This document shows positions 1 to 64,000 of a stretch of DNA of 64,000 nt, one piece after another. This DNA is from Kitasatospora viridis. GTDB lineage: Bacteria > Actinomycetota > Actinomycetes > Streptomycetales > Streptomycetaceae. Within the stretch, counting starts at the first letter, position 1; each line of letters starts with the position of its first letter. A program made the translations under genes and the position numbers. The notes beneath the pieces are model-generated. The model saw only the letters and a list, made by a program, of their open reading frames with translations. It was not told where the DNA came from and did no database searches. The DNA is taken from the NCBI RefSeq assembly GCF_007829815.1, contig NZ_VIWT01000001.1, positions 1,697,501-1,761,500 of the forward strand, given 5' to 3'.

Positions 1-1112
1 AAGACGCCGAGCCCGCGCACCTCGCCGACCGAGGGGTGGCGCTCGGCCAGCTCGCGCAGGCCGGGGCCGAGCACGGTCTCGCCGATCAGCTTGGCGTTCG
101 CCACGATGCCCTCCTCGGCCATCGCGTTGATGGTCGCGACGGCGGAGGCGCAGGCCAGCGGGTGGCCGGAGTAGGTGAGGCCGCCGGGGAACGGGCGCTC
201 GGCGAAGGTGGCGGCGATCTCGGCGTTGATCGCCACGCCGCCGAGCGGCACGTAGCCGGAGTTGACGCCCTTGGCGAAGGTGAGCAGGTCGGGGGTGACG
301 CCCCAGTGGTCGGCGGCGAACCACTCGCCGGTGCGGCCGAAGCCGGCCATCACCTCGTCGAGGATGAAGACGATGCCGTAGCGGTCGCAGATCTCCCGCA
401 CCCCGGCCAGGTAGCCGGCCGGCGGCACCAGGATGCCGGCGGTGCCGACGACGGTCTCCAGGATGATCGCGGCGACGGTCTGCGGGCCCTCGAAGGCGAT
501 CACCTGCTCCAGGTGCGCGAGCGCGCGCTCGCGCTCCTGCTCCTCGGTCTCGGCGTGGAAGGCCGAGCGGTACAGGTGGGGGCCCCAGAAGTGCACGACG
601 CCGGAGGTGCCGGTCTCGCTGGGCCAGCGGCGCGGGTCGCCGGTCAGGGCGATCGCGTTGGCGGTGGCGCCGTGGTACGAGCGGTAGGTGGAGAGCACCT
701 TCTGGCGGCCGGTGTGCAGCCGCGCCATCCGGACGGCGTTCTCGACGGCCTCGGCACCGCCGTTGGTGAAGAAGATCTTGTCCAGGTCGCCGGGGGTGCG
801 CTCGGCGATCAGCCGGGCGGCCTCGCTGCGCGCCTCGACGGCGAAGCCGGGCGCCATGGTGCAGAGCTTGCCGGCCTGCTCCTGGATCGCGGCGACCACC
901 TTGGGGTGCTGGTGGCCGATGTTGGTGTTCACCAGCTGGGAGGAGAAGTCGAGGTAGCGGTTGCCCTCGTAGTCCCAGAAGTACGAGCCCTCGGCGCCGG
1001 CCACCGCGAGGGGGTCGATCAGGGCCTGGGCGGACCACGAGTGGAAGACGTGCGCGCGGTCGGCGGCCTTGACGGCCTGCCCGGCGGCGGGATCGGCAGT
1101 GGGGATGCTCAT
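1..1112 (-). CDS. Class III (PLP) aminotransferase, 3' end outside window
   Basis: The reading frame starts at the ATG at 1112 (MSIPTADPAAGQ) and is still open at the window edge, so about 370 residues are seen and the C-terminus is missing. It reads as a class III, fold-type I PLP aminotransferase: YFWDYEGNRYLDFSSQL near the N-terminus, FFTNGGAEAVENAVRMAR, YRSYHGATANAIALTGD, ILDEVMAGFGRTGEWFA (PLP-binding Asp) and FAKGVNSGYVPLGG with the Schiff-base Lys. These enzymes move an amino group from an omega-amine or amino acid to a keto acid. Its neighbour upstream is an aminoaldehyde dehydrogenase, which suggests a role in polyamine, GABA or related amine catabolism. The exact substrate cannot be read from sequence. 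Confidence 0.9.
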   Translation of the reverse strand, partial: MSIPTADPAAGQAVKAADRAHVFHSWSAQALIDPLAVAGAEGSYFWDYEGNRYLDFSSQLVNTNIGHQHPKVVAAIQEQAGKLCTMAPGFAVEARSEAARLIAERTPGDLDKIFFTNGGAEAVENAVRMARLHTGRQKVLSTYRSYHGATANAIALTGDPRRWPSETGTSGVVHFWGPHLYRSAFHAETEEQERERALAHLEQVIAFEGPQTVAAIILETVVGTAGILVPPAGYLAGVREICDRYGIVFILDEVMAGFGRTGEWFAADHWGVTPDLLTFAKGVNSGYVPLGGVAINAEIAATFAERPFPGGLTYSGHPLACASAVATINAMAEEGIVANAKLIGETVLGPGLRELAERHPSVGEVRGLGV

Positions 1113-1192
1113 GCAGCCAGCGTAGGTAAACGCGCAGCTCGGGTGCAGCGGCATCTTGTCAGGTGGTCCGTGCAGCTGGCTGACACTGTGCA

Positions 1193-1221
1193 AAGGGCCA
1201 AGGGGATGCCCCTTGGCCCTT
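1193..1221 (-). terminator. Rho-independent type hairpin after the aldehyde dehydrogenase
   Basis: A 13-bp perfect stem (AAGGGCCAAGGGG pairing with CCCCTTGGCCCTT) closes on a 3-nt loop, ATG. It lies about 45 nt past the stop of the dehydrogenase gene (1268) and 80 nt before the next minus-strand start (1112). It therefore separates two same-strand units. There is only a short T stretch after it. Confidence 0.8.
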
Positions 1222-1267
1222 CGTCACATCGGACGATCCTTCAGACCGCCGTCGTGCTCTCTTCGCC

Positions 1268-2713
1268 CTAGATCGCGGTCATGACGTGCTTGACCCGGGT
1301 GTAGTCCTCGAACCCGTAGGCCGACAGGTCCTTGCCGTAGCCGGACTGCTTGAAGCCGCCGTGCGGCATCTCGGCGACCAGCGGGATGTGGGTGTTGATC
1401 CAGACGCAGCCGAAGTCCAGCCGGCGTGACATCCGCATCGCCCGGGCGTGGTCCTTGGTCCAGACCGAGGAGGCCAGCGCGTAGTCGACGCCGTTGGCGT
1501 AGGCGACGGCCTGCTCCTCGTCGGTGAACTTCTGCACGGTGATGACCGGGCCGAAGACCTCGTTCTGGACGATCTCGTCGTCCTGGTTCAGCCCGGAGAC
1601 CACGGTCGGGGCGTAGAAGTAGCCGACCTCGCCGACCCGGTGGCCGCCGGCCTCGACCTTGGCGTGCGCGGGCAGCCGCTCGATGAAGCCGCTCACCTGC
1701 TTGAGCTGGTTGGCGTTGTTCAGCGGACCGTAGAGCACGTCCTCGTCGTCCACGCCGCCGGTCTTGGTCTCGCTGGCGGCCTTGGCCAGCGCGGTGACGA
1801 AGGCGTCGTGGATCGACTCGTGCACCAGCACCCGGGTGGCGGCGGTGCAGTCCTGGCCGGCGTTGAAGAAGCCGGCCACCGAGATGCCCTCGACCGCCTC
1901 GGCGATGTCCGCGTCCTCGAAGACCACCACGGGGGCCTTGCCGCCGAGCTCCAGGTGGACCCGCTTGACGTCCTTGGCCGCCGACTCGGCGACCTGGATG
2001 CCGGCCCGCACCGAGCCGGTGATCGAGGCCATCGCGGGGGTCTTGTGCTCGACCATCAGCCGGCCGGTCTCGCGGTCGCCGCAGAGCACGTTGAAGACGC
2101 CGGCCGGCAGCTCCAGCTCGGCCAGCGCGGCACCGATGATCTCGGCCAGCAGCACGGTGGAGGCCGGGGTGGTGTCGGAGGGCTTGAGCACCACGGTGTT
2201 GCCGGCGGCGATCGCCGGGGCGAACTTCCAGACCGCCATCAGCATCGGGTAGTTCCACGGCGCGACCTGGGCGCAGACGCCGACCGGCTCGCGCCGGATG
2301 ATCGAGGTCATGCCGTCCATGTACTCGCCTGCGGCCTTGCCCTCCAGCAGGCGGGCGGCGCCGGCGAAGAAGCGGATCTGGTCGACCATCGGCCCGATCT
2401 CCTCGGACTTGGTCAGTCCGCGCGGCTTGCCGGTGTTGCGGCACTCGGCGTCCACCAGCTCGTCGGCGCGGGCCTCGACGCCGTCGGCGATCTTCAGCAG
2501 CAGCTTCTGCCGGGTCGACGGGGTGGCGTCGCGGTAGGTCGCGAAGGCGGCGGCGGCCGAGGCCATCGCCGCGTCCACGTCGGCCGCACCGGAGAACGGG
2601 GAGGTCGCGTACGCCTGGCCGGTGGTCGGGTCGACGATCTGCAGCGTGCGGCCGTCGGCCGCATCGACGAACTCGCCGTTGATGTAGTTGCGCAGCGTAC
2701 GAAGGTCGCTCAC
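1268..2713 (-). CDS. Aldehyde dehydrogenase, gamma-aminobutyraldehyde/betaine-aldehyde type
   Basis: A 481-residue NAD-dependent aldehyde dehydrogenase starting MSDLRTLRNYINGEF. Seen motifs are the APWNYPMLMAVWKFAPA and KPSDTTPAS cofactor segments, SITGSVRAG, ELGGKAPVVVFEDAD with the general-base Glu, and FFNAGQDCTAATR with the catalytic Cys. The length is normal for the family. It most resembles aminobutyraldehyde dehydrogenases, which oxidise 4-aminobutanal from putrescine to GABA. The gene is divergent from an Lrp regulator and an aminotransferase, and a second aminotransferase follows it. This supports an amine-degradation locus. A betaine-aldehyde or other omega-aminoaldehyde substrate is possible. 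Confidence 0.88.
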   Translation of the reverse strand: MSDLRTLRNYINGEFVDAADGRTLQIVDPTTGQAYATSPFSGAADVDAAMASAAAAFATYRDATPSTRQKLLLKIADGVEARADELVDAECRNTGKPRGLTKSEEIGPMVDQIRFFAGAARLLEGKAAGEYMDGMTSIIRREPVGVCAQVAPWNYPMLMAVWKFAPAIAAGNTVVLKPSDTTPASTVLLAEIIGAALAELELPAGVFNVLCGDRETGRLMVEHKTPAMASITGSVRAGIQVAESAAKDVKRVHLELGGKAPVVVFEDADIAEAVEGISVAGFFNAGQDCTAATRVLVHESIHDAFVTALAKAASETKTGGVDDEDVLYGPLNNANQLKQVSGFIERLPAHAKVEAGGHRVGEVGYFYAPTVVSGLNQDDEIVQNEVFGPVITVQKFTDEEQAVAYANGVDYALASSVWTKDHARAMRMSRRLDFGCVWINTHIPLVAEMPHGGFKQSGYGKDLSAYGFEDYTRVKHVMTAI

Positions 2714-2902
2714 GGGTTTCTCCTACGGTCTGGGCCTGCGACGTTGCAGATTCCGGCGCCAGGGTACCGCCGGGCCGCCACCCGGCGGGGGCGTTGCGCG
2801 CGGGACCCTTTCGGGCGTGTGCACGTCGGCGCGTGTACGCAGCCAGGCTACCCTGTCGACTGCCGTTATCGGCAGAGCTCCTCGCGAGTGACAACGCAAT
2901 CC

Positions 2903-2972
2903 GTGCCTGATCTTCGAAAGACCGACGAAATCAGCAGGGCAGCGGGTTGCGGAAGCAGAATCGATCAGGCAC
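2903..2972. promoter_or_regulatory. Perfect 10-bp inverted repeat, candidate Lrp operator
   Basis: GTGCCTGATC at 2903-2912 is the exact reverse complement of GATCAGGCAC at 2963-2972, with half-site centres 60 bp apart. The right arm ends 9 bp before the GTG start of the Lrp gene, and the pair lies inside the divergent promoter region of the dehydrogenase. Lrp/AsnC proteins are multimers that wrap DNA over spaced sites, so an autoregulatory operator is a reasonable inference. No binding has been shown. Confidence 0.45.
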
Positions 2973-2981
2973 AGTGGCCGC

Positions 2982-3455
2982 GTGGCCAACCGCGACCGGA
3001 ACAGCAGCGTTCCCCTCGACTCCGTCTCCAAGGCGATCATCGAGCAGCTGCAGGAGGACGGCCGCCGGGCGTACGCGACCATCGGCAAGGCCGTCGGCCT
3101 CTCCGAGGCCGCGGTCCGGCAGCGGGTCCAGAAGCTGCTCGACCAAGGCGTGATGCAGATCGTCGCCGTGACCGACCCCCTCACCGTCGGTTTCACCAGG
3201 CAGGCGATGGTCGGCATCACCGTCGAGGGCGACATCGAGCCGATCGCCGACGCCCTGGCCGCCATGGACGAGGTCGACTACGTGGTCTGCACCGCCGGCT
3301 CGTTCGACCTGCTGGCCGAGCTCGTGTGCGAGGACGACGAACACCTGCTCGAAATGATCAACAAGCGAATCCGCGCGCTTCCCGGCGTGCGGAGGACCGA
3401 GAGCTTCGTTTACCTGAAGCTCCGGAAACAGACCTACACCTGGGGCACCCGATGA
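2982..3455 (+). CDS. Lrp/AsnC family transcriptional regulator
   Basis: A 157-residue protein starting at GTG 2982. Residues about 11-60 form the AsnC-type helix-turn-helix (LDSVSKAIIEQLQEDGRRAY, then SEAAVRQRVQKLLDQGVMQI). Residues about 70-150 form the RAM ligand-sensing domain, with VVCTAGSFDLLAELVCEDDE in place of the usual effector loop. The stop TGA overlaps the next ATG (ATGA at 3452-3455), so the regulator and the downstream aminotransferase are translationally coupled. It is divergent from the aldehyde dehydrogenase gene. It probably controls this amine-catabolism locus and itself in response to an amino acid or amine. The ligand is not known. Confidence 0.9.
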   Translation: MANRDRNSSVPLDSVSKAIIEQLQEDGRRAYATIGKAVGLSEAAVRQRVQKLLDQGVMQIVAVTDPLTVGFTRQAMVGITVEGDIEPIADALAAMDEVDYVVCTAGSFDLLAELVCEDDEHLLEMINKRIRALPGVRRTESFVYLKLRKQTYTWGTR

Positions 3456-4846
3456 GCGCCGACCCGGCACAGAAGGACCTTTCGAAGACCGCCTACGACC
3501 ACCTGTGGATGCACTTCACCCGCATGTCGTCGTACGAGAACTCCCCCGTCCCCACCATCGTGCGGGGCGAGGGCACCTACATCTGGGACGACAAGGGCCG
3601 CAAGTACCTCGACGGCCTGGCCGGCCTGTTCGTGGTGCAGGCCGGCCACGGCCGCGAGGAGCTGGCCGAGGCCGCGGCCAAGCAGGCCAAGGAGCTCGCC
3701 TTCTTCCCGGTCTGGAGCTACGCCCACCCCAAGGCGGTCGAGCTGGCCGAGCGGCTGGCCCACTACGCGCCCGGCGACCTGAACAAGGTCTTCTTCTCCA
3801 CCGGTGGCGGCGAGGCGGTCGAGACCGCCTGGAAGCTGGCCAAGCAGTACTTCAAGCTGACCGGCAAGCCGACCAAGTACAAGGTCATCTCCCGCGCGGT
3901 CGCCTACCACGGCACCCCGCAGGGCGCCCTGTCGATCACCGGCCTGCCGGGCCTGAAGGCCCCGTTCGAGCCGCTGGTGCCGGGCACCCACAAGGCCCCG
4001 AACACCAACATCTACCGCGCCCCGGCCTTCCTGACCGGCCCCGACGGCACGGTGGACCCGGAGGCCTACGGCCGCTGGTGCGCCGACGAGATCGAGGTGG
4101 CGATCCTCAACGAGGGCGCCGACACCGTCGCCGCCGTCTTCGTCGAGCCGGTGCAGAACGCCGGCGGCTGCTTCCCGCCGCCGCCCGGGTACTTCCAGCG
4201 GCTGCGCGAGATCTGCGACCGCCACGACGTGCTGCTCGTCTCGGACGAGGTCATCTGCGCCTTCGGCCGCCTCGGCACCATGTTCGGCGCCGACAAGTTC
4301 GGCTACCAGCCCGACATGATCACCTGCGCCAAGGGCATGACCTCGGGCTACTCCCCGATCGGCGCCACGATCATCTCGGACCGCCTGGCCGAGCCGTTCT
4401 ACCAGGGCGACAACACCTTCCTGCACGGCTACACCTTCGGCGGCCACCCGGTGTCCTCCGCGGTGGCGCTGGCCAACCTCGACATCTTCGAGCGCGAGGG
4501 CCTGAACCAGCACGTGCTGGACAACGAGGCGAACTTCCTCGGCACCCTGAACAAGCTGCGTGACCTGCCGATCGTCGGCGACGTGCGCGGCAACGGGTAC
4601 TTCTACGGCATCGAGCTGGTCAAGGACAAGCACACCAAGGAGTCGTTCAACGACGACGAGGTTGAGCGCGTGCTCTACGGCTTCCTCTCCAAGGCGCTCT
4701 TCGAGAACGGCCTGTACTGCCGCGCCGACGACCGTGGCGACCCGGTCGTGCAGCTGGCCCCGCCGCTGATCTCCGACCAGTCGACCTTCGACGAGATCGA
4801 GCAGATCCTGCGGACCAGCCTCACCGACGCGTGGGCGAAGATCTGA
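3452..4846 (+). CDS. Class III aminotransferase (putrescine/GABA/omega-amino type)
   Basis: A 464-residue PLP enzyme. Key signs are FFSTGGGEAVETAWKLAKQY, SRAVAYHGTPQGALSITG, VSDEVICAFGRLGTMFG (PLP-ring Asp) and ITCAKGMTSGYSPIGA (Schiff-base Lys), followed by FLHGYTFGGHPVSSAVALAN. The family transaminates omega-amines such as putrescine, GABA or beta-alanine with pyruvate or 2-oxoglutarate. The start codon overlaps the stop of the lrp gene, so they form a two-gene operon. Together with the neighbouring aminoaldehyde dehydrogenase it could supply 4-aminobutanal or consume GABA; which step it performs cannot be decided here. An open frame continues far upstream of this ATG, but that is an effect of high G+C. 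Confidence 0.9.
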   Translation: MSADPAQKDLSKTAYDHLWMHFTRMSSYENSPVPTIVRGEGTYIWDDKGRKYLDGLAGLFVVQAGHGREELAEAAAKQAKELAFFPVWSYAHPKAVELAERLAHYAPGDLNKVFFSTGGGEAVETAWKLAKQYFKLTGKPTKYKVISRAVAYHGTPQGALSITGLPGLKAPFEPLVPGTHKAPNTNIYRAPAFLTGPDGTVDPEAYGRWCADEIEVAILNEGADTVAAVFVEPVQNAGGCFPPPPGYFQRLREICDRHDVLLVSDEVICAFGRLGTMFGADKFGYQPDMITCAKGMTSGYSPIGATIISDRLAEPFYQGDNTFLHGYTFGGHPVSSAVALANLDIFEREGLNQHVLDNEANFLGTLNKLRDLPIVGDVRGNGYFYGIELVKDKHTKESFNDDEVERVLYGFLSKALFENGLYCRADDRGDPVVQLAPPLISDQSTFDEIEQILRTSLTDAWAKI

Positions 4847-4871
4847 CGATCCTTCCCTGACGCACCCTCCG

Positions 4872-4925
4872 CCGAAGGGCGGTTCCGCCGGCCTCCTCCT
4901 CAGGGCCGACGGGACCGCCCTTCGG
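4872..4925 (+). terminator. Terminator after the lrp-aminotransferase operon
   Basis: CCGAAGGGCGGT (4872-4883) pairs perfectly with ACCGCCCTTCGG (4914-4925), and three further inner pairs extend the stem to about 15 bp. It begins 25 nt after the aminotransferase stop. Two copies of CCTCCTCCCG follow at about 4930-4955. Confidence 0.8.
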
Positions 4926-5114
4926 TGCGCCTCCTCCCGCCTCCTCCCGTCTCCCCCGAGTGCTTTTCTCAGACGATCATTTGATGGTTCGTCCGGGTTT
5001 ATCAAGGTTGCTCCTGGTGTGCCGCAACCACGACCCGGCCTTGTCGTTCTAATCTGACGACTGTCACTCCCCTGCACCCCGCAGAGAGCCGATCCGGAAC
5101 CGGCGGAGGAACTC

Positions 5115-5843
5115 ATGTCAGCGGCCCCGCCCGACAACGACGTGCTGTGGGCCAGGGGGATCGTCAAGTCCCACCACGGCACCCCCGCCCTGCGCGAGGT
5201 CTCGCTCGGCATCCGGGAGGGCGAGGTGCTCGCCGTCACCGGCGGCCGCGGCTCCGGCAAGTCCACCCTGCTCGGCTGCCTCTCCGCCCAGCTGCCCGTG
5301 GACTCCGGCGAGGTCTGGTTCAACAGCTCCCCGGTGCACACGCTCAGCCGGGCCGGCCGGGAGAAGCTGCGCCGCGACCGGTTCGGCTTCGTCGGCTCCG
5401 AGCCGCACCTGGTGCCCGAACTGACGGCCCGGGAGAACGTCGCACTGCCCCTGCTGCTGGCCGGCACCGGCAACCGGACCGCCTACGGCGCGGCCGACGA
5501 CTGGCTGGAACGGCTGGACGTGGCCGACTGCGCCAAGCACCGCCCGGTCGAACTGCTGCAGAGCCAGCGCCAGCGGATCGCGGTCGCCCGCGCGCTGGCC
5601 CCGCTCCCCCGGGTGGTCTTCGCCGACGACCCCACCGCCCCGCTGCACCGCGAGGCCCAGGACCAGGTGCTGCGGATACTCACCAGCGCGGCCCGCTCCC
5701 ACCAGCTCACCCTGGTCCTGGCCACCCACGACACCGAGCTGGCCAACAAGTACGCGGACCGCACGGTGGCCCTGGTCGACGGCCGCACCCCGGCCCCGCC
5801 CACCCCGGTGCGGCGCCCCGCCACCACCACCGCCACACGCTGA
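5115..5843 (+). CDS. ABC-type ATP-binding protein with degenerate catalytic motifs
   Basis: A 242-residue ABC ATPase resembling the LolD/MacB/FtsE group. Walker A is intact (GGRGSGKST, residues 43-51) and the H-loop His is present (ATHD). Other motifs are altered. The Q-loop Gln is replaced (FGFVGSEPH, about residues 90-98). The signature LSGGQ reads LLQSQ (147-151). The Walker B catalytic Glu is Asp (VVFADDP, 167-173). The D-loop Asp is His (TAPLH). ATP binding looks possible but hydrolysis may be weak. A good RBS (GGAGGAA) precedes the ATG, and a membrane protein gene begins 21 nt downstream. The pair could be an exporter, or a regulatory FtsEX-like complex. The substrate is unknown. Confidence 0.82.
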   Translation: MSAAPPDNDVLWARGIVKSHHGTPALREVSLGIREGEVLAVTGGRGSGKSTLLGCLSAQLPVDSGEVWFNSSPVHTLSRAGREKLRRDRFGFVGSEPHLVPELTARENVALPLLLAGTGNRTAYGAADDWLERLDVADCAKHRPVELLQSQRQRIAVARALAPLPRVVFADDPTAPLHREAQDQVLRILTSAARSHQLTLVLATHDTELANKYADRTVALVDGRTPAPPTPVRRPATTTATR

Positions 5844-5864
5844 AGATCACCCCGAAGGACGCAG

Positions 5865-7022
5865 GTGTTCTATCTCCGCCTGGCCAGGGGCTACCGGGTC
5901 CTGGACCTGGGCCGCTGGCTGCTCACCGCCACGGCCGCCGCCGTGGTCGCCGGATTCCTGCTGCGCGCCCTCGGCCGAGCCCTCAGCGACCCACCGGGCG
6001 CGCACGCCGCGGCGTCCCGGCTGCTCTGGTGCCTGCCGCCGCTGCTCGCGGTCGGCTGGTTCGCCGCCTACGCGGCCCGGGCGCTGCCCGCCCAGCGGCC
6101 CGAACGGATGACCGGGCTGACCGCCGCCGGCGCCGGGCCAGGCCGGCTGCGCCTGCTGATCGCCGCGGAGATCGCGCTCGCCTGCGCGCTCGGTGCGGTG
6201 GTCACCCTGCTGGTCTTCCTGGTGCTGCGCAACTACGTGGCCGGCCCCGCGCTCGCCCCCGAACTCGGCATGGGCGTGCCGCTGCCGCCCGCCGCGCCGA
6301 TCGCCCTGGTCGCCCTGCTGCCGCTGGTCGGCGGCATCTCGGCGGCCTGCGCGGTACCGGTCGACCAGGCCCTGCCGGGCCGTCAGGAGCCGCTGCGCAC
6401 CCGGCGGTTCGGCTGGCCGCTGATCACCGCGGCCGCCCTGCTCACCGTCGGCGGCACCTTCACCGAGCTCTACGGGCTGCGGCCGGCCGCCGCCTACGAC
6501 GCCAAGCCGATCACCCTGCCGGCCGACCTCGGGCACACCGACGCGCTGCTGCTCGGCGGCTGGGCCACCGCCGCGCTCGGCGCCGCCCTGCTCACCGGAC
6601 CGCTGCTGGCCGGCGCCGGCCGACTGCTGGCGCTCGGCCGCCCGAGCGTGCGGCGGCTGCTCGCCGGGCGCGGACTGACCGGCGCGGCCCACCGGCTCGG
6701 CGCCCCGCTGGCCGCGCTGGGCCTGACCCTGGCCGTGGTGCTCACCTCGGTGCGGCACTGGGTGGCACCGGGCGCCGACGGCACCGGACCGGTGCCGGCC
6801 GCCGAGGCGCTGCTGGTCACCGGCTGCGCGGTGGCCGCCGCCGTGGCCCGGCTGACCGAGCTCCGGGCGGCCCGCCGCCCGACGGTCACCACCCTGCTGC
6901 GGCTGGGCGGCTCGCCCCGGCTGCTGGCGAGCGCCGCCGTGCTGCGCTGGGCGGTGGCCGGCCTGGTGCTGATCGCCACCGGCGGCCTGACCGCGGTGCT
7001 CGGCGCCGCGATGCTCGCCTAG
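5865..7022 (+). CDS. Polytopic membrane protein, partner of the ABC ATPase
   Basis: A 385-residue protein starting at GTG 5865 after a GAAGGA ribosome site. It has about nine or ten hydrophobic segments (for example about residues 18-38, 51-70, 99-122, 145-165, 183-202, 222-245, 270-290 and the last 30 residues). They are separated by Arg-rich cytoplasmic loops and few extracytoplasmic charges. It lacks a recognisable FtsX/MacB signature, but its position 21 nt after an ABC ATPase gene argues that it is the permease. It is convergent with rlmN, and the two share a hairpin. Function unknown beyond membrane transport or signalling. Confidence 0.72.
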   Translation: MFYLRLARGYRVLDLGRWLLTATAAAVVAGFLLRALGRALSDPPGAHAAASRLLWCLPPLLAVGWFAAYAARALPAQRPERMTGLTAAGAGPGRLRLLIAAEIALACALGAVVTLLVFLVLRNYVAGPALAPELGMGVPLPPAAPIALVALLPLVGGISAACAVPVDQALPGRQEPLRTRRFGWPLITAAALLTVGGTFTELYGLRPAAAYDAKPITLPADLGHTDALLLGGWATAALGAALLTGPLLAGAGRLLALGRPSVRRLLAGRGLTGAAHRLGAPLAALGLTLAVVLTSVRHWVAPGADGTGPVPAAEALLVTGCAVAAAVARLTELRAARRPTVTTLLRLGGSPRLLASAAVLRWAVAGLVLIATGGLTAVLGAAMLA

Positions 7023-7035
7023 CGCCCTGGCACCA

Positions 7036-7072
7036 CCTGCCGGTCAGCCCGCCGCGGCGAGCTGACCGCAGG
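7036..7072. terminator. Bidirectional hairpin between the permease and rlmN
   Basis: CCTGCCGGTCAGC (7036-7048) pairs with GCTGACCGCAGG (7061-7072), leaving one bulged C. It lies 14 nt after the permease stop and overlaps the last codons and stop of rlmN (7044), so it could serve both convergent transcripts. Confidence 0.6.
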
Positions 7073-8144
7073 CGCCGTCGATCTCCTGGCCGCGGGTATC
7101 CCGGACCGTGACCGGCACCCCGTGCGCCTCCAGCCGGCGGACGAACTCGCGCTCGTCCTCCGGGCGGGAGGCGGTCCACTTGGAGCCGGGCGTCGGGTTG
7201 AGCGGGATCAGGTTGACGTGCACCCGGTGGCCCCGGATCAGCCGACCGAGCAGGTCGGCCCGCCAGGCCTGGTCGTTGATGTCCTTGATCAGCGCGTACT
7301 CGATGGAGACCCGGCGGCCGGACTTCTCCGCGTAGTTCCAGGCCGCGTCCAGCACCTCGGCGACCTTCCACCGGGTGTTCACCGGCACCAGCTCGTCGCG
7401 CAGCTCGTCGTCCGGGGCGTGCAGCGAGAGCGCCAGCCGGCAGCTCAGGCCCTCGTCGGCGAACCGGTGCATGGCCGGCACCAGGCCGACGGTGGAGACG
7501 GTGATGCCGCGCTGGGAGAGGCCGAAGCCGTCCGGCGCCGGGTCGGTCAGCCGGCGGATCGAGGCCAGCACCCGGTTGTAGTTGGCCAGCGGCTCGCCCA
7601 TGCCCATGAAGACCACGTTGGACAGCCGCGCCTCGCCGCCCGCCACCTCGCCGTCCTTCAGCGCCCGCATGCCGGAGGCGATCTGCTCGACGATCTCGGC
7701 GGTCGACAGGTTGCGGGTCAGACCGGCCTGACCGGTCGCGCAGAACGGGCAGTTCATGCCGCAGCCGGCCTGCGAGGAGATGCACATGGTCACCCGGTCC
7801 GGGTAGCGCATCAGCACCGACTCGACCAGGGTCCCGTCGAAGAGCTTCCAGAGCGTCTTGCGGGTGGCGTCGTCGTCGCAGGAGACGTGCCGGACCACCG
7901 ACATCAGCTCCGGCAGCAGCTCGGCCGTCAGCTTCTCCCGGCTCGCGGCGGGGATGTCGGTCCAGCCCGCCGGATCGGCGCTGAGCCGCCCGAAGTAGTG
8001 GTTGGACAGCTGCTTGGCGCGGAACGGCTGCTCGCCCAGTTCGGCGACGGCCGCCTTCCGCTCGGCGGGACTGAGGTCGGCCAGGTGTCGCGGGGGCTTG
8101 GCGCCGCGCGGCGCGACAAAGGTGAGTTCTCCGGGCTTAGGCAT
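7044..8144 (-). CDS. rlmN: 23S rRNA (adenine2503-C2)/tRNA methyltransferase RlmN
   Basis: A 366-residue radical-SAM methyltransferase of the RlmN/Cfr family. The cluster-binding motif CGMNCPFC gives Cys128, Cys132 and Cys135. The two mechanistic cysteines are also present: Cys121 in TMCISSQ and Cys359 in [18 protein letters not shown] and [13 protein letters not shown] are further family motifs. It methylates A2503 of 23S rRNA and A37 of some tRNAs. The ATG at 8144 is chosen because [10 protein letters not shown] begins the conserved part. The gene follows cdsA but is cut off from it by a hairpin. Cfr is less likely, given the housekeeping context. Confidence 0.95.
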
Positions 8145-8174
8145 GGTCCGTCCAGTGTCGCAGATGCGCGAAGA

Positions 8175-8197
8175 GCCCCGGACGGGTCGTCCGGGGC
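8175..8197 (-). terminator. Hairpin after cdsA
   Basis: A 10-bp perfect stem, GCCCCGGACG with CGTCCGGGGC, closes on the 3-nt loop GGT. It lies 21 nt past the cdsA stop and 30 nt upstream of the rlmN start, so rlmN probably has its own promoter or depends on read-through. Confidence 0.75.
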
Positions 8198-8218
8198 CCC
8201 GCAGCGCGAGAGCCGGTC

Positions 8219-9190
8219 TCAGCTCCCGACGAAGGCCGTCAGCAGCAGCCAGACCACCGGGGCGGTCGGCAGCAGCGAGTCGAGCCGGTCCATGATGCCG
8301 CCGTGGCCGGGCAGCAGGGTGCCCATGTCCTTGATGCCCAGGTCGCGCTTGATCATCGACTCGGCCAGGTCGCCGAGGGTCGCGATGACCGCCGCGCAGC
8401 CGCCCAGGATCAGGCCCTGCCACCAGTGCCCGTCCTTGATGATCAGCTGCATCAGCAGCGCGCCGGCCAGCATCGACAGCGCGATCCCGCCGGCCAGGCC
8501 CTCGCGGGTCTTGCCGGGGCTGATGGTCGGCGCCAGCTTGGTGCGGCCCAGCTTGTAGCCGACGGCGTAGGCCCCGGTGTCGCTGCACACCGTGACCACC
8601 AGGAAGAGCACGATCCGCTGCGGCCCGTCGTGCGCGGACAGCATCAGCGCCACGAAGGAGGCCAGGAACGGCACGTAGAAGGCCGTGAAGACGCCCGCCG
8701 TTATGTCCCGCAGGTAGTTCTCCGGCGGTCGGCTCATCCGCCAGATCATCATCGCCAGCGCGGTCAGCGCCAGGGCCGCGGCGGCCCCCTGCGGACCGAT
8801 CCAGTAGGCGCAGGTGAGCATCGCGACGCCGCCCAGCAGCAGCGGCGGCAGCGCGGCCTCGACCCCCTTGCGCTCGGCCAGCCGGCTGGTCAGCTCCCAG
8901 ACGCCCACCGAGGCCGCCGCCACCACGACGACCAGGAAGAGCACCTTGACCACGAACAGCGAGACGACGATCACCGCGCCGAGGCCGAGCCCCACCCCTA
9001 TCGCCGCGGGCAGGTTGCGGCCGCCCCGCTGTCGGGGGGGCTGCTGCGGCTCGGCCTGGGCCACCTGGCTCTCCTGCGCTCGGGGTCGGTCCCCCGGGTC
9101 GGCCGCGAGCCGCCCGGGGGCGGCCTGCGGCGAGGCGGGGTGCTGCGGGGAAGCGCCCCTGGAACCCGGGGCGTGCGGGGAGTCCTTCAT
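8219..9190 (-). CDS. cdsA: Phosphatidate cytidylyltransferase
   Basis: A 323-residue membrane enzyme that makes CDP-diacylglycerol from phosphatidate and CTP, the branch point of phospholipid synthesis. The first 60 residues are a soluble Pro/Gln/Ala-rich tail. About eight membrane segments follow. Near the C-terminus is the family signature [18 protein letters not shown] followed by IMDRLDS. The ATG shares one base with the frr stop (TGATG at 9190), so translation is coupled to frr. The pyrH-frr-cdsA order is the usual bacterial one. Confidence 0.95.
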
Positions 9191-9747
9191 CAGACTTCGA
9201 GGAGCTCGGCTTCCTTGTGCTTGAGCAGCTCGTCGATCGTCGCGACGTACTTCGCGGTGATGTCGTCGAGCTCCTTCTGGGCCTGGCGCACCTCGTCCTC
9301 GCCGGACTCCTTGTCCTTGACCAGCTTGTCGAGGGCGTCCTTGGCCTTGCGGCGGATCGAGCGCATCGAGACCTTGGCGTCCTCGCCCTTGGAGCGGGCC
9401 AGCTTGATGTACTCCTTGCGGCGCTCCTCGGTCAGCTGCGGGAAGTTCACGCGGATGACCGAACCGTCGTTGGAGGGGTTGACGCCCAGGTCGGAGTCGC
9501 GGATCGCCTGCTCGATGTTGCGCAGCGCGGTCTTGTCGAACGGCGTGACGATCGCCATCCGGGGCTCCGGCACGGAGAACGACGCCAGCTGGTTGATCGG
9601 GGTCGGCGCGTCGTAGTACATCGCGACGATCTTGTTGAACATCGCCGGGTGGGCCCGACCGGTGCGGATGGCGGCGAAGTCGTCCTTCGCGACCGCGACG
9701 GCCTTCTCCATCTTCTCGTCGGCTTCGAGGAGGATCTCTTCGATCAC
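9190..9747 (-). CDS. frr: Ribosome recycling factor
   Basis: A 185-residue RRF starting at GTG 9747. It contains [16 protein letters not shown] and the all-helical domain I ends ([39 protein letters not shown]) of a standard RRF. With EF-G it splits post-termination ribosomes. It lies 91 nt downstream of pyrH and overlaps cdsA by one base. The length is normal. Confidence 0.97.
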
Positions 9748-9838
9748 AGTCTGCTCCCTGTCCGGTTGCCCGTGGCGCTCGGCGCCCGTGGCCTACTGAT
9801 GAGCCCCGCGGTTGGGGCGGGGCGGGGTTGACGGCGGC

Positions 9839-10594
9839 TCAGGCCCGGACGGAATCCTGGCTGATGAGTGTGCCGATCTTCTCATTCCTGACGGCGCGAG
9901 CGATATTGCCCTCCGTCAGCAGCTCGAAGACCAGGATCGGCAGGTCGTTGTCCTTGCACAGGGTGATCGCCGTCAGGTCGGCCACCTTGAGGTCGCGCGC
10001 GATCACCTCGGCGTACTCCAGCGCGTCGAACCGCACCGCGTCGGGGTTGGTCTTGGGGTCGGAGTCGTAGACCCCGTCCACGCCGTTCTTGCCCATCAGC
10101 AGCACCTCGGCGTGGATCTCCAGGGCGCGCTGCACGGCGGTGGTGTCGGTGGAGAAGTAGGGCATGCCCATACCGGCACCGAAGATCACCACCCGGCCCT
10201 TCTCCAGGTGCCGGATGGCCCGCAGCGGCAGGTACGGCTCGGCGACCTGGCCCATGGTGATGGCGGTCTGGACCCGGGTCTCGATGCCTTCCTTCATCAG
10301 GAAGTCCTGCAGGGCCAGGCAGTTCATCACGGTGCCGAGCATGCCCATGTAGTCGGAGCGGGCCCGGTCCATGCCGCGCACCTGCAGCTCGGCGCCGCGG
10401 AAGAAGTTGCCGCCGCCGATCACCACCGCGACCTCGGTGCCCTGGCGGACCACCGTGGCGATCTCCCGGGCGATCGCGTGCACGACGTCGGGGTCGACGC
10501 CGAGCCCGCCCCCGCCCGCGAACGCCTCGCCGGACAGCTTCAGCAGAACCCGACGGCCTGTGCCCTCCGGCGCGGTCTCCTGCGTCTCCTGCAT
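9839..10594 (-). CDS. pyrH: Uridylate kinase (UMP kinase)
   Basis: A 251-residue bacterial UMP kinase of the amino acid kinase fold that converts UMP and ATP to UDP. Motifs seen are [12 protein letters not shown] (nucleotide loop), [30 protein letters not shown] and [19 protein letters not shown]. The ATG at 10594 is preceded by AAGGAG at a good distance. A long intergenic hairpin separates it from tsf upstream, so pyrH may be attenuated relative to rpsB-tsf. Confidence 0.97.
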
Positions 10595-10663
10595 GGACTT
10601 CTCCTTCTGCACCTGCTGGTTCACGGGCCGGGGTGTGCTCCGCCGAGGCCCGCGCGTACGCGA

Positions 10664-10719
10664 GAGGAGGCCACTGCCGCGGGAACCGGTACGGTCTCCT
10701 GCACGGCAATGGCCTCCTC
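10664..10719 (-). terminator. 16-bp hairpin between tsf and pyrH
   Basis: GAGGAGGCCACTGCCG (10664-10679) pairs with CGGCAATGGCCTCCTC (10704-10719). In minus-strand RNA the single mismatch becomes a G-U pair. The loop is 24 nt. It lies between the tsf stop and the pyrH start on the same strand, so it is a partial terminator, an attenuator or an RNA-processing site. Confidence 0.6.
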
Positions 10720-10760
10720 GTCGTTCATGGCGCCGACTCACTGGTTCGCAGTGGCGGCAG

Positions 10761-10785
10761 CGGTTCCTACCTTAGGCGGGAACCG
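10761..10785 (-). terminator. Small hairpin just after tsf
   Basis: CGGTTCC (10761-10767) pairs with GGAACCG (10779-10785), 13 nt past the tsf stop. The 7-bp stem is weak alone. Together with the larger hairpin downstream it could reduce tsf-to-pyrH read-through. Confidence 0.4.
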
Positions 10786-10797
10786 GGTGAACGTGGC

Positions 10798-11637
10798 TCA
10801 GGCGCCGACGCGGAAGCGGGCGAAGCGCTTGAGGGCGACGCCGTTCTCCTCGAGGACCTTCGCGACGGTCTTCTTGTTGTCCTTCGCGAAGGCCTGCTCC
10901 AGGACGGAGTTCTCCTTGACGAAGCCGGTCACGCGGCCCTCGACGATCTTCGGCAGGGCGGCCTCCGGCTTGCCCTCCTCGCGAGCGGTGGCCTCGGCGA
11001 CGCGGCGCTCGTTCTCCAGGTCCGCGGCCGGGATCTCCTCGCGGGACAGGTACTTCGGCGCGAAGGCGGCGATGTGCTGCGCGACGTCCTTGGCGACCTC
11101 GGCGTTCTCCTTGTCCAGCTCGACCAGGACGCCGACGGTCGGCGGCAGGTCGGGGCTGGTCTTGTGCAGGTAGACGGCGACGAAGCCGTCACCGGAGAAC
11201 TGCGCGAAGCGACGGAAGACGATCTTCTCGCCCAGGTTCGCGTTGGCCTCGTCCACGAACGCCTGGACGGTCTTGCCGGCCTCGATCTCGGAGGCCAGGG
11301 CGGCGTCCAGGTCGGCCGGGGCGGTGACGGCGACGTGCTGCGCGATCGCGTCGGCGACGGCGACGAACTTGTCACCCTTGGCGACGAAGTCGGTCTCGCA
11401 GTTCAGCTCGATCAGCACGCCGGACTTCTTGTCCTCGGCGATGACGGCGGAGACGGCGCCGTTGGAGGCGTCGCGGCCCTCGCGCTTGGCAACGCCCTTC
11501 AGGCCCTTGATGCGGAGGAGCTCGACGGCCTTCTGGACGTCGCCCTCGGCCTCGTCGAGCGCCTTCTTGCAGTCCATCATGCCGGCGCCGGTGAGCTCAC
11601 GGAGCTTCTTGACGTCCGCGGCGGTGAAGTTCGCCAT
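10798..11637 (-). CDS. tsf: Elongation factor Ts
   Basis: A 279-residue EF-Ts, the GDP/GTP exchange factor of EF-Tu. The UBA-like N-terminus is plain (FTAADVKKLRELTGAGMMDC), as is CETDFVAKG, the EF-Tu contact segment. The two dimer-type core subdomains follow; 279 residues is the full long form. It lies 135 nt downstream of rpsB with a hairpin between, the usual rpsB-tsf operon. Confidence 0.97.
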   Translation of the reverse strand: MANFTAADVKKLRELTGAGMMDCKKALDEAEGDVQKAVELLRIKGLKGVAKREGRDASNGAVSAVIAEDKKSGVLIELNCETDFVAKGDKFVAVADAIAQHVAVTAPADLDAALASEIEAGKTVQAFVDEANANLGEKIVFRRFAQFSGDGFVAVYLHKTSPDLPPTVGVLVELDKENAEVAKDVAQHIAAFAPKYLSREEIPAADLENERRVAEATAREEGKPEAALPKIVEGRVTGFVKENSVLEQAFAKDNKKTVAKVLEENGVALKRFARFRVGA

Positions 11638-11682
11638 GGTGTGAATCTCTTCTCACGTCTCGCGTGTCTGCGGGGTGGGTGC

Positions 11683-11708
11683 GCCGGGGCCGATGGTTCG
11701 GCCCCGGC
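11683..11708 (-). terminator. Hairpin in the rpsB-tsf gap
   Basis: An 11-bp perfect stem, GCCGGGGCCGA with TCGGCCCCGGC, closes on the 4-nt loop TGGT. With the second hairpin at 11718-11760 it fills the space between rpsB and tsf, so it is likely an attenuator that sets the ratio of EF-Ts to S2. Confidence 0.6.
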
Positions 11709-11717
11709 ACGTGGAGA

Positions 11718-11760
11718 GAGGGGCACTCCGGCCGGCTGCGCCGCCCGGTGAGCGCCCCTC
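11718..11760 (-). terminator. Second rpsB-tsf hairpin
   Basis: GAGGGGC (11718-11724) pairs with GCCCCTC (11754-11760), and an inner CTC/GAG follows after one mismatch. It starts 13 nt past the rpsB stop. Confidence 0.45.
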
Positions 11761-11772
11761 ACCCTCGGTACG

Positions 11773-12657
11773 TCAGGCCTGCTCGGCCTCGGCGGCCGGC
11801 GCCTCAGCGGCGGGGGCCTCGGCGACCGGGGCCTCCTCGGCGGCGGGGGCCTCGGCAGCCGGGGCCTCCTCGGCCTTCTGCTCGCCGGTCTTCAGGAGGT
11901 CCTGCTCCCAGTCGGCCAGCGGCTGGTCGGCACCGGGCTCGGCCTTGACGTCGCCCTTGGCGACACCGGCACGGGCCTTCAGGCCCTCGGCGACGGCGTC
12001 GGCGATCACACGGGTCAGGCGGGTGACGGAGCGGATCGCGTCGTCGTTGCCCGGGATCTTGTAGTCGACCTCGTCGGGGTCGCAGTTGGTGTCGAGGATG
12101 GCGACGACCGGGATGTTGAGCTTCCGGGCCTCGCCGACCGCGATGTGCTCCTTCTTGGTGTCCACGATCCACACCGCGCTCGGGACGCGCTGCATGTCGC
12201 GGATACCGCCGAGGGTCTTCTCCAGCTTGTCGTGCTCGCGCTGGAGGACCAGGAGCTCCTTCTTGGTCAGGCCGGAGCCGGCCACGTCCGTGAAGTCCAG
12301 CTCGCCGAGCTCCTTGAGGCGCTGCAGCCGCTTGTAGACGGTGGAGAAGTTGGTCAGCATGCCGCCGAGCCAGCGCTGGTTCACGTAGGGCATGCCCACG
12401 CGGGTGGCCTGCTCGGCGATGGCCTCCTGGGCCTGCTTCTTGGTGCCGACGAAGAGGATGCTGCCGCCGTGGGCAACGGTCTCCTTGACGAACTCGAACG
12501 CGCGGTCGATGTAGTTCAGCGACTGCAGCAGGTCGATGATGTAGATGCCGTTGCGCTCCGTGAGGATGAAGCGCTTCATCTTCGGGTTCCAGCGACGGGT
12601 CTGGTGACCGAAGTGGACGCCGCTCTCCAGCAGCTCCCGCATCGTGACGACGGCCAT
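11773..12657 (-). CDS. rpsB: 30S ribosomal protein S2
   Basis: A 294-residue S2 starting [20 protein letters not shown] at 12657 behind an AAGGAG site. Conserved parts include [43 protein letters not shown] and [16 protein letters not shown]. The last 45 residues are an Ala/Glu/Pro tail with repeated APAAE units, longer than in E. coli but common in actinobacteria. It is first in the rpsB-tsf operon, with a leader that may exceed 200 nt. Confidence 0.97.
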
Positions 12658-13056
12658 GGCCGTACTCCTTGGTGTTCCGCCCGGCACACCGTTGCTGCCC
12701 TGCGGGCACTCGGCGGCTACCGGGTCTGCTCGGTTGTCCGTGAGGGCCGGGCGGCCCTCACGCCTGACGCCCCGGCATGCCGAGCCGACCGGGCCTGGGC
12801 GGCAGAGCCGCGCCGGGCTCGGTTGGACCGAGCGGCAATCACACCGGCGCGACCGACGGCTTGTGCCGTGCGGCTGCCGGTGGCGGGGCGTGCGAAGTCG
12901 ACCCGGGACACCGGGTCGCGTGTGAAGTGTACGGGATGCCCAGCGTGACCGGCGATTCAGTGAGTGCGGGGGCTCCGGTCGTCCACAACCCGGGGGTTGT
13001 CCACAGGGTCGGGGCGCGTGCTTCCCGGCGGCGGCGGGCGGGCGCAGGCTCGGGGC
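12658..13056. promoter_or_regulatory. Divergent control region rpsB / M23 peptidase
   Basis: About 400 bp without a gene. On the rpsB side it holds a leader hairpin (CGTGAGGGCCG at 12739-12749 with CGGCCCTCACG at 12752-12762). It also holds a TACACT -10-like hexamer on the minus strand (12926-12931); no convincing -35 was found. On the peptidase side it holds two DnaA boxes (12979-13005). No small gene with a convincing start was seen. Confidence 0.5.
12979..13005 (+). promoter_or_regulatory. Pair of DnaA boxes, 18 bp apart
   Basis: TCGTCCACA at 12979-12987 and TTGTCCACA at 12997-13005 both fit the streptomycete DnaA box (T/C)(T/C)(G/A/C)TCCACA in direct orientation, 18 bp from start to start. 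They end 51 bp before the M23 peptidase ATG. A pair with the same pitch lies in front of yraN. Confidence 0.55.
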
Positions 13057-14430
13057 ATGACGGAGCTTCAGGAGTCCCGGGCGCCCGGGCGGCGGCCGGT
13101 CGCGGGGCGGCGGGGCGGCCGCTGGGTCGTGGTGATTCCCCTGGTGCTGCTGGTGACGGCGGTGCTGTCGGTGGCGGCCGACCGCGCCGCTTCGGTCGGC
13201 GTCGCCGGGGCAGCCGCCGCGATCGGGCCGCCCGGGCGGGTGTGGCCGGTGGGCGGACCGGGAGCGCTGCTGCGCCGGTTCAGCCCGCCGCCGCAGCCGT
13301 GGGCCGCCGGGCACCGCGGGGTCGACCTGGCGGCCGCGCCCGGCGAACCGGTGCGGGCGGCGATGGCCGGGGTGGTCGCCTTCGCCGGGGAGGTGGCCGG
13401 GCGGCCGGTGGTGGCGGTGCTGCACCCGGGCACCGGGGATCCGCCGCTGCGCACCACCTACCTGCCGGTGGCCGAGGCGCCGCCGGTCGGCACGGCCGTC
13501 GCGGCGGGCCAACAGCTCGGCGTGCTGGCGGCGCCCGACGGGCACTGCCCGGCGTCCTGCCTGCACTGGGGGCTGCTGCGCGGACGGCGCTACCTGGACC
13601 CGCTCGCCCTGCTCGGCGCCGGCCGGGCCCGGCTGCTCCCCCTGGACGGCGGGGCGCGGGCCGCGCCCATCGGGGCGGCGAGCCTGCTGCCGCGGCGCTC
13701 GGCGGGGGTGGCGGCTCAGGTTCTCAGCCCACCGCCACCGGGCCTCCGGAAGTCAGCGCAGGTCGGAGAGCTTGGCCCGGAGCTGGAGCACCGATTTGGT
13801 GTGGATCTGGCTGACCCGGCTCTCCGTCACGCCGAGCACCTGACCGATCTCCGCCAGGGTCAGGCCCTCGTAGTAGTAGAGCGTCACGACGGTCTTCTCG
13901 CGGTCCGGCAGGGTGTTGATCGCGCGGGCCAACAGCTTGCGCAGCTCGCGGTCCTCGGCCACCTCGACCGGGTTCTCGGCCCCGGTGTCCTCCAGCGTGT
14001 CCATCAGGCTGAGCCGCTCACCGCCCTCGCCCGCGGAGTGCATCAGTTCGTCCAGCGCCACCACGTTCGCCAGCGAGAGCTGGCTGAAGATCGCGTGCAG
14101 CTCCTCGACCGGGATGCCCATCTCGGCGGCCACCTCGGGCTCGCACGGCGTGCGGCGCAGTCGGGCCTCCAGGGCCGCGTAGGTCCGTTCGACCGCCTTC
14201 GCCTTCTGGCGGATCGAGCGCGGGATCCAGTCGAGCGCGCGGAGCTCGTCGATGATCGCTCCGCGGATCCGACTGATCGCATAGGTCTCGAACTTGATCG
14301 CGCGATCCGGGTCGAACTTCTCGATCGCGTCGATCAGACCGAACACACCGGAAGAGACGAAGTCGGCCTGTTCGACGTTGGCGGGCAGGCCGACTCCGAC
14401 CCGGCCGGCCACGTACTTGACCAGCGGTGA
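13057..14430 (+). CDS. M23-type cell-wall peptidase; frame lacks its expected stop
   Basis: The start [11 protein letters not shown] is followed by a membrane anchor or signal segment (about residues 23-43). An M23/LytM-like beta domain then runs from about residue 65 to 195, with the Zn-ligand motif GHRGVDLAA and a reduced second motif, [10 protein letters not shown]. Family members usually end soon after that motif, near 13700. Here no in-frame stop occurs until 14430, so the last 220-odd codons would run antisense through whiG. The C-terminal part is probably not real protein-coding selection. A lost stop or a frameshift near 13640-13750 is likely. A +1 or -1 shift could end it at the TGA at 13812. 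The enzyme would cleave peptidoglycan cross-links. Confidence 0.55.
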
Positions 14431-14898
14431 GTAGTGGAGGATCAGCTGCTCGCGCAGCCTCGGGTCAGCGGTGGCCTTGTAGGAGCGCCAGAGCTGCTCC
14501 AGCGCACTGCGCTGCTCGGCTGCCTGCGGGGCGGGGGCGGCGCGCGGCGCGGCGGCGGGGGGCACGGGGGTGGGAGCGGGCGCGGGCGCGGCGTGGGACT
14601 CGGTGACCGGGGCGGTCGAAGCGGTCGGGGGTGGTGCGGCGGGCGGTGGTGGTGGCGCGGGCGCGGGGAGTCTCGCCGGGGGTGGCGCCGGTGGTTCGGT
14701 GCGCCGGCGCGCGCCCCGGCTCGGCGGCGGGACCGAGACCAGGCCGGTCGAGGCGGACCGCTGGCCCGCGCCGCCCGCCCCGTCGGCCTTCGCCGGCAGC
14801 ACCGGCTGCACGTCACCGCCGGTGCGCGCCTCGGTGCCGGATGCCCCCGGGGGCCGGCCGGCACTGGTCCCCCTGTGTCCGGGAATGTGTGTGGGCAT
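13753..14898 (-). CDS. whiG: RNA polymerase sigma factor WhiG (FliA type), extended N-terminus
   Basis: A sporulation sigma factor. From about residue 131 to the end it matches WhiG closely: [79 protein letters not shown], and region 4 [20 protein letters not shown]. The S. coelicolor protein is about 280 residues; this one is 381 because residues about 30-130 are a Pro/Ala-rich low-complexity tail. The ATG at 14898 ([10 protein letters not shown]) resembles the S. coelicolor start; an ATG at 14928 is an alternative, and neither has a strong RBS. WhiG starts aerial hyphae on sporulation and is held by the anti-sigma RsiG with c-di-GMP in Streptomyces. The gene follows dprA on the same strand. 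Confidence 0.93.
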
Positions 14899-15034
14899 AC
14901 GTGGGTCTGCGCCGTTCTGCCGAGTCATGTGCTGATAGGGAAGCCATAGCGAGCGTAGCGTGATCGAGTCGATGCGCTGTGCTACCACCACCTGGCCGTC
15001 GCTCGTTCCGGTGGTGTTCACTCCGTCGTCCGAA

Positions 15035-15065
15035 CGCGCGCGCCGCGCCACGCCGGGCGCGCGCG
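15035..15065 (-). terminator. GC hairpin between dprA and whiG
   Basis: CGCGCGCGCC (15035-15044) pairs with GGCGCGCGCG (15056-15065), with an 11-nt loop, 46 nt past the dprA stop. It should limit read-through from the yraN-comM-dprA genes into whiG. Confidence 0.55.
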
Positions 15066-15110
15066 CCACCGACCACCAACGACCGCGCGTCCCGGACGGT
15101 GCGTCAGGAG

Positions 15111-16310
15111 TCAGCGGATCACCCTCCAGTGCGACCCCACGCGCTGGACGAACCCCAGCGAGCAGAGCTCGTAGAGCAGCTTGAGCACCTGGTCCGGGGT
15201 CCGTCCGGTGCGCACCGCCAGCTCGCCCGGCCCGGCCCCGGCCGGACCTCCCGGCATCGCCTCCAGCAGGTCGGCGGCCGGACCGTGCAGCAGGTCCCGG
15301 GGGCGCGGCTGCTCGTGGTGCGGCGGGGCGAGGTCGGCGCCGATCGCGCCGATCAGCTCGATCACCTCGGTCGCGCTGGTCACCAGGGTCGCGCCGCCGC
15401 GCAGCAGCTCGTGCACCCCGGCGGACAGCTCGGAGGTGACCGGCCCGCAGACGCCCATGGTGTGCCGGTTCAGCGCGAGCGCCCGGTGCGCCGTGCTGAG
15501 CGCGCCGCTGCGCCGGGCGGCCTCGACCACCACGGTGCCCCGGGTGAGCGCGGCCAGCACCCGGTTGCGCAGCACGAACCGGAACCGGTTCGGGTGCTCG
15601 CCCGGCGCCAGCTCGCTGACCAGCTGCCCCTGCGCCCGGATCCGGTCGATCAGCTCGCTGTTGCCGCGCGGGTAGCGCACGTCCACCCCGTTGGCCAGCA
15701 CCGCGACCGTCATCCCGCCGACCGCCAGCGCGCCCCGGTGGGCGGCCGCGTCGATCCCGTAGGCCGCGCCGGAGCAGACCACCCAGCCACGCTCGGCCAG
15801 CTCGGCCGCGAGCTCGGCGGCCACGTGCGAGCCGTACTCGGTGCAGGCCCGGGAGCCCACCACCGCCACCGAGCGCAGCGCCAGCAGCCGCAGCGACCCG
15901 GTGCCCAGCACCCAGAGCCCGATCGGCTCGCCCTCCGCGAGATCGGCCAGCTGGCCCGGCCACTCCGGATCGCCCGGTACCAGGAACCGGCCGCCCAGCT
16001 CCGCCACTGCGGCCACATCGGCCGCCGGGTCGACGGTGGCGAGCCGGCGGCGCAGGGTGTCCCGGCGGGCCTGGTCGAGCCGCAGCCGGGGGTGCCCGGC
16101 GCCGTCGCGCAGCACCCGGACCAGTTCGACGGCGGACCGCTCCAGCAGCCAGCGCCCGACCGCGGCGCCACCGGGCTCCACCACCCGGCTGAGCGCGGCC
16201 CTGGCGAGCCGCTCCTCGGCGGACGCGCGCTCGCGCCCGCCCCGATCGGGCTGACCGGCCGTCGTCTGTCGCCCCGTCATCTGCAACTCCGTCATCTGCG
16301 GCTCGGTCAC
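15111..16310 (-). CDS. dprA: DNA-processing protein DprA
   Basis: A 399-residue protein. A Rossmann-like DNA-protecting domain holds [45 protein letters not shown] and [17 protein letters not shown]-terminal winged-helix part follows ([20 protein letters not shown]). DprA loads RecA on incoming single-stranded DNA. The GTG at 16310 overlaps the stop of the ComM-like gene (GTGA), so the two are translationally coupled; in-frame ATGs at 16295 and 16280 are possible alternatives. The yraN-comM-dprA order is common in Gram-positives. Confidence 0.93.
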
Positions 16311-17917
16311 GTCGCGCCCCCGAAGGAGCGGGCACCAGCCGGGAACCCCCGGCGCAGCGCGAGCGCGGTGCGCAGTTCGACGGCCCCCGGCGCGTCCCGG
16401 CCCGCCAGGTCGGCCACCGTCCAGGAGACCCGGAGCACCCGGTCCAGGCCCCGCGCGGTGAGCATCCCCCGGTCCATCTCCCGCTCCACCTCGGCCAGCG
16501 CGCTCGGTCCGGGTCGCCACCGGGTGCGCAGCTCGTGGCCCGGCACCTGCGAGTTGGTCCGCCAGGGCGTGCCGTCGAACCGCCGCGCCGCCCGCTCCCG
16601 AGCCTCCCGCACCCGCGCCGCCACCACCTCGGTCCGCTCGGCGAACCGGTCCCGCTCCAGCAGCTCGACCTTGGTCACCGGCTCGACCTGCACCCGCAGG
16701 TCGACCCGGTCCAGCAGCGGCCCGGAGAGCCGGGCCTGGTACCGGTTCACCATGGCCGGCGTGCAGTCGCACCCCTCGCCGCGGCGCGAGTAACGCCCGC
16801 ACGGGCACGGGTTGGCGGCCAGGCAGAGCAGGAAGTTGGCGGGCAGCCGCAGCGATCCGGCCGACCGGGCGATCACCACCTCCCCGGCCTCCAGCGGCTG
16901 CCGCAGCGCGTCCAGCACCCGGACCGGGAACTCGGGCGCCTCGTCCAGGAAGAGCACGCCCCGGTGGGCCAGCGAGACCGCGCCGGGGCGGGGCAGTCCG
17001 CTGCCCCCGCCGACGATCGCGGGCATCGTGGTCGAGTGGTGCGGGGCGCAGTAGGGCGGCAGGTCGACCAGCGGGCGCCCGGGCGGCAGCAGCCCGGCCA
17101 CCGAGTGCACGGCGGTCACCTCCAGCGCCTCCGCCCTGGTGAGCGGCGGCAGCAGCCCGGGCAGCCGCTCGGCCAGCATGGTCTTCCCGGCGCCGGGCGG
17201 CCCCTTGAGGTAGAGGTGGTGGCCGCCGGCGGCGGCGATCTCCAGCGCCTGCCGGGCCTCGTACTGCCCGGCGACGTCGCCCAGGTCGGGCCCGTAGGCC
17301 AAGCCGGCGGTGCCGCGCCGCACCGCCGCGCCGGGCAGCAGCAGGCCGGCCATCAGCGGGTCGGGCCCGCCGATCGCCGCGTCGGGCGGCTCCTCGGGCA
17401 CGGGTTCGTCGGTGAGCACCGCGATCAGCTGCCGCAGGCTGCGCACCCCGAGCACCGAGATCCCCGGCACCAGCGCGGCCTCGGCGGCGGTCTGCTCGGC
17501 CACCACCACCTGCCGGTAGCCCGCCTCGGCCGCGGCCAGCACCGAGGGCAGCACCCCGCGCACCGGCCGGACGCGCCCGTCCAACCCCAGCTCACCGATG
17601 ATCAGCAGGTCGGCGATGGCGGGCGGGGGCAGCCGTTCGGCCGCCGCGAGCACCGCGCAGGCGACCGCCAGGTCGAAGCCGCTGCCGCTCTTGGGCACCG
17701 AGGCGGGGCTGAGCCCGACGGTGAGTTTGCGCTGCGGCCAGCTCTCGCCGCTGTTGGAGACCGCGGCCCGCACCCGGTCGCGGGCCTCGCTGAGTGCCTT
17801 GTCCGGCAATCCGACCAGGGTGAACGCGGCGATCCCGGGTTCCAGGTCGGCCTGCACCTCGACCACCACGCCGTCCACCCCGACCAGGGCGACCGAGCAG
17901 GTCCGCGCGAAGGCCAT
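16307..17917 (-). CDS. comM: YifB/ComM-type Mg-chelatase-like AAA+ ATPase
   Basis: A 536-residue protein. The N-terminal third ([54 protein letters not shown]) is the Lon-S16-like ComM domain. The AAA+ domain has [31 protein letters not shown] and [10 protein letters not shown] with a Cys cluster. The C-terminus is the Mg-chelatase-like lid ([17 protein letters not shown]). ComM is a branch-migration helicase used in natural transformation. It lies 1 nt after yraN and overlaps dprA by 3 nt. Confidence 0.93.
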
Positions 17918-17918
17918 C

Positions 17919-18329
17919 TCAGACCACCCCCCGCAGGTGCTCCACCCGGGCGGCGCCGCGCGCCCGGCTGATCACGCAGACCAGGTCGATCCGCACCCCG
18001 CCGGGCGGCAGCGGGGCGGGGCCGGGCACCGCGACCGCGGCCAACCGGGCGAAGTGCCCCGGCCAGCGTTCGCTCAGCCAGCGCTCGGCGAGCGTGCGCA
18101 GCCGCTCGACCCGGACCGCGCCGAGGGCCTGCTCGGGCTGCTGGAAGCCCTGCTCGGACCGGGTCTTGACCTCGCACACGGCGACCGTGTCGCCTTCCAG
18201 CGCGATGATGTCCAGCTCACCCTGGGCGCAGCGCCAGTTGCGCTCCAGGATCCTCAGGCCGTCCTGCTCCAGTCGGCGGGCGGCCACCTCCTCGCCGTAC
18301 CGGCCGAGGGCCTGCAGTGCGTTCCGCAC
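17919..18329 (-). CDS. yraN: YraN family endonuclease-like protein (UPF0102)
   Basis: A protein of about 136 residues with the UPF0102 core: GRYGEEVAARRLEQDGLRIL, ERNWRCAQGELDIIALEGD and VAVCEVKTRS, a restriction-endonuclease-like fold with the E-x-K pair. The start is set by the perfect Shine-Dalgarno GGAGGTGATC at 18333-18342, which stands a few bases before the GTG at 18329 and contains the other possible GTG (18338). It opens the yraN-comM-dprA unit. The cellular role is unknown. Confidence 0.88.
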   Translation of the reverse strand: MRNALQALGRYGEEVAARRLEQDGLRILERNWRCAQGELDIIALEGDTVAVCEVKTRSEQGFQQPEQALGAVRVERLRTLAERWLSERWPGHFARLAAVAVPGPAPLPPGGVRIDLVCVISRARGAARVEHLRGVV

Positions 18330-18332
18330 GGC

Positions 18333-18342
18333 GATCACCTCC
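18333..18342 (-). promoter_or_regulatory. Perfect ribosome-binding site of yraN
   Basis: GGAGGTGATC on the minus strand is a ten-base match to the anti-Shine-Dalgarno of 16S rRNA. It favours the GTG at 18329 over the in-frame GTG at 18338, which lies inside it. Confidence 0.7.
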
Positions 18343-18365
18343 GCTGGGAGGCTCCCGCGCGGCGG

Positions 18366-18392
18366 GCCGACGGTCCATCACGAACCGTCGGC
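18366..18392. repeat. 9-bp inverted repeat beside DnaA boxes
   Basis: GCCGACGGT (18366-18374) and ACCGTCGGC (18384-18392) are perfect reverse complements with a 9-bp spacer. They stand between the DnaA boxes and the yraN start. This could be an operator or an RNA hairpin in the yraN leader. Confidence 0.6.
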
Positions 18393-18393
18393 C

Positions 18394-18420
18394 TGTGGAC
18401 AACCCCGCCCCTGTGGACAA
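18394..18420 (-). promoter_or_regulatory. Pair of DnaA boxes, 18 bp apart
   Basis: TGTGGACAA occurs at 18394-18402 and 18412-18420, that is TTGTCCACA twice on the minus strand, 18 bp from start to start. The boxes point towards yraN and lie 64 bp upstream of its start. They mirror the pair in front of the M23 peptidase gene. Confidence 0.6.
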
Positions 18421-18467
18421 CCCGGACCGACTTCCGAGGACCCGCGCCCGCAGACCTGCCCCAAAAA

Positions 18468-18536
18468 GTCAGCTCCCGGAGGTCAGCTCGCGAAGGTCAG
18501 CCCCGCAGGTCGGCTCCCGGAGGTCAGCTCCCGAAC
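18468..18536. repeat. Five tandem 14-bp repeats
   Basis: Units near GTCAGCTCCCGGAG lie at 18468, 18482, 18496 (13 bp, one base shorter), 18509 and 18523. The last unit contains the stop codon of the DUF2469 gene, and every unit except the fourth has a TCA that reads TGA on the minus strand. It may be a slippage-prone array in the 3' untranslated region of that gene. Confidence 0.7.
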
Positions 18537-18850
18537 CCGACCTCGTCCGACGGCAGCTCAAGATCGCTCTTGGCGAGCTCCTCGATGTTCACGTCCTTGA
18601 AGGTCAGCACCCGCACCTTGCGGACGAATCTGGCCGGCCGGTACATGTCCCAGACCCAGGCGTCGGCCATCGAGACCTCGAAGAACACCTCCCCCTGGAC
18701 CGAGTGCACCTGGAGCTCGTAGTCGTTGGTCAGGTAGAACCGGCGCTCGGTCTCGATCACGTACTTGAACAGACCGACGACGTCCTTGTACTCCCGGTAG
18801 AGCTTGAGCTCCATCTCGGTCTCGTACTTCTCGAGATCTTCCGCACTCAT
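18524..18850 (-). CDS. DUF2469 family protein
   Basis: A 108-residue soluble protein (MSAEDLEKYETEMELKLYRE) rich in acidic and aromatic residues, with VIETERRFYLTNDYELQVH and ADAWVWDMYRPARFVRKVRV. This family is near universal in actinobacteria beside yraN and signal peptidase genes, and its function is unknown. It lies 57 nt after the Nudix gene and may belong to the sipZ unit. Its final codons and stop run into a tandem repeat array, so the last residues (DEVGFGS) may vary between strains. Confidence 0.88.
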   Translation of the reverse strand: MSAEDLEKYETEMELKLYREYKDVVGLFKYVIETERRFYLTNDYELQVHSVQGEVFFEVSMADAWVWDMYRPARFVRKVRVLTFKDVNIEELAKSDLELPSDEVGFGS

Positions 18851-18907
18851 GCAGGCGTCCCCTCAGCTCGTCAGGTCCCACCCCATTGTGAACCACCGAA
18901 CCCCCGG

Positions 18908-19420
18908 TCAGAGGGCGACCGGGGCGACTGGTGGCCCGTCCTCCAGCAACCCGGCGAGCAGCTCGGCGAGCGCCGCCGGATAGACCTGTTCGGCGGTCGC
19001 GCGCAGTTCGGCCACCGTCCACCAGCGCGACTCGGCGAGTTGGGCGCGTTCCTCGTCCTCCGCGCCGGAACTGTCCGGCCGGGCACCCCGCGCGCTCGCG
19101 GTGCGGGCCAGGTAGAAGACCTGCCGCTGCTCGTAGGGCCGCCCGTCGTAGCTGAACCGGGCGACGTCGACCGCGACCTCGGGCCCGAGCTCGACCCCGG
19201 TCAGCCCGGTCTCCTCGGCGAGCTCGCGCAGCGCCGCCTCGCGCGGCGGCTCGCCGGGCTTCAGCCCGCCGCCCGGGGTGAACCACCAGGTGCGCCCCGG
19301 TTCGGCCGGGTCGAAGCCGTGGAAGAGCAGCACCCGGTCCTGCCCGTCCAGCAGCAGCACCCGGGCGGCGGTGCGCCGGCGCAGCCCGTCGGGCGTCTCG
19401 GCGTCCTCCTCGTGCGCCAT
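18908..19420 (-). CDS. Nudix (MutT-like) hydrolase
   Basis: A 170-residue protein. The Nudix box is complete (GGGLKPGEPPREAALRELAE followed by ETGL), with PGGG before it. Such enzymes hydrolyse nucleoside diphosphate-linked compounds; the true substrate is not predictable. The start is 1 nt after the sipZ stop, so the two are cotranscribed, as in the S. lividans sipZ operon that carries a mutT-like gene. Confidence 0.9.
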   Translation of the reverse strand: MAHEEDAETPDGLRRRTAARVLLLDGQDRVLLFHGFDPAEPGRTWWFTPGGGLKPGEPPREAALRELAEETGLTGVELGPEVAVDVARFSYDGRPYEQRQVFYLARTASARGARPDSSGAEDEERAQLAESRWWTVAELRATAEQVYPAALAELLAGLLEDGPPVAPVAL

Positions 19421-19421
19421 C

Positions 19422-20180
19422 TCAGCGGCTCCCGCGCAGCCGCCGGCCGAGCGCGGCCACCGGCCCGGTCAGCGAGGTCAGCACGATCAGCGCGGCTCCG
19501 CCGACGCACGCCCAGAAGAGCGGTTCGAGCGGTCCGGGCCGACCCGCCGTCGGACGGCCGAGGGCGGCGAAGGCGTCGGTCGGGTGGTGCGGGCCGAACC
19601 GGGCGAACGGCCAGACGGTGGCCTCCACCCGGGCCTTCACCGCCGAGTCCGGCACGGTGCCGAGGTCCTGGTCGAGGTGCACCCGGGAGTCCAGCGAGCC
19701 TGTGCGGTTGTCGCCGAGCACGAAGAGCCGCCCGGCCGGCACGGTCACGCTGAACGCGTCGCCGGCCGGCGCGGGCCCGGCGGGTTCCAGGTAGGGCTCG
19801 GCGATCCGGGTGCCGTTGACGGTGATCCCGCCCCGCACGTCGCCGGCCACGGTGTCGCCGCCGACCGCGACCACCCGCTTGACCAGGGTCTCGTTGCCCC
19901 AGACGGGGTCCTGGAAGACCACCACGTCGCCGCGCCCGACGGTGCTGCCGGAGACGGTGCGGCCGAGCACCGTGTCCCCGGCGAGGATGCCGGGCTCCAT
20001 CGAGCCGGTCGGCACCGCGTAGGGGCGGTACAGCACGGCGATCCCGGCGAATCCGCCGACCAGCAGCAGCAGGCCGAGGGCCAGCGCGACGCCCTGCAGC
20101 ACGCCCCCCAGCCGGCGGGCGGCGACGGCGGGCCGGTCGGCCGCGCCGGTGCCGGTGGCTCCTTCGGCGAGGCTGCTCAT
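19422..20180 (-). CDS. sipZ: Type I signal peptidase, SipZ position
   Basis: A 252-residue membrane-bound signal peptidase (S26). After a cytoplasmic stretch there is one N-terminal membrane segment (about residues 29-50). The catalytic Ser is in VPTGSMEPGI and the Lys in ETLVKRVVAVGGDTV; the box LFVLGDNRTGSLDSR follows. A second membrane segment is near the C-terminus (LFWACVGGAALIVLTSL). The ATG at 20180 has AGGACGG seven bases before it; a GTG at 20186 is the alternative. A 174-nt gap separates it from the other three sip genes, and the Nudix gene follows at once. This matches the separate sipZ operon of S. lividans. Confidence 0.9.
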   Translation of the reverse strand: MSSLAEGATGTGAADRPAVAARRLGGVLQGVALALGLLLLVGGFAGIAVLYRPYAVPTGSMEPGILAGDTVLGRTVSGSTVGRGDVVVFQDPVWGNETLVKRVVAVGGDTVAGDVRGGITVNGTRIAEPYLEPAGPAPAGDAFSVTVPAGRLFVLGDNRTGSLDSRVHLDQDLGTVPDSAVKARVEATVWPFARFGPHHPTDAFAALGRPTAGRPGPLEPLFWACVGGAALIVLTSLTGPVAALGRRLRGSR

Positions 20181-20354
20181 GGTCACCGTCCTGGGTGCGA
20201 GGGGCGGACACGGCGGCGGGCCGTGGCACGTCCGAGCAGATTACTCGTCGGTACCACGGCCCGCGCAAGAGTCGCCCGCCACTGCGTTCGGCGGTCCTCG
20301 ACCCGTCCGGCCCCGGTCAGCCCGTCCGGCCCCGGTCGACCCTTCCCGCCCCGG

Positions 20355-21371
20355 CTAGCCCTTGCGCCGCCGGCGCAGCCACCAGGCCACCGGCAGCGCA
20401 CCGGCCGCACCGAGCGCCGGCGGGGCGAACCCGGCCGCCGAGATGCCCTTCTGACTGAACGTGGACGGCACGGAGAGCGTCGACCAGTGGTTCAGCGGCC
20501 AGGCCACCACGAACGCCCGGCCCACCACGTTGCCGTCCGGCACGGCGCCGCCGCCCGGCTGGTCCATGTGGTAGCGGGAGTCCAGCGAGTCGTCCCGGTG
20601 GTCGCCCATCACCCACACGTGGTCGGCGGGCACCTTGACCGGGCCGAACGGCCGGTTGCCGCAGGCACCGAACTCCGGGTTGCTGTCGAAGACGTACGGC
20701 TCGTTCAGCGCCACGCCGTTGACCTTGAGCGGGCCGTTGCCGTCGCACTCGACGGTGTCGCCGCCGACCGCGACCACCCGCTTGATCAGGTCCTTCTCGT
20801 TGGCGGAGGGCATCAGGCCGATGAAGCTCAGCACGTCCTGCAGCCCGCGCACCACCGCGTTGGAGCTCTGCTGGGTGGGCACCTCGTTGAGCCAGCCGCC
20901 CGGGTCGTGGAAGACCACGACCTCGCCGCGGTCCGGCTTGGCGCCGAACCAGGGCGTCAGCTTGTCCACCAGCACCCGGTCGCCGACCTGGAGGGTGTTC
21001 TGCATCGACTCCGAGGGGATCGAGAAGGCCTGGACGAAGAAGGTCTTGATGACCAGCGCCAGGACCAGCGCGATGCCCAGCAGGATCGGCAGCTCCTTCC
21101 AGAAGGACCGCGGCTTGCGCTCCTTCCGCGGTTCGCCGAGCTCGCGGACCGGCGGCTCGTCCCCGCCGCCCGCGCCGACGGCTCCGGGCTGCGGCTCCGG
21201 AGCGCCGCCGTCCTCCTCGGGCAGGTCCGCGCCGTGCGGTCCGGCCGCGTCCTGTGGTCCGCCGTGCCCGTCGGCCGGTCCGGCCGGGCCGGACGAACCG
21301 GCGGACTGGTCCGCGCGCCCGGAGCCCTCAGGCTCGCCGGCGCCGCGGGTACCGATCACCAGATCCCCCAC
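20355..21371 (-). CDS. sipY: Type I signal peptidase, SipY position
   Basis: A 338-residue S26 signal peptidase. A long Gly/Pro/Glu-rich cytoplasmic N-terminus (about 90 residues) precedes the first membrane segment. The catalytic Ser is in IPSESMQNTLQVGDRVLVDK and the Lys in DLIKRVVAVGGDTVE; VWVMGDHRDDSLDSRYH follows. A C-terminal membrane segment ends in WWLRRRRKG. The GTG at 21371 has a strong site (GGGAGGAG). The start overlaps the end of the upstream sip gene by 16 nt. In S. lividans SipY is the main signal peptidase; the symbol here rests on gene order. Confidence 0.9.
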   Translation of the reverse strand: MGDLVIGTRGAGEPEGSGRADQSAGSSGPAGPADGHGGPQDAAGPHGADLPEEDGGAPEPQPGAVGAGGGDEPPVRELGEPRKERKPRSFWKELPILLGIALVLALVIKTFFVQAFSIPSESMQNTLQVGDRVLVDKLTPWFGAKPDRGEVVVFHDPGGWLNEVPTQQSSNAVVRGLQDVLSFIGLMPSANEKDLIKRVVAVGGDTVECDGNGPLKVNGVALNEPYVFDSNPEFGACGNRPFGPVKVPADHVWVMGDHRDDSLDSRYHMDQPGGGAVPDGNVVGRAFVVAWPLNHWSTLSVPSTFSQKGISAAGFAPPALGAAGALPVAWWLRRRRKG

Positions 21372-22408
21372 GACTTCTCCTCCCTGCTGTGCGGACGACC
21401 CTCGTCCGCGGTCGAAAGTGCCGCACAGCGGGCACCACGCCTGCTTCTCCTGCACTTCTCTATCACTCCGGGCGGCCCGTCCCCGGCATCCCACACGGCG
21501 GGCGGGCGGAGCCCGCGGGCCGTCGGCCCTGCTCGGCGCCGCCGTCGGCGTACGGTCGCAGCTGCGCCCAACATCCCCATAACGAGTGAGGATTGCAGGG
21601 GATCCGGCCCGGGCCGCGGGATTTTCGCCGGTGCCCCGGCAGCGGCCCGTGGGTAGCTCGGCCGTGCGAGCGTGTGGATCCGGTCGAACGGCCAGCCGAT
21701 CATGAACGCCCGGCCGATCACGTTGCCGACCGGCACCGTGCCCTGGTCCGGGCCCGACATGTGGTAGCGCGAGTCGGCCGAGACGTCCCGGTGGTCGCCC
21801 ATCACCCACAGCCGCCCGGGCGGCACGGTCACCTGGAAGGCGAGCCGTGAGGGCGGGTTGCCGGCGGCCAGGTAGGGCTCGTCGATCGGGGTGCCGTTGA
21901 CGGTGATCCGGCCCTGCTGGTCGCAGCAGGCGACCCGGTCACCGGCCACTCCGATGACCCGCTTGATCAGGTCCTGCTCGTCGGCCGAGGGCAGCAGGCC
22001 GACCCAGCTGAAGGCGGTCTTCACGCCGTCCACCACCGGCCCGTCGGTGTCCGGGGCGTGGCCCTGCTCCAGCCAGCCGCCCGGGTCCTTGAAGACCACC
22101 ACGTCGCCGCGCTGCGGGGTGCTGCCGAACCACGGGGTGAGCTTGTCCACCAGCACCCGGTCGCCGATCGCGATGGTCTGCTCCATCGAGCCGGACGGGA
22201 TGACGAACACCTGGACGAAGAAGGTCTTGAGCACGAGCGCGATGACCAGTGCCACCACGGCGATCAGCGGCAGCTCGCGCAGCATCGACCTGCGCCCGCG
22301 GCGCCCCGCCCGGCGGGCGGTGCGGCGGCGTTCGGCCCGGCCGCGGCCGGCCGGCGGCCCGGCGCTGGGGGCGGGTGGTTCGGTCGCGGCCCTAGCCCTG
22401 CTCCCCAT
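21356..22408 (-). CDS. sipX: Type I signal peptidase, SipX position, long basic tail
   Basis: A 350-residue S26 signal peptidase. An Arg-rich N-terminus precedes the membrane segment LIAVVALVIALVLKTFF. Catalytic Ser is in IPSGSMEQTIAIGDRVLVDK and Lys in DLIKRVIGVAGDRVA; LWVMGDHRDVSADSRYHM follows. After a short C-terminal hydrophobic stretch come RRRRRR and about 55 unusual residues that run into the start of the next gene. The ATG at 22408 has GGGGGAG before it and overlaps the upstream sip gene by 17 nt. The tail may reflect a lost stop codon. The symbol rests on gene order. Confidence 0.88.
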   Translation of the reverse strand: MGSRARAATEPPAPSAGPPAGRGRAERRRTARRAGRRGRRSMLRELPLIAVVALVIALVLKTFFVQVFVIPSGSMEQTIAIGDRVLVDKLTPWFGSTPQRGDVVVFKDPGGWLEQGHAPDTDGPVVDGVKTAFSWVGLLPSADEQDLIKRVIGVAGDRVACCDQQGRITVNGTPIDEPYLAAGNPPSRLAFQVTVPPGRLWVMGDHRDVSADSRYHMSGPDQGTVPVGNVIGRAFMIGWPFDRIHTLARPSYPRAAAGAPAKIPRPGPDPLQSSLVMGMLGAAATVRRRRRRAGPTARGLRPPAVWDAGDGPPGVIEKCRRSRRGARCAALSTADEGRPHSREEKSWGIW

Positions 22409-23252
22409 GCGCACCGCTCCCCCCTGCGGCGGGGATGGCGGCGAAGCCGGCGGGGCGGTCCAGGGTGCGCCAGTGGCCGATCGGGAAGAGCACCAGGTCG
22501 GCCCGCCCGATCACCTTGCGCACGGGCACGAACCCGCCGCCGGGGTCGCCGAGGTGGTCGCGGGAGTCCCGGGAGTCGCTGCGGTGGTCGCCGAGCACGA
22601 AGAGCGCGCCGGGCGGCACCTGGACGTCGAAGCCGACGCTGGAGGGCGCGTCGCCGGGGAAGAGGTAGTCGGTCTCCGGGAGCGCGACGCCGTTGACGGT
22701 CAGCTCCCGGGCGCCGGCCCGGTAGGTCACCCGGTCGCCGCCGACGCCGATCACCCGCTTCACGAAGATCGATCCGTCGAACGGGCCGATGCCCACGGCC
22801 TCGCCCAGCTTGCGCAGGTCGGCCCCGATCCCGGGGTCGTTGTCGCCGCCCGGCACGAACGAGTCGGTGCCGTCGAAGACCACCACGTCGCCGCGGTGCA
22901 CGGTGCCGCCGAACTGGTAGGCGAGCTTGTTGACCAGCACCCGGTCGCCGGGCCGCAGGGTGTTCTCCATCGAGGCGGAGGGCACCGAGAAGGGCTGCGC
23001 CACGAAGGCGTTGACCAGCAGCAGCACCACGACGACCACGGCGAGCAGCTTGGCCAGGTCGCGTAGTCCCCAGCCGAACCAGCCCTGGCCGTCCTCGGCG
23101 CCCCCCTCGGCTGACGACTCGTCGGCTGACGGCTCGTCGGCCGGCGGCGCCTCGGCGACGGCGCCGGAAACAGCCGCGGACCGCGACGGCTCCCGCTCCC
23201 CGGAGGGTGCGGGCGTGCCGTCGCGGTCCGCGATCGGTTCGTGGCTGCTCAT
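22392..23252 (-). CDS. sipW: Type I signal peptidase, SipW position
   Basis: A 286-residue S26 signal peptidase and the first of three overlapping sip genes. It has an acidic Ser/Glu/Ala-rich N-terminus, one membrane segment (LLAVVVVVLLLVNAFVA), the catalytic Ser in VPSASMENTLRPGDRVLVNK, Lys in SIFVKRVIGVGGDRV, and LFVLGDHRSDSRDSRDH. It lacks a C-terminal membrane segment, as SipW does in S. lividans. The enzyme removes signal peptides from exported proteins on the outer face of the membrane. It follows rplS after a hairpin. Confidence 0.9.
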   Translation of the reverse strand: MSSHEPIADRDGTPAPSGEREPSRSAAVSGAVAEAPPADEPSADESSAEGGAEDGQGWFGWGLRDLAKLLAVVVVVLLLVNAFVAQPFSVPSASMENTLRPGDRVLVNKLAYQFGGTVHRGDVVVFDGTDSFVPGGDNDPGIGADLRKLGEAVGIGPFDGSIFVKRVIGVGGDRVTYRAGARELTVNGVALPETDYLFPGDAPSSVGFDVQVPPGALFVLGDHRSDSRDSRDHLGDPGGGFVPVRKVIGRADLVLFPIGHWRTLDRPAGFAAIPAAGGSGAHGEQG

Positions 23253-23284
23253 CGGGCCGAAGCTTAGCGGCCGACTCTGAGCGT

Positions 23285-23322
23285 GCTGAACCCCCGGGCA
23301 GCGCCGGGGGCCACGGTTCAGC
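23285..23322 (-). terminator. Hairpin between rplS and the sip operon
   Basis: GCTGAA plus CCCCCGG (23285-23297) pairs with CCGGGGG (23304-23310) and TTCAGC (23317-23322), with a 6-nt bulge. It overlaps the rplS stop, so it can end the rimM-trmD-rplS transcript. Confidence 0.55.
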
Positions 23323-23668
23323 GGTCGCGCTTCTCCTTGATCTTCGCGGCCTTGCCGCGCAGGTCACGGAGGTAGTACAGCTTGGCGCGACGGACGTCAC
23401 CGCGGGTGACGACCTCGATCTTCTCGACGATCGGGGTGTGCACCGGGAAGGTGCGCTCCACGCCGACGTTGAAGCTCACCTTGCGGACGGTGAAGGTCTC
23501 ACCGATGCCCGCACCGTGGCGGCGGATGACGACGCCCTGGAAGACCTGGACACGGGAGCGGTTGCCCTCGATGACCCGGACGTGGACCTTCAGGGTGTCA
23601 CCGGCGCGGAACGCCGGGATGTCGGTGCGCAGCGAGGCCGCGTCGACAGCAGCGAGCTTGTTGCTCAT
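23318..23668 (-). CDS. rplS: 50S ribosomal protein L19
   Basis: A 116-residue L19 ([20 protein letters not shown]) with [40 protein letters not shown] and [20 protein letters not shown], a full-length match. L19 sits at the 30S-50S interface. The gene follows trmD after a 153-nt gap, the standard rpsP-khpA-rimM-trmD-rplS order. Confidence 0.97.
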
Positions 23669-23821
23669 GATGCTCTCCATCGCAGGCGCCACGGGCCGCC
23701 CACGGAAATTCGTCAACAATGGGGTCTGTTGCGGGTCGCTTCGGCTGGCGGCGGCTCCCCCGTGGCGGGGACACCGGTCCACTGACCCCCTCGCGGGAGC
23801 CGGGCGACAGACAACAGCCGC

Positions 23822-24640
23822 CTATTCTTCCACAGCCCCGGTCACGGAGTGAAATCGGCCGAGTTCCGCGTCCCAGCGCAGCCCGAGCACGTCGAGGGCC
23901 GCGCGCTCCTTCTTGTCGAAGCCCTCCAGCCGCCAGCGGGCGACCAGGTCGGGGCGGTTGGCCAGGGTGCGGGCGAAGGCCTGCTCGCGGCGCCAGCGGG
24001 CGATCTTCCCGTGGTTGCCGCTGAGCAGCACCTCGGGCACCTCGCGGCCGCGCCACTCGGCGGGCTTGGTGTAGACCGGGCCCTCCAGCAGGTCGGCCAT
24101 CGCGCCGGGGGCGAAGGAGTCGTCCTGGTGCGAGGCGGCGTTGCCGAGCACCCCGGGCAGCAGCCGGGCCACGGCCTCCACCATGACCAGCACCGCGACC
24201 TCGCCGCCGGCCAGCACGTAGTCGCCGATCGAGGCCTCGACCACCGGCATCCGGGTCGCCGCCTCCTCGATCACCCGGCGGTCGATGCCCTCGTAGCGCG
24301 CGGGGGCGAAGGCCAGCCAGGGGCGCTGGGCGAGTTCCTGGGCCAGTTCCTGGGTGAACGGCACGCCGCTGGGGGTGGGCACCACCAGGGTCGGCACCTC
24401 GCCCTCGGGCCCGGCGGCGAGCACCGCGTCCAGGGCCTCGCCCCAGGGCTCGGGCTTCATGACCATGCCGGGGCCGCCGCCGTAGGGGCTGTCGTCCACG
24501 GTGCGGTGCACGTCGTGGGTCCAGCCGCGCAGGTCGTGCAGGTGCACGTCGAGCTGGCCGCGGGCGCGGGCCTTGCCGACCAGCGAGACGTTCAGCGGCT
24601 CAAGGTACTCGGGGAAGATCGTGACGACGTCGATCCGCAT
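23822..24640 (-). CDS. trmD: tRNA (guanine37-N1)-methyltransferase
   Basis: A SPOUT methyltransferase of about 272 residues that makes m1G37 in tRNAs and so prevents +1 frameshifts. The trefoil-knot motifs are present: [34 protein letters not shown] and [20 protein letters not shown]. Most TrmDs begin [13 protein letters not shown], so the ATG at 24640 is preferred. A GTG at 24652 that overlaps the rimM stop (GTGA) would add four residues. Confidence 0.95.
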
Positions 24641-24648
24641 GCTGTCGC

Positions 24649-25197
24649 TCACCGGTTCTGCTCCGGCCCGCCGTCCAGTTCGGCCTCGGCCTCGTCGATC
24701 AGGCCGGGCGGCGGGGTGATCACGCAGCGCTGCTCGGCCAGGTCGATGGTCGGCACGATCTGCTCGACGAAGGGGATCAGCACCTCGGTGCCGTCCGGCC
24801 TGACCACGGTCAGCAGGTCCTGGTAGGGCAGGTGGACGACCTCGGTCAGCTCGCCGACCAGGGTGCCGTCGGCCAGCACCACGTCCAGGCCGATCAGCTG
24901 GTGGTCGTAGTACTCGTCCTCCTCCTCGGGCCGCTCGTCCGGGTCCACCTCGGCGATCAGCATGGTGTTGCGCAGCGCCTCGGCGTCGGTGCGGTCCTTG
25001 ACCCCGGCGAACCGGATCAGCAGCTTGCCGCTGTGCACCTTGCCGGACTCGACGGTGAGCGGGCCGACCTTGGCCGGGTCGGTGAGCAGCACCGCACCCG
25101 GTCCGAGCCGCAGTTCGGGTTCGTCGGTGCGGACCTCGACGAAGACGTCCCCCCGGATGCCGTGGGCGCGACCGATCCGGCCGACGACGAGCTGCAC
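24649..25197 (-). CDS. rimM: Ribosome maturation factor RimM
   Basis: A 182-residue RimM starting at GTG 25197 behind AGGAG. It shows [20 protein letters not shown] and the PRC-barrel part [20 protein letters not shown], then [20 protein letters not shown]. It binds S19 and helps 16S processing. It ends next to trmD. An intrinsic terminator and an array of three 18-bp repeats lie upstream, so rimM-trmD-rplS probably starts from its own promoter. Confidence 0.95.
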
Positions 25198-25232
25198 GGT
25201 TCCAACTCCTGAACTGGTACTGAGCGAACGGA

Positions 25233-25286
25233 CAGGTACTTCAACGTACTCAGGTGATTCAACGGACTCAGGTGCTTCAACGTACT
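25233..25286. repeat. Three tandem 18-bp repeats upstream of rimM
   Basis: CAGGTACTTCAACGTACT (25233-25250), CAGGTGATTCAACGGACT (25251-25268) and CAGGTGCTTCAACGTACT (25269-25286) stand head to tail, differing from each other at only two or three positions. They lie between the khpA terminator and the rimM ribosome site. On the minus strand each unit has TTGAAG or TTGAAT. They may be operator or promoter elements. Confidence 0.75.
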
Positions 25287-25297
25287 GCGGAAAAGCC

Positions 25298-25332
25298 GAA
25301 CGGCCGGGACGCGCGAGGCGTCCCGGCCGTTC
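25298..25332 (-). terminator. Intrinsic terminator after rpsP-khpA
   Basis: A 14-bp perfect stem, GAACGGCCGGGACG with CGTCCCGGCCGTTC, has a 7-nt loop and is followed on the minus strand by CTTTT. It is one of the few hairpins here with a U-tract. Confidence 0.88.
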
Positions 25333-25352
25333 CGAGCAGACGGCGGTGACCG

Positions 25353-25592
25353 TCAGCGGACGTTGTCCACGTCGACCAGGTCGACCCGGACGTTGCGGCC
25401 GCCCAGCGCGCCCACCACGGTGCGCAGCGCCCGGGCGGTACGACCGCCGCGACCGATCACCTTGCCGAGGTCATCGGGGTGCACCCGCACCTCGATGGTG
25501 TTCCCGCGACGCAGGTTGCGCGAGCGCACCTGCACGTCGTCGGGGTGCTCGACGATGCCCTTCACCAAGTGGTCGAGGGCGTCCTCGATCAC
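25353..25592 (-). CDS. khpA: KH-domain RNA-binding protein KhpA
   Basis: A 79-residue single type-II KH domain starting at GTG 25592, with the GXXG loop in [20 protein letters not shown]. KhpA, often with KhpB/Jag, binds many RNAs and affects cell size in Gram-positives. It lies 2 nt after rpsP and ends at a strong terminator. Confidence 0.92.
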
Positions 25593-25594
25593 GA

Positions 25595-26020
25595 TCAGGC
25601 CTCGGTGGTCTCGGCGTCAGCCTCGACCTTGTCCGACTTCTTGGCCTTCGGGGTGATGGCGACACCGGTGGTGGCGTCCTCGAAGCCGGCGACGGCCTTC
25701 GCGAAGAGGTGCGAGAAGTCCTCGGTCTTCGGCTCGGCGACCAGCAGCGGCGCCGGGGCCGGCAGGCCCTTGAACTTCTGCCAGTCACCGGTGAGCTTGA
25801 GGATGGCGAGGACCGGCTCGGTCGGCTGGGCGCCGACGGACAGCCAGTACTGGGCGCGCTCGCCGTCGACCTCGATCTTCGAGGGGTTGTAGGTCGGCTG
25901 GTAGATGCCGATCTCCTCGATCGCGCGGCCGTCGCGCTTGGTGCGCGAGTCGGCGACGACGATGCGGTAGTGCGGGGAACGGATCTTGCCGAGACGCTTG
26001 AGCTTGATCTTGACTGCCAC
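25595..26020 (-). CDS. rpsP: 30S ribosomal protein S16
   Basis: A 141-residue S16 starting at GTG 26020 ([20 protein letters not shown]) behind AGGAG. The core is standard ([38 protein letters not shown]). Residues beyond about 80 form an extended Ala/Glu/Lys tail, usual for actinobacterial S16. It heads the rpsP-khpA pair. Confidence 0.96.
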
Positions 26021-26213
26021 GGGAGTGGATTCTCCTGAAGTTGACGTGGGTGCGCGACCGCGCTCCGCGTGGGGTTGCGGGAGCCGGTCGTACGGGTGAC
26101 ACGCCAGCCGTAGGAGAGAGGGTCCTGTTGGCTGTCGGGTATCAGCTATCGATTGTGCCATACGGCCGGGCCTCCCCCGACCGGGACGGGACCCGGCCGG
26201 GGGGAGCCGGTCG

Positions 26214-26801
26214 TCAGGCGATCTTGAAGGGCTGCTGGCAGGCGCCGCAGACGATCGACGCCTGGGCCAGCACCGAGGGCACCACCCGGACGTTGCGGCC
26301 GCAGCCGCAGACCGCCTTGACCCGGACGCCGCCGCCCGAGGAGCCGTGCCGGGCGGCCGGGCCGCGGAAGGTGCGCAGCACCCCGCCGTCGGCCGAGCCG
26401 GCCACCGCCTGCTGGTGGGCGCCGAGGGCGCGCTCCAGCCGCTCGATGGTCGCGGCGTACCGCTCCTGGGTCTCGGCCAGCATGGTGACCTGGGAGAAGC
26501 CGCTGCTGGCGTGCGGCTCGACCGGGTGGGCCAGGCCCAACTCGGAGGCCAGCAGCAGGAATCGGCGGTTGTGGTACCGCCCGGCCCGGGAGGTGTCCCG
26601 GATCTCGCGGGCGGCGGCCAGACCGTGGGCGGCCTCGTGCAGCAGCCGCTCGAAGCCGAGCGTGGTGCCGCAGGCCGACGAGGACTCGCCGATCAACGCC
26701 TCGGGCGAGGCGAGGTCGGGGAGGTCCCGGTGGTAGGCCTGGATGTCGCTCCAGGCGGCGGCCAGTTCGGCCGCGAGGACGAGAGGCTGTGTCGTGCTCA
26801 C
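26214..26801 (-). CDS. SprT-like putative zinc metalloprotein
   Basis: A 195-residue protein starting at GTG 26801 ([20 protein letters not shown]). It holds an HEAAH zinc-protease motif in [17 protein letters not shown] and a C-terminal zinc-ribbon-like pair ([12 protein letters not shown] and [11 protein letters not shown]). In between is [17 protein letters not shown], as in SprT/Spartan-like proteins. Spartan proteins cut DNA-protein cross-links, but the bacterial role is not known. S. coelicolor has a similar gene beside rpsP. An ATG at 26837 is a less likely start. About 190 nt separate it from rpsP. Confidence 0.75.
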
Positions 26802-27112
26802 GCTATACCAACGAGGGAATCGGTTCCGGCGTTCCATTCCTGAGCGCTTCCGGGCATTTCCCGGGAAACTCTCAGCTGGGCGTGCTGCTGCCCGCGTTGA
26901 GCAATCGAAATCTGACGCAAGACCAACCCCCTCCGGTGTCTGCACCCGTCGATTGCTCGCCGGGGCCGCCGAATCCTCGACCCAGTCGTTCGCTGAGTCC
27001 TGCACGGCCCGCGGCCGCCGTCATTTATGACAGGGCCACGGGCCGTACACCGTACCGCTAGTTCGCGCCTACTGGGAGTTGACTGACCAGTAGACGGGAC
27101 ACCGTCACCTAT
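26802..27112. other. Intergenic region between SprT-like gene and proS
   Basis: About 310 bp, with visibly lower G+C than its flanks. It holds an inverted repeat just after proS (CTACTGG at 27069-27075, CCAGTAG at 27087-27093) that could be a weak terminator, plus a short TTCCGGG/CCCGGGAA hairpin near 26848-26867. No gene or convincing promoter pair was seen. Confidence 0.45.
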
Positions 27113-28525
27113 TCAGTACGCGCGCGCGACAATCGCGATATTGCCGTCCTGGTCGTACGAGGTCGGCACCGAACCGTCGGCGGCCACCAGGCAGCGCACC
27201 GAGACGCCCTGCTGGGCCAGCTTGGTCTCGCCCTCCGGGCCGAGGTCGGCCCAGGAGATCCGGCCCCAGCCGGTGGCGGCGGCCTCGACGCACTCCTCGA
27301 TGGTCTTGACGTCCACCGTGCGGGACTCGCGGCGCTCCCGGGACTCGCGCAGCAGCTGCGCCTGGTCCTCCTCCAGGATGCCGGGCAGCAGCGCGGCCAG
27401 GGCGTCGATCTGCACCGGCTCCTTGCCGCCGGGGATCCGGCGGGCCAGCATCGCGGTGCCGGCCTCCAGGTCGCGCGGGCCGACCTCGATGCGCAGCGGC
27501 ACGCCCTTGAGCTCCCAGTCCACGGCGCGGCGGCCGAACGGGGTGTCGGTGCGGTCGTCCACCACGGTGCGGATGCCGGCGGCCTCCAGCTTGGCGCCGA
27601 TCTCGCGGACCTTGGCGATCACCGCGTCGTCGCCCTTGATGGCCAGCACCACGGCCTGCACGGCGGCGAGGCGCGGCGGCACCCGCAGGCCGTTGTCGTC
27701 GCCGTGGGACATGATCAGGCCGCCGACCATGCGGGTGGAGACGCCCCAGGAGGTCTGCCAGACGTACTCGCGCTCGGCGCCCTGCAGCTGGTAGGTGGTG
27801 TTGAAGGCCTTGGCGAAGTTCTGGCCCAGCTCGTGGCTGGTGCCCATCTGCAGCGCCTTGCCGTCGCCCATCATGCCCTCCAGGGTGAGGGTGTTGATGG
27901 CGCCGGCGAACCGCTCCTTGACCGTCTTGCGGCCGAGCACCACGTCGATGCCGAGCACGTTGGTCATGAAGTCGCCGTAGACGTCGGTGTGGATCATCGA
28001 CGCGTAGTCGCGGGCGTCCTCGTAGCTGGCGTGGGCGGTGTGGCCCTCCTGCCAGAGGAACTCGGTGGTGCGCAGGAAGACCCGCGGGCGCAGCTCCCAA
28101 CGGACCACGTTGGCCCACTGGTTGATCAGCAGCGGCAGGTCGCGGTGGCTCTGCACCCACTTGGAGAAGTACTCGTTGATGATGGTCTCGGAGGTGGGCC
28201 GGACCACCACCGGCTCTTCGAGGTCCTTGCCGCCGCCGTGGGTGACCACGGCGAGCTCGGGGGCGAAGCCCTCGACGTGCTCGGCCTCACGGGTCAGGTA
28301 GGACTGCGGGATGAACATCGGGAAGTAGGCGTTCTGCGCGCCCGCCTTCTTGATCCGCGCGTCCATCTCCTGCTGCATCCGCTCCCACAGGCCGTAGCCG
28401 TACGGTCGGATGACCATGGTGCCGCGCACCGGACCGTTGTCGGCCAGTTCGGCCTTGTTGATCAGATCCTGGTACCAGCGCGGGAAGTCGTCCGCCTGGG
28501 GGGTGAGAACGGGAGCCTTTGCCAT
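27113..28525 (-). CDS. proS: Prolyl-tRNA synthetase, type 3 (archaeal/eukaryal-like)
   Basis: A 470-residue class II synthetase starting MAKAPVLTPQADDFPRWYQD. Its size and the absence of the large bacterial editing insertion mark it as the short, archaeal/eukaryal-like form; it ends in NIAIVARAY as those do. Seen motifs: FPMFIPQSYLTREAEHVEGF, VVRPTSETIINEYFSKWVQS (motif 2 area), RTTEFLWQEGHTAH and TSWGVSTRMVGGLIMSHGDD (motif 3). It charges tRNA-Pro. Many streptomycetes also carry a long bacterial-type ProRS elsewhere, so this could be the main enzyme or a second copy. It is divergent from a methyltransferase gene. Confidence 0.93.
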   Translation of the reverse strand: MAKAPVLTPQADDFPRWYQDLINKAELADNGPVRGTMVIRPYGYGLWERMQQEMDARIKKAGAQNAYFPMFIPQSYLTREAEHVEGFAPELAVVTHGGGKDLEEPVVVRPTSETIINEYFSKWVQSHRDLPLLINQWANVVRWELRPRVFLRTTEFLWQEGHTAHASYEDARDYASMIHTDVYGDFMTNVLGIDVVLGRKTVKERFAGAINTLTLEGMMGDGKALQMGTSHELGQNFAKAFNTTYQLQGAEREYVWQTSWGVSTRMVGGLIMSHGDDNGLRVPPRLAAVQAVVLAIKGDDAVIAKVREIGAKLEAAGIRTVVDDRTDTPFGRRAVDWELKGVPLRIEVGPRDLEAGTAMLARRIPGGKEPVQIDALAALLPGILEEDQAQLLRESRERRESRTVDVKTIEECVEAAATGWGRISWADLGPEGETKLAQQGVSVRCLVAADGSVPTSYDQDGNIAIVARAY

Positions 28526-28720
28526 GGGCCGCATCGTACGGCGTGGGCGGGCCGGAACGTGAATCGATATCACCCCAGGGCGCACGCCGGTGGAGGCCGA
28601 CGCTCCGGCGCGCTCCTCTGGACGCCGGGACCGCGCGGCGGTTCCCTGGAGCGGGGGGCGCACCACTGGGGGGACACCGTCATCCGAACCCGAACGGACC
28701 CGATGGGAGGCCGACCAGAC

Positions 28721-29512
28721 ATGGCTCCGGCTCACGGCACCGCCACGCAGTTCGCCTCGGACACCCCGCCCCGGCCGCCGTGCCGGGCCAGGGACTGGGC
28801 GGAGATCCAGGAGCGCACCATGGTGCCGCTCTACGAGGCGGTGCACGAGCGGCTCGCGGTCGGCCCGGCGACCAGCCTGTTCGGGCTGGGCTGCCGCTCC
28901 GGCCTGGCGCTGCTGCTGGCCGCCGGCCGCGGCGCCCGGGTGGCGGGGCAGGAGACCGACCCGCAGCTGCGCGAACTGGCCCGGGCCCGCGGGCTGTCGG
29001 TGGCGGCCGGTCCCGCCGACGCCGTGGCCGCCGGCACCCGGACGGCGCACGCCGTGGTCACCCTCTTCGAGCCGCTGCGGCTCGGCCCGGACCCGCGCCG
29101 CGCGGTGCGCTCGGCGGTGCGGCTGGCCCGGCCCGGCGGGGTGCTGGTGCTCGCCGGGCTGACCGCGCCCGAGGACGGCCCGGGCCGGGCGGCGCTGCGG
29201 GTCGCGGCGCGGTTCGGCGGCCGGCGCACCGCCGACCCGCTGGACCCGGCCGGCGGGCCGGGCGGGCTGGCCGCCGGTGCCGGGCTGCGGGTGCTCGGCC
29301 GGGGGCGGGCCGACTGCCCGTTCGGCTACCCGGACCTGCCGGGCGCGGTGCGCGGGCTGCTGGCCACCGGCTGGTTCGACGCGGCGGCCGCCTTCGCGGG
29401 CGAGCAGCCGGTGGCCAAGGAGCTGGCCGAGGCGCTGCACCCGCTGGCCCGGCCGGACGGCTCGGTCTGGCTGCCGTTCAGCGCCGAGTACCTGCTCGCG
29501 GTGCGGGCCTGA
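28721..29512 (+). CDS. SAM-dependent methyltransferase, class I fold
   Basis: A 263-residue protein with ATG at 28721 behind GGGAGG. The SAM-binding loop is SLFGLGCRSGLALLLAA, motif II is VAGQETDPQLRELARARGLS, and VRLARPGGVLVLAGL is the later strand. Residues about 170-250 form a variable, Gly/Ala-rich C-terminus. A similar gene is found beside ftsH in streptomycetes. The methylated substrate is unknown. It converges on ftsH with only 7 nt between the stops. Confidence 0.8.
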   Translation: MAPAHGTATQFASDTPPRPPCRARDWAEIQERTMVPLYEAVHERLAVGPATSLFGLGCRSGLALLLAAGRGARVAGQETDPQLRELARARGLSVAAGPADAVAAGTRTAHAVVTLFEPLRLGPDPRRAVRSAVRLARPGGVLVLAGLTAPEDGPGRAALRVAARFGGRRTADPLDPAGGPGGLAAGAGLRVLGRGRADCPFGYPDLPGAVRGLLATGWFDAAAAFAGEQPVAKELAEALHPLARPDGSVWLPFSAEYLLAVRA

Positions 29513-29519
29513 CGCCCGT

Positions 29520-31466
29520 TCAGGAGCCCTCGGCGCCCGGGCCGGTCCGCGCGATGCCGGCCGCCCGGTAGGCCTCGGCCTCGTCCAGGGTCTCGGCGGC
29601 CAGCAGCGCCTCGGCCAGCGCGTCCAGCTGGGCGCGGTGGGTGTGCAGCCGGCGCAGCGCGTCCTCGTAGCACTCGGCGACGATCCGGCGGGCCTCGTGG
29701 TCCACCAGGTCCAGCGTGCTCGGGGCGGCCGAGAGCCCGTAGGCGCCCTGGGCGTCGTCCGGGATCGCGGTGAGCCGGCCGACCCGCTCGCTCATCCCCC
29801 ACCGCCCGGCCATCCCCCGGGCCAGGTTGGTCACCTGCTCCAGGTCGCTCTCCGCGCCGGTGGTGATCACCCCGTAGACCACCTGCTCGGCGGCCATGCC
29901 GCCGAGCGCGCCGATGATCCGGCCGCGCAGGTACTCCTCGGTGTAGGAGTACCGGTCCGCGTCGGGGGTGGACATGGTGACGCCCAGCGCCCGGCCGCGC
30001 GGCACGATGGTGACCTTGCGGACCGGGTCGGCGCCGGGCTGCAGCATGCCGAGCAGCGCGTGGCCGCTCTCGTGGTAGGCGGTCCGGCGGCGCTCCTCCT
30101 GCGGCATCACCAGCGGGCGAACGGCGCCGAGCTGCACCTTCTCCAGGGCGTCCGAGAGGTCCCGCTGGTCCACCGAGTCCTGCTTGCGGCGCACCGCGAG
30201 CAGGGCCGCCTCGTTGACCAGGTTGGCCAGCTCGGCACCGGTCATCCCGGGGGTGCTCCTGGCCACGTCGGACAGGCTGGTGCCCTCGGCCAGCGGCACG
30301 TCGCGGGCGTGGATGGCCAGGATCGCGGTGCGCCCGTCGCGGTCCGGCGGGCTGACGTTGACCACCCGGTCGAACCGGCCGGGGCGCAGCAGCGCCGGGT
30401 CCAGCACGTCGGCCCGGTTGGTCGCGGCGATCACCACCACGCCCTCGGAGCCGGTGAAGCCGTCCATCTCGGTGAGGATCTGGTTGAGCGTCTGCTCGCG
30501 CTCGTCGTGGCCGCCCATGGTGTTGCCGCCGCCGCGCTTGCGGCCGATGGTGTCGATCTCGTCGATGAAGATGATCGACGGCGCCACCTTGCGGGCCTCG
30601 GCGAACAGTTCGCGGACCCGGCTGGCGCCGACGCCGACGATCATCTCGATGAACTCGGAGGCGGAGGCGGAGAAGAACGGCACCCCGGCCTCGCCGGCCA
30701 CCGCCCGGGCCAGCAGGGTCTTGCCGGTGCCGGGCGGGCCGGCCAGCAGCACCCCGCCGGGCATCCGGGCGCCGAGCCTGCGGTAGGCCTGGGGGTTCTT
30801 CAGGAAGTCGACGACCTCGGTCAGTTCGGCCTTGACCTCGTCGATCCCGGCCACGTCGGCGAAGGTGGTGCGTTTGCCCTCCTCGGGCGCGACCGGTTTC
30901 GGCGGGGCCTTGCGGCCGAGCGGTCCGCCGCCCAGGCCGCCGGCCATCCGCCGGGCCAGCAGCAGCCAGACGAAGACCAGCAGCAGCATCGGGGCCAGCG
31001 AGATCAGCAGGTTGGCGAGGAAGCTGCGCTGCTGCACCACCGGCTGGGCGGTCACCTCGACGCCCTGCGCCTGCAGGGTGTTCCACAGGTTGTCGCCGGC
31101 GAACGAGGGGCGCTGGGTGGTGAAGTCGGTGTAGCTGCCCTTGGCGCCGTCCGGCTTGGGGGCGCTCGACTTCAGGCTGCCCTCGATCGCGTCGCCCTTG
31201 GAGTAGATCTTCGAGACGTTGCCGTTGTTCAGCTGCTTGGTGAACTCGGTGTAGGAGACGGTGGTGCCGCCGCCGTTGCCGAAGAAGCTGAGCAGCGCGT
31301 CACTGATCAGGAAGACCGCGAGCGCGGTGAGCACCAGGCCGACCCAGCCGCCGGGCATCCGGCGGCGCGGCGGGACCGGGGGCGGCGGGGGTGGCGCGCC
31401 CTCCGAGCGCCAGGGCTGGTCCGGGTTCTGGCGCGGCGGCACGGGATCGGTCACAGACCGGACCAT
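29520..31466 (-). CDS. ftsH: ATP-dependent zinc metalloprotease FtsH
   Basis: A 648-residue membrane AAA+ protease. Two membrane segments (about residues 40-58 and 148-170) frame the periplasmic part. The AAA domain has [36 protein letters not shown] and the second region of homology. The protease domain carries [12 protein letters not shown] with the HEXXH zinc site. A Pro-rich N-terminus precedes the first membrane segment. It degrades unneeded or misassembled membrane proteins. ATG 31466 or GTG 31454 could start it. Streptomycetes usually have two ftsH genes; this would be the one near ffh. Confidence 0.94.
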
Positions 31467-31507
31467 ACGGGCCGAAAAGCGGACAATCCATCAGCAACGC
31501 CGCCGGG

Positions 31508-32044
31508 CTACTGGTTCCGGGCCCCGAGCGGCTGCCACTCCTCGGCGGTCAGCGCGAACCGCTCGTGGTCCCGCCAGGCGCCGTCCAGGAAGAGCATCCG
31601 CGGGGTGAAGCCCTCGTGCCGGAAGCCCAGCCGCCGGGCCAGCGCGATGGAGCGGGCGTTGTCCGGCTGCACGTTGATCTCCAGCCGGTGCAGGCCGAGC
31701 CCGCCGGCCGACTGGTCGGCGAAGCAGCGGTCCACCACCTGCCGCATCCCCTCGGTCATCCGGCCGGTGCCGGCGTACGGCAGGTAGCTGTCGTAGCCGA
31801 GCGCGGCGTTGCAGAACCGGCCCATCACGATGTTCGAGACGTTGCACTTGCCGACGAAGCCGCCGTCGGCCTTGTCCACGATCAGGTAGCTGCGCAGGCC
31901 CGGCCCCTGACGCTGCAACAGGTCCGGCAGCCCGTCCGGCTCGACCGGGTTCCACAGCCCGATGTGCGCGGCCGACCGGTTCACCGCCTCCTTGTACGCG
32001 GGGACGTCGGCGGGCCTGGGGGGACGGATGGTCACTCGGCTCAT
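31508..32044 (-). CDS. GNAT family N-acetyltransferase, RimJ-like
   Basis: A 178-residue GNAT protein (MSRVTIRPPRPADVPAYKEA). The acetyl-CoA strand and loop region appears in GLGLHRLEINVQPDNARSI, followed by ALARRLGFRHEGFTPRMLFL, typical of RimJ/RimL-type enzymes that acetylate protein N-termini or small amines. It lies between ffh and ftsH on the same strand, isolated from ffh by a strong hairpin. The target is unknown. Confidence 0.85.
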   Translation of the reverse strand: MSRVTIRPPRPADVPAYKEAVNRSAAHIGLWNPVEPDGLPDLLQRQGPGLRSYLIVDKADGGFVGKCNVSNIVMGRFCNAALGYDSYLPYAGTGRMTEGMRQVVDRCFADQSAGGLGLHRLEINVQPDNARSIALARRLGFRHEGFTPRMLFLDGAWRDHERFALTAEEWQPLGARNQ

Positions 32045-32064
32045 CCGAACATCATGGAGCATGC

Positions 32065-32096
32065 CGACGGCCCGTCAGCACGCTGACGGGCCGTCG
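32065..32096 (-). terminator. Terminator after ffh
   Basis: A near-perfect palindrome: CGACGGCCCGTCAGC with GCTGACGGGCCGTCG, 15 bp nominal and about 14 bp once a 4-nt loop is allowed. It lies 16 nt past the ffh stop. Confidence 0.82.
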
Positions 32097-32111
32097 TCCA
32101 CCGCACCACCG

Positions 32112-33668
<1,557 letters not shown>

Positions 33669-33723
33669 GTCGGTCGCGGGTCCCTTGCGGCATCGGTGGA
33701 GGTACGGGTTTCCTCCCCAGGGT

Positions 33724-33768
33724 ATCCGGCCCGCCCGGGATGGGGTCCCCCACCCGGGCGGGCCGGAT
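33724..33768 (-). terminator. About 20-bp hairpin after the acyltransferase gene
   Basis: ATCCGGCCCGCCCGGG (33724-33739) pairs perfectly with CCCGGGCGGGCCGGAT (33753-33768). Five more inner pairs follow one bulged A. This is the longest stem in the window. It lies 26 nt past the acyltransferase stop and upstream of ffh. Confidence 0.88.
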
Positions 33769-33794
33769 CCGGCGGGCCGGTCGGGCCCTGCCGG

Positions 33795-34979
33795 TCAGGC
33801 CGCGTGCGAGCCGCGCGCCGGCCTCTCGCTCTTCGCCCGGATGTCGGCGAGGGCCGACTTCAGGCCGCGGCCCAGCGCCTTCGCCAGCGGCCGCTCCACC
33901 AGGCGGTGGATCAGGTAGGAGAGCAGCAGCATGAAGGCGACCACGCAGACGACCAGCACGTAGGCGTTCACCTTCTTGTGCAGCTCGTGGATGATCACCC
34001 AGCCGTTCTCCTCGTGGATCATGTAGAACGGGAAGGTCATCGCGCCCGCCGTGGTGAGCCACTTCCACTGCATCCAGTCGAACCAGCCGAGCGCGATCGC
34101 GATCATCAGCAGGAAGGTCGCGGTGATGATCAGGAACGGCGGGAAGTGGTTGATCACCTGGAAGGTGTATCCGCCGGTGATGCTGTCCAACTGACGCACC
34201 GACATGATCCAGCTGAACGCGATCAGTCCCCAGATCATCAGGTTCGAGCCGAACCGGTAGAGCAGGTAGAGCGCGATGCCGGCGATGAAGAACGGCGCGT
34301 AGTTGGGGAAGACGATCAGCTGCAGGGTCTTCGAGTCACCGCTGCCGATCAGCAGCGAGCCGATCATCCACAGGCCGCAGAAGGCGAGCACCTTGCGGTA
34401 GGTCAGGCCGCCGATCGCCAGCAGGCCGAACAGGATGTAGAAGCGCATCTCGACCCACAGGGTCCAGTACACGCCGTCGACGTCGCCCTCGCCGGCCCCC
34501 GCCTGCATCATCGTCAGGTTGGTCAGGACGTTGATGTAACCGCCCTTGGTGATGTCCTTGGTCCACGACATGTTCGTCGTGTAGAGCACCAGCGCGGTGC
34601 CCAGCATGCAGAACCAGTAGGCCGGGAAGAGCCGGGTGATCCGGGAGGTGACGAACTCGCCGACCGACTTGCCCCAGCAGGACATGCATATGACGAAGCC
34701 GCTGATGATGAAGAAGATCTCCACACCGATCCAGCCGTACTGGCCTATCTCGTGCAGCTTCGGCATCTTGTGCTTCGGATTGCCGTCCCACACCTGCGGG
34801 AACAGCTCCAGGCCCGCGTAGTGCCACGTCATCACCAGCAGTGCGGCCAGCAGGCGCAAGCCGTCGAGGACGTACAGCCGGGGCTTCTTGGCCGCCGCAG
34901 CGGCGGGCGCCGCCTGGCCGGGGCTGGGCTCCGGCCGGGACGCGTCCGGCTGGACCGGACTCGTGGTGGTGACAGACAT
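33795..34979 (-). CDS. Acyltransferase 3 family membrane protein
   Basis: A 394-residue protein with a Pro/Ala N-terminus and about ten membrane segments. The family signs are RLYVLDGLRLLAALLVMTWH (catalytic His region), GWIGVEIFFIISGFVICMSC, SRITRLFPAYWFCMLGTALV and YWTLWVEMRFYILFGLLAIG. Such proteins O-acylate membrane-exposed sugars, peptidoglycan or secondary metabolites. The codon choice looks slightly less GC-biased than in its neighbours. It stands between glnD and ffh, which I recall as adjacent in S. coelicolor, so it is probably an insertion. Its substrate is unknown. Confidence 0.88.
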   Translation of the reverse strand: MSVTTTSPVQPDASRPEPSPGQAAPAAAAAKKPRLYVLDGLRLLAALLVMTWHYAGLELFPQVWDGNPKHKMPKLHEIGQYGWIGVEIFFIISGFVICMSCWGKSVGEFVTSRITRLFPAYWFCMLGTALVLYTTNMSWTKDITKGGYINVLTNLTMMQAGAGEGDVDGVYWTLWVEMRFYILFGLLAIGGLTYRKVLAFCGLWMIGSLLIGSGDSKTLQLIVFPNYAPFFIAGIALYLLYRFGSNLMIWGLIAFSWIMSVRQLDSITGGYTFQVINHFPPFLIITATFLLMIAIALGWFDWMQWKWLTTAGAMTFPFYMIHEENGWVIIHELHKKVNAYVLVVCVVAFMLLLSYLIHRLVERPLAKALGRGLKSALADIRAKSERPARGSHAA

Positions 34980-35062
34980 CGTGATTCGGCAGGCTCTCTG
35001 TCCGCACGGGGAAGGTGGTCGGCCCACAGGCTACCGTCCGGCGCCGGGGTGACCCGTCCCGG

Positions 35063-37468
35063 TCAGCGCAGCGCCTGTTGGACCTGGGCCGCGACCTGCT
35101 GCGCGGCCTCCTCGGCCAGCGGGAGGCCCGCCGGGTCGGTGAGGTAGAAGGCGTCCACCGCGTCCGCGCCCAGGGTGCTGACGTGGGCCGTGCGCACCCG
35201 CACCCCGGCCGCGTCCAGCGCCCGCCCGATCCGGTGCAGCAGGCCCGGGGCGTCGTGCGCCCGGACCTCCAGCACGGTGGCGCTCGCCGAGGCCCCGCCC
35301 GGCGCCACCGTGACCACCGGGGGCGGCGAGGCGATGCCGCGCCGGCGCGGGGCGGCGGCGTCCCGCTCGGCCAGCCGGCGCGAGGTGTCCAGCGAACCGT
35401 CCAGCGCCCGGCGCAGGTCGTCCCGCAGCCGGGCCGCCTCGGGCAGCTCGCCGAACTCGGCCGCCACCCGCCAGCTGAACAGCAGCACCGGGCCGGCCCC
35501 GACCGGGTCCAGCTCACCCAGGGTCAGCGAACGGACCGTCAGCCGGTTCAGCGCCAGCACCCCGGCCACCGTGCCGAGCAGGCCGGGCCGCTCGGCGATG
35601 GCCAGCGAGAGCTCCACGCCCATCGGCTCGCCGACCGGCGCGTCCTGCGCGGTCTCCGCGCGCAGCAGCAGCGCGGGCTCGCCCGTCCGGGCCGCCTCCA
35701 CCGCCAGCCGCTCCTCCTCCACCCGCGTGCTCGCCGCCGGGGCCCCGGCCGTCCCGGTGCCGCGCAGCAGCTCGGCCACCCGCTGCACCAGCCCCGCCAC
35801 CAGCGAGGCCCGCCAGGAGCTCCACGCGGCCGGGCCGGTGGCCAGCGCGTCCGCCTCGGTGAGCGCGTGCAGCAGCTCCAGGTTCCCGGCGGTGCCGACC
35901 GCCTTGGCCACCAGCTCGACGGTTGCCGGGTCGTCCGGGTCCCGCCGGGTCGCGGTCTCCACCAGGGTGAGGTGGTGGCGCACCAGCAGCGCCAGGCTCT
36001 CGGTGTCGTCCTGGTCGAAGCCCATCCGGGCGGCCGTGTCCCGGACGATCACCTCGCCGGCCGCCGAGTGGTCCCCCGGCCAGCCCTTGCCGATGTCGTG
36101 CAGCAGCGCGGCCACCAGCAGCAGGTCGGGCCGGGCGACCCGGCGGGTCAGCGCGGCGGCCCGCACCGCCGTCTCCACCAGGTGCCGGTCCACCGTCCAG
36201 GTGTGCACCGCGTTGCGCTGCGGCCGGCAGCGCACCCGCTCCCAGTCCGGCAGCAGCCGGCCGATCAGCCCCTCGGCCTCCAGCGCCTCCCAGACCGGCA
36301 GGCAGGTCCGGCCCGCGCCAAGCAGGGTGACCAGCCGGTCGCGCGCCTCGGTGGGCCAGGGCACCGGCAGCGCCTTGGTCTCGGCGGCCAGCCGGCGGGC
36401 GGTGGCGTGCGAGAGCGCCAGGCCGTTCTGCGCGGCCGCGGCGGCGGCCCGCAGCGGCAGCACCGGGTCGGCGGCCGGGCGGGCGCCCTGCGCCAGCACC
36501 GCCTCGCCGTCCTGCTCCACCACGCCTTCCGCGAGCGGTTCGCGGACCGGCCCGCCGCGCCCGGCGACCCGGTGGCCGCCGCTGTTGAACGGGAAGAAGA
36601 ACGGGCGCCGGCCGCGGCCGCGGCGGGCCGCCAGCAGCCGGTCGACGGTCCGCCAGGTGACCTCCCCGGCGTAGGAGACGGTCCGGGCCGCCCGGTAGAC
36701 CTCGCGCAGCAGGATGTCGGCGTCCAGCAGGCCGAGCGCGGCGGCCACCTGGTCCTGGTCCTGCAGGCTGAGCCGCTCGGTGGCCCGGCCGGTGGCCAGG
36801 TGCAGCGCGTCCCGCACGTCGGCCAGCAGCAGCCGGGCGTCGGCCAGGCCCTCCCGGGGCGCGTCGGCCAGCCAGGAGGCGGCGATCGCGTCCAGCTCGA
36901 CCAGGTCGCGCAGGCCGCCCCTGGCCTCCTTGAGGTCGGGTTCCAGCAGGAAGGCCAGCTCGCCGTGGCGCTCGGCCCGCTCCCGGCCCAGTTCGCGCAG
37001 CTCGGGCAGCCGCTGGGCCGCGCCGGCCCGCCAGTCGGCCAGCACCTGGGAGCGCAGCCGGGCGGTCAGTTCGGCGTCCCCGGCCAGGTGGCGGGCGTCC
37101 AGCAGGCCGAGTTGGGCCTTCAGGTCGGCGGCGGCCACCGTGCGGGCCTCGGCCGGGCGGCGCACCGAGTGGTCCAGCGCCACCCCGCTGTCCCAGACCG
37201 GGTACCAGATCCGCTCGGCCAACTCGCCGACGCCGTCGCCGCCCTGGTGGAGCAGCAGCAGGTCGAGGTCGCTGCGCGGGGAGAGCTCGCCCCGCCCGTA
37301 GCCGCCGACCGCGATCAGGGCGGTGCCGGGCGGCGGTGCGGCCTGCTCGAAGAGTTCGGCCAGCCAGTCGTCGGTGAGCCGGGCCAGCGCGGTGCGCCGC
37401 GGCCGGCCGGTCGTCGCGGGGTCGGCCAGCAGCGCGGCCCTGGCCTCCTGGTAGTCGGTGCTGCTCAC
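35063..37468 (-). CDS. glnD: PII nucleotidyltransferase GlnD
   Basis: An 801-residue protein. The nucleotidyltransferase site is AVGGYGRGELSPRSDLDLLL (about residues 53-72). The HD hydrolase domain has ALLHDIGKGWPGDHS. Two ACT domains follow (about 630-700 and 730-800: ELSLAIAERPGLLGTVAGVL and EVRAHDAPGLLHRIGRALDA). In S. coelicolor GlnD adenylylates GlnK on Tyr51 rather than uridylylating it; the same is expected here. It follows glnK after a hairpin. Confidence 0.95.
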   Translation of the reverse strand: MSSTDYQEARAALLADPATTGRPRRTALARLTDDWLAELFEQAAPPPGTALIAVGGYGRGELSPRSDLDLLLLHQGGDGVGELAERIWYPVWDSGVALDHSVRRPAEARTVAAADLKAQLGLLDARHLAGDAELTARLRSQVLADWRAGAAQRLPELRELGRERAERHGELAFLLEPDLKEARGGLRDLVELDAIAASWLADAPREGLADARLLLADVRDALHLATGRATERLSLQDQDQVAAALGLLDADILLREVYRAARTVSYAGEVTWRTVDRLLAARRGRGRRPFFFPFNSGGHRVAGRGGPVREPLAEGVVEQDGEAVLAQGARPAADPVLPLRAAAAAAQNGLALSHATARRLAAETKALPVPWPTEARDRLVTLLGAGRTCLPVWEALEAEGLIGRLLPDWERVRCRPQRNAVHTWTVDRHLVETAVRAAALTRRVARPDLLLVAALLHDIGKGWPGDHSAAGEVIVRDTAARMGFDQDDTESLALLVRHHLTLVETATRRDPDDPATVELVAKAVGTAGNLELLHALTEADALATGPAAWSSWRASLVAGLVQRVAELLRGTGTAGAPAASTRVEEERLAVEAARTGEPALLLRAETAQDAPVGEPMGVELSLAIAERPGLLGTVAGVLALNRLTVRSLTLGELDPVGAGPVLLFSWRVAAEFGELPEAARLRDDLRRALDGSLDTSRRLAERDAAAPRRRGIASPPPVVTVAPGGASASATVLEVRAHDAPGLLHRIGRALDAAGVRVRTAHVSTLGADAVDAFYLTDPAGLPLAEEAAQQVAAQVQQALR

Positions 37469-37512
37469 TGGGGCTCCCGGGGGGTGCAGCGTTGGCTGGG
37501 GGAAATGCCGTC

Positions 37513-37542
37513 AGCGGACCCGCGATCGCTCGCGGGTCCGCT
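37513..37542 (-). terminator. Hairpin between glnK and glnD
   Basis: AGCGGACCCGCG (37513-37524) pairs with CGCGGGTCCGCT (37531-37542); one further A-T pair leaves a 4-nt loop, TCGC. It may lower glnD expression relative to amtB-glnK. Confidence 0.7.
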
Positions 37543-37562
37543 CGGGTTGGGTGGAACGGGGG

Positions 37563-39384
<1,822 letters not shown>

Positions 39385-39457
39385 ACGGTTGACGCACGCG
39401 TTACGGGCACGTGAACCGCGCCGGTCGGGGAGGCCTTGACGGACGCGTGCACGTCAC

Positions 39458-40915
39458 TTACACCGCCTCGTACTCGGGGATCTGTTCCACCACCAGGTCG
39501 GCCAGCCGGTTGACGGCGGGCACCGAACGGTAGTCCCGGCCGGCCGCCTCGGTGGTCTTGCGGACCCGGGTGTTCAGCCGCTCCGAGCGCACCTTTCCGG
39601 CGATGTCCACCGCCTCCTCGACGATCAGCGCGGCCTGCTCGGGCTCGCCCTGGAGCAGGTGCACGCTGGCCATGCCGACCAGGTTGAAGGCGTAGGAGCG
39701 GGTGTGGTTCTCCATGTCCTGGCGGAACAGGTCGACCGCGGTCTCCATGTGCGGGGCGGCCAGCGAGGCGTACCGCGGGCTGCGGCTGGAGTGGTAGGCC
39801 AGGTCGCGGAAGGAGTGCGCGTTCTCCGCGTACAGCTCGGCCTTGGAGAAGAACCGCAGCCAGTCGGGGTCGCGCTCGATCGGGCCGGCGTCGGTGTAGG
39901 TGTCCTCGGCCAGCCGGACGGCGCGGGCGCAGCGGTTGACCTCGCCGATGTTGGAGTAGGCCCGCGCCTCCATCGCGTAGAGCAGCGCCTGCTGGCGCGG
40001 GGTGGCGGTGTCCCGGCTGCCGTACTGGGCCAGGTGGATCAGCTCCAGGGCGTCCTCGCCGCGGTTGAGGTGGATCATCTGGCGGCTCATGTCGGTGAGG
40101 ATCAGCGCGCCGAACGGACGGTCGCCGGCCTCCTTGGCCGCGTGCAGCGCCAACACGTAGTACTTCTGCGCGCTCGGGTGCATGCCCACGTCGTAGGACA
40201 TCCAGCCGGCCAGGTGGGCGAGTTCGGCGGTCAGCCGGAACAGCCGCTTGGTCACGCCCGGCGGGTAGGTCTCCTGGAGCAGGTCGGTGACCTCGTGCAA
40301 CTGGCCGACCACCGCCTTGCGGCGCAGCCCGCCGCCGTTCTGCGCGTCCCACTGGCGGAACATCACCGTGGTCTGCTCCAGCAGTTGCAGCTCGGGCTCG
40401 GAGAGCCGGCCGGTGTACGGCTCGCCGCCGTTGGCGGCGGCCAGCACCGGGGTCGGCGCGCCGCTCGGGCCCGGGGTGAGCCAGCGCTGCATCGGCTCGA
40501 TCAGCGCCGCGCCGGCGGTCAGCGCCAGCGAGGTGCCGAGGAAGCCGCGCCGGTTGAGCATCAGGTCGCTGCGCGAGTACTCGCTGATCAACTGGACGGT
40601 CTGCGGGCCGCTCCAGGGCAGGTCCACGCCGCCGCCGGCCACCGTGGAGACCGGCACGGCGACCCGCAGGCCGAGGTCCTCCTCGGAGACCACCGAGCCG
40701 AACCGCTCGGAGAACAGGTCGGCCATGATCTTCGGGATCGGCTCGCGCGGCTGCTCGCCGTCCAGCCAGCGGCGCACCCGCGAGGTGTCGGTGCTCACGT
40801 GGTGCGCGCCGAGCTGGCGGGCCTGCCGGTTGACCTGCCGGGCGAATTCGCCCTTGGACCACCCGCTGCGCGTGAACCACGCGGTGAGTTTCTCGTTGGG
40901 CTGCTTCTCTGCCAT
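39458..40915 (-). CDS. nsdA: NsdA-type negative regulator of differentiation
   Basis: A 485-residue protein beginning MAEKQPNEKLTAWFTRSGWS. The N-terminal 75 residues form an HTH-like module (KGEFARQVNRQARQLGAHHV, SRVRRWLDGEQPREPIPKIM). The rest is an alpha-helical, TPR-like region (TERFRLTAELAHLAGW-type repeats around residues 220-430). It matches S. coelicolor NsdA (SCO5582), whose loss increases sporulation and antibiotic production. Its position between amtB and the Prim-Pol-like gene is the same. The biochemical mechanism is not known. Confidence 0.88.
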   Translation of the reverse strand: MAEKQPNEKLTAWFTRSGWSKGEFARQVNRQARQLGAHHVSTDTSRVRRWLDGEQPREPIPKIMADLFSERFGSVVSEEDLGLRVAVPVSTVAGGGVDLPWSGPQTVQLISEYSRSDLMLNRRGFLGTSLALTAGAALIEPMQRWLTPGPSGAPTPVLAAANGGEPYTGRLSEPELQLLEQTTVMFRQWDAQNGGGLRRKAVVGQLHEVTDLLQETYPPGVTKRLFRLTAELAHLAGWMSYDVGMHPSAQKYYVLALHAAKEAGDRPFGALILTDMSRQMIHLNRGEDALELIHLAQYGSRDTATPRQQALLYAMEARAYSNIGEVNRCARAVRLAEDTYTDAGPIERDPDWLRFFSKAELYAENAHSFRDLAYHSSRSPRYASLAAPHMETAVDLFRQDMENHTRSYAFNLVGMASVHLLQGEPEQAALIVEEAVDIAGKVRSERLNTRVRKTTEAAGRDYRSVPAVNRLADLVVEQIPEYEAV

Positions 40916-41264
40916 TGAGGGTCCACCTGTCCCGCCCGGCCCCGTTCCCGGGGTCCCACTGCCGTTCCCGCTCGGCCGCACCCTCCCGGTGCGTGAGCCG
41001 AACGTAACGTGCCGTGAGCCGTCCGGGGGATGGTTCGCCGGGAAACGCCACCATTCGCCACCCCCACGAGTGAAGCCGACGGACCGTCAACAGCGCTTCA
41101 CTGGAAGCCGGTCCACCGCCCCGGACCGCATGTCCCGCATGCCCGCGCCGACCGCGTGCGGCACCTTGCGCGCGCCGTCCCGCACTCGGTCGCGCCGGGG
41201 AGCAGAATTTGACAAAGCGTCACGGTCCCGTAACCGCCGGCAACCTAAACCTGTTGGGGGAGGC
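40916..41264. promoter_or_regulatory. Divergent control region nsdA / Prim-Pol-like gene
   Basis: About 350 bp without a gene. On the plus strand TTGACA (41209-41214) stands 16 bp before TAACCG (41231-41236), a plausible promoter for the downstream gene, which also has GGGGGAGG as RBS. No clear operator was found on the nsdA side. Confidence 0.45.
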
Positions 41265-41957
41265 ATGGACAACCTGTTCGGCGATCTGAGGTTCGGCGCC
41301 CGCCGCCGCAGCCGCGCCACCGCGTGCCAGGCCGCGGCCGAGTACGCCGGCCGCTGGGGCTGGACGGTGACCCTCGGCGGACCGGCCCGGTCCTCCGGCG
41401 GGCCGTGCCGGTGCGGCCGGCCGCACTGCGCCGCCCCCGGGCTGCACCCGCTGCCCGGCGAACCGGCCCGCGAGCTGCCGCCCGGCGCCACCCCGCACGA
41501 GGTCCGCGCCCTGTGGGACGGCGGACCGGACGGCTCGGTGCTGCTGCCGGTCGGCCGCCGCTTCGACGTGCTGGACGTGCCGGAGCAGGCCGGCCTGCGC
41601 GCCCTGGTCCGGCTGGAGCGGATGGGCACCCAGGTCGGCCCGGTGCTGGCCGCGCCCACCGGGCGGCTGTTCTTCTTCGTCGCCCGGGGCACCGCCGAGC
41701 TGCTGCCCGACCTGCTCTACCGGATGGGCTGGGACGACGCCGCGCTGGACCTGGTCGGCCACGGCGAGGGCGGCTACCTGGCCGCGCCGCCGACCGTGCT
41801 GCCCGGGCTGGGCCCGCTGCGCTGGCTGCGCCACCCCTGCCGGGAGAGCGCGGCCCGGCCGCCGCAGGCCCGGCTGCTGCTCGGCACCCTGGCCTACGCC
41901 TGCCACCGCGGCCGGGAGCGCGCGGTGGCCGCCGAGCCGGCCTGGCTGGCCTCCTGA
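41265..41957 (+). CDS. Bifunctional DNA primase/polymerase-like protein
   Basis: A 230-residue protein resembling the N-terminal Prim-Pol domain of actinomycete plasmid and phage primases. The Cys/His motif GGPCRCGRPHCAAPGLHPLP (Cys48, Cys50, Cys55, His61) is clear, and GRRFDVLDVPEQAGL stands where the catalytic Asp pair is expected (Asp and Val-Leu-Asp). There is no helicase part. A short version of this gene sits next to nsdA and ftsY in Streptomyces. The role is unknown; it may be inactive in synthesis. ATG 41265 has GGGGGAGG before it. Confidence 0.78.
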   Translation: MDNLFGDLRFGARRRSRATACQAAAEYAGRWGWTVTLGGPARSSGGPCRCGRPHCAAPGLHPLPGEPARELPPGATPHEVRALWDGGPDGSVLLPVGRRFDVLDVPEQAGLRALVRLERMGTQVGPVLAAPTGRLFFFVARGTAELLPDLLYRMGWDDAALDLVGHGEGGYLAAPPTVLPGLGPLRWLRHPCRESAARPPQARLLLGTLAYACHRGRERAVAAEPAWLAS

Positions 41958-41964
41958 CACGCGA

Positions 41965-41999
41965 ACGGGCGGCCACCCCGGCACGGGGTGGCCGCCCGT
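41965..41999. terminator. Bidirectional terminator, Prim-Pol-like gene / ftsY
   Basis: ACGGGCGGCCACCCCG (41965-41980) pairs perfectly with CGGGGTGGCCGCCCGT (41984-41999) around the loop GCA. It lies 8 nt past the plus-strand stop and 15 nt past the ftsY stop, and serves both convergent genes. Confidence 0.88.
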
Positions 42000-42014
42000 C
42001 GAACTGACGGCGGA

Positions 42015-43235
42015 TCAGTCGCCGATCAGCGCGTCCACGAAGGCGGCGGGCTCGAACGGCGCCAGGTCGTCGGCGCCCTCGCCCAGGCCGATCAGCTTGA
42101 CCGGCACGCCCAGCTCGCGCTGCACCTGGACCACGATGCCGCCCTTGGCGGTGCCGTCCAGCTTGGTCAGCACGATGCCGGTGATCTCCACGACCTCGGC
42201 GAAGACCCGGGCCTGCACCAGGCCGTTCTGGCCGGTGGTGGCGTCCAGCACCAGCAGCACCTCGTCGACCGGGCCGTGCTTCTCCACCACCCGCTTGACC
42301 TTGCCGAGCTCGTCCATCAGGCCGGTCTTGGTGTGCAGCCGGCCGGCGGTGTCGACCAGCACGGTGTCCGCACCCTCGGCGATGCCCTCCTTGACGGCGT
42401 CGAAGGCCACCGAGGCCGGGTCGCCGCCCTCCGGGCCGCGCACCGTGCGGGCGCCCACCCGCTCGCCCCAGGTCTGCAGCTGGTCGGCGGCGGCGGCGCG
42501 GAAGGTGTCGGCCGCGCCCAGCACCACCTTGCGGCCGTCGGCCACCAGCACCCGGCCGAGCTTGCCCGAGGTGGTGGTCTTGCCGACGCCGTTGACGCCG
42601 ACCACCAGGACCACCGCCGGGCGGCCGTCCTCGTGCTTGGCGGTGCGCAGCGAGCGGTCGCTGTCGGTGCCGATCAGCGCGACCAGCTCCTCGTGCAGCA
42701 GGGCGCGCAGCTCGTCCGGGGTGCGGGTGCCGAGCACCTTGACCCGGGTGCGCAGCCGGTCGACCAGCTCCTGGGTGGGGGCGACACCGATGTCGGCGGT
42801 GATCAGGGTGTCCTCGATCTCCTCCCAGGTGTCCTCGTCCAGCCGGTCGCGGGAGAGCAGGGTCAGCAGGCCCTTGCCGAGCGCGTTCTGCGAGCGGGAC
42901 AGCCGCGAGCGCAGCCGCACCAGCCGGCCGGCGGTCGGCTCCGGCACCTCGACGGCGGGCGCCTCGGCGACCTGCTCGGGGGTGATCTCCGGCTCGGCCT
43001 CGACCGTCCCGGCCCGCTCGGCCGGAAGCTCGACCTCCTCGACGGTCTTGACCGGCTCCTCGCGCGGCGGCGCGGCCTCCTCACCGACCTGCGGCTCGGC
43101 CGGGGCCGCCGGCGGCGTGATGGTCGCCGTCGACTTCGGGGGCAGTTCCTTACGTCGTCTGCCGCTGACGACGAGGCCGGCGACCGCACCAACGGCGATC
43201 ACGGCGATGACTACGGCAAGGATCACGTATTCCAT
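42015..43235 (-). CDS. ftsY: Signal recognition particle receptor FtsY
   Basis: A 406-residue protein. An N-terminal membrane segment (about residues 4-24, VILAVVIAVIAVGAVAGLVV) is followed by an acidic A domain (to about 110). The NG domain has LVVGVNGVGKTTTSGKLGRV, GAADTFRAAAADQLQ, VDTAGRLHTKTGLMDEL and LTKLDGTAKGGI. It docks Ffh-ribosome complexes at the membrane. It is downstream of smc with 38 nt between them, the usual smc-ftsY pair. Confidence 0.96.
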   Translation of the reverse strand: MEYVILAVVIAVIAVGAVAGLVVSGRRRKELPPKSTATITPPAAPAEPQVGEEAAPPREEPVKTVEEVELPAERAGTVEAEPEITPEQVAEAPAVEVPEPTAGRLVRLRSRLSRSQNALGKGLLTLLSRDRLDEDTWEEIEDTLITADIGVAPTQELVDRLRTRVKVLGTRTPDELRALLHEELVALIGTDSDRSLRTAKHEDGRPAVVLVVGVNGVGKTTTSGKLGRVLVADGRKVVLGAADTFRAAAADQLQTWGERVGARTVRGPEGGDPASVAFDAVKEGIAEGADTVLVDTAGRLHTKTGLMDELGKVKRVVEKHGPVDEVLLVLDATTGQNGLVQARVFAEVVEITGIVLTKLDGTAKGGIVVQVQRELGVPVKLIGLGEGADDLAPFEPAAFVDALIGD

Positions 43236-43273
43236 AACCCAGCCAGTATCCGTTAAGACGGCCCGAACCGGGG

Positions 43274-46200
43274 CTAGGCGGGCTGCACCTCCTGCACCCG
43301 TTGCCGCATCGGAACCTTCCGTTCCCGGTGTTCTTCGCGCAGCCGCTGGCTGATCACCTGGGAGATGCCGTCGCCCTTCATGGTCACGCCGTACAGGGCG
43401 TCGGCACACTCCATGGTCAGCTTCTGGTGGGTGATCACGATCAGCTGGGAGCTGTCCCGCAGCTCCTCCATGATCGCGATCAGCCGGCGCAGGTTGGTCT
43501 CGTCCAGCGCCGCCTCCACCTCGTCCATCACGTAGAACGGGCTCGGCCGGGCCTTGAAGATGGCCACCAGCATGGCCACCGCGGTGAGCGAGCGCTCGCC
43601 GCCGGAGAGCAGCGAGAGCCGCTTGACCTTCTTGCCCGGCGGGCGGGCCTCCACCTCCACCCCGGTGGCCAGCATGTCGTCCGGGTCGGTGAGCACCAGC
43701 CGGCCCTCGCCGCCCGGGAAGAGCCGGGAGAACACGCCCTCGAACTGGGCTGCGGTGTCGTGGAAGGCCGCGGTGAAGAGCTGCTCCACCCGCTGGTCCA
43801 CGTCCTTGACGATCTCCAGCAGGTCCCGGCGGCTGCGCTTGAGGTCCTCCAGCTGCTCGCCGAGGAACTTGTGCCGCTCCTCCAACGCGGCGAACTCCTC
43901 CAGCGCCAGCGGGTTCACCTTGCCGAGCTGCTGGTAGGCCTTCTCGGCGGCGCGCAGCCGGCGCTCCTGCTCGGCCCGCACGAACGGAACCGGTTCGCCG
44001 GCCGGCTCCCCCTCCTCCGGCGCCCGCGGCGGCACGAGCTGCTCCGGCCCGTACTCGGCCAGCAGCGCCTCGGCCTCGATGCCGAACTCCTCCAGCGCCT
44101 TGGCCTCCAACTGCTCGATCCGCAGCCGCTTCTCGGCCCGCAGCACCTCGTCCCGGTGGCCCGCGTCGACCAGCTTGTCCAGCTCCTCCTTGAGGCCGCG
44201 GCCCTGTTCGCGGGCGGCCCGCAGGGCGGTCTCGCGCTCCGCCCTGGCCTGTTCGACCCGGGCCCGCTCGGCCTCCGCCCGGGCGGTGGACACCTCCAGG
44301 CAGGCGAGCAGTTGGCGGGCGCCGGCCAGCACCGCGCCGGCCACCCCGGCCTCCAGCGCGGCCCGGCGGGCCCGTTCGGCGGCCTTGGCCCGGGCCTCCC
44401 GCTCGGCCCTGGCGGCCCGGTCCAGGCTCTCGGCCCGGCCGGCCAGCGAGCGGACCCGCTCCTCGTGGGTGCGCACGGCGAGCCGGGCCTCCAGCTCCTG
44501 CTGGCGGGCCCGGGTGCCGGCCTCGGCGAGCCGGTCGCGCTCGCCCTGGTCGGGCTCGTCCTCGTCCTGCTCGGCCAGTTCCTCGGCGACGGCGAGCCGT
44601 TCGGCCAGTTCCTCGGCGGCGGTCAGCGCGGCCTGCCGGCCCTGCTCGGCCTTGGCCAGCGCGGCCTGGGCGCGTTCGGCCTCGCCGGCCGCCGCCCGGG
44701 CCTGGCCGCCGAGCCGGCCGAGCGCGCCGGCGGTCTCGGCGCGCTGCTTCTCGGCGCCGCGCCGCTCGGCGGCCAGCCGGTCCAGCTCGGCCGCCCGCTC
44801 CCGGCGCTGCTCCTGGACCTGCGCCAGGCGCTCGGTCAGTTCGGCGCAGTGCCCGGCGAGTTCGTCGAGCCGGCGGGCGGCCGCGTCCACGGCCGCCTGG
44901 GTCTCCAGTTGGCTGGGTGCGCCGGCCGCGCCGCCCTGGGCCAGGCCGGCGGTGAGCAGGTCTCCGTCGGCGGTGACGGCGGTGAGTCCGGGGTGGGCCG
45001 CGAGCAGCTGCCGGGCGGCGTCCAGGTCGGCCACCACGGCGGTGCGGGCGAGCAGGGTGCGCACCGCGGGCAGCAGTTCGGCCGGCCCGTCGACCAGCGC
45101 GACGGCCCAGCGGGCCCCGGCCAGCAGCGGCCCGGGCTCCCCGGCGGGCTCCGCGGGGGCGCCGGCGACCAGCAGCGCGGCCCGGCCGGCGTCCTCGGCC
45201 CGGAGCAGCCGCAGCGCCTCGGCGGCGGCGGGCAGGTCGGCCACCGCCACCGCGTCGGCGGCGGCGCCGAGCGCCGCGGCGAGCGCGGTCTCCTCGCCGG
45301 GTGTGACGGTGAGCAGTCCGGCGGCGGGTCCGAGCAGGCCGGGCAGCCGGTCGCCGGCGGCGAGCAGGGCTCCGGTGCCGTCCTTGCGCCGCAGGCCGAG
45401 CGCCAGCGCCTCGTGACGGGCCGTCAGTGCGGCCCGCTCGCGGTCGGCGCCGGCCGCGGCCTCGCGGGCGGCGCTCACCGCCCGGTCGGCGCCGGCCAGC
45501 TCTTCGCGCGCCTGTTCGTGCTCGGCCTCCAGCTGCTGGTCGCCGCTCTCCAGCGCGGCGACCCGCTCGTTCAGCAGCTCGTACTCGGCGCCGGCGGCCT
45601 CGGCCCGCTCTGCGGCCTCGTCGCGGGCGGCGGTGAGCCGTTCGATCTCGGCCTCGGCGCCGGCCGCCCGGGAGGCCGCGGCCGCGGCCTGGCCCTGCAA
45701 CCGGACCAGGCCCTCGCGCCGGTCGGCGGCGGCCCGGGCGGCGGCCCGCAGCCGCTGCTCCTCGGCGGCCAGCTCGCGCTCCAGTGCGCCGCGTTCGGTG
45801 ACGGCCTGGTCGAGGGCCTGTTCGGCGGACTCCAGCGCCTCACTGAGCGCGGCCTCCTGCTCGCGGATCCGCTCGGCCTCGGCCGCCAGCTCCTCCGGGT
45901 CGCGCCCGCGCCGCTCCGGCTCGCCGCCGCTGGTGGCGTGCCGCAGCTTGGCCTCGGCCAGCCCAATGGTGCCCCGGGTCCGCTCCCCCAGCGCGGAGAG
46001 CCGGTACCAGGCCTGTCGGGCCTCCTCCAGCCGCGGGCCGAGCTGTTCGACCTGGGCCTCCAGCACCGCCTCGCGCTGCTGGGCGGCCTGCAGTTCCTGC
46101 TCGACGGTGGAGCGGCGCAGCCGCAGCGCGAGCTCGTCGGCCACCTCGGCCGCTATGGCCTGACGCAGGGTCAGCACGTCGTCGGCGAGCAGCCGCAGCC

Positions 46201-46876
46201 GGGCGTCGCGCAGTTCGGCCTGGATGCCGGCGGCCCGCCGGGCGATCCGGGCCTGCCGGCCGAGCGGGCCGAGCTGGCGGCGCAGTTCGCCGACCAGGTC
46301 CTGGACCCGGTTGAGGTTGGCGGCCATCGAGTCCAGCTTCCGCAGCGCCTTCTCCTTGCGCTTGCGGTGCTTGAGGACGCCGGCCGCCTCCTCGATGAAG
46401 GCGCGGCGGCCCTGCGGGTCGGCGTGCAGCACCGAGTCCAGCCGGCCCTGACCGACGATCACGTGCATCTCCCGGCCGATGCCGGAGTCGGAGAGCAGTT
46501 CCTGGATGTCCAGCAGCCGGCAGGTCTCGCCGTTCAGCGCGTACTCGCTGCCGCCGTTGCGGAACATGGTCCGGGTGATGGTCACCTCGGCGTAGTCGAT
46601 CGGCAGGGCGCCGTCGGTGTTGTCGATGGTGAGGCTGACCTCGGCCCGGCCGAGCGGGGCGCGCCCGCTGGTGCCGGCGAAGATGACGTCCTCCATCTTG
46701 CCGCCGCGCAGCGTCTTGGCGCCCTGCTCGCCCATCACCCAGCTCAGCGCGTCCACCACGTTGGACTTGCCCGAGCCGTTCGGCCCGACCACGCAGGTGA
46801 TGCCGGGCTCGAAGCGCAGCGTGGTGGCCGAGGCGAAGGACTTGAATCCGCGCAGGGTCAGGCTCTTCAGGTGCAC
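43274..46876 (-). CDS. smc: Chromosome segregation protein SMC
   Basis: A 1200-residue SMC starting at GTG 46876 (HLKSLTLRGFKSFASATTLR). Head parts: Walker A VVGPNGSGKSN (about residues 29-39), signature LSLLSGGERSLTAVAML, Walker B PFYVMDEVEAALDETNL. Two long coiled-coil arms rich in Ala, Glu and Arg flank a hinge around residues 500-660, with APSQLETQAAVDAA after it. With ScpA and ScpB it compacts and separates chromosomes, which matters in sporulating hyphae. It is followed by ftsY. Confidence 0.96.
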   Translation of the reverse strand: MHLKSLTLRGFKSFASATTLRFEPGITCVVGPNGSGKSNVVDALSWVMGEQGAKTLRGGKMEDVIFAGTSGRAPLGRAEVSLTIDNTDGALPIDYAEVTITRTMFRNGGSEYALNGETCRLLDIQELLSDSGIGREMHVIVGQGRLDSVLHADPQGRRAFIEEAAGVLKHRKRKEKALRKLDSMAANLNRVQDLVGELRRQLGPLGRQARIARRAAGIQAELRDARLRLLADDVLTLRQAIAAEVADELALRLRRSTVEQELQAAQQREAVLEAQVEQLGPRLEEARQAWYRLSALGERTRGTIGLAEAKLRHATSGGEPERRGRDPEELAAEAERIREQEAALSEALESAEQALDQAVTERGALERELAAEEQRLRAAARAAADRREGLVRLQGQAAAAASRAAGAEAEIERLTAARDEAAERAEAAGAEYELLNERVAALESGDQQLEAEHEQAREELAGADRAVSAAREAAAGADRERAALTARHEALALGLRRKDGTGALLAAGDRLPGLLGPAAGLLTVTPGEETALAAALGAAADAVAVADLPAAAEALRLLRAEDAGRAALLVAGAPAEPAGEPGPLLAGARWAVALVDGPAELLPAVRTLLARTAVVADLDAARQLLAAHPGLTAVTADGDLLTAGLAQGGAAGAPSQLETQAAVDAAARRLDELAGHCAELTERLAQVQEQRRERAAELDRLAAERRGAEKQRAETAGALGRLGGQARAAAGEAERAQAALAKAEQGRQAALTAAEELAERLAVAEELAEQDEDEPDQGERDRLAEAGTRARQQELEARLAVRTHEERVRSLAGRAESLDRAARAEREARAKAAERARRAALEAGVAGAVLAGARQLLACLEVSTARAEAERARVEQARAERETALRAAREQGRGLKEELDKLVDAGHRDEVLRAEKRLRIEQLEAKALEEFGIEAEALLAEYGPEQLVPPRAPEEGEPAGEPVPFVRAEQERRLRAAEKAYQQLGKVNPLALEEFAALEERHKFLGEQLEDLKRSRRDLLEIVKDVDQRVEQLFTAAFHDTAAQFEGVFSRLFPGGEGRLVLTDPDDMLATGVEVEARPPGKKVKRLSLLSGGERSLTAVAMLVAIFKARPSPFYVMDEVEAALDETNLRRLIAIMEELRDSSQLIVITHQKLTMECADALYGVTMKGDGISQVISQRLREEHRERKVPMRQRVQEVQPA

Positions 46877-47100
46877 CTTGGTGACTGTATCCGGCGCCCC
46901 CGGCGGTTTCGCTCGGCCGGGCCGTGGGCAGTCTCAGGAAAACACGGGGGAAGGGGCACCAGACCACGAAGGGACGCCGGTGAGGGCGTCCCTGAGATCG
47001 CGACCCGAGGTTGTGCGTCGGTGTGCGCGGCGGATGCGGCCGGTCGAGGCCGGTCGATCAGCGGGTCGGCTGCCCGACGGATCGGGCAGGTCCTGACGTA

Positions 47101-47301
47101 TCAGGTGAGTGCGGGCTCCCGGCTGAGCTCGACGCTGTCGAGCAGGGAGTGCTCGGCAGCGACCGCGACGAGCGCGTTGTTCTCGGCCTGCATCCGAACG
47201 AGCTCGGCTTCCAGGTCCAGGACGCGCTGCTGAAGCCGCCGCATCTCGGAGAGCATTCGCGGGTCGGGGCCGCCGACGTACCCGAGAAGCGCCTTTGCCA
47301 T
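47101..47301 (-). CDS. Small coiled-coil protein upstream of smc
   Basis: A 66-residue protein starting MAKALLGYVGGPDPRMLSEM behind GGAGGACC. Residues about 17-45 form a heptad-like coiled coil (MRRLQQRVLDLEAELVRMQA), followed by a short tail. Similar short proteins sit near smc in streptomycetes, and their function is unknown. A TATACC hexamer about 45 nt upstream could be part of its promoter. It could associate with a larger coiled-coil partner, but nothing here shows that. Confidence 0.75.
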   Translation of the reverse strand: MAKALLGYVGGPDPRMLSEMRRLQQRVLDLEAELVRMQAENNALVAVAAEHSLLDSVELSREPALT

Positions 47302-47718
47302 GATGAATGGTCCTCCACGCTGAGTGACCGAACCAGAACGGTATAGGTCGAGGGGAAGGGGTGACGCACGCGCTGCACGACCGTGAGCAGTGCCGGCTGA
47401 GCACAACAGGTCAGACACTGTGGTTGTGCGCCCACAGGGCATGGCCTTGCTCGAAAATCGCCGTCACGTGCGCGGGCTTCCAGCGTCTCACCAAAGACCG
47501 TACGGGTCAACACGATCACCGCGCGCTACAACGCCGCTGTCACCTGCATGGCGGCCACCTCACGCCACGGGTACCGGCGGTCACACCGCGCTGATGGCGG
47601 TGGATCACTGCACGAAGCGGAGTCAACCACGGACGGGGCCAAATGGCAACCGTTGGACAACACGGGTTGACAGCGGCCCGAACGGCGCGTGACCTGCGGC
47701 GCCGCGCGCCCGGCGGTC
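47302..47718. other. 417-bp gap between the small coiled-coil gene and acyP
   Basis: Lower in G+C than its surroundings. It contains a TATACC hexamer on the minus strand (about 47339-47344) that may drive the coiled-coil gene. It has no long hairpin, no tRNA-like cloverleaf and no frame with a good RBS. I see nothing else in it. Confidence 0.4.
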
Positions 47719-47997
47719 TCAGCGGATCTCGAATCCCGGGTACCCCGCGCCGGTGGCGCTCCAGATCTCGGTGACCCCGGTGACCCGGCCCGGGGTGTCG
47801 GGGCCGCGGAGCAGGGCGAGCAGCCGTTCGCAGTCGGCGTGGCTGCCCTCGGCCACCACCTGGACCCGGCCGTCACCCAGGTTGGAGGCGTAGCCGGTCA
47901 GGCCGATCTCCAGTGCGCGGGCCCGGGTCCACCAGCGGAAGCCGACCTGCTGGACCCGGCCGCGCACCCAGACGGTGGCTCGGACGTGCTCGCTCAT
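47719..47997 (-). CDS. acyP: Acylphosphatase
   Basis: A 92-residue acylphosphatase that hydrolyses carboxyl-phosphate bonds. The phosphate loop [20 protein letters not shown] supplies Arg23 in the family position. The Asn is in [17 protein letters not shown]. The C-terminus [15 protein letters not shown] is typical. It follows the HxlR gene by 12 nt and may be cotranscribed with it. Confidence 0.93.
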
Positions 47998-48009
47998 CCC
48001 CCGATTCTC

Positions 48010-48483
48010 TCAGTCCTCCACCGGACCCTCGCGCCGCCAGCCCGGCGAGTGGATCTCCAGCTCCAGGCCGTCCCGGGCGAGTTCCTCGCCGCAGCTGCGG
48101 CAGGTCCAGACCGCGTCCACCGGGTGGCCGTGGTGGTGCAGGGTGACCGGGGGCTCGTCCACCGCCCAGCGGTCGCCCCAGACCCGCAGCGCGTGGGCGA
48201 CCGGGGCGAGCTCCTGGCCGGCCTCGGTGAGGTGGTACTCGAACCGCGCCGGCCGCTCCTGGTACTGCCGGCGCTCCACCACTCCGGCCTCCTCCAGCGC
48301 CCGCAGCCGGGCGGTGAGGCGGTCGCGCGGGGCGCCGGTGTTGCGGACGATCCGTTCGAACCGGTGATTGCCGTAGAACAGCTCGCGGACCGCGAGCAGG
48401 GCCCACTTCTCGCCCAGCACCTGGAGGGCGGCGGCGATCGAGCAGGGGCGGCCGGGCTGCTTGGCTGCGGGGTCGGTGGTCAC
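48010..48483 (-). CDS. HxlR-type winged-helix regulator with C-terminal CxxC
   Basis: A 157-residue protein starting at GTG 48483. The HxlR winged helix covers residues about 10-110 (GRPCSIAAALQVLGEKWALL, FERIVRNTGAPRDRLTARLR, YHLTEAGQELAPVAHALRVW), with the N-terminal Cys of this family. About 40 residues follow that include VWTCRSCGEELARDGLEL, a CxxC pair that could bind metal or sense redox state. Its target is unknown. A long hairpin isolates it from the gene upstream. Confidence 0.85.
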   Translation of the reverse strand: MTTDPAAKQPGRPCSIAAALQVLGEKWALLAVRELFYGNHRFERIVRNTGAPRDRLTARLRALEEAGVVERRQYQERPARFEYHLTEAGQELAPVAHALRVWGDRWAVDEPPVTLHHHGHPVDAVWTCRSCGEELARDGLELEIHSPGWRREGPVED

Positions 48484-48527
48484 GGCGCCAGCGTGCCACG
48501 ACGGGTCCGGCCGTCAAAGGTCCGGGA

Positions 48528-48569
48528 ACGGACCGGGCCCGCCCCCGGTGGGGAGCGGGCCCGGTCCGT
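48528..48569 (-). terminator. Terminator after the TPM-domain gene
   Basis: ACGGACCGGGCCCGC (48528-48542) pairs perfectly with GCGGGCCCGGTCCGT (48555-48569). CCCC/GGGG continue the stem past one bulged A, closing on GGT. It lies 30 nt past the stop at 48599. Confidence 0.85.
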
Positions 48570-48598
48570 CGGGCGCGCGGGTCAGCGCGCGGCGCGGG

Positions 48599-50002
48599 TC
48601 ACCAGTCCCCGCCGCCACCGCCGAAGTCCCCGCCGAAGTCGCCGCCACCGCCGAAGTCGCCCCCGCCGCCGTCGAAGCCGCCGAAGTCGTTGCTGTTGAA
48701 GTCGCCGCCGGTGAAGTCACCGCCCTCGGCGCGCTCGTGGCCGCCGCCGAAGCCACCGCCGTCGTAACCGCCGCCGTCGAAGCCGCCGCCCCCGTAGCCG
48801 TAGGCCGACGGGCCGGAGAAGACCGAGCCGAGCATGGTGCCGACCAGCAGGCCGGGCAGCAGGCCGGAGCCGTAGCCGCCGAAGTAGCCGCCCGCCCAGG
48901 GGCCGTAGGCCGGGCCGGCGTCCCAGTAGGGCTGCGGGCCCTGGTCGGTCTGCACGGTGCGGATCGCCGGGTCCAGGCCACTGGCCAGGCGCTGCGCGTC
49001 GGCCGCGCAGACCGGCACCTCGCGGGCCGCGCCGCCGGCCGGCGCCCAGCGCGCGTCCTGGGTGGAGGGTCCGTGCCGGGGGTCGAAGAAGCACGGCGGA
49101 CGGCGGTCCGGCAGCGGCCGGCCGTCGCGCCGGGCGGCCAGGGTGGCGAGCGAGAACCGGCCGTCCTCCAGCGCGGTGGTCACCGCGGTGACGTCCTCCG
49201 GCTTGGTGGCCGCGTCCATGCTGCGCTTGGCGGTCTCGTAGGCGTCCAGCGCGCGGGTGTAGTCGGCCCGCTGGGCGTCGTCGGCGCCCGGGGCGCCCGG
49301 GTTGAAGTCGAGCCGCTCCAGTTCCTCGCCGAAGGCGGTGATGTCCTCGTCCACCACGGTGCGCAGCGCGCGCAGTTCGGCGGCCCGCTGCTCGGCCTTG
49401 CGCTTGCGGGAGCGGCGGACCAGCAGGAATATCCCGACGCCGACCAGGGCCAGCAGCACCAGCGGGACGATGATCAGCGCGGCGCTGAACTTGCTGTCGC
49501 CGCCGGGGGCGTGACCGGAGACCTTGGGCGCCGCATTGGTGACGAAATCGGTGAGTGTGCCGTTGATGTCACCGTGGTGCGAGTCGAAGGCGGCCTGGGC
49601 GTAGTTGTGCGCGGTCTGCGCGTTCAGCGCGCCCCGGTCGGCCCGGACGTCGAACTGGTTGCCGCGCCAGACCGCGTAGGCCCCGGCGAAGCCGACCTTG
49701 GTGCGCAGGTCCTGGAAGACGCTCTTCGCCGGGTACTGCGGGCTGTCCGGGACGACGGCGACGAAGATCGCCTTGTCCGCGTCCTTGATCGTCTTGGTCA
49801 GCGCGTCGGCCTGGGCCTGGGAGAACCGGCTGGTCATCGCCGGGTCGACGTAGACCTTGCCTTGCTTGAGGGATGCGGAGGCGTCGTCCAGCCCGCCGGA
49901 CGCGACGGCGGTGCCGGGTATGAGCAGGAGCAGCAGTCCGACCAGGACGGCCAGCAGCGCGACCGGCCCGCCCGCCCGGGATCGGCGAAGAGCGATTGTC
50001 AT
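48599..50002 (-). CDS. TPM-domain membrane protein with Gly-rich tail
   Basis: A 467-residue exported membrane protein. A signal peptide (about residues 1-33, ending TAVASGG) leads to a TPM domain (about 34-160). A membrane segment (about 172-195, IIVPLVLLALVGVGIFLLV) is followed by RRSRKRK and a helical cytoplasmic region (about 200-300). The last 90 residues are almost all Gly, Asp, Phe and Tyr, in units such as GGGDF. TPM domains occur in TLP18.3/Psb32-like and phosphatase-like proteins. The function here is unknown; the tail suggests disorder or phase-separating behaviour. Confidence 0.82.
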   Translation of the reverse strand: MTIALRRSRAGGPVALLAVLVGLLLLLIPGTAVASGGLDDASASLKQGKVYVDPAMTSRFSQAQADALTKTIKDADKAIFVAVVPDSPQYPAKSVFQDLRTKVGFAGAYAVWRGNQFDVRADRGALNAQTAHNYAQAAFDSHHGDINGTLTDFVTNAAPKVSGHAPGGDSKFSAALIIVPLVLLALVGVGIFLLVRRSRKRKAEQRAAELRALRTVVDEDITAFGEELERLDFNPGAPGADDAQRADYTRALDAYETAKRSMDAATKPEDVTAVTTALEDGRFSLATLAARRDGRPLPDRRPPCFFDPRHGPSTQDARWAPAGGAAREVPVCAADAQRLASGLDPAIRTVQTDQGPQPYWDAGPAYGPWAGGYFGGYGSGLLPGLLVGTMLGSVFSGPSAYGYGGGGFDGGGYDGGGFGGGHERAEGGDFTGGDFNSNDFGGFDGGGGDFGGGGDFGGDFGGGGGDW

Positions 50003-50199
50003 ATCCCAGACGCTACCGGGCCGCCAAACCGACCCCACCGGATCCCGCACCGCCGGAAATCCCGCCGGAACACCTGCGGAATCGTCAATTCCGCAGGCAG
50101 GCACCATGGTTGTGGCGCTGGCCAAGAACAGGCCAAGCCACCACCAAGACTCTTTCCCTTACGCAACAGTTACGTACGCCACACTCCCGAGGAGGCGCC

Positions 50200-50742
50200 A
50201 TGGCCGGGCAACGCTCGTCCTCGCTGACCGACGACTCCCCCAGGCGCGCCCGCGCCCGGGCCGCCCTGCCCGCCCCGCGGCGCGGTCCGGACGGTCCGGC
50301 GCCGGACCGGCGGCGCGGCCGGCCGCCCGGTCGCACCCGCACCAGGACGCGCCGCCCCGCACCGCGCGCGGTGCTCACCGGCTCGCTGGTGCTGCCGGTG
50401 CTGGGCGCCCTGCTGGACGAGCTGCGCGGAGCCGCGCCCGGCGGCGTCTTCGCGGTGCTGACCGTGCTGGGCGCGGTCGGGGCGGCCTGGCTGGCCACCC
50501 GGGCCGGCTGGTGGTGGGTGCTCACCGCGATCGCCCCGGTGGTGCTCGCCAGCACCGCCGGCGCCGAACTACTGGCCGGCCGGGAGGACTACGGCGACGT
50601 CAAGGCGCTGGCCGCCGCGGCCGCGAAGTGGGCGGTGCACGGCTTCCCGGTGATGGTCTCGGCCCTGCTGGCGGCCGCGGCGGCGGTCGGACTGCGGCTC
50701 TGGCTGGAGCGCGGCGGCCGGGGCGGGCGGGCCGCCTGCTGA
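50200..50742 (+). CDS. Membrane protein, DUF6542-like
   Basis: A 180-residue protein with ATG at 50200 behind GAGGAGG. The first 60 residues are basic and Pro/Arg-rich. Four membrane segments follow (about residues 62-80, 84-100, 104-122 and 148-170: VLTGSLVLPVLGALLDEL, FAVLTVLGAVGAAWLATRA). It resembles the small streptomycete DUF6542 proteins; I give that name from memory. Function unknown. The gene upstream is divergent and the DMT transporter gene downstream is 71 nt away. Confidence 0.75.
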   Translation: MAGQRSSSLTDDSPRRARARAALPAPRRGPDGPAPDRRRGRPPGRTRTRTRRPAPRAVLTGSLVLPVLGALLDELRGAAPGGVFAVLTVLGAVGAAWLATRAGWWWVLTAIAPVVLASTAGAELLAGREDYGDVKALAAAAAKWAVHGFPVMVSALLAAAAAVGLRLWLERGGRGGRAAC

Positions 50743-50813
50743 CCTGGCCGGGGTTTCCGCGCGGTCACGCGGACAGGGCATAGTGGGGATCGAATCCCCC
50801 GTCAGGAGAACTT

Positions 50814-51728
50814 GTGATCATCGGCTTGGTGACCGCCGTCGCGGCCTCCACCTGCTACGGCCTCGGTTCGGTGCTGCAGGCGGTCGGCTCCCGTCGCTCC
50901 GCGCGCGAGGAGGCCGCCCGGGAGTCCGAGCGCGCCCAGGTCACCGAGCACGGCGGACCGAGCCTGAGCTCCACCGCCAAGGCCGTGGTCACCTGGGAGT
51001 TCATGGTCGGCACGGTGCTGGACTTCGTCGGCTTCCTGCTCGGTGCGCTCTCCGCCCGGCTGCTGCCGCTCTTCCTCTCGCAGACCGTGATCAGCGCCAA
51101 CCTGGTGATCACCGCGCTGTGCAGCATCAAGCTGCTCGGGGTGCGGCTGCGCCGACCGGAGTGGGCCTCGATCGGGGTGGTCTGCGGTGCGCTGGTGCTG
51201 CTCGCGCTGGCCGCCGGCAAGGAGGGCACCGGCACCACCCCGATCAGCACCCACTGGTGGCTGCTGCTGATCTCGGTGGTGGTGATCGCCGGCGGCTCCC
51301 TGCTGGTCCGCCGACTGGGCACCAGCGGCGCGGTGGTGGCCGGCCTGCTCTCCGGGCTGGGCTTCGGCGCGCTCGGCATCGGCGTCCGGGTGCTCAACGG
51401 GGTGGACCCGTTCTCGCTCGCCGACCTGCTCTCCGACCCGGCTCTCTACGCGATCCTGGTCGGCGGCCTGGGCGGGATGTACCTGCACACGGTGGCGCTG
51501 CAGATCGGCTCGGTGAACGGCGCGACCGCGGCCCTGGTGGTCGGCGAGACGGTGGTGCCCGGCATCGTCGGCGTGGTCTGGCTGGGCGACGCGACCCGGG
51601 CCGGGCTGGGCTGGCTCGGCCTGATCGGCTTCGTGCTGGCGGTCGCCGGCGCGGTCGCAGTGGCCCACTACGGCGAGGGCGAGGGCGCCCTCCACGCGGA
51701 CTCCAGGGCCCCGGAGCCGGCCCGCTGA
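50814..51728 (+). CDS. DMT (EamA-like) transporter
   Basis: A 304-residue membrane protein starting at GTG 50814 behind AGGAG, with nine or ten membrane segments, among them IIGLVTAVAASTCYGLGSVL, VIAGGSLLVRRLGTSGAVVA and LVVGETVVPGIVGVVWLGD. It has the duplicated drug/metabolite exporter layout, and a charged soluble loop at residues about 24-50. Substrate unknown. It converges on mutM with 28 nt between the stops and no clear hairpin. Confidence 0.82.
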   Translation: MIIGLVTAVAASTCYGLGSVLQAVGSRRSAREEAARESERAQVTEHGGPSLSSTAKAVVTWEFMVGTVLDFVGFLLGALSARLLPLFLSQTVISANLVITALCSIKLLGVRLRRPEWASIGVVCGALVLLALAAGKEGTGTTPISTHWWLLLISVVVIAGGSLLVRRLGTSGAVVAGLLSGLGFGALGIGVRVLNGVDPFSLADLLSDPALYAILVGGLGGMYLHTVALQIGSVNGATAALVVGETVVPGIVGVVWLGDATRAGLGWLGLIGFVLAVAGAVAVAHYGEGEGALHADSRAPEPAR

Positions 51729-51756
51729 CCGACCGTCTCGCCGGGCTGACCCGCCG

Positions 51757-52614
51757 TCAGGCGGCGCGCTGGCGCGGCAGGCGCTGGCAGCGCGGGCAGA
51801 AGTAGCTGGAGCGGTTCATCCAGGCGGCCCGCCGGATCGGCGTGGCGCAGCGGTAGCAGGGCTCGCCCTCCCGCCCGTAGGCGTCCAGCGAGCGGGAGAA
51901 GTAGCCGCTCTCGCCGTTCACGTTGACGTAGAGGCTGTCGAAGCTGGTGCCGCCGACCGCCAGCGCGGCCGTCATCACCTCGCGGGCGTTGCCCAGCAGG
52001 GTGGCGGCCAGCGGGCGGGTCAGGGTCGCGGTCGGGCGCTCGTAGTGCAGCTTGGAGCGCCAGAGCGCCTCGTCGGCGTAGATGTTGCCGACCCCGCTGA
52101 CCAGGGTCTGGTCCAGCAGCGCCCGCTTGACGGTGGTGCGCTTGGCGCGCAGCTCGGTGAAGAACCGCTGCTCGTCGAAGAGCGGGTCCAGCGGGTCGCG
52201 GGCGATGTGGGCGAGCGAGGCCGGCAGGCCGTCCGGGTCCGCCTCCTCCACCGCGAGGTGGCCGAAGGTGCGCTGGTCCACGAAGCGCAGCTCGCGCCTG
52301 CCGTCGGTGAACCGCAGCCGGACCCGCAGGTGGGTCTCGTCCGGCTGCTCCGGCTCCTGCACCAGCAGCTGGCCGCTCATCCCGAGGTGGCCGAGCATGG
52401 CCAGGCCGTCGCCGGCCGGCAACCACAGGTACTTGCCGCGCCGCTCGGCCGCGCCGAGGGTGCGGCCGACCAGCTGGGCGGCGAAGTCGGCGGCGCCGCC
52501 GACCTGTCGGCGGACCGCGCGCGGGTGCAGCACCTGCGCCTCGGCGACGGTGCGGCCGGTGACCCAGCGGGCCAGGCCGCGCCGGACCACCTCGACCTCG
52601 GGCAGTTCGGGCAC
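51757..52614 (-). CDS. mutM: Formamidopyrimidine-DNA glycosylase
   Basis: A 285-residue Fpg starting at GTG 52614 ([19 protein letters not shown]), with the catalytic N-terminal Pro and Glu3. The beta-hairpin Lys region ([17 protein letters not shown]) and the H2TH domain ([13 protein letters not shown]) are present. The zinc finger has [20 protein letters not shown] and CPRC. It removes 8-oxoguanine and cuts the strand. It is last in the DUF177-rpmF-rnc-mutM operon. Confidence 0.96.
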
Positions 52615-52638
52615 GGCCGGTCCCTCCGGTTCAGCGGG

Positions 52639-53418
52639 TCAGGCGGCGGGTGCGGCGTTGTCGCCGTACTTGGCCTTGATCGCGCGCCAGGCGCTCTCGG
52701 CGGCCTTCTGCTCGGCCTCCTTCTTGGAGCGGCCGGTGCCGCTGCCGAAGGCCTCGCCGGCCACCCGGGCCGCCGCGTTGAAGGTCTTCTCGTGGTCCGG
52801 ACCGGACTCCTCGACCACGTACTCGGGCACGCCGATGCCGACCGAGGCGGTCAGCTCCTGCAGGCTGGTCTTCCAGTCCAGGCCGGCGCCCAGCTGCGAG
52901 GACTCCGCGATCAGCGGGTCGAAGAGGCGGTGCACGAACTCGGTGGCGGCGTCCAGCCCCTGGTCGAGGTAGACGGCGCCGATCACGGCCTCGACGGTGT
53001 CCGCGAGGATCGAGGACTTGTCCCGGCCGCCGGTGCCCTCCTCGCCCTTGCCGAGCCGGATGAAGGTCCCCAGTTCGAGACCGCGGCCGACCTCGGCGAG
53101 CGCGCGCGAGTTCACCACCGCGGCGCGCAGCTTGGCGAGGGTGCCCTCCGGCACATCCGGGTGGATGCGGTAGAGGGTGTCGGTGACCACCAGTCCCAGC
53201 ACCGAGTCGCCGAGGAACTCCAGGCGCTCGTTGGTGGGCAGGCCGCCGTTCTCGTAGGCGAACGACCGGTGGGTCAGGGCACGTACCAGAAGGGCGCGCT
53301 CGAGCGTGTACCCGAGGCGCCCTTCCAGGACGTCGTATGCGGTCGAGGCCGGCCCGCTGCCCGGTTCACCACCGCTTTTGCGGGGGCCCGACTTGCGGGA
53401 GGAGTGAGCGTCCGACAT
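52639..53418 (-). CDS. rnc: Ribonuclease III
   Basis: A 259-residue RNase III. The catalytic domain holds the signature [18 protein letters not shown] with the metal-binding Glu/Asp set, and [15 protein letters not shown]. The dsRNA-binding domain is at the C-terminus (about residues 180-250). It processes rRNA and is AbsB in S. coelicolor, needed for antibiotic production. The ATG at 53418 ([12 protein letters not shown]) gives a normal length. It lies between rpmF and mutM. Confidence 0.95.
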
Positions 53419-53438
53419 CGATCCGTCCACCCCGCCGA

Positions 53439-53612
53439 TCAGACCGAGAGGACCTGGCGACGGTTGTACGTGCCGCAGCTCGGGCACGCGATGTGGCCGA
53501 GCTTCGGCTCGTGGCAGCGGTCGCACGCCACGAGGGCCGGGACGACGGCCTTCCAGTTGCTACGGCGGTGGCGCGTGTTGCTGCGCGACATCTTCCGCTT
53601 CGGAACAGCCAC
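53439..53612 (-). CDS. rpmF: 50S ribosomal protein L32, zinc-binding form
   Basis: A 57-residue L32 starting at GTG 53612: [20 protein letters not shown], then Cys30-x2-Cys33 in [10 protein letters not shown] and Cys43-x2-Cys46 in [10 protein letters not shown]. Four cysteines make this the zinc-binding (C+) form; streptomycetes can also carry Cys-free, Zur-regulated copies elsewhere. It lies 2 nt after the DUF177 gene and 20 nt before rnc. Confidence 0.97.
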
Positions 53613-53614
53613 GG

Positions 53615-54247
53615 CTACTTCTCCTGGTTCTCCGCGAGACCCTCACGGGTGTCGCTGGTGTTGTCACCCTCGTCGCCGTGGCCGGCGGAGAGTCCCTGCA
53701 AAGCCGCCCACCGGGGGTCGGCGGCATCGTGGTGGTGGTCCGGGTCGTCGTTGAGCAGTGCCCCGCACTCGGAGCACAGGCCCAGGCAGTCTTCCCGGCA
53801 CACCGGCTGCAGCGGCAGTTCGAGCACCACCGCGTCACGCAGCACCGGCTGGAGGTCGAAGAAATCGCCCTCCAACCGGTAAGTCTCTTCCTCGTCCTCG
53901 TCGGACTCGCCGTCCTGCGAGGACACCCGGCCGCGCTCGTCGGTCTCCGGGTAGTAGTACAGCTCCTGGAACTCGACGTCGATGTCGTCCTCGACGGGCT
54001 CCAGGCAGCGGACGCACTCGCCGGTCACGTGCGCCTCGGCGGTGCCCGTCACGAGCACCCCCTCGACCACGGACTCCAGGCGGAGCTCCAGCTCGATCTC
54101 GCTGCCGACCGGGACGCCGATGACGTCCTCGATGCCGAGCGCCTCGGGCGCCGGGAGGGTCCGGGAGACCGTGCGCATCGACCCGGGGCGACGGCCGAGC
54201 TCATGCGTGTCGAACACGAGCGGGTCGCGGTGGTCGAGGCGGTTCAC
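53615..54247 (-). CDS. DUF177 (YceD-like) protein
   Basis: A 210-residue protein starting at GTG 54247 ([20 protein letters not shown]). It holds the YceD core: [20 protein letters not shown] and [20 protein letters not shown], a Cys-rich likely metal site. The middle is very acidic. YceD is linked to 23S rRNA maturation and almost always precedes rpmF. It opens this operon. A promoter-like pair lies about 120 nt upstream. Confidence 0.92.
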
Positions 54248-54368
54248 GGTTCCTGACTTCCTGACGGCGGGCGCATCACTGCACGGCGCGGGTGGCGACT
54301 GGGTGGTCCGGGCCCCGCGCGATGCGCGGGCAGCCGAACGGTCCGACAACGAATGGGCCGGAGTGGTC

Positions 54369-54397
54369 AGCGTACCCGAGAGTCCGCCCAGGCCCAA
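54369..54397 (-). promoter_or_regulatory. Candidate promoter of the DUF177-rpmF-rnc-mutM operon
   Basis: On the minus strand TTGGGC (54392-54397) stands 17 bp before TACGCT (54369-54374), a fair match to the vegetative streptomycete pattern. It lies about 125 nt upstream of the DUF177 start. Confidence 0.42.
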
Positions 54398-54410
54398 CTT
54401 CGGTCCCTGC

Positions 54411-55571
54411 TCAGCGGCCGCCCAGCTCACGCAGCCTGGTCATGTCGATCATGCTGGTGTCGAAGAAGCTTGTCTCGTCCAGGGCCGGCTGACCGCCCTG
54501 CTGGTACTCGTACGGCGCCTGCGGCTGGTAGCCGGGCTGCGGCGGGATCTGCTGCTGGTAGGCGGCCTGCTCCGGGTAGCCGGTGTAGCCGGCCGCGTAC
54601 GGGTCGGCGTGCTCGGGCTGCTGGTAGCCGTACTGGCCGTGCCCGTAGGCGGCGGCCGCCGGGTCGTAGGCCGTGCCGTAGCCGTCCTGGGCGTAGCCGC
54701 CCTGCTCGGCGGCCGGGGCGTAGGGCTGGTGGGCGGGCTGGGCCGGGTACTCCTGGCCGGGGTAGCCGCCCTGCTGCTGCCAGCCGGCCTCGGCCGGGCT
54801 CTGCTCCGGCCAGGTCTGGGCCACCGGCACGGCGGCCGGCTCCGGGTCGCGGTACCAGGGCTGCTCGTCCTCGCCGTCGGCGAAGCCGGCGGCCACCGCC
54901 TCGGCCCGGTCCTTGAGCTGCTGCGCCTCGTCGGCGGCGGCCAGGTAGGCGCCGAGCTCGTCGATCGGGGCCTTGCCGAGCAGCTTGTCCCGGCCCCGGC
55001 CGACCGCCTCCAGGGTGCCGCTGAGCACCGTCTGCAGGGTGGCCAGCTTGAGGTCGACGTACTCGTCGACCTCCGGGCTGGGGCTCACCGCGGGCTGGAA
55101 CTCCTCGCCGTCCTCCGGCTCGTAGCCGCCCCCGCCGCGCAGCTTGTCCCGGCCCCGGCCGACCGCTCCGAGGGTCTTGGTGAGCACGACCTCGAAGTTG
55201 GCCAGCTTGGAGTCGACGTAGTCGTCGGCCTCCTGGCGCTTGACCGCGACCTCCTCGCGGGCCTCGGCGAGGAGCTTGTCCGCCTCGGCCTGGGCCCGGC
55301 GGACCACCTCGGTGTCGGAGATCAGCGAGCCGCGCTCGGCGTGCGCGCCCTGGATGATCCGGTCGGCCTCGCCGCGGGCGTCGGCCACCACCTGCTCGTG
55401 GTCGGCCATCACCGACTGGGCGTGCGCCAGCTCCGCCGGCAGCGTGTCGACGAGGTCGCGCAGCATGGCCACGAGTTCGGCCCGGTTCACCACGCAGGAG
55501 GCCGACATGGGCATCGCCCGGGCGTTCTCGACCACGGCGATGATCTCGTCGACTCTGTTCTGCACGTCCAC
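54411..55571 (-). CDS. DivIVA-like coiled-coil protein with internal duplication
   Basis: A 386-residue protein starting at GTG 55571 (DVQNRVDEIIAVVENARAMP). Residues about 1-110 are helical, with VVRRAQAEADKLLAEAREEV as in DivIVA or ATP-synthase b subunits. A 31-residue unit occurs twice (116-146 and 169-199; YVD, VGRGRDKL and others shared, 21 of 31 identical). The last 150 residues are Gln/Tyr/Gly/Pro-rich. Related genes upstream of coaD are annotated as cell division initiation proteins. The role is not established. Confidence 0.78.
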   Translation of the reverse strand: MDVQNRVDEIIAVVENARAMPMSASCVVNRAELVAMLRDLVDTLPAELAHAQSVMADHEQVVADARGEADRIIQGAHAERGSLISDTEVVRRAQAEADKLLAEAREEVAVKRQEADDYVDSKLANFEVVLTKTLGAVGRGRDKLRGGGGYEPEDGEEFQPAVSPSPEVDEYVDLKLATLQTVLSGTLEAVGRGRDKLLGKAPIDELGAYLAAADEAQQLKDRAEAVAAGFADGEDEQPWYRDPEPAAVPVAQTWPEQSPAEAGWQQQGGYPGQEYPAQPAHQPYAPAAEQGGYAQDGYGTAYDPAAAAYGHGQYGYQQPEHADPYAAGYTGYPEQAAYQQQIPPQPGYQPQAPYEYQQGGQPALDETSFFDTSMIDMTRLRELGGR

Positions 55572-55659
55572 GGGCCTGTCGTCTTTCCGTGAGTAACCGC
55601 AGGGCGGAACACAGACTGTACGTCAGTTTCCGCACCCCGCGGCGCGACCCCTCGGTGCG

Positions 55660-56148
55660 CTACCGGGCGGCGCGTTCGGCGATCCGGTCGACCAGGCGCT
55701 GGTGCACGCTCGGCGGGATCAGGTGGGAGACGTCGCCGCCGTAGCTCGCCACCTCCTTGACCAGGGTCGAGGAGAGGAAGCTCCAGGTCGGCGAGGTCGG
55801 CACGAACAGCGTCTCGACGCCGGTCAGGCCGCGGTTCATCTGGGCCATCTGCAGCTCGTAGTCGAAGTCGCTGACCGCCCGCAGGCCCTTCACGATGGCC
55901 GGAATCCCGCGCTCCCGGCAGAAGTCCACCAGCAGGCCCTGGTGCGACTCGACCTTGACGTTGCCGTACGCCGCGGTGGTCTCCTCGATCATCGAGATCC
56001 GCTCGTCGATGCTGAACAGGCCCTGCTTGTTCTTGTTGACCAGCACCGCGACGTGCACCACGTCGTAGAGCTTGGAGGCCCGCTCGATGATGTCGAGGTG
56101 GCCGTTGGTGATGGGGTCGAACGATCCCGGACAGACTGCGCGGCGCAT
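55660..56148 (-). CDS. coaD: Phosphopantetheine adenylyltransferase
   Basis: A 162-residue enzyme of CoA synthesis. The nucleotidyltransferase motif is CPGSFDPITNGHLDIIERAS (TxGH type, here TNGH). The second substrate loop is FLSSTLVKEVASYGGDVSHL. It adds AMP to 4'-phosphopantetheine. It starts 40 nt after rsmD, the usual rsmD-coaD pair. Confidence 0.96.
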   Translation of the reverse strand: MRRAVCPGSFDPITNGHLDIIERASKLYDVVHVAVLVNKNKQGLFSIDERISMIEETTAAYGNVKVESHQGLLVDFCRERGIPAIVKGLRAVSDFDYELQMAQMNRGLTGVETLFVPTSPTWSFLSSTLVKEVASYGGDVSHLIPPSVHQRLVDRIAERAAR

Positions 56149-56188
56149 TTCGGTGGTGTCCCTTTCGACTAGTCCCGGCGGGCCGGGC

Positions 56189-56752
56189 TCAGACGGCCTG
56201 TCCGTACCAGAGCGTGCCCTCGCCGTAGCGGCGGGAGCGGAGCGGTTCGAAGCCCCCGGGCCAGCCGAACTCGCCGCCGCGGGTGCTCCGTTCCACGGTG
56301 ACGAGTGCGTCGTCGGTGATCCAGCCCCCAGCCCGTAGTGTGATCAGCATCTCGCGCAGTTCCTCGTCGGTGACCGCGTACGGCGGGTCCAGGAAGACCA
56401 GGTCGAAGGGCTGCTCCGGAGCCGGGCCGGCGGCCACCCGCTCGGCCCGGTCGGCCCGCACCTCGGCGCCGGCCAGCCCGACCGTCTTCACGTTGGCCCG
56501 CACCACCCGGGCCGCCGCGCCGTCCGCCTCCACCAGCAGCACGCCGGCCGCGCCGCGGGAGAGCGCCTCCAGGCCGACCGCCCCGGACCCGGCGTACAGG
56601 TCCAGCAGCCGGGCCCCGGCCAGCGTGCCGCGCAGCGACTCCAGGGTGGAGAACATCGCCTCGCGGGCCTTGTCGGAGGTCGGCCGGGTACCCCGGCCGG
56701 GCGGGACGGCCAGCCGACGGCCGCCGGCCGCCCCGGCGATGACGCGGGTCAT
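56189..56752 (-). CDS. rsmD: 16S rRNA (guanine966-N2)-methyltransferase
   Basis: A protein of about 187 residues (MTRVIAGAAGGRRLAVPPGR). The SAM loop is LLDLYAGSGAVGLEALSRGA and the catalytic motif IV is LVFLDPPYAV. It methylates G966 of 16S rRNA. The ATG at 56752 has GAAGG at a good distance; the in-frame ATG at 56758 lies too close to it. Confidence 0.95.
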   Translation of the reverse strand: MTRVIAGAAGGRRLAVPPGRGTRPTSDKAREAMFSTLESLRGTLAGARLLDLYAGSGAVGLEALSRGAAGVLLVEADGAAARVVRANVKTVGLAGAEVRADRAERVAAGPAPEQPFDLVFLDPPYAVTDEELREMLITLRAGGWITDDALVTVERSTRGGEFGWPGGFEPLRSRRYGEGTLWYGQAV

Positions 56753-56832
56753 ACCCATCCTTCGAGCTCAACGGATGCCGAGGGTTCGGCACGACCACGC
56801 TATACGGGGCGACCGGCGGCCCGGTGGAGGGG

Positions 56833-57354
56833 CTACTCCTGCGGTGTCGCGCCCGGTGCCGCGCCGAGCAGCGACGGCGAGGCGTAGCGGGACCAGGACA
56901 GGCAGCCGTCGGCCGGCTCGTACTCGGGGCGGCGCGGGTCGTGCCCGAGCTCGCGCAGCTTGGTGCGGACGGAGTCGGGCGTGCGGCCGAACCGGGCGGC
57001 GATCCGGGCGATGGTCTCGCCCGCGTGGAACCGCCGGGTCAGCTCCTCCTCGTGCTGCGGCACCCAGGGGGCGCCGTGCCCGGGGTAGAGCTCGCGCAGC
57101 ACGTCGCGGTCGGGGATGGGCTCGGAGACGTCGGCGACGATCGCCAGGGCGCGCAGCGCGCGGTTGAGCGCGATCCGCAGACTCGCCACGTCCTCCACCG
57201 GAAGGCGCAGCTTGCCGCCGGCCAGCGGCTCGGCCGCGTGGCCCTCGCGCCAGCCGGACAGGGTGAGGGTGACCTCTCGGTCGTCGTCGCTGGCGAGTTC
57301 GATGCGGAAGACCTTGTCGCCCAGCGGAAGCTCGTTGAGATGCCGGAAAGCCAT
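56833..57354 (-). CDS. Uncharacterised protein with HTH-like C-terminus
   Basis: A 173-residue protein starting MAFRHLNELPLGDKVFRIEL. The first 85 residues look like a beta-rich domain (VTLTLSGWREGHAAEPLAGG). The rest contains FHAGETIARIAARFGRTPDS followed by VRTKLRELGHDPRRPEYE, close to a resolvase-like helix-turn-helix. I do not recognise a named family. It lies between rsmD and recG on the same strand, 83 nt after recG. Confidence 0.65.
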   Translation of the reverse strand: MAFRHLNELPLGDKVFRIELASDDDREVTLTLSGWREGHAAEPLAGGKLRLPVEDVASLRIALNRALRALAIVADVSEPIPDRDVLRELYPGHGAPWVPQHEEELTRRFHAGETIARIAARFGRTPDSVRTKLRELGHDPRRPEYEPADGCLSWSRYASPSLLGAAPGATPQE

Positions 57355-57437
57355 TGCCGAAACCCCCAAGTGTCGTGCCAGGAACGCACCTTGAGGTGCG
57401 CCCTGAACACCTTCATTCTCTCCTGGAGGTCTGACAG

Positions 57438-59642
57438 TCAGCCCTTCTCCAGGTACGCCGCGCGCTCCTCGTCGACCAGGCCGGCCAGCTCGGCGCGCAG
57501 GTCCTGGTGGTGCGTCAGCTCCGGGTCGTCGGCGACCAGCCGGGCCGCCGCCTCGCGGGCCTCGGCGATCACCTCCTCGTCGTCCAGCACCGAGAGCACC
57601 TTCAGCGAGGAGCGCACCCCGGACTGGGCCTGGCCGAGCACGTCGCCCTCCCGGCGCTGCTCCAGGTCGATCCGGGAGAGCGCGAAGCCGTCCAGCGTGC
57701 CGGCCACCGCGTCCAGCCGGGCCCGGGCGGCCGAGCCGGCCGGCATCTCGCTGACCAGCAGGCACAGCCCCGGGGCGGTGCCCCGGCCGACCCGGCCGCG
57801 CAGCTGGTGCAGCTGGGAGACGCCGAACCGGTCGGCGTCCATGATCACCATGGCGGTGGAGTTGGGCACGTTGACGCCGACCTCGATCACCGTGGTGGCG
57901 ACCAGCACGTCCACCTGGCCGGCCGCGAACCGGCGCATCACCTCGTCCTTGGCCTCCGGGGCCAGCCGGCCGTGCAGGATCTCCACCCGCAGGCCGGCCA
58001 GCGGACCCTTGGCCAGCATCTCGGCGGTCGCCACCACGGCCAGCGGCGGGCGGCGCTCGTCGCTGTCGGCGCCGGCGTCCGCGACCTCCTCCTCGGCCGG
58101 CTTGCGCTTCTTCTTCGGGTCCTCCTCCTCGTCGCCGATCCGCGGGCAGACCACGTAGGCCTGGTGGCCCTTGGCCACCTCCTCGCGGACCCGCTCCCAG
58201 GCCCGGGCCAGGAAGTTGGGCTTCTCCAGGGCCGGCACCACGTGGCTGGAGATCGGCGAGCGGCCGGCCGGCAGCTGGTCCAGCACCGAGGTCTCCAGGT
58301 CGCCGAAGACCGTCATGGCGACGGTGCGCGGGATCGGCGTGGCCGTCATCACCAGCAGGTGCGGCGGCTGCCCGCCCTTGGCCCGCAGCGCGTCCCGCTG
58401 CTCCACGCCGAACCGGTGCTGCTCGTCCACCACCACCAGGCCGAGGTCCTGGAACTGCACCTTGTCCTCGATCAGCGCGTGGGTGCCGATGGCGATCCCG
58501 GCGTCCCCGCTGGCCATGTCGAGCATCACCTGGCGGCGGGCCGGCACCCCCATCGAGCCGGTCAGCAGCACCACCTTGGTGCCGCCCAGCATCCCGCCGA
58601 GCGCCAAGTCCCCCATCATCTCGACGATCGAGCGGTGGTGCTGCTGGGCCAGCACCTCGGTCGGCGCGAGCAGCACCGCCTGCCCGCCCGCGTCCACCAC
58701 GGCGAGCATCGCGCGCAGCGCCACCAGGGTCTTGCCGGAACCGACCTCGCCCTGCAGCAGCCGGTGCATCGGGTGCTCGCCCGCCAGGTCGGCGAAGACG
58801 TCCTGACCCACCTTCTGCTGACCCTCCGTCAGGGTGAACGGCAGCTTGGCGTCGAAGGCCTCCAACAGGCCGCCGCCGCGCACCGGCCGGGGCTTGGCGG
58901 GCAGCGCGGCGGCGGCCAGCCGGCGCTGGGCCAGCGCGATCTGCAGCACGAACGCCTCGTCCCACCGCAGCCGCTCCCGGGCCTGCTCCAACTCGGCCTG
59001 GTTGCGCGGACGGTGGATCAGCTCCAGGGCCTCGGCCAGCCCGATCAGCCCGCGCTCGGCCCGCAGCTCGGGCGGCAGCGGCTCACCGACGTCCGACAGG
59101 TGCTTGTCCAGCGCCGTCTGCACCGCCAGCGCCAGCTTCCAGCTGGGCAGTTGGGAGCTGGCCGGGTAGACCGGGATGAGCCGGCCGGCGAACTGCGCGG
59201 CGGTGGCGCCCTGGTCCCCGGAGTCCGAGTCCTCCTGGTCGAGCAGCTGGTAGTCCGGCGAGGCCAGCTGACGGCTGCGGTTGAAGACCCCGACCTTGCC
59301 CGCGAACAGGCCCTGGGCGCCCGGGCGCAGCTCCTTCTGCCGCCAGCCCTGGTTGAAGAAGACCAGGGTGAGCCGGCCGCGCCCGTCGGTGACGATCACT
59401 TCGAGCCGGTCGCCCTTGCGGCCCCGGAACGGGATCAGCGTGACCTTCTCGATCCGGGCCAGCACGGTGACGTGCTCGTCGATCTCCAGCTCGTCCAGGC
59501 TGGTCAGCTGCCCGCGCTCGGCGTACCGGCGCGGGTAGTGGTGCAGCAGGTCGGCCACGGTGTGCAGCTTCAGGCCGTCCGCGAGCGCCTTGGCGGTGCG
59601 CGGGCCGACCAGCTTCGTCAGGGGTTCGTCGAGAGCAGCCAT
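57438..59642 (-). CDS. recG: ATP-dependent DNA helicase RecG
   Basis: A protein of about 734 residues. The N-terminal wedge/OB domain (LDELEIDEHVTVLARIEKVT) is followed by the helicase motifs: Walker A LLQGEVGSGKTLVALRAML, DEQH box LVVVDEQHRFGVEQRDALRA, motif III VMTATPIPRT, and motifs V-VI DVLVATTVIEVGVNVPN and HQLRGRVGRG. An acidic/Lys insertion (about residues 500-525) breaks domain 2. It reverses stalled forks. ATG 59642 or GTG 59645 starts it. Confidence 0.95.
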   Translation of the reverse strand: MAALDEPLTKLVGPRTAKALADGLKLHTVADLLHHYPRRYAERGQLTSLDELEIDEHVTVLARIEKVTLIPFRGRKGDRLEVIVTDGRGRLTLVFFNQGWRQKELRPGAQGLFAGKVGVFNRSRQLASPDYQLLDQEDSDSGDQGATAAQFAGRLIPVYPASSQLPSWKLALAVQTALDKHLSDVGEPLPPELRAERGLIGLAEALELIHRPRNQAELEQARERLRWDEAFVLQIALAQRRLAAAALPAKPRPVRGGGLLEAFDAKLPFTLTEGQQKVGQDVFADLAGEHPMHRLLQGEVGSGKTLVALRAMLAVVDAGGQAVLLAPTEVLAQQHHRSIVEMMGDLALGGMLGGTKVVLLTGSMGVPARRQVMLDMASGDAGIAIGTHALIEDKVQFQDLGLVVVDEQHRFGVEQRDALRAKGGQPPHLLVMTATPIPRTVAMTVFGDLETSVLDQLPAGRSPISSHVVPALEKPNFLARAWERVREEVAKGHQAYVVCPRIGDEEEDPKKKRKPAEEEVADAGADSDERRPPLAVVATAEMLAKGPLAGLRVEILHGRLAPEAKDEVMRRFAAGQVDVLVATTVIEVGVNVPNSTAMVIMDADRFGVSQLHQLRGRVGRGTAPGLCLLVSEMPAGSAARARLDAVAGTLDGFALSRIDLEQRREGDVLGQAQSGVRSSLKVLSVLDDEEVIAEAREAAARLVADDPELTHHQDLRAELAGLVDEERAAYLEKG

Positions 59643-59680
59643 CACGCCCTATGGAACACCACCGCGGGGACAGCGCGGCG

Positions 59681-61300
59681 TCACTCCACCCCGATGAGCA
59701 GCGGCGCGCTGCCCGGGCCGCCCGCGAAGACCGCCAGGTCCACCTCCGGGCGCTGGCGCCGCACGTGCGCCACCAGCCGGTCGGCCAGGTCCGCCGGCGC
59801 CTCCTCGCCGAGCACCAGGGTGACCAGCTCGCCGCCGGCCGCCAGCATCCGGGCGAGCACCTCGGCGCCGGTCTCGGCGATGCCCGGGCCGATCACCGCC
59901 ACGTCGCCGTCGATCAGGCCGAGCACGTCACCGGCCTGGCAGACCCCGGCCATGGTCCAGGACTGGCCCTCGGCGACCGCCAGCTCGGCGTACCGGGTGG
60001 CGCCGGCCGCGGAGGTCATCGCCACCACGTCCTCGTCGAACCGCCGGCCGGCCTCGTGCACGGCGAGCGCGGCCAGGCCCTGCACCGGCGAGCGGGTGGG
60101 CAGCACGGCGATCCGCAGGCCCTCCTCGCGCAGCTGGTCGGCGGCCGCCCCGGCGCCGGCCCGCAGCTCCGGGTCGTTGAGCAGCACGATCACCTCGCGG
60201 GCCGCGCAGCGGCGCACCGCCGCGGCCAGTTCGGCGCTGGACGGCGGGGAGTCCGGGTCGGCCGGCAGCACCGCGGAGCCGGCCTCCCGGCAGAGCTCGG
60301 CCAGCCCGGCGCCGGTGACCACGCTGAGCACCGCGCGCTCCAGGGCCGGCTCGGCCGCGGGGGCGGCGCCGGCCCGGGCGGCGGCCTCGGCGAAGTGGGT
60401 GATCCGGATCCGGTGCGGCCGGCCGGCCTCGACGCCGGCCTCCACGGCGGCGCCCGCGTCGTCCACGTGCACGTGCACGTTCCACAGTCCGTCGCCGCCG
60501 CCGATCACCAGCGAGTCGCCGAGTCCGGCCAGCCGGGCGCGCAGTGCGGGCAGCGCACCGTCCGGCGCGTCCAGCAGGTAGATCACCTCGAAGGCGGGGT
60601 GGCCGGGCAGCCGGGGCGGCTCCTCGCAGGAGTCCGGGTGGCCGGCCGGCAGGTCCTCGCCGAGCGCCACCGGGCCCATCGGCTCCTGCCCGGACACCGC
60701 GTCGGCCAGCGCGCCGAGCACCGCGACCAGGCCGCGCCCGCCGGCGTCCACCACGCCGGCCCGGGCCAGCACGGCGAGCTGCTCGGGGGTGCGCAGCAGG
60801 GCGCCACGCGCGGTCCGGTGCGCCGCGTCCGCCACCTCGGCCAGCCCGCCCGGGATCTCGGCGGCCTGCTCGGCGGCCGCCGCGGCCACCGTCAGCAGGG
60901 TGCCCTCGACCGGCTCGGCCACCGCCCGGTAGGCAGACTCGGCACCCCTGGTCAGCGCGGCCCGCAGGGCCCGGTGGTCGCCGCCGCGCTCGGCCAGCAC
61001 CTCGGCCACCCCGCGCAGCAGCTGGGCCAGGATCACCCCGGAGTTGCCCCGGGCGCCGAGCTGGGCGCCGCGGGCCATCGCCCGGACGACCTGCGCCAGG
61101 CCGGGCGCGGCCCCGTCGGCGAAGCAGTGCTCGACCGCCTCGGTGGCCGACTCGACGGTGAGGTAGAGGTTGGTCCCGGTGTCCCCGTCCGGCACCGGGT
61201 ACACGTTGAGCGCGTCGATCTCCTCCCGGGCCTCGCCGAGGGCGGCGAGCGCGAGGCGGCACCAGGTGCGGACGGCGGGGCCGTCGAGGGTGTCGAGCAC
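59681..61300 (-). CDS. DAK2-domain protein, FakA-like
   Basis: A 539-residue protein starting at GTG 61300 behind GGAGGAG. The N-terminal DhaL-like domain (residues about 1-200) has the Mg-ATP motif YPVPDGDTGTNLYLTVESAT and ARGNSGVILAQLLRG. The C-terminal half holds a DAK1/DegV-like domain with VHVHVDDAGAAVEAGVEAGR. It resembles FakA, the ATP-binding part of fatty acid kinase, which needs a FakB partner not seen here. The rpmB-fakA-recG neighbourhood is the same in Firmicutes (yloV). Confidence 0.82.
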   Translation of the reverse strand: MLDTLDGPAVRTWCRLALAALGEAREEIDALNVYPVPDGDTGTNLYLTVESATEAVEHCFADGAAPGLAQVVRAMARGAQLGARGNSGVILAQLLRGVAEVLAERGGDHRALRAALTRGAESAYRAVAEPVEGTLLTVAAAAAEQAAEIPGGLAEVADAAHRTARGALLRTPEQLAVLARAGVVDAGGRGLVAVLGALADAVSGQEPMGPVALGEDLPAGHPDSCEEPPRLPGHPAFEVIYLLDAPDGALPALRARLAGLGDSLVIGGGDGLWNVHVHVDDAGAAVEAGVEAGRPHRIRITHFAEAAARAGAAPAAEPALERAVLSVVTGAGLAELCREAGSAVLPADPDSPPSSAELAAAVRRCAAREVIVLLNDPELRAGAGAAADQLREEGLRIAVLPTRSPVQGLAALAVHEAGRRFDEDVVAMTSAAGATRYAELAVAEGQSWTMAGVCQAGDVLGLIDGDVAVIGPGIAETGAEVLARMLAAGGELVTLVLGEEAPADLADRLVAHVRRQRPEVDLAVFAGGPGSAPLLIGVE

Positions 61301-61609
61301 CGGCTCTCCTCCAGGTGAACGCGGCGGGAACGGTTTACGGGCCTTTCGGGCAGGTTATCCGGGCCCGGGCCCCCGCAACGGGGTGGGTGCACCGGCGCGG
61401 ACGCCCGGGCGGGGGCGCCCGACCACCGGAGGGATCAAGCAGCCGGTCATGGTAGTTTCGTGGTGGCGGAGCAGTCGTTGTATGCTGCTCCGGTTGCCTG
61501 GAACAACCCGGGCTTCCCCCTTGAACCGATCAGGTCCACGCCGAGTGGTCCGGGTGGCTCAGCCGGGGTTATTCGAACGTAAATGATCTGAAGTCTTGGA
61601 GTGACTCCT
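61301..61609. promoter_or_regulatory. Divergent control region FakA-like gene / rpmB
   Basis: About 310 bp. On the plus strand TATGCT (61481-61486), preceded by TTG, is a good -10 hexamer for rpmB about 125 nt upstream of its start; the -35 is weak. The 61370-61420 part is GC-rich with short inverted repeats. No gene was seen. Confidence 0.5.
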
Positions 61610-61795
61610 GTGGCTGCCAACTGCGACGTCTGCGGCAAGGGGCCGGGCTTCGGCAACAACATCTCCCACTCGCACCGCCGTACCCGTCGTCGTTGGAACC
61701 CCAACATTCAGACGGTGCGCGCTGTGATCGGGCGTACGCCGAAGCGGCTCAACGTGTGCACCTCGTGCATCAAGGCCGGTAAGGTCTCGCGCTGA
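61610..61795 (+). CDS. rpmB: 50S ribosomal protein L28, zinc-binding form
   Basis: A 61-residue L28 starting at GTG 61610: [20 protein letters not shown], then [20 protein letters not shown] and [16 protein letters not shown]. The CxxC pairs (Cys5/Cys8 and Cys51/Cys54 by this count) make it the zinc-binding form. The gene is alone on the plus strand between minus-strand operons and ends in a terminator. Confidence 0.97.
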
Positions 61796-61823
61796 CGCGC
61801 AGACCGGTACGCCGGTCCTCTTT

Positions 61824-61863
61824 CGACAGGGCGGCCCCTCCTCACGGAGCGGCCGCCCTGTCG
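61824..61863. terminator. Bidirectional terminator rpmB / thiD
   Basis: CGACAGGGCGGCC (61824-61836) pairs with GGCCGCCCTGTCG (61851-61863), and CTCC/GGAG extends it past one mismatch to the loop TCAC. TTTT follows at 61865 on the rpmB side. It separates the convergent rpmB and thiD genes. Confidence 0.9.
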
Positions 61864-61880
61864 CTTTTCCCGCCCCGGTG

Positions 61881-62681
61881 CTACGGGCGCAGCCGCCAGG
61901 CGTGGTCCACCGGGCCGATGCCGCCGCCGAGCGCGAAGCCGGCCGCGATCGCGCCGGTCACGTAGTCCTTGGCCGCCGCCACCGCCTGCGGCATCGGCAG
62001 GCCCTTGGCCAGCTCGGCGGCGATCGCGCTGGCCAGCGTGCAGCCGGTGCCGTGGGTGTGCCGGTTGTCGTGCCGGGGCGCCCGGAACCAGTGCTCCTCG
62101 CCGTCCCGCCCGACCAGCAGGTCGGCCGGCTCCCCGGCCAGGTGGCCGCCCTTGACCAGCACCCAGCGCGGGCCGAACTCCAGCAGCGCGTCGGCGGCCG
62201 GGCGCATCTCGCCCTCCTCCAGCACGGTGATGCCGGTGAGTTGCGCCACCTCGTGCAGGTTGGGGGTGGCCAGGGTGGCGTGCGGCAGCAGCAGCTCGCG
62301 CACGGTGGCGACGGCCTCGGCGGCGAGCAGCGCGTCGCCGTGCTTGGAGACGCCGACCGGGTCGACCACGACCGGGGCCGGGCAGTCGGCGAGCAGTTCG
62401 GCCACCGTGGCGACCAGCTCGACCGAGGCGAGCATGCCGGTCTTCACCGCCTGCACCCCGATGTCGTCCACCACGCTGCGGTACTGCGCCCGGACCGCCT
62501 CGGCGGGCAGCTCCCAGTAGCCCTGGACGCCCAGCGAGTTCTGCGCGGTGACGGCGGTGATCACGCTCATCCCGTGCGTGCCGAGGGCCAGCATGGTCTT
62601 GAGGTCGGCCTGGATGCCGGCCCCGCCGCCGGAGTCGGAGCCGGCGATGGTGAGGACGCGAGGGGGTGCTTCTGCGGACAT
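61881..62681 (-). CDS. thiD: Hydroxymethylpyrimidine (phosphate) kinase
   Basis: A 266-residue ribokinase-like enzyme ([20 protein letters not shown]) of thiamine synthesis that makes HMP-PP. Motifs: [46 protein letters not shown] and the anion-hole/catalytic-Asp part [18 protein letters not shown]. It is 23 nt downstream of pfkA in a thiL-pfkA-thiD cluster. Confidence 0.95.
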
Positions 62682-62704
62682 GGGCCAAACCTATCGGTCC
62701 GGTC

Positions 62705-63730
62705 TCAGAGCACGGCCTCGGACTCGGCCCACTGGGCGGCCGGCACGGTCTTCAGCCGGGTGACCGCGTCGGCGATCGGGGCGAGCACGATCTCGGTCCC
62801 GCGCAGCGCGGTGAAGTGCCCGAACGCGCCCTTGTGCACGGCCTCCACGGCGTGCCAGCCGAACCGGCTGGCCAGCACCCGGTCGCGGGCGGTCGGGGTG
62901 CCGCCGCGCTGGACGTGGCCGAGGATCACCGGGCGGGCCTCCTTGCCGAGCAGGTCCTCCAGTTCGGCGGCCAGCCGGGTGCCGATCCCGCCGAAGGTGC
63001 GGTGGCCGAACTGGTCCACCCCGCCGTGGTCGAAGCGCAGCGTGCCGGGCATCGGCTCGGCGCCCTCGGCCACCGCGATGATGGCGAACTTCTTGCCCCG
63101 GGCGAACCGTTCCTCGATCATCCGGGCCACCGCCTCGATGTCGAAGGGCTTCTCCGGGATCAGGATGCCGTGCGCGCCGCCGGCCATCCCGGCGGTCAGG
63201 GTGATCCAGCCGGTGTGGCGGCCCATCAGCTCGACCACCATCACCCGCTGGTGCGACTCGGCGGTGGTCTTCAGCCGGTCGATCGCCTCGGTGGCCACGT
63301 GCACCGCGGTGTCGAAGCCGAAGGTGACGTCGGTCGCGTCGATGTCGTTGTCGATGGTCTTGGGCACGCCGACCACCGGCAGGCCGGCGGTGCTGAACCG
63401 CTGCGCGGCGGCCAGGGTGCCCTCGCCGCCGATGGCGATCAGCGCGTCCAGGCCGAGCCGGCCGGCGAGTTCACCGGCGTGGTCCACGGCCCACTGGATC
63501 TTCTCCCGGTGCACCCGGGCCGAGCCCAGGATGGTGCCGCCGAGGGTGAGCAGGCCGGTGACGTCGTCGTGGCCGACCACCCGGGCCCGGCCCTCGATCA
63601 GGCCGAGGAAGCCGTCCTCGATGCCGAGGATCTCGTCCCCGTGCACGTCCTGACCGCGGTGCACGACCGATCTGATCACGGCGTTGAGCCCGGGACAGTC
63701 GCCACCGCTGGTCAGCACACCGATTCGCAT
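62705..63730 (-). CDS. pfkA: 6-phosphofructokinase, group III
   Basis: A 341-residue PFK starting [20 protein letters not shown]. The catalytic loop [20 protein letters not shown] is present, with Lys in place of the Gly of classical ATP-PFKs. The phosphoryl-donor loop reads [11 protein letters not shown] rather than [19 protein letters not shown] and [15 protein letters not shown] follow. These features fit actinobacterial group III enzymes; the donor could be ATP or PPi and should not be assumed. It lies 11 nt after thiL and 23 nt before thiD, an unusual place. Confidence 0.92.
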
Positions 63731-63741
63731 GGTCACCAAGG

Positions 63742-64000
63742 CTACTCGGCGAAGTGGTCCCAGCCGGCCGTCCGATCCCAGGGCGCGCCGTCCACGGTGA
63801 CCCGGCCGCGGGCGCCGGCGCGGGCCGGTCCGACCACGTTGCCGACCACCCGCCAGCGGGCCGGCAGCTGCGCGCTGGCCGGGAAGGTGGCCGCGATCGC
63901 GTGGTCCTCGCCGCCGGAGAGCACCCAGACCAGCGGGTCGACCCCGACCGCCTGCCCGATGTCGGCCATCTGCGCCGGCACGTCGAAGTCGGCGGCCCGC
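63742..64000 (-). CDS. thiL: Thiamine-monophosphate kinase, C-terminal part
   Basis: The last 86 residues of ThiL; the 5' end lies outside the window. LVWVLSGGEDHAIAATFPAS corresponds to the conserved C-terminal GGEDY-type segment, followed by VVGNVVGPARAG and a final WDHFAE. It phosphorylates thiamine monophosphate to the cofactor form. It precedes pfkA and thiD, probably in one transcript. Confidence 0.85.
   Translation of the reverse strand, partial: RAADFDVPAQMADIGQAVGVDPLVWVLSGGEDHAIAATFPASAQLPARWRVVGNVVGPARAGARGRVTVDGAPWDRTAGWDHFAE

Follow-up and report, generated by a model that had tools for sequence, protein, structure and literature searches.

Ahead of yraN, the first gene of a yraN-comM-dprA set, stand two copies of a 9-mer known as a DnaA box, 18 bp apart and pointing to the gene, and this arrangement raises the question of whether they form an operator, which genes it serves and what binds it. 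Our reading is that such a pair is probably the operator of a dedicated, activator-dependent promoter class for competence genes, one that would be found in Kitasatospora and much of the Actinomycetes, with lineage variations. The window is the whole stretch of Kitasatospora DNA analysed (64 kb), and coordinates below refer to it.

The box pair in front of yraN

17919..18338, minus strand: yraN (UPF0102), from profile and reading-frame evidence; GTG start at 18338
16307..17917, minus strand: comM/yifB, from profile and reading-frame evidence
15111..16310, minus strand: dprA (PF02481); stretch 15114-16310 searched, start provisional
18412..18420, minus strand: distal box, TTGTCCACA on the yraN strand, exact match
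18394..18402, minus strand: proximal box, TTGTCCACA on the yraN strand, exact match
18373..18378, minus strand: weak -35-like ATGGAC, placed by eye; its GG.C occupies conserved columns +18, +19 and +21 after the proximal box
18349..18354, minus strand: -10-like hexamer GAGCCT, 39 nt after the proximal box
18365..18393, no strand: palindrome GGCCGACGGT-N9-ACCGTCGGCC, arms 18365-18374 and 18384-18393; judged not to belong to the element

On the plus strand the two copies read TGTGGACAA (18394-18402 and 18412-18420, pitch 18), so that the yraN strand carries TTGTCCACA-N9-TTGTCCACA, and the proximal box is separated from the GTG start by 55 nt. The preliminary description had reported two copies 18 bp apart, directed at yraN from about 50-65 bp before its start, with the gene behind them heading yraN-comM-dprA, and all of this is borne out, the gene families having been found by searches.

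Exact TGTGGACAA has a third and last copy in the window at 12997-13005, and these 3 matches compare with a mean of 0.05 after shuffling. The whole genome to which the window belongs (10.09 Mb) holds 31 exact copies, 10 of which form 5 tandem pairs, every one at pitch 18, compared with 15 singles and no pair when the pattern is reversed as a control. Exact pairs whose spacer measures 0-30 number 85 across 61 same-genus genomes and occur in 42 of these, against 1 for the reversed control. Their pitch is 17 in 35 and 18 in 40 (together 75/85), with 20 in 5, 21 in 1 and 24 in 4, and the 3 readable cases among the five pitch-20 pairs all fall within dense, oriC-like box arrays. The shuffle, reversed-pattern and Markov controls thus rule out a chance origin of the box pairs.

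The third copy belongs to another pair, which lies 5.4 kb from the yraN pair and ahead of a gene for an M23 peptidase that by eye is directed away from rpsB:

12979..12987, plus strand: distal box of the first pair, TCGTCCACA, sequence match with one mismatch
12997..13005, plus strand: proximal box of the first pair, TTGTCCACA, exact match
13045..13050, plus strand: -10-like hexamer CAGGCT, 39 nt after the proximal box
13057..13722, plus strand: M23 peptidase gene, ATG at 13057; 222 aa searched, end provisional

This first pair had been described as having the same 18-bp pitch, and while the spacing stands, the second exact copy does not, one box being TGTGGACGA. A shared control mode for both pairs had also been suggested, and it finds support in their common pitch, direction, and distance to the -10-like hexamer and start.

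An inverted repeat was likewise said to adjoin the yraN pair. It exists, with arms of 10, but fails as a part of the element: the stem measures 10 here, whereas the 58 further same-genus yraN promoters examined have stems of 2-7 and contain neither 9-nt arm. Present in 1/59 promoters, the palindrome is private to this genome, and we have discarded it as a component of the promoter element.

Conservation of the pair and its promoter core

The preliminary description had named conservation of the pitch beforehand as its test, and the pitch proves to be conserved. With up to 2 mismatches allowed, the pair is kept in 59/60 same-genus yraN loci (56 loci with no mismatch), at pitch 17 in 45 and pitch 18 in 14, L086 being the one locus that lacks it. 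All 59 promoters possess a hexamer with A at position 2 and T at position 6, located 38-40 nt after the proximal box. GG.C at +18 to +21, the place of a -35 element, is conserved among the yraN promoters. On the rpsB side (up to 1 mismatch, pitch 16-19 allowed; 57 of the 60 loci at least 8 kb long), an oppositely directed pair is found in 39/60 loci, 20 at pitch 17 and 19 at pitch 18, and all 39 have the A-at-2, T-at-6 hexamer at offset 38-40; the M23 gene downstream was checked for six of these loci.

In a wider set of records, and with up to 3 mismatches, 74/80 yraN loci carry a pair of pitch 17 or 18. Among L295-L363 (69 loci, 66 of them named Streptomyces) the pair is present in 63 and the hexamer is at offset 28 in 56. 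In most Streptomyces yraN promoters (L294-L363) TTGTCCACCAAGATCCAC replaces the proximal box, and its AAGATC is conserved directly upstream of the -35 place.

Genes that share the pair in Kitasatospora

To define what else is served by such pairs we used 13 genomes, hand-picked from the 61 mostly for their few contigs, the pattern TT[GAT]TCCACA at pitch 17 or 18, and tblastn for downstream genes within 1.5 kb. All 13 contain pairs, 76 in total (control 0), and 76/76 precede one of eight gene types, 74 by tblastn and 2 (L157 and L177) as the SAF gene by eye. These types are yraN-comM-dprA, comEA-comEC, ssb, a Tad-pilus operon with tadZ first, a SAF/CpaB-like gene, the M23 peptidase, DUF4192 and DUF6099. 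By downstream match the 13 genomes yielded YraN 13 times, ComEA and DUF6099 12 times each, SSB 10, SAF 9, TadZ 8, M23 6 and DUF4192 4, and any one genome has an exact pair at 3 to 7 gene types. The pair architecture of the window therefore recurs ahead of a DNA-uptake gene set: one operator is common to genes of uptake, translocation and processing, as is the mark of a competence regulon.

Several of these genes head longer series, tadZ being followed by genes for a T2SSE ATPase and T2SSF, and comEA by comEC (PF03772) and holA. The Kitasatospora SAF gene is named from its position and likeness; a relative in family f4 (L194) matches CpaB, and a relative in g2 (L198) gave no Pfam match in the part searched, g2, probably Streptomyces, being the second genus that the window's family contributes to the class sample described below. 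When as many as 2 mismatches are allowed at pitch 18, the genome of the window (10.09 Mb) has 7 sites, versus 1 for the reversed control. They are the five exact pairs, the M23 pair and a pair situated 187 bp upstream of the tadZ match, and they represent seven gene types; a pitch-17 pair stands ahead of ssb.

Promoter geometry and proposed mode of action

In short, the element combines a direct repeat of the box TTRTCCACAg, at pitch 17 or 18, with a weak -10-like hexamer some 39 nt downstream of the proximal copy. Over the 76 sites an A-at-2, T-at-6 hexamer occurs 39 nt after the proximal box in 55, at 38 in 13 and at 40 in 8, where one site may score at two offsets and no other offset from 5 to 74 exceeds 7. 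If the hexamer is set as -12 to -7, the proximal box in Kitasatospora spans about -60 to -52 and the distal one about -78 to -70. Start codons are often found 6-7 nt past the hexamer, which suggests leaderless messages; at yraN the ribosome site is there instead. The preferred distances step by approximately 11 bp, or about one helical turn: 28, 39 and 50, and also 18 and 29, where 39/50 is the box-to-hexamer distance at comEA, 18/29 the box pitch, and 28 the hexamer offset of Streptomyces yraN promoters.

From the upstream position of the boxes, the weak core and the one-turn steps we infer an activator that touches RNA polymerase. Bound to the boxes, it would contact the polymerase along a single helix face and would jointly switch on the genes for the pilus, the DNA receptor and channel, SSB, DprA/ComM and the wall hydrolase. 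DnaA boxes in promoters can serve activation or repression, and this lends some weight to the opposite scheme, in which DnaA acts as a repressor that keeps the genes off while it is plentiful and releases them on titration or inactivation. A repressor, however, would have no need of distance steps of one helical turn, and the Kitasatospora boxes lie upstream of a weak promoter core and not over it, so that we regard repression as quite improbable and continue with an activator.

Occurrence in the class Actinomycetes

The strict pair was found in 17/118 genomes of the class (reversed control 0). Outside the window's own genome these provide 25 pairs, which precede yraN (L193, L207), comEA (L196, L205), DUF4192 (L195, L206), CpaB/SAF (L194, and L198 by likeness), TadZ (L211, and L212 by likeness), SSB (L208) and, in family f18, recA (L190 by Pfam, L191 by likeness). 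Another 4/25 (L201-L204) are in putative oriC-like surroundings, and 8/25 stand ahead of other genes (L189, L192, L197, L199, L200, L209, L210 and L213). The recA pairs have pitch 18, lie about 50 nt before recA and are followed by a -10-like TAGCGT or TAACGT. DUF4192, which with DUF6099 makes up the set L182/L184/L195/L206, is also found behind pairs in two other families.

A ComEA match is present in 109/116 class genomes, and the region upstream of comEA was sampled in 70 of the 109, namely 30 initial loci and 40 chosen for family spread; with L262 (118 bases) left out, 69 are usable. The rule applied calls for a box (one mismatch tolerated), followed at a distance of 37-41 or 48-51 nt by (T/C)AnnnT and, 4-12 nt beyond that, by a start codon. 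Its spacings were framed on the first 30 loci, and the other 39 were therefore counted apart. The rule holds in 47/69 regions (22/30 of the framing loci and 25/39 of the others), compared with a first-order Markov expectation of 0.77 and 0 on the reverse strands; spacings are 38-40 in 41 and 50-51 in 6, and 22/69 regions lack the element under this rule. A second direct TCCACA has a pitch of 17-18 in 5 regions, 27 in 2 and 29 in 9, and lies at 19, 22, 31-35 or 49 in 8; an inverted TCCACA at 16-17 is seen in 5 regions, all of family f18. The operator at comEA is thus conserved beyond the genus. What speaks against a general promoter class are the regions without the element, the small share of class genomes with a strict pair, the pairs ahead of other genes or in oriC-like surroundings, the yraN locus L086 and the varied placing of the distal partner.

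Candidate regulators

For S. coelicolor and M. tuberculosis the published high-affinity DnaA box is the 9-mer TTGTCCACA (PMC4285127, Table 1, in excerpt), and the sites described here, being this 9-mer or a close variant, are DnaA boxes by sequence. Boxes of different species vary mainly in the first three bases, as in TGATCCACA of C. crescentus (PMC4285127, in excerpt), and the comEA boxes vary in the same first bases. Because of this identity and this DnaA-like variation, DnaA appears to be the likeliest regulator, and we lean modestly towards it.

The geometry is another matter. The densest cluster of the same genome (L188, at about 2931 kb), which is a putative oriC by density alone, comprises 23 boxes with up to 1 mismatch and contains no same-strand pair at 17 or 18, whereas the elements described here join just two boxes, at pitch 17/18, to a promoter core whose hexamer keeps a fixed distance, and do not resemble an oriC or titration cluster. 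DnaA would consequently need another binding geometry at the pairs. Two more DnaA-box clusters lie outside the densest one on contig C1, the first with 7 boxes and the second with 5 when one mismatch is allowed:

L186 from 8272 (about 2763 kb): extra DnaA-box cluster
L187 from 10258 (about 2915 kb): extra DnaA-box cluster

DnaA-box clusters outside oriC have been described in Streptomyces. Together with the two extra clusters, they would fit the notion that the pairs are DnaA-titration sites only and the adjacent genes incidental. Against this stand the 76/76 pairs at eight gene types and their fixed distance to the -10-like hexamer, which leave the idea virtually no probability, and as the sole reading we consider titration ruled out.

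A more serious contender, although still a doubtful one, is a dedicated, unnamed competence regulator that binds the boxes, their DnaA-box likeness being due to convergence or shared ancestry and DnaA having no part. A specialist would account for the exclusivity of the pairs, which at this pitch precede only eight gene types in the 13 genomes, and for a pair pitch that differs from the oriC-like cluster. In M. luteus, moreover, expression of comEA/EC is influenced by a small HTH_17 DNA-binding gene that neighbours the one for SAF/CpaB (PMC8467076, in excerpt). On the other side, the box is the published DnaA box and varies as DnaA boxes do, and the families identified for the eight promoter-proximal genes include no known DNA-binding regulator. 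BldC, the HTH_17-type protein chosen for comparison, likewise has operators made of direct repeats in Streptomyces promoters, but it recognizes AATTXXXX(C) (PMC5859096, in excerpt), which by eye does not fit TTRTCCACA, and we have rejected it as the protein at the boxes. The window's own yraN promoter has no AATT; some other yraN promoters have one between box and hexamer, and BldC may bind elsewhere in these. The BldC regulon paper makes no mention of competence, comEA, Tad, pilus or ssbB. The S. venezuelae LexA paper does not mention comEA, dprA, ssbB or DnaA, competence occurring there in a reference only.

If DnaA is the activator, a step of which we are less sure than of the activator itself, competence would depend on how much free or ATP-bound DnaA is available, and the uptake genes would be linked to replication state, as the preliminary description had supposed. 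The full version of this reading, with DnaA as master activator of natural competence across Actinomycetes, including streptomycetes regarded as non-transformable, acting through helically phased paired boxes so that uptake follows replication state, and with DUF4192 and DUF6099 as new competence factors, is put forward tentatively and as slightly short of an even bet. Among the matches listed in open-licence literature we found nothing in print that joins DnaA boxes to competence genes, and those listed for Streptomyces DnaA clusters, a DnaA regulon and SsbB held nothing relevant either.

Relation to known competence systems

Competence regulons with a shared operator are familiar from ComK boxes, CinA boxes and CRP-S sites. 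The present set is like them in that one short operator stands before comEA/comEC, dprA, an ssb and a pilus operon, and unlike them in having a DnaA-box operator, a Tad pilus and a -10-like core at a fixed distance. The host organisms of this element are not known to take up DNA by transformation (for K. viridifaciens, PMC9500057, in excerpt).

Within the actinomycetes, where the control of competence is described as little known (PMC8467076 and PMC12849477, in excerpt), M. luteus offers the nearest comparison. It has in common comEA/EC, the Tad pilus and the SAF/CpaB gene (PMC4322843, PMC8467076 and PMC12849477, in excerpt); its tad genes are required for transformation (PMC4322843, in excerpt), and a SAF/CpaB knock-out loses 10^4-fold (PMC8467076, in excerpt). 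Under the terms checked, the excerpts of these three papers contain no operator of this kind, and the words 'DnaA' and 'motif' are absent from the PMC12849477 excerpt. For streptomycetes, SCO2567/2568 have been tabulated as 'Competence operon' (PMC4255298, in excerpt).

It could be argued that the gene set is co-regulated for a role other than transformation, be it repair, adhesion or development. Walled cells of K. viridifaciens took up no DNA, and deletion of comEA/EC was without effect on uptake by L-forms, the role of these genes being called unknown (PMC9500057, in excerpt); the recA pair of family f18 and the sigma-70-type gene after dprA (see below) would also suit such a role. Yet comEA-comEC, dprA, ssb and the Tad genes together are parts employed in transformation, and with the need for tad genes in M. 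luteus this makes another role unlikely in our judgement, so that we retain competence as the probable function.

The purpose of comEA/comEC, dprA and the Tad genes in streptomycetes has so far been unclear, and a common promoter would make of them one jointly controlled system as well as a reporter for finding the inducing condition. For actinomycetes in general the pair supplies a candidate operator for competence, and should DnaA be the regulator, replication control and gene exchange would be directly joined. DUF4192 and DUF6099, which have no known function, and the M23 peptidase are nominated as competence genes.

Two observations concern the neighbours of the set in the window. The gene that follows dprA is

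13756..14616, minus strand: sigma-70-type gene in the same direction as dprA; stretch searched

which we take to be whiG and which is possibly in the same transcript as dprA; by this route a developmental sigma factor might likewise come under the box promoter. Lastly, four adjoining reading frames at 19422-23252 resemble type I signal peptidases by eye.
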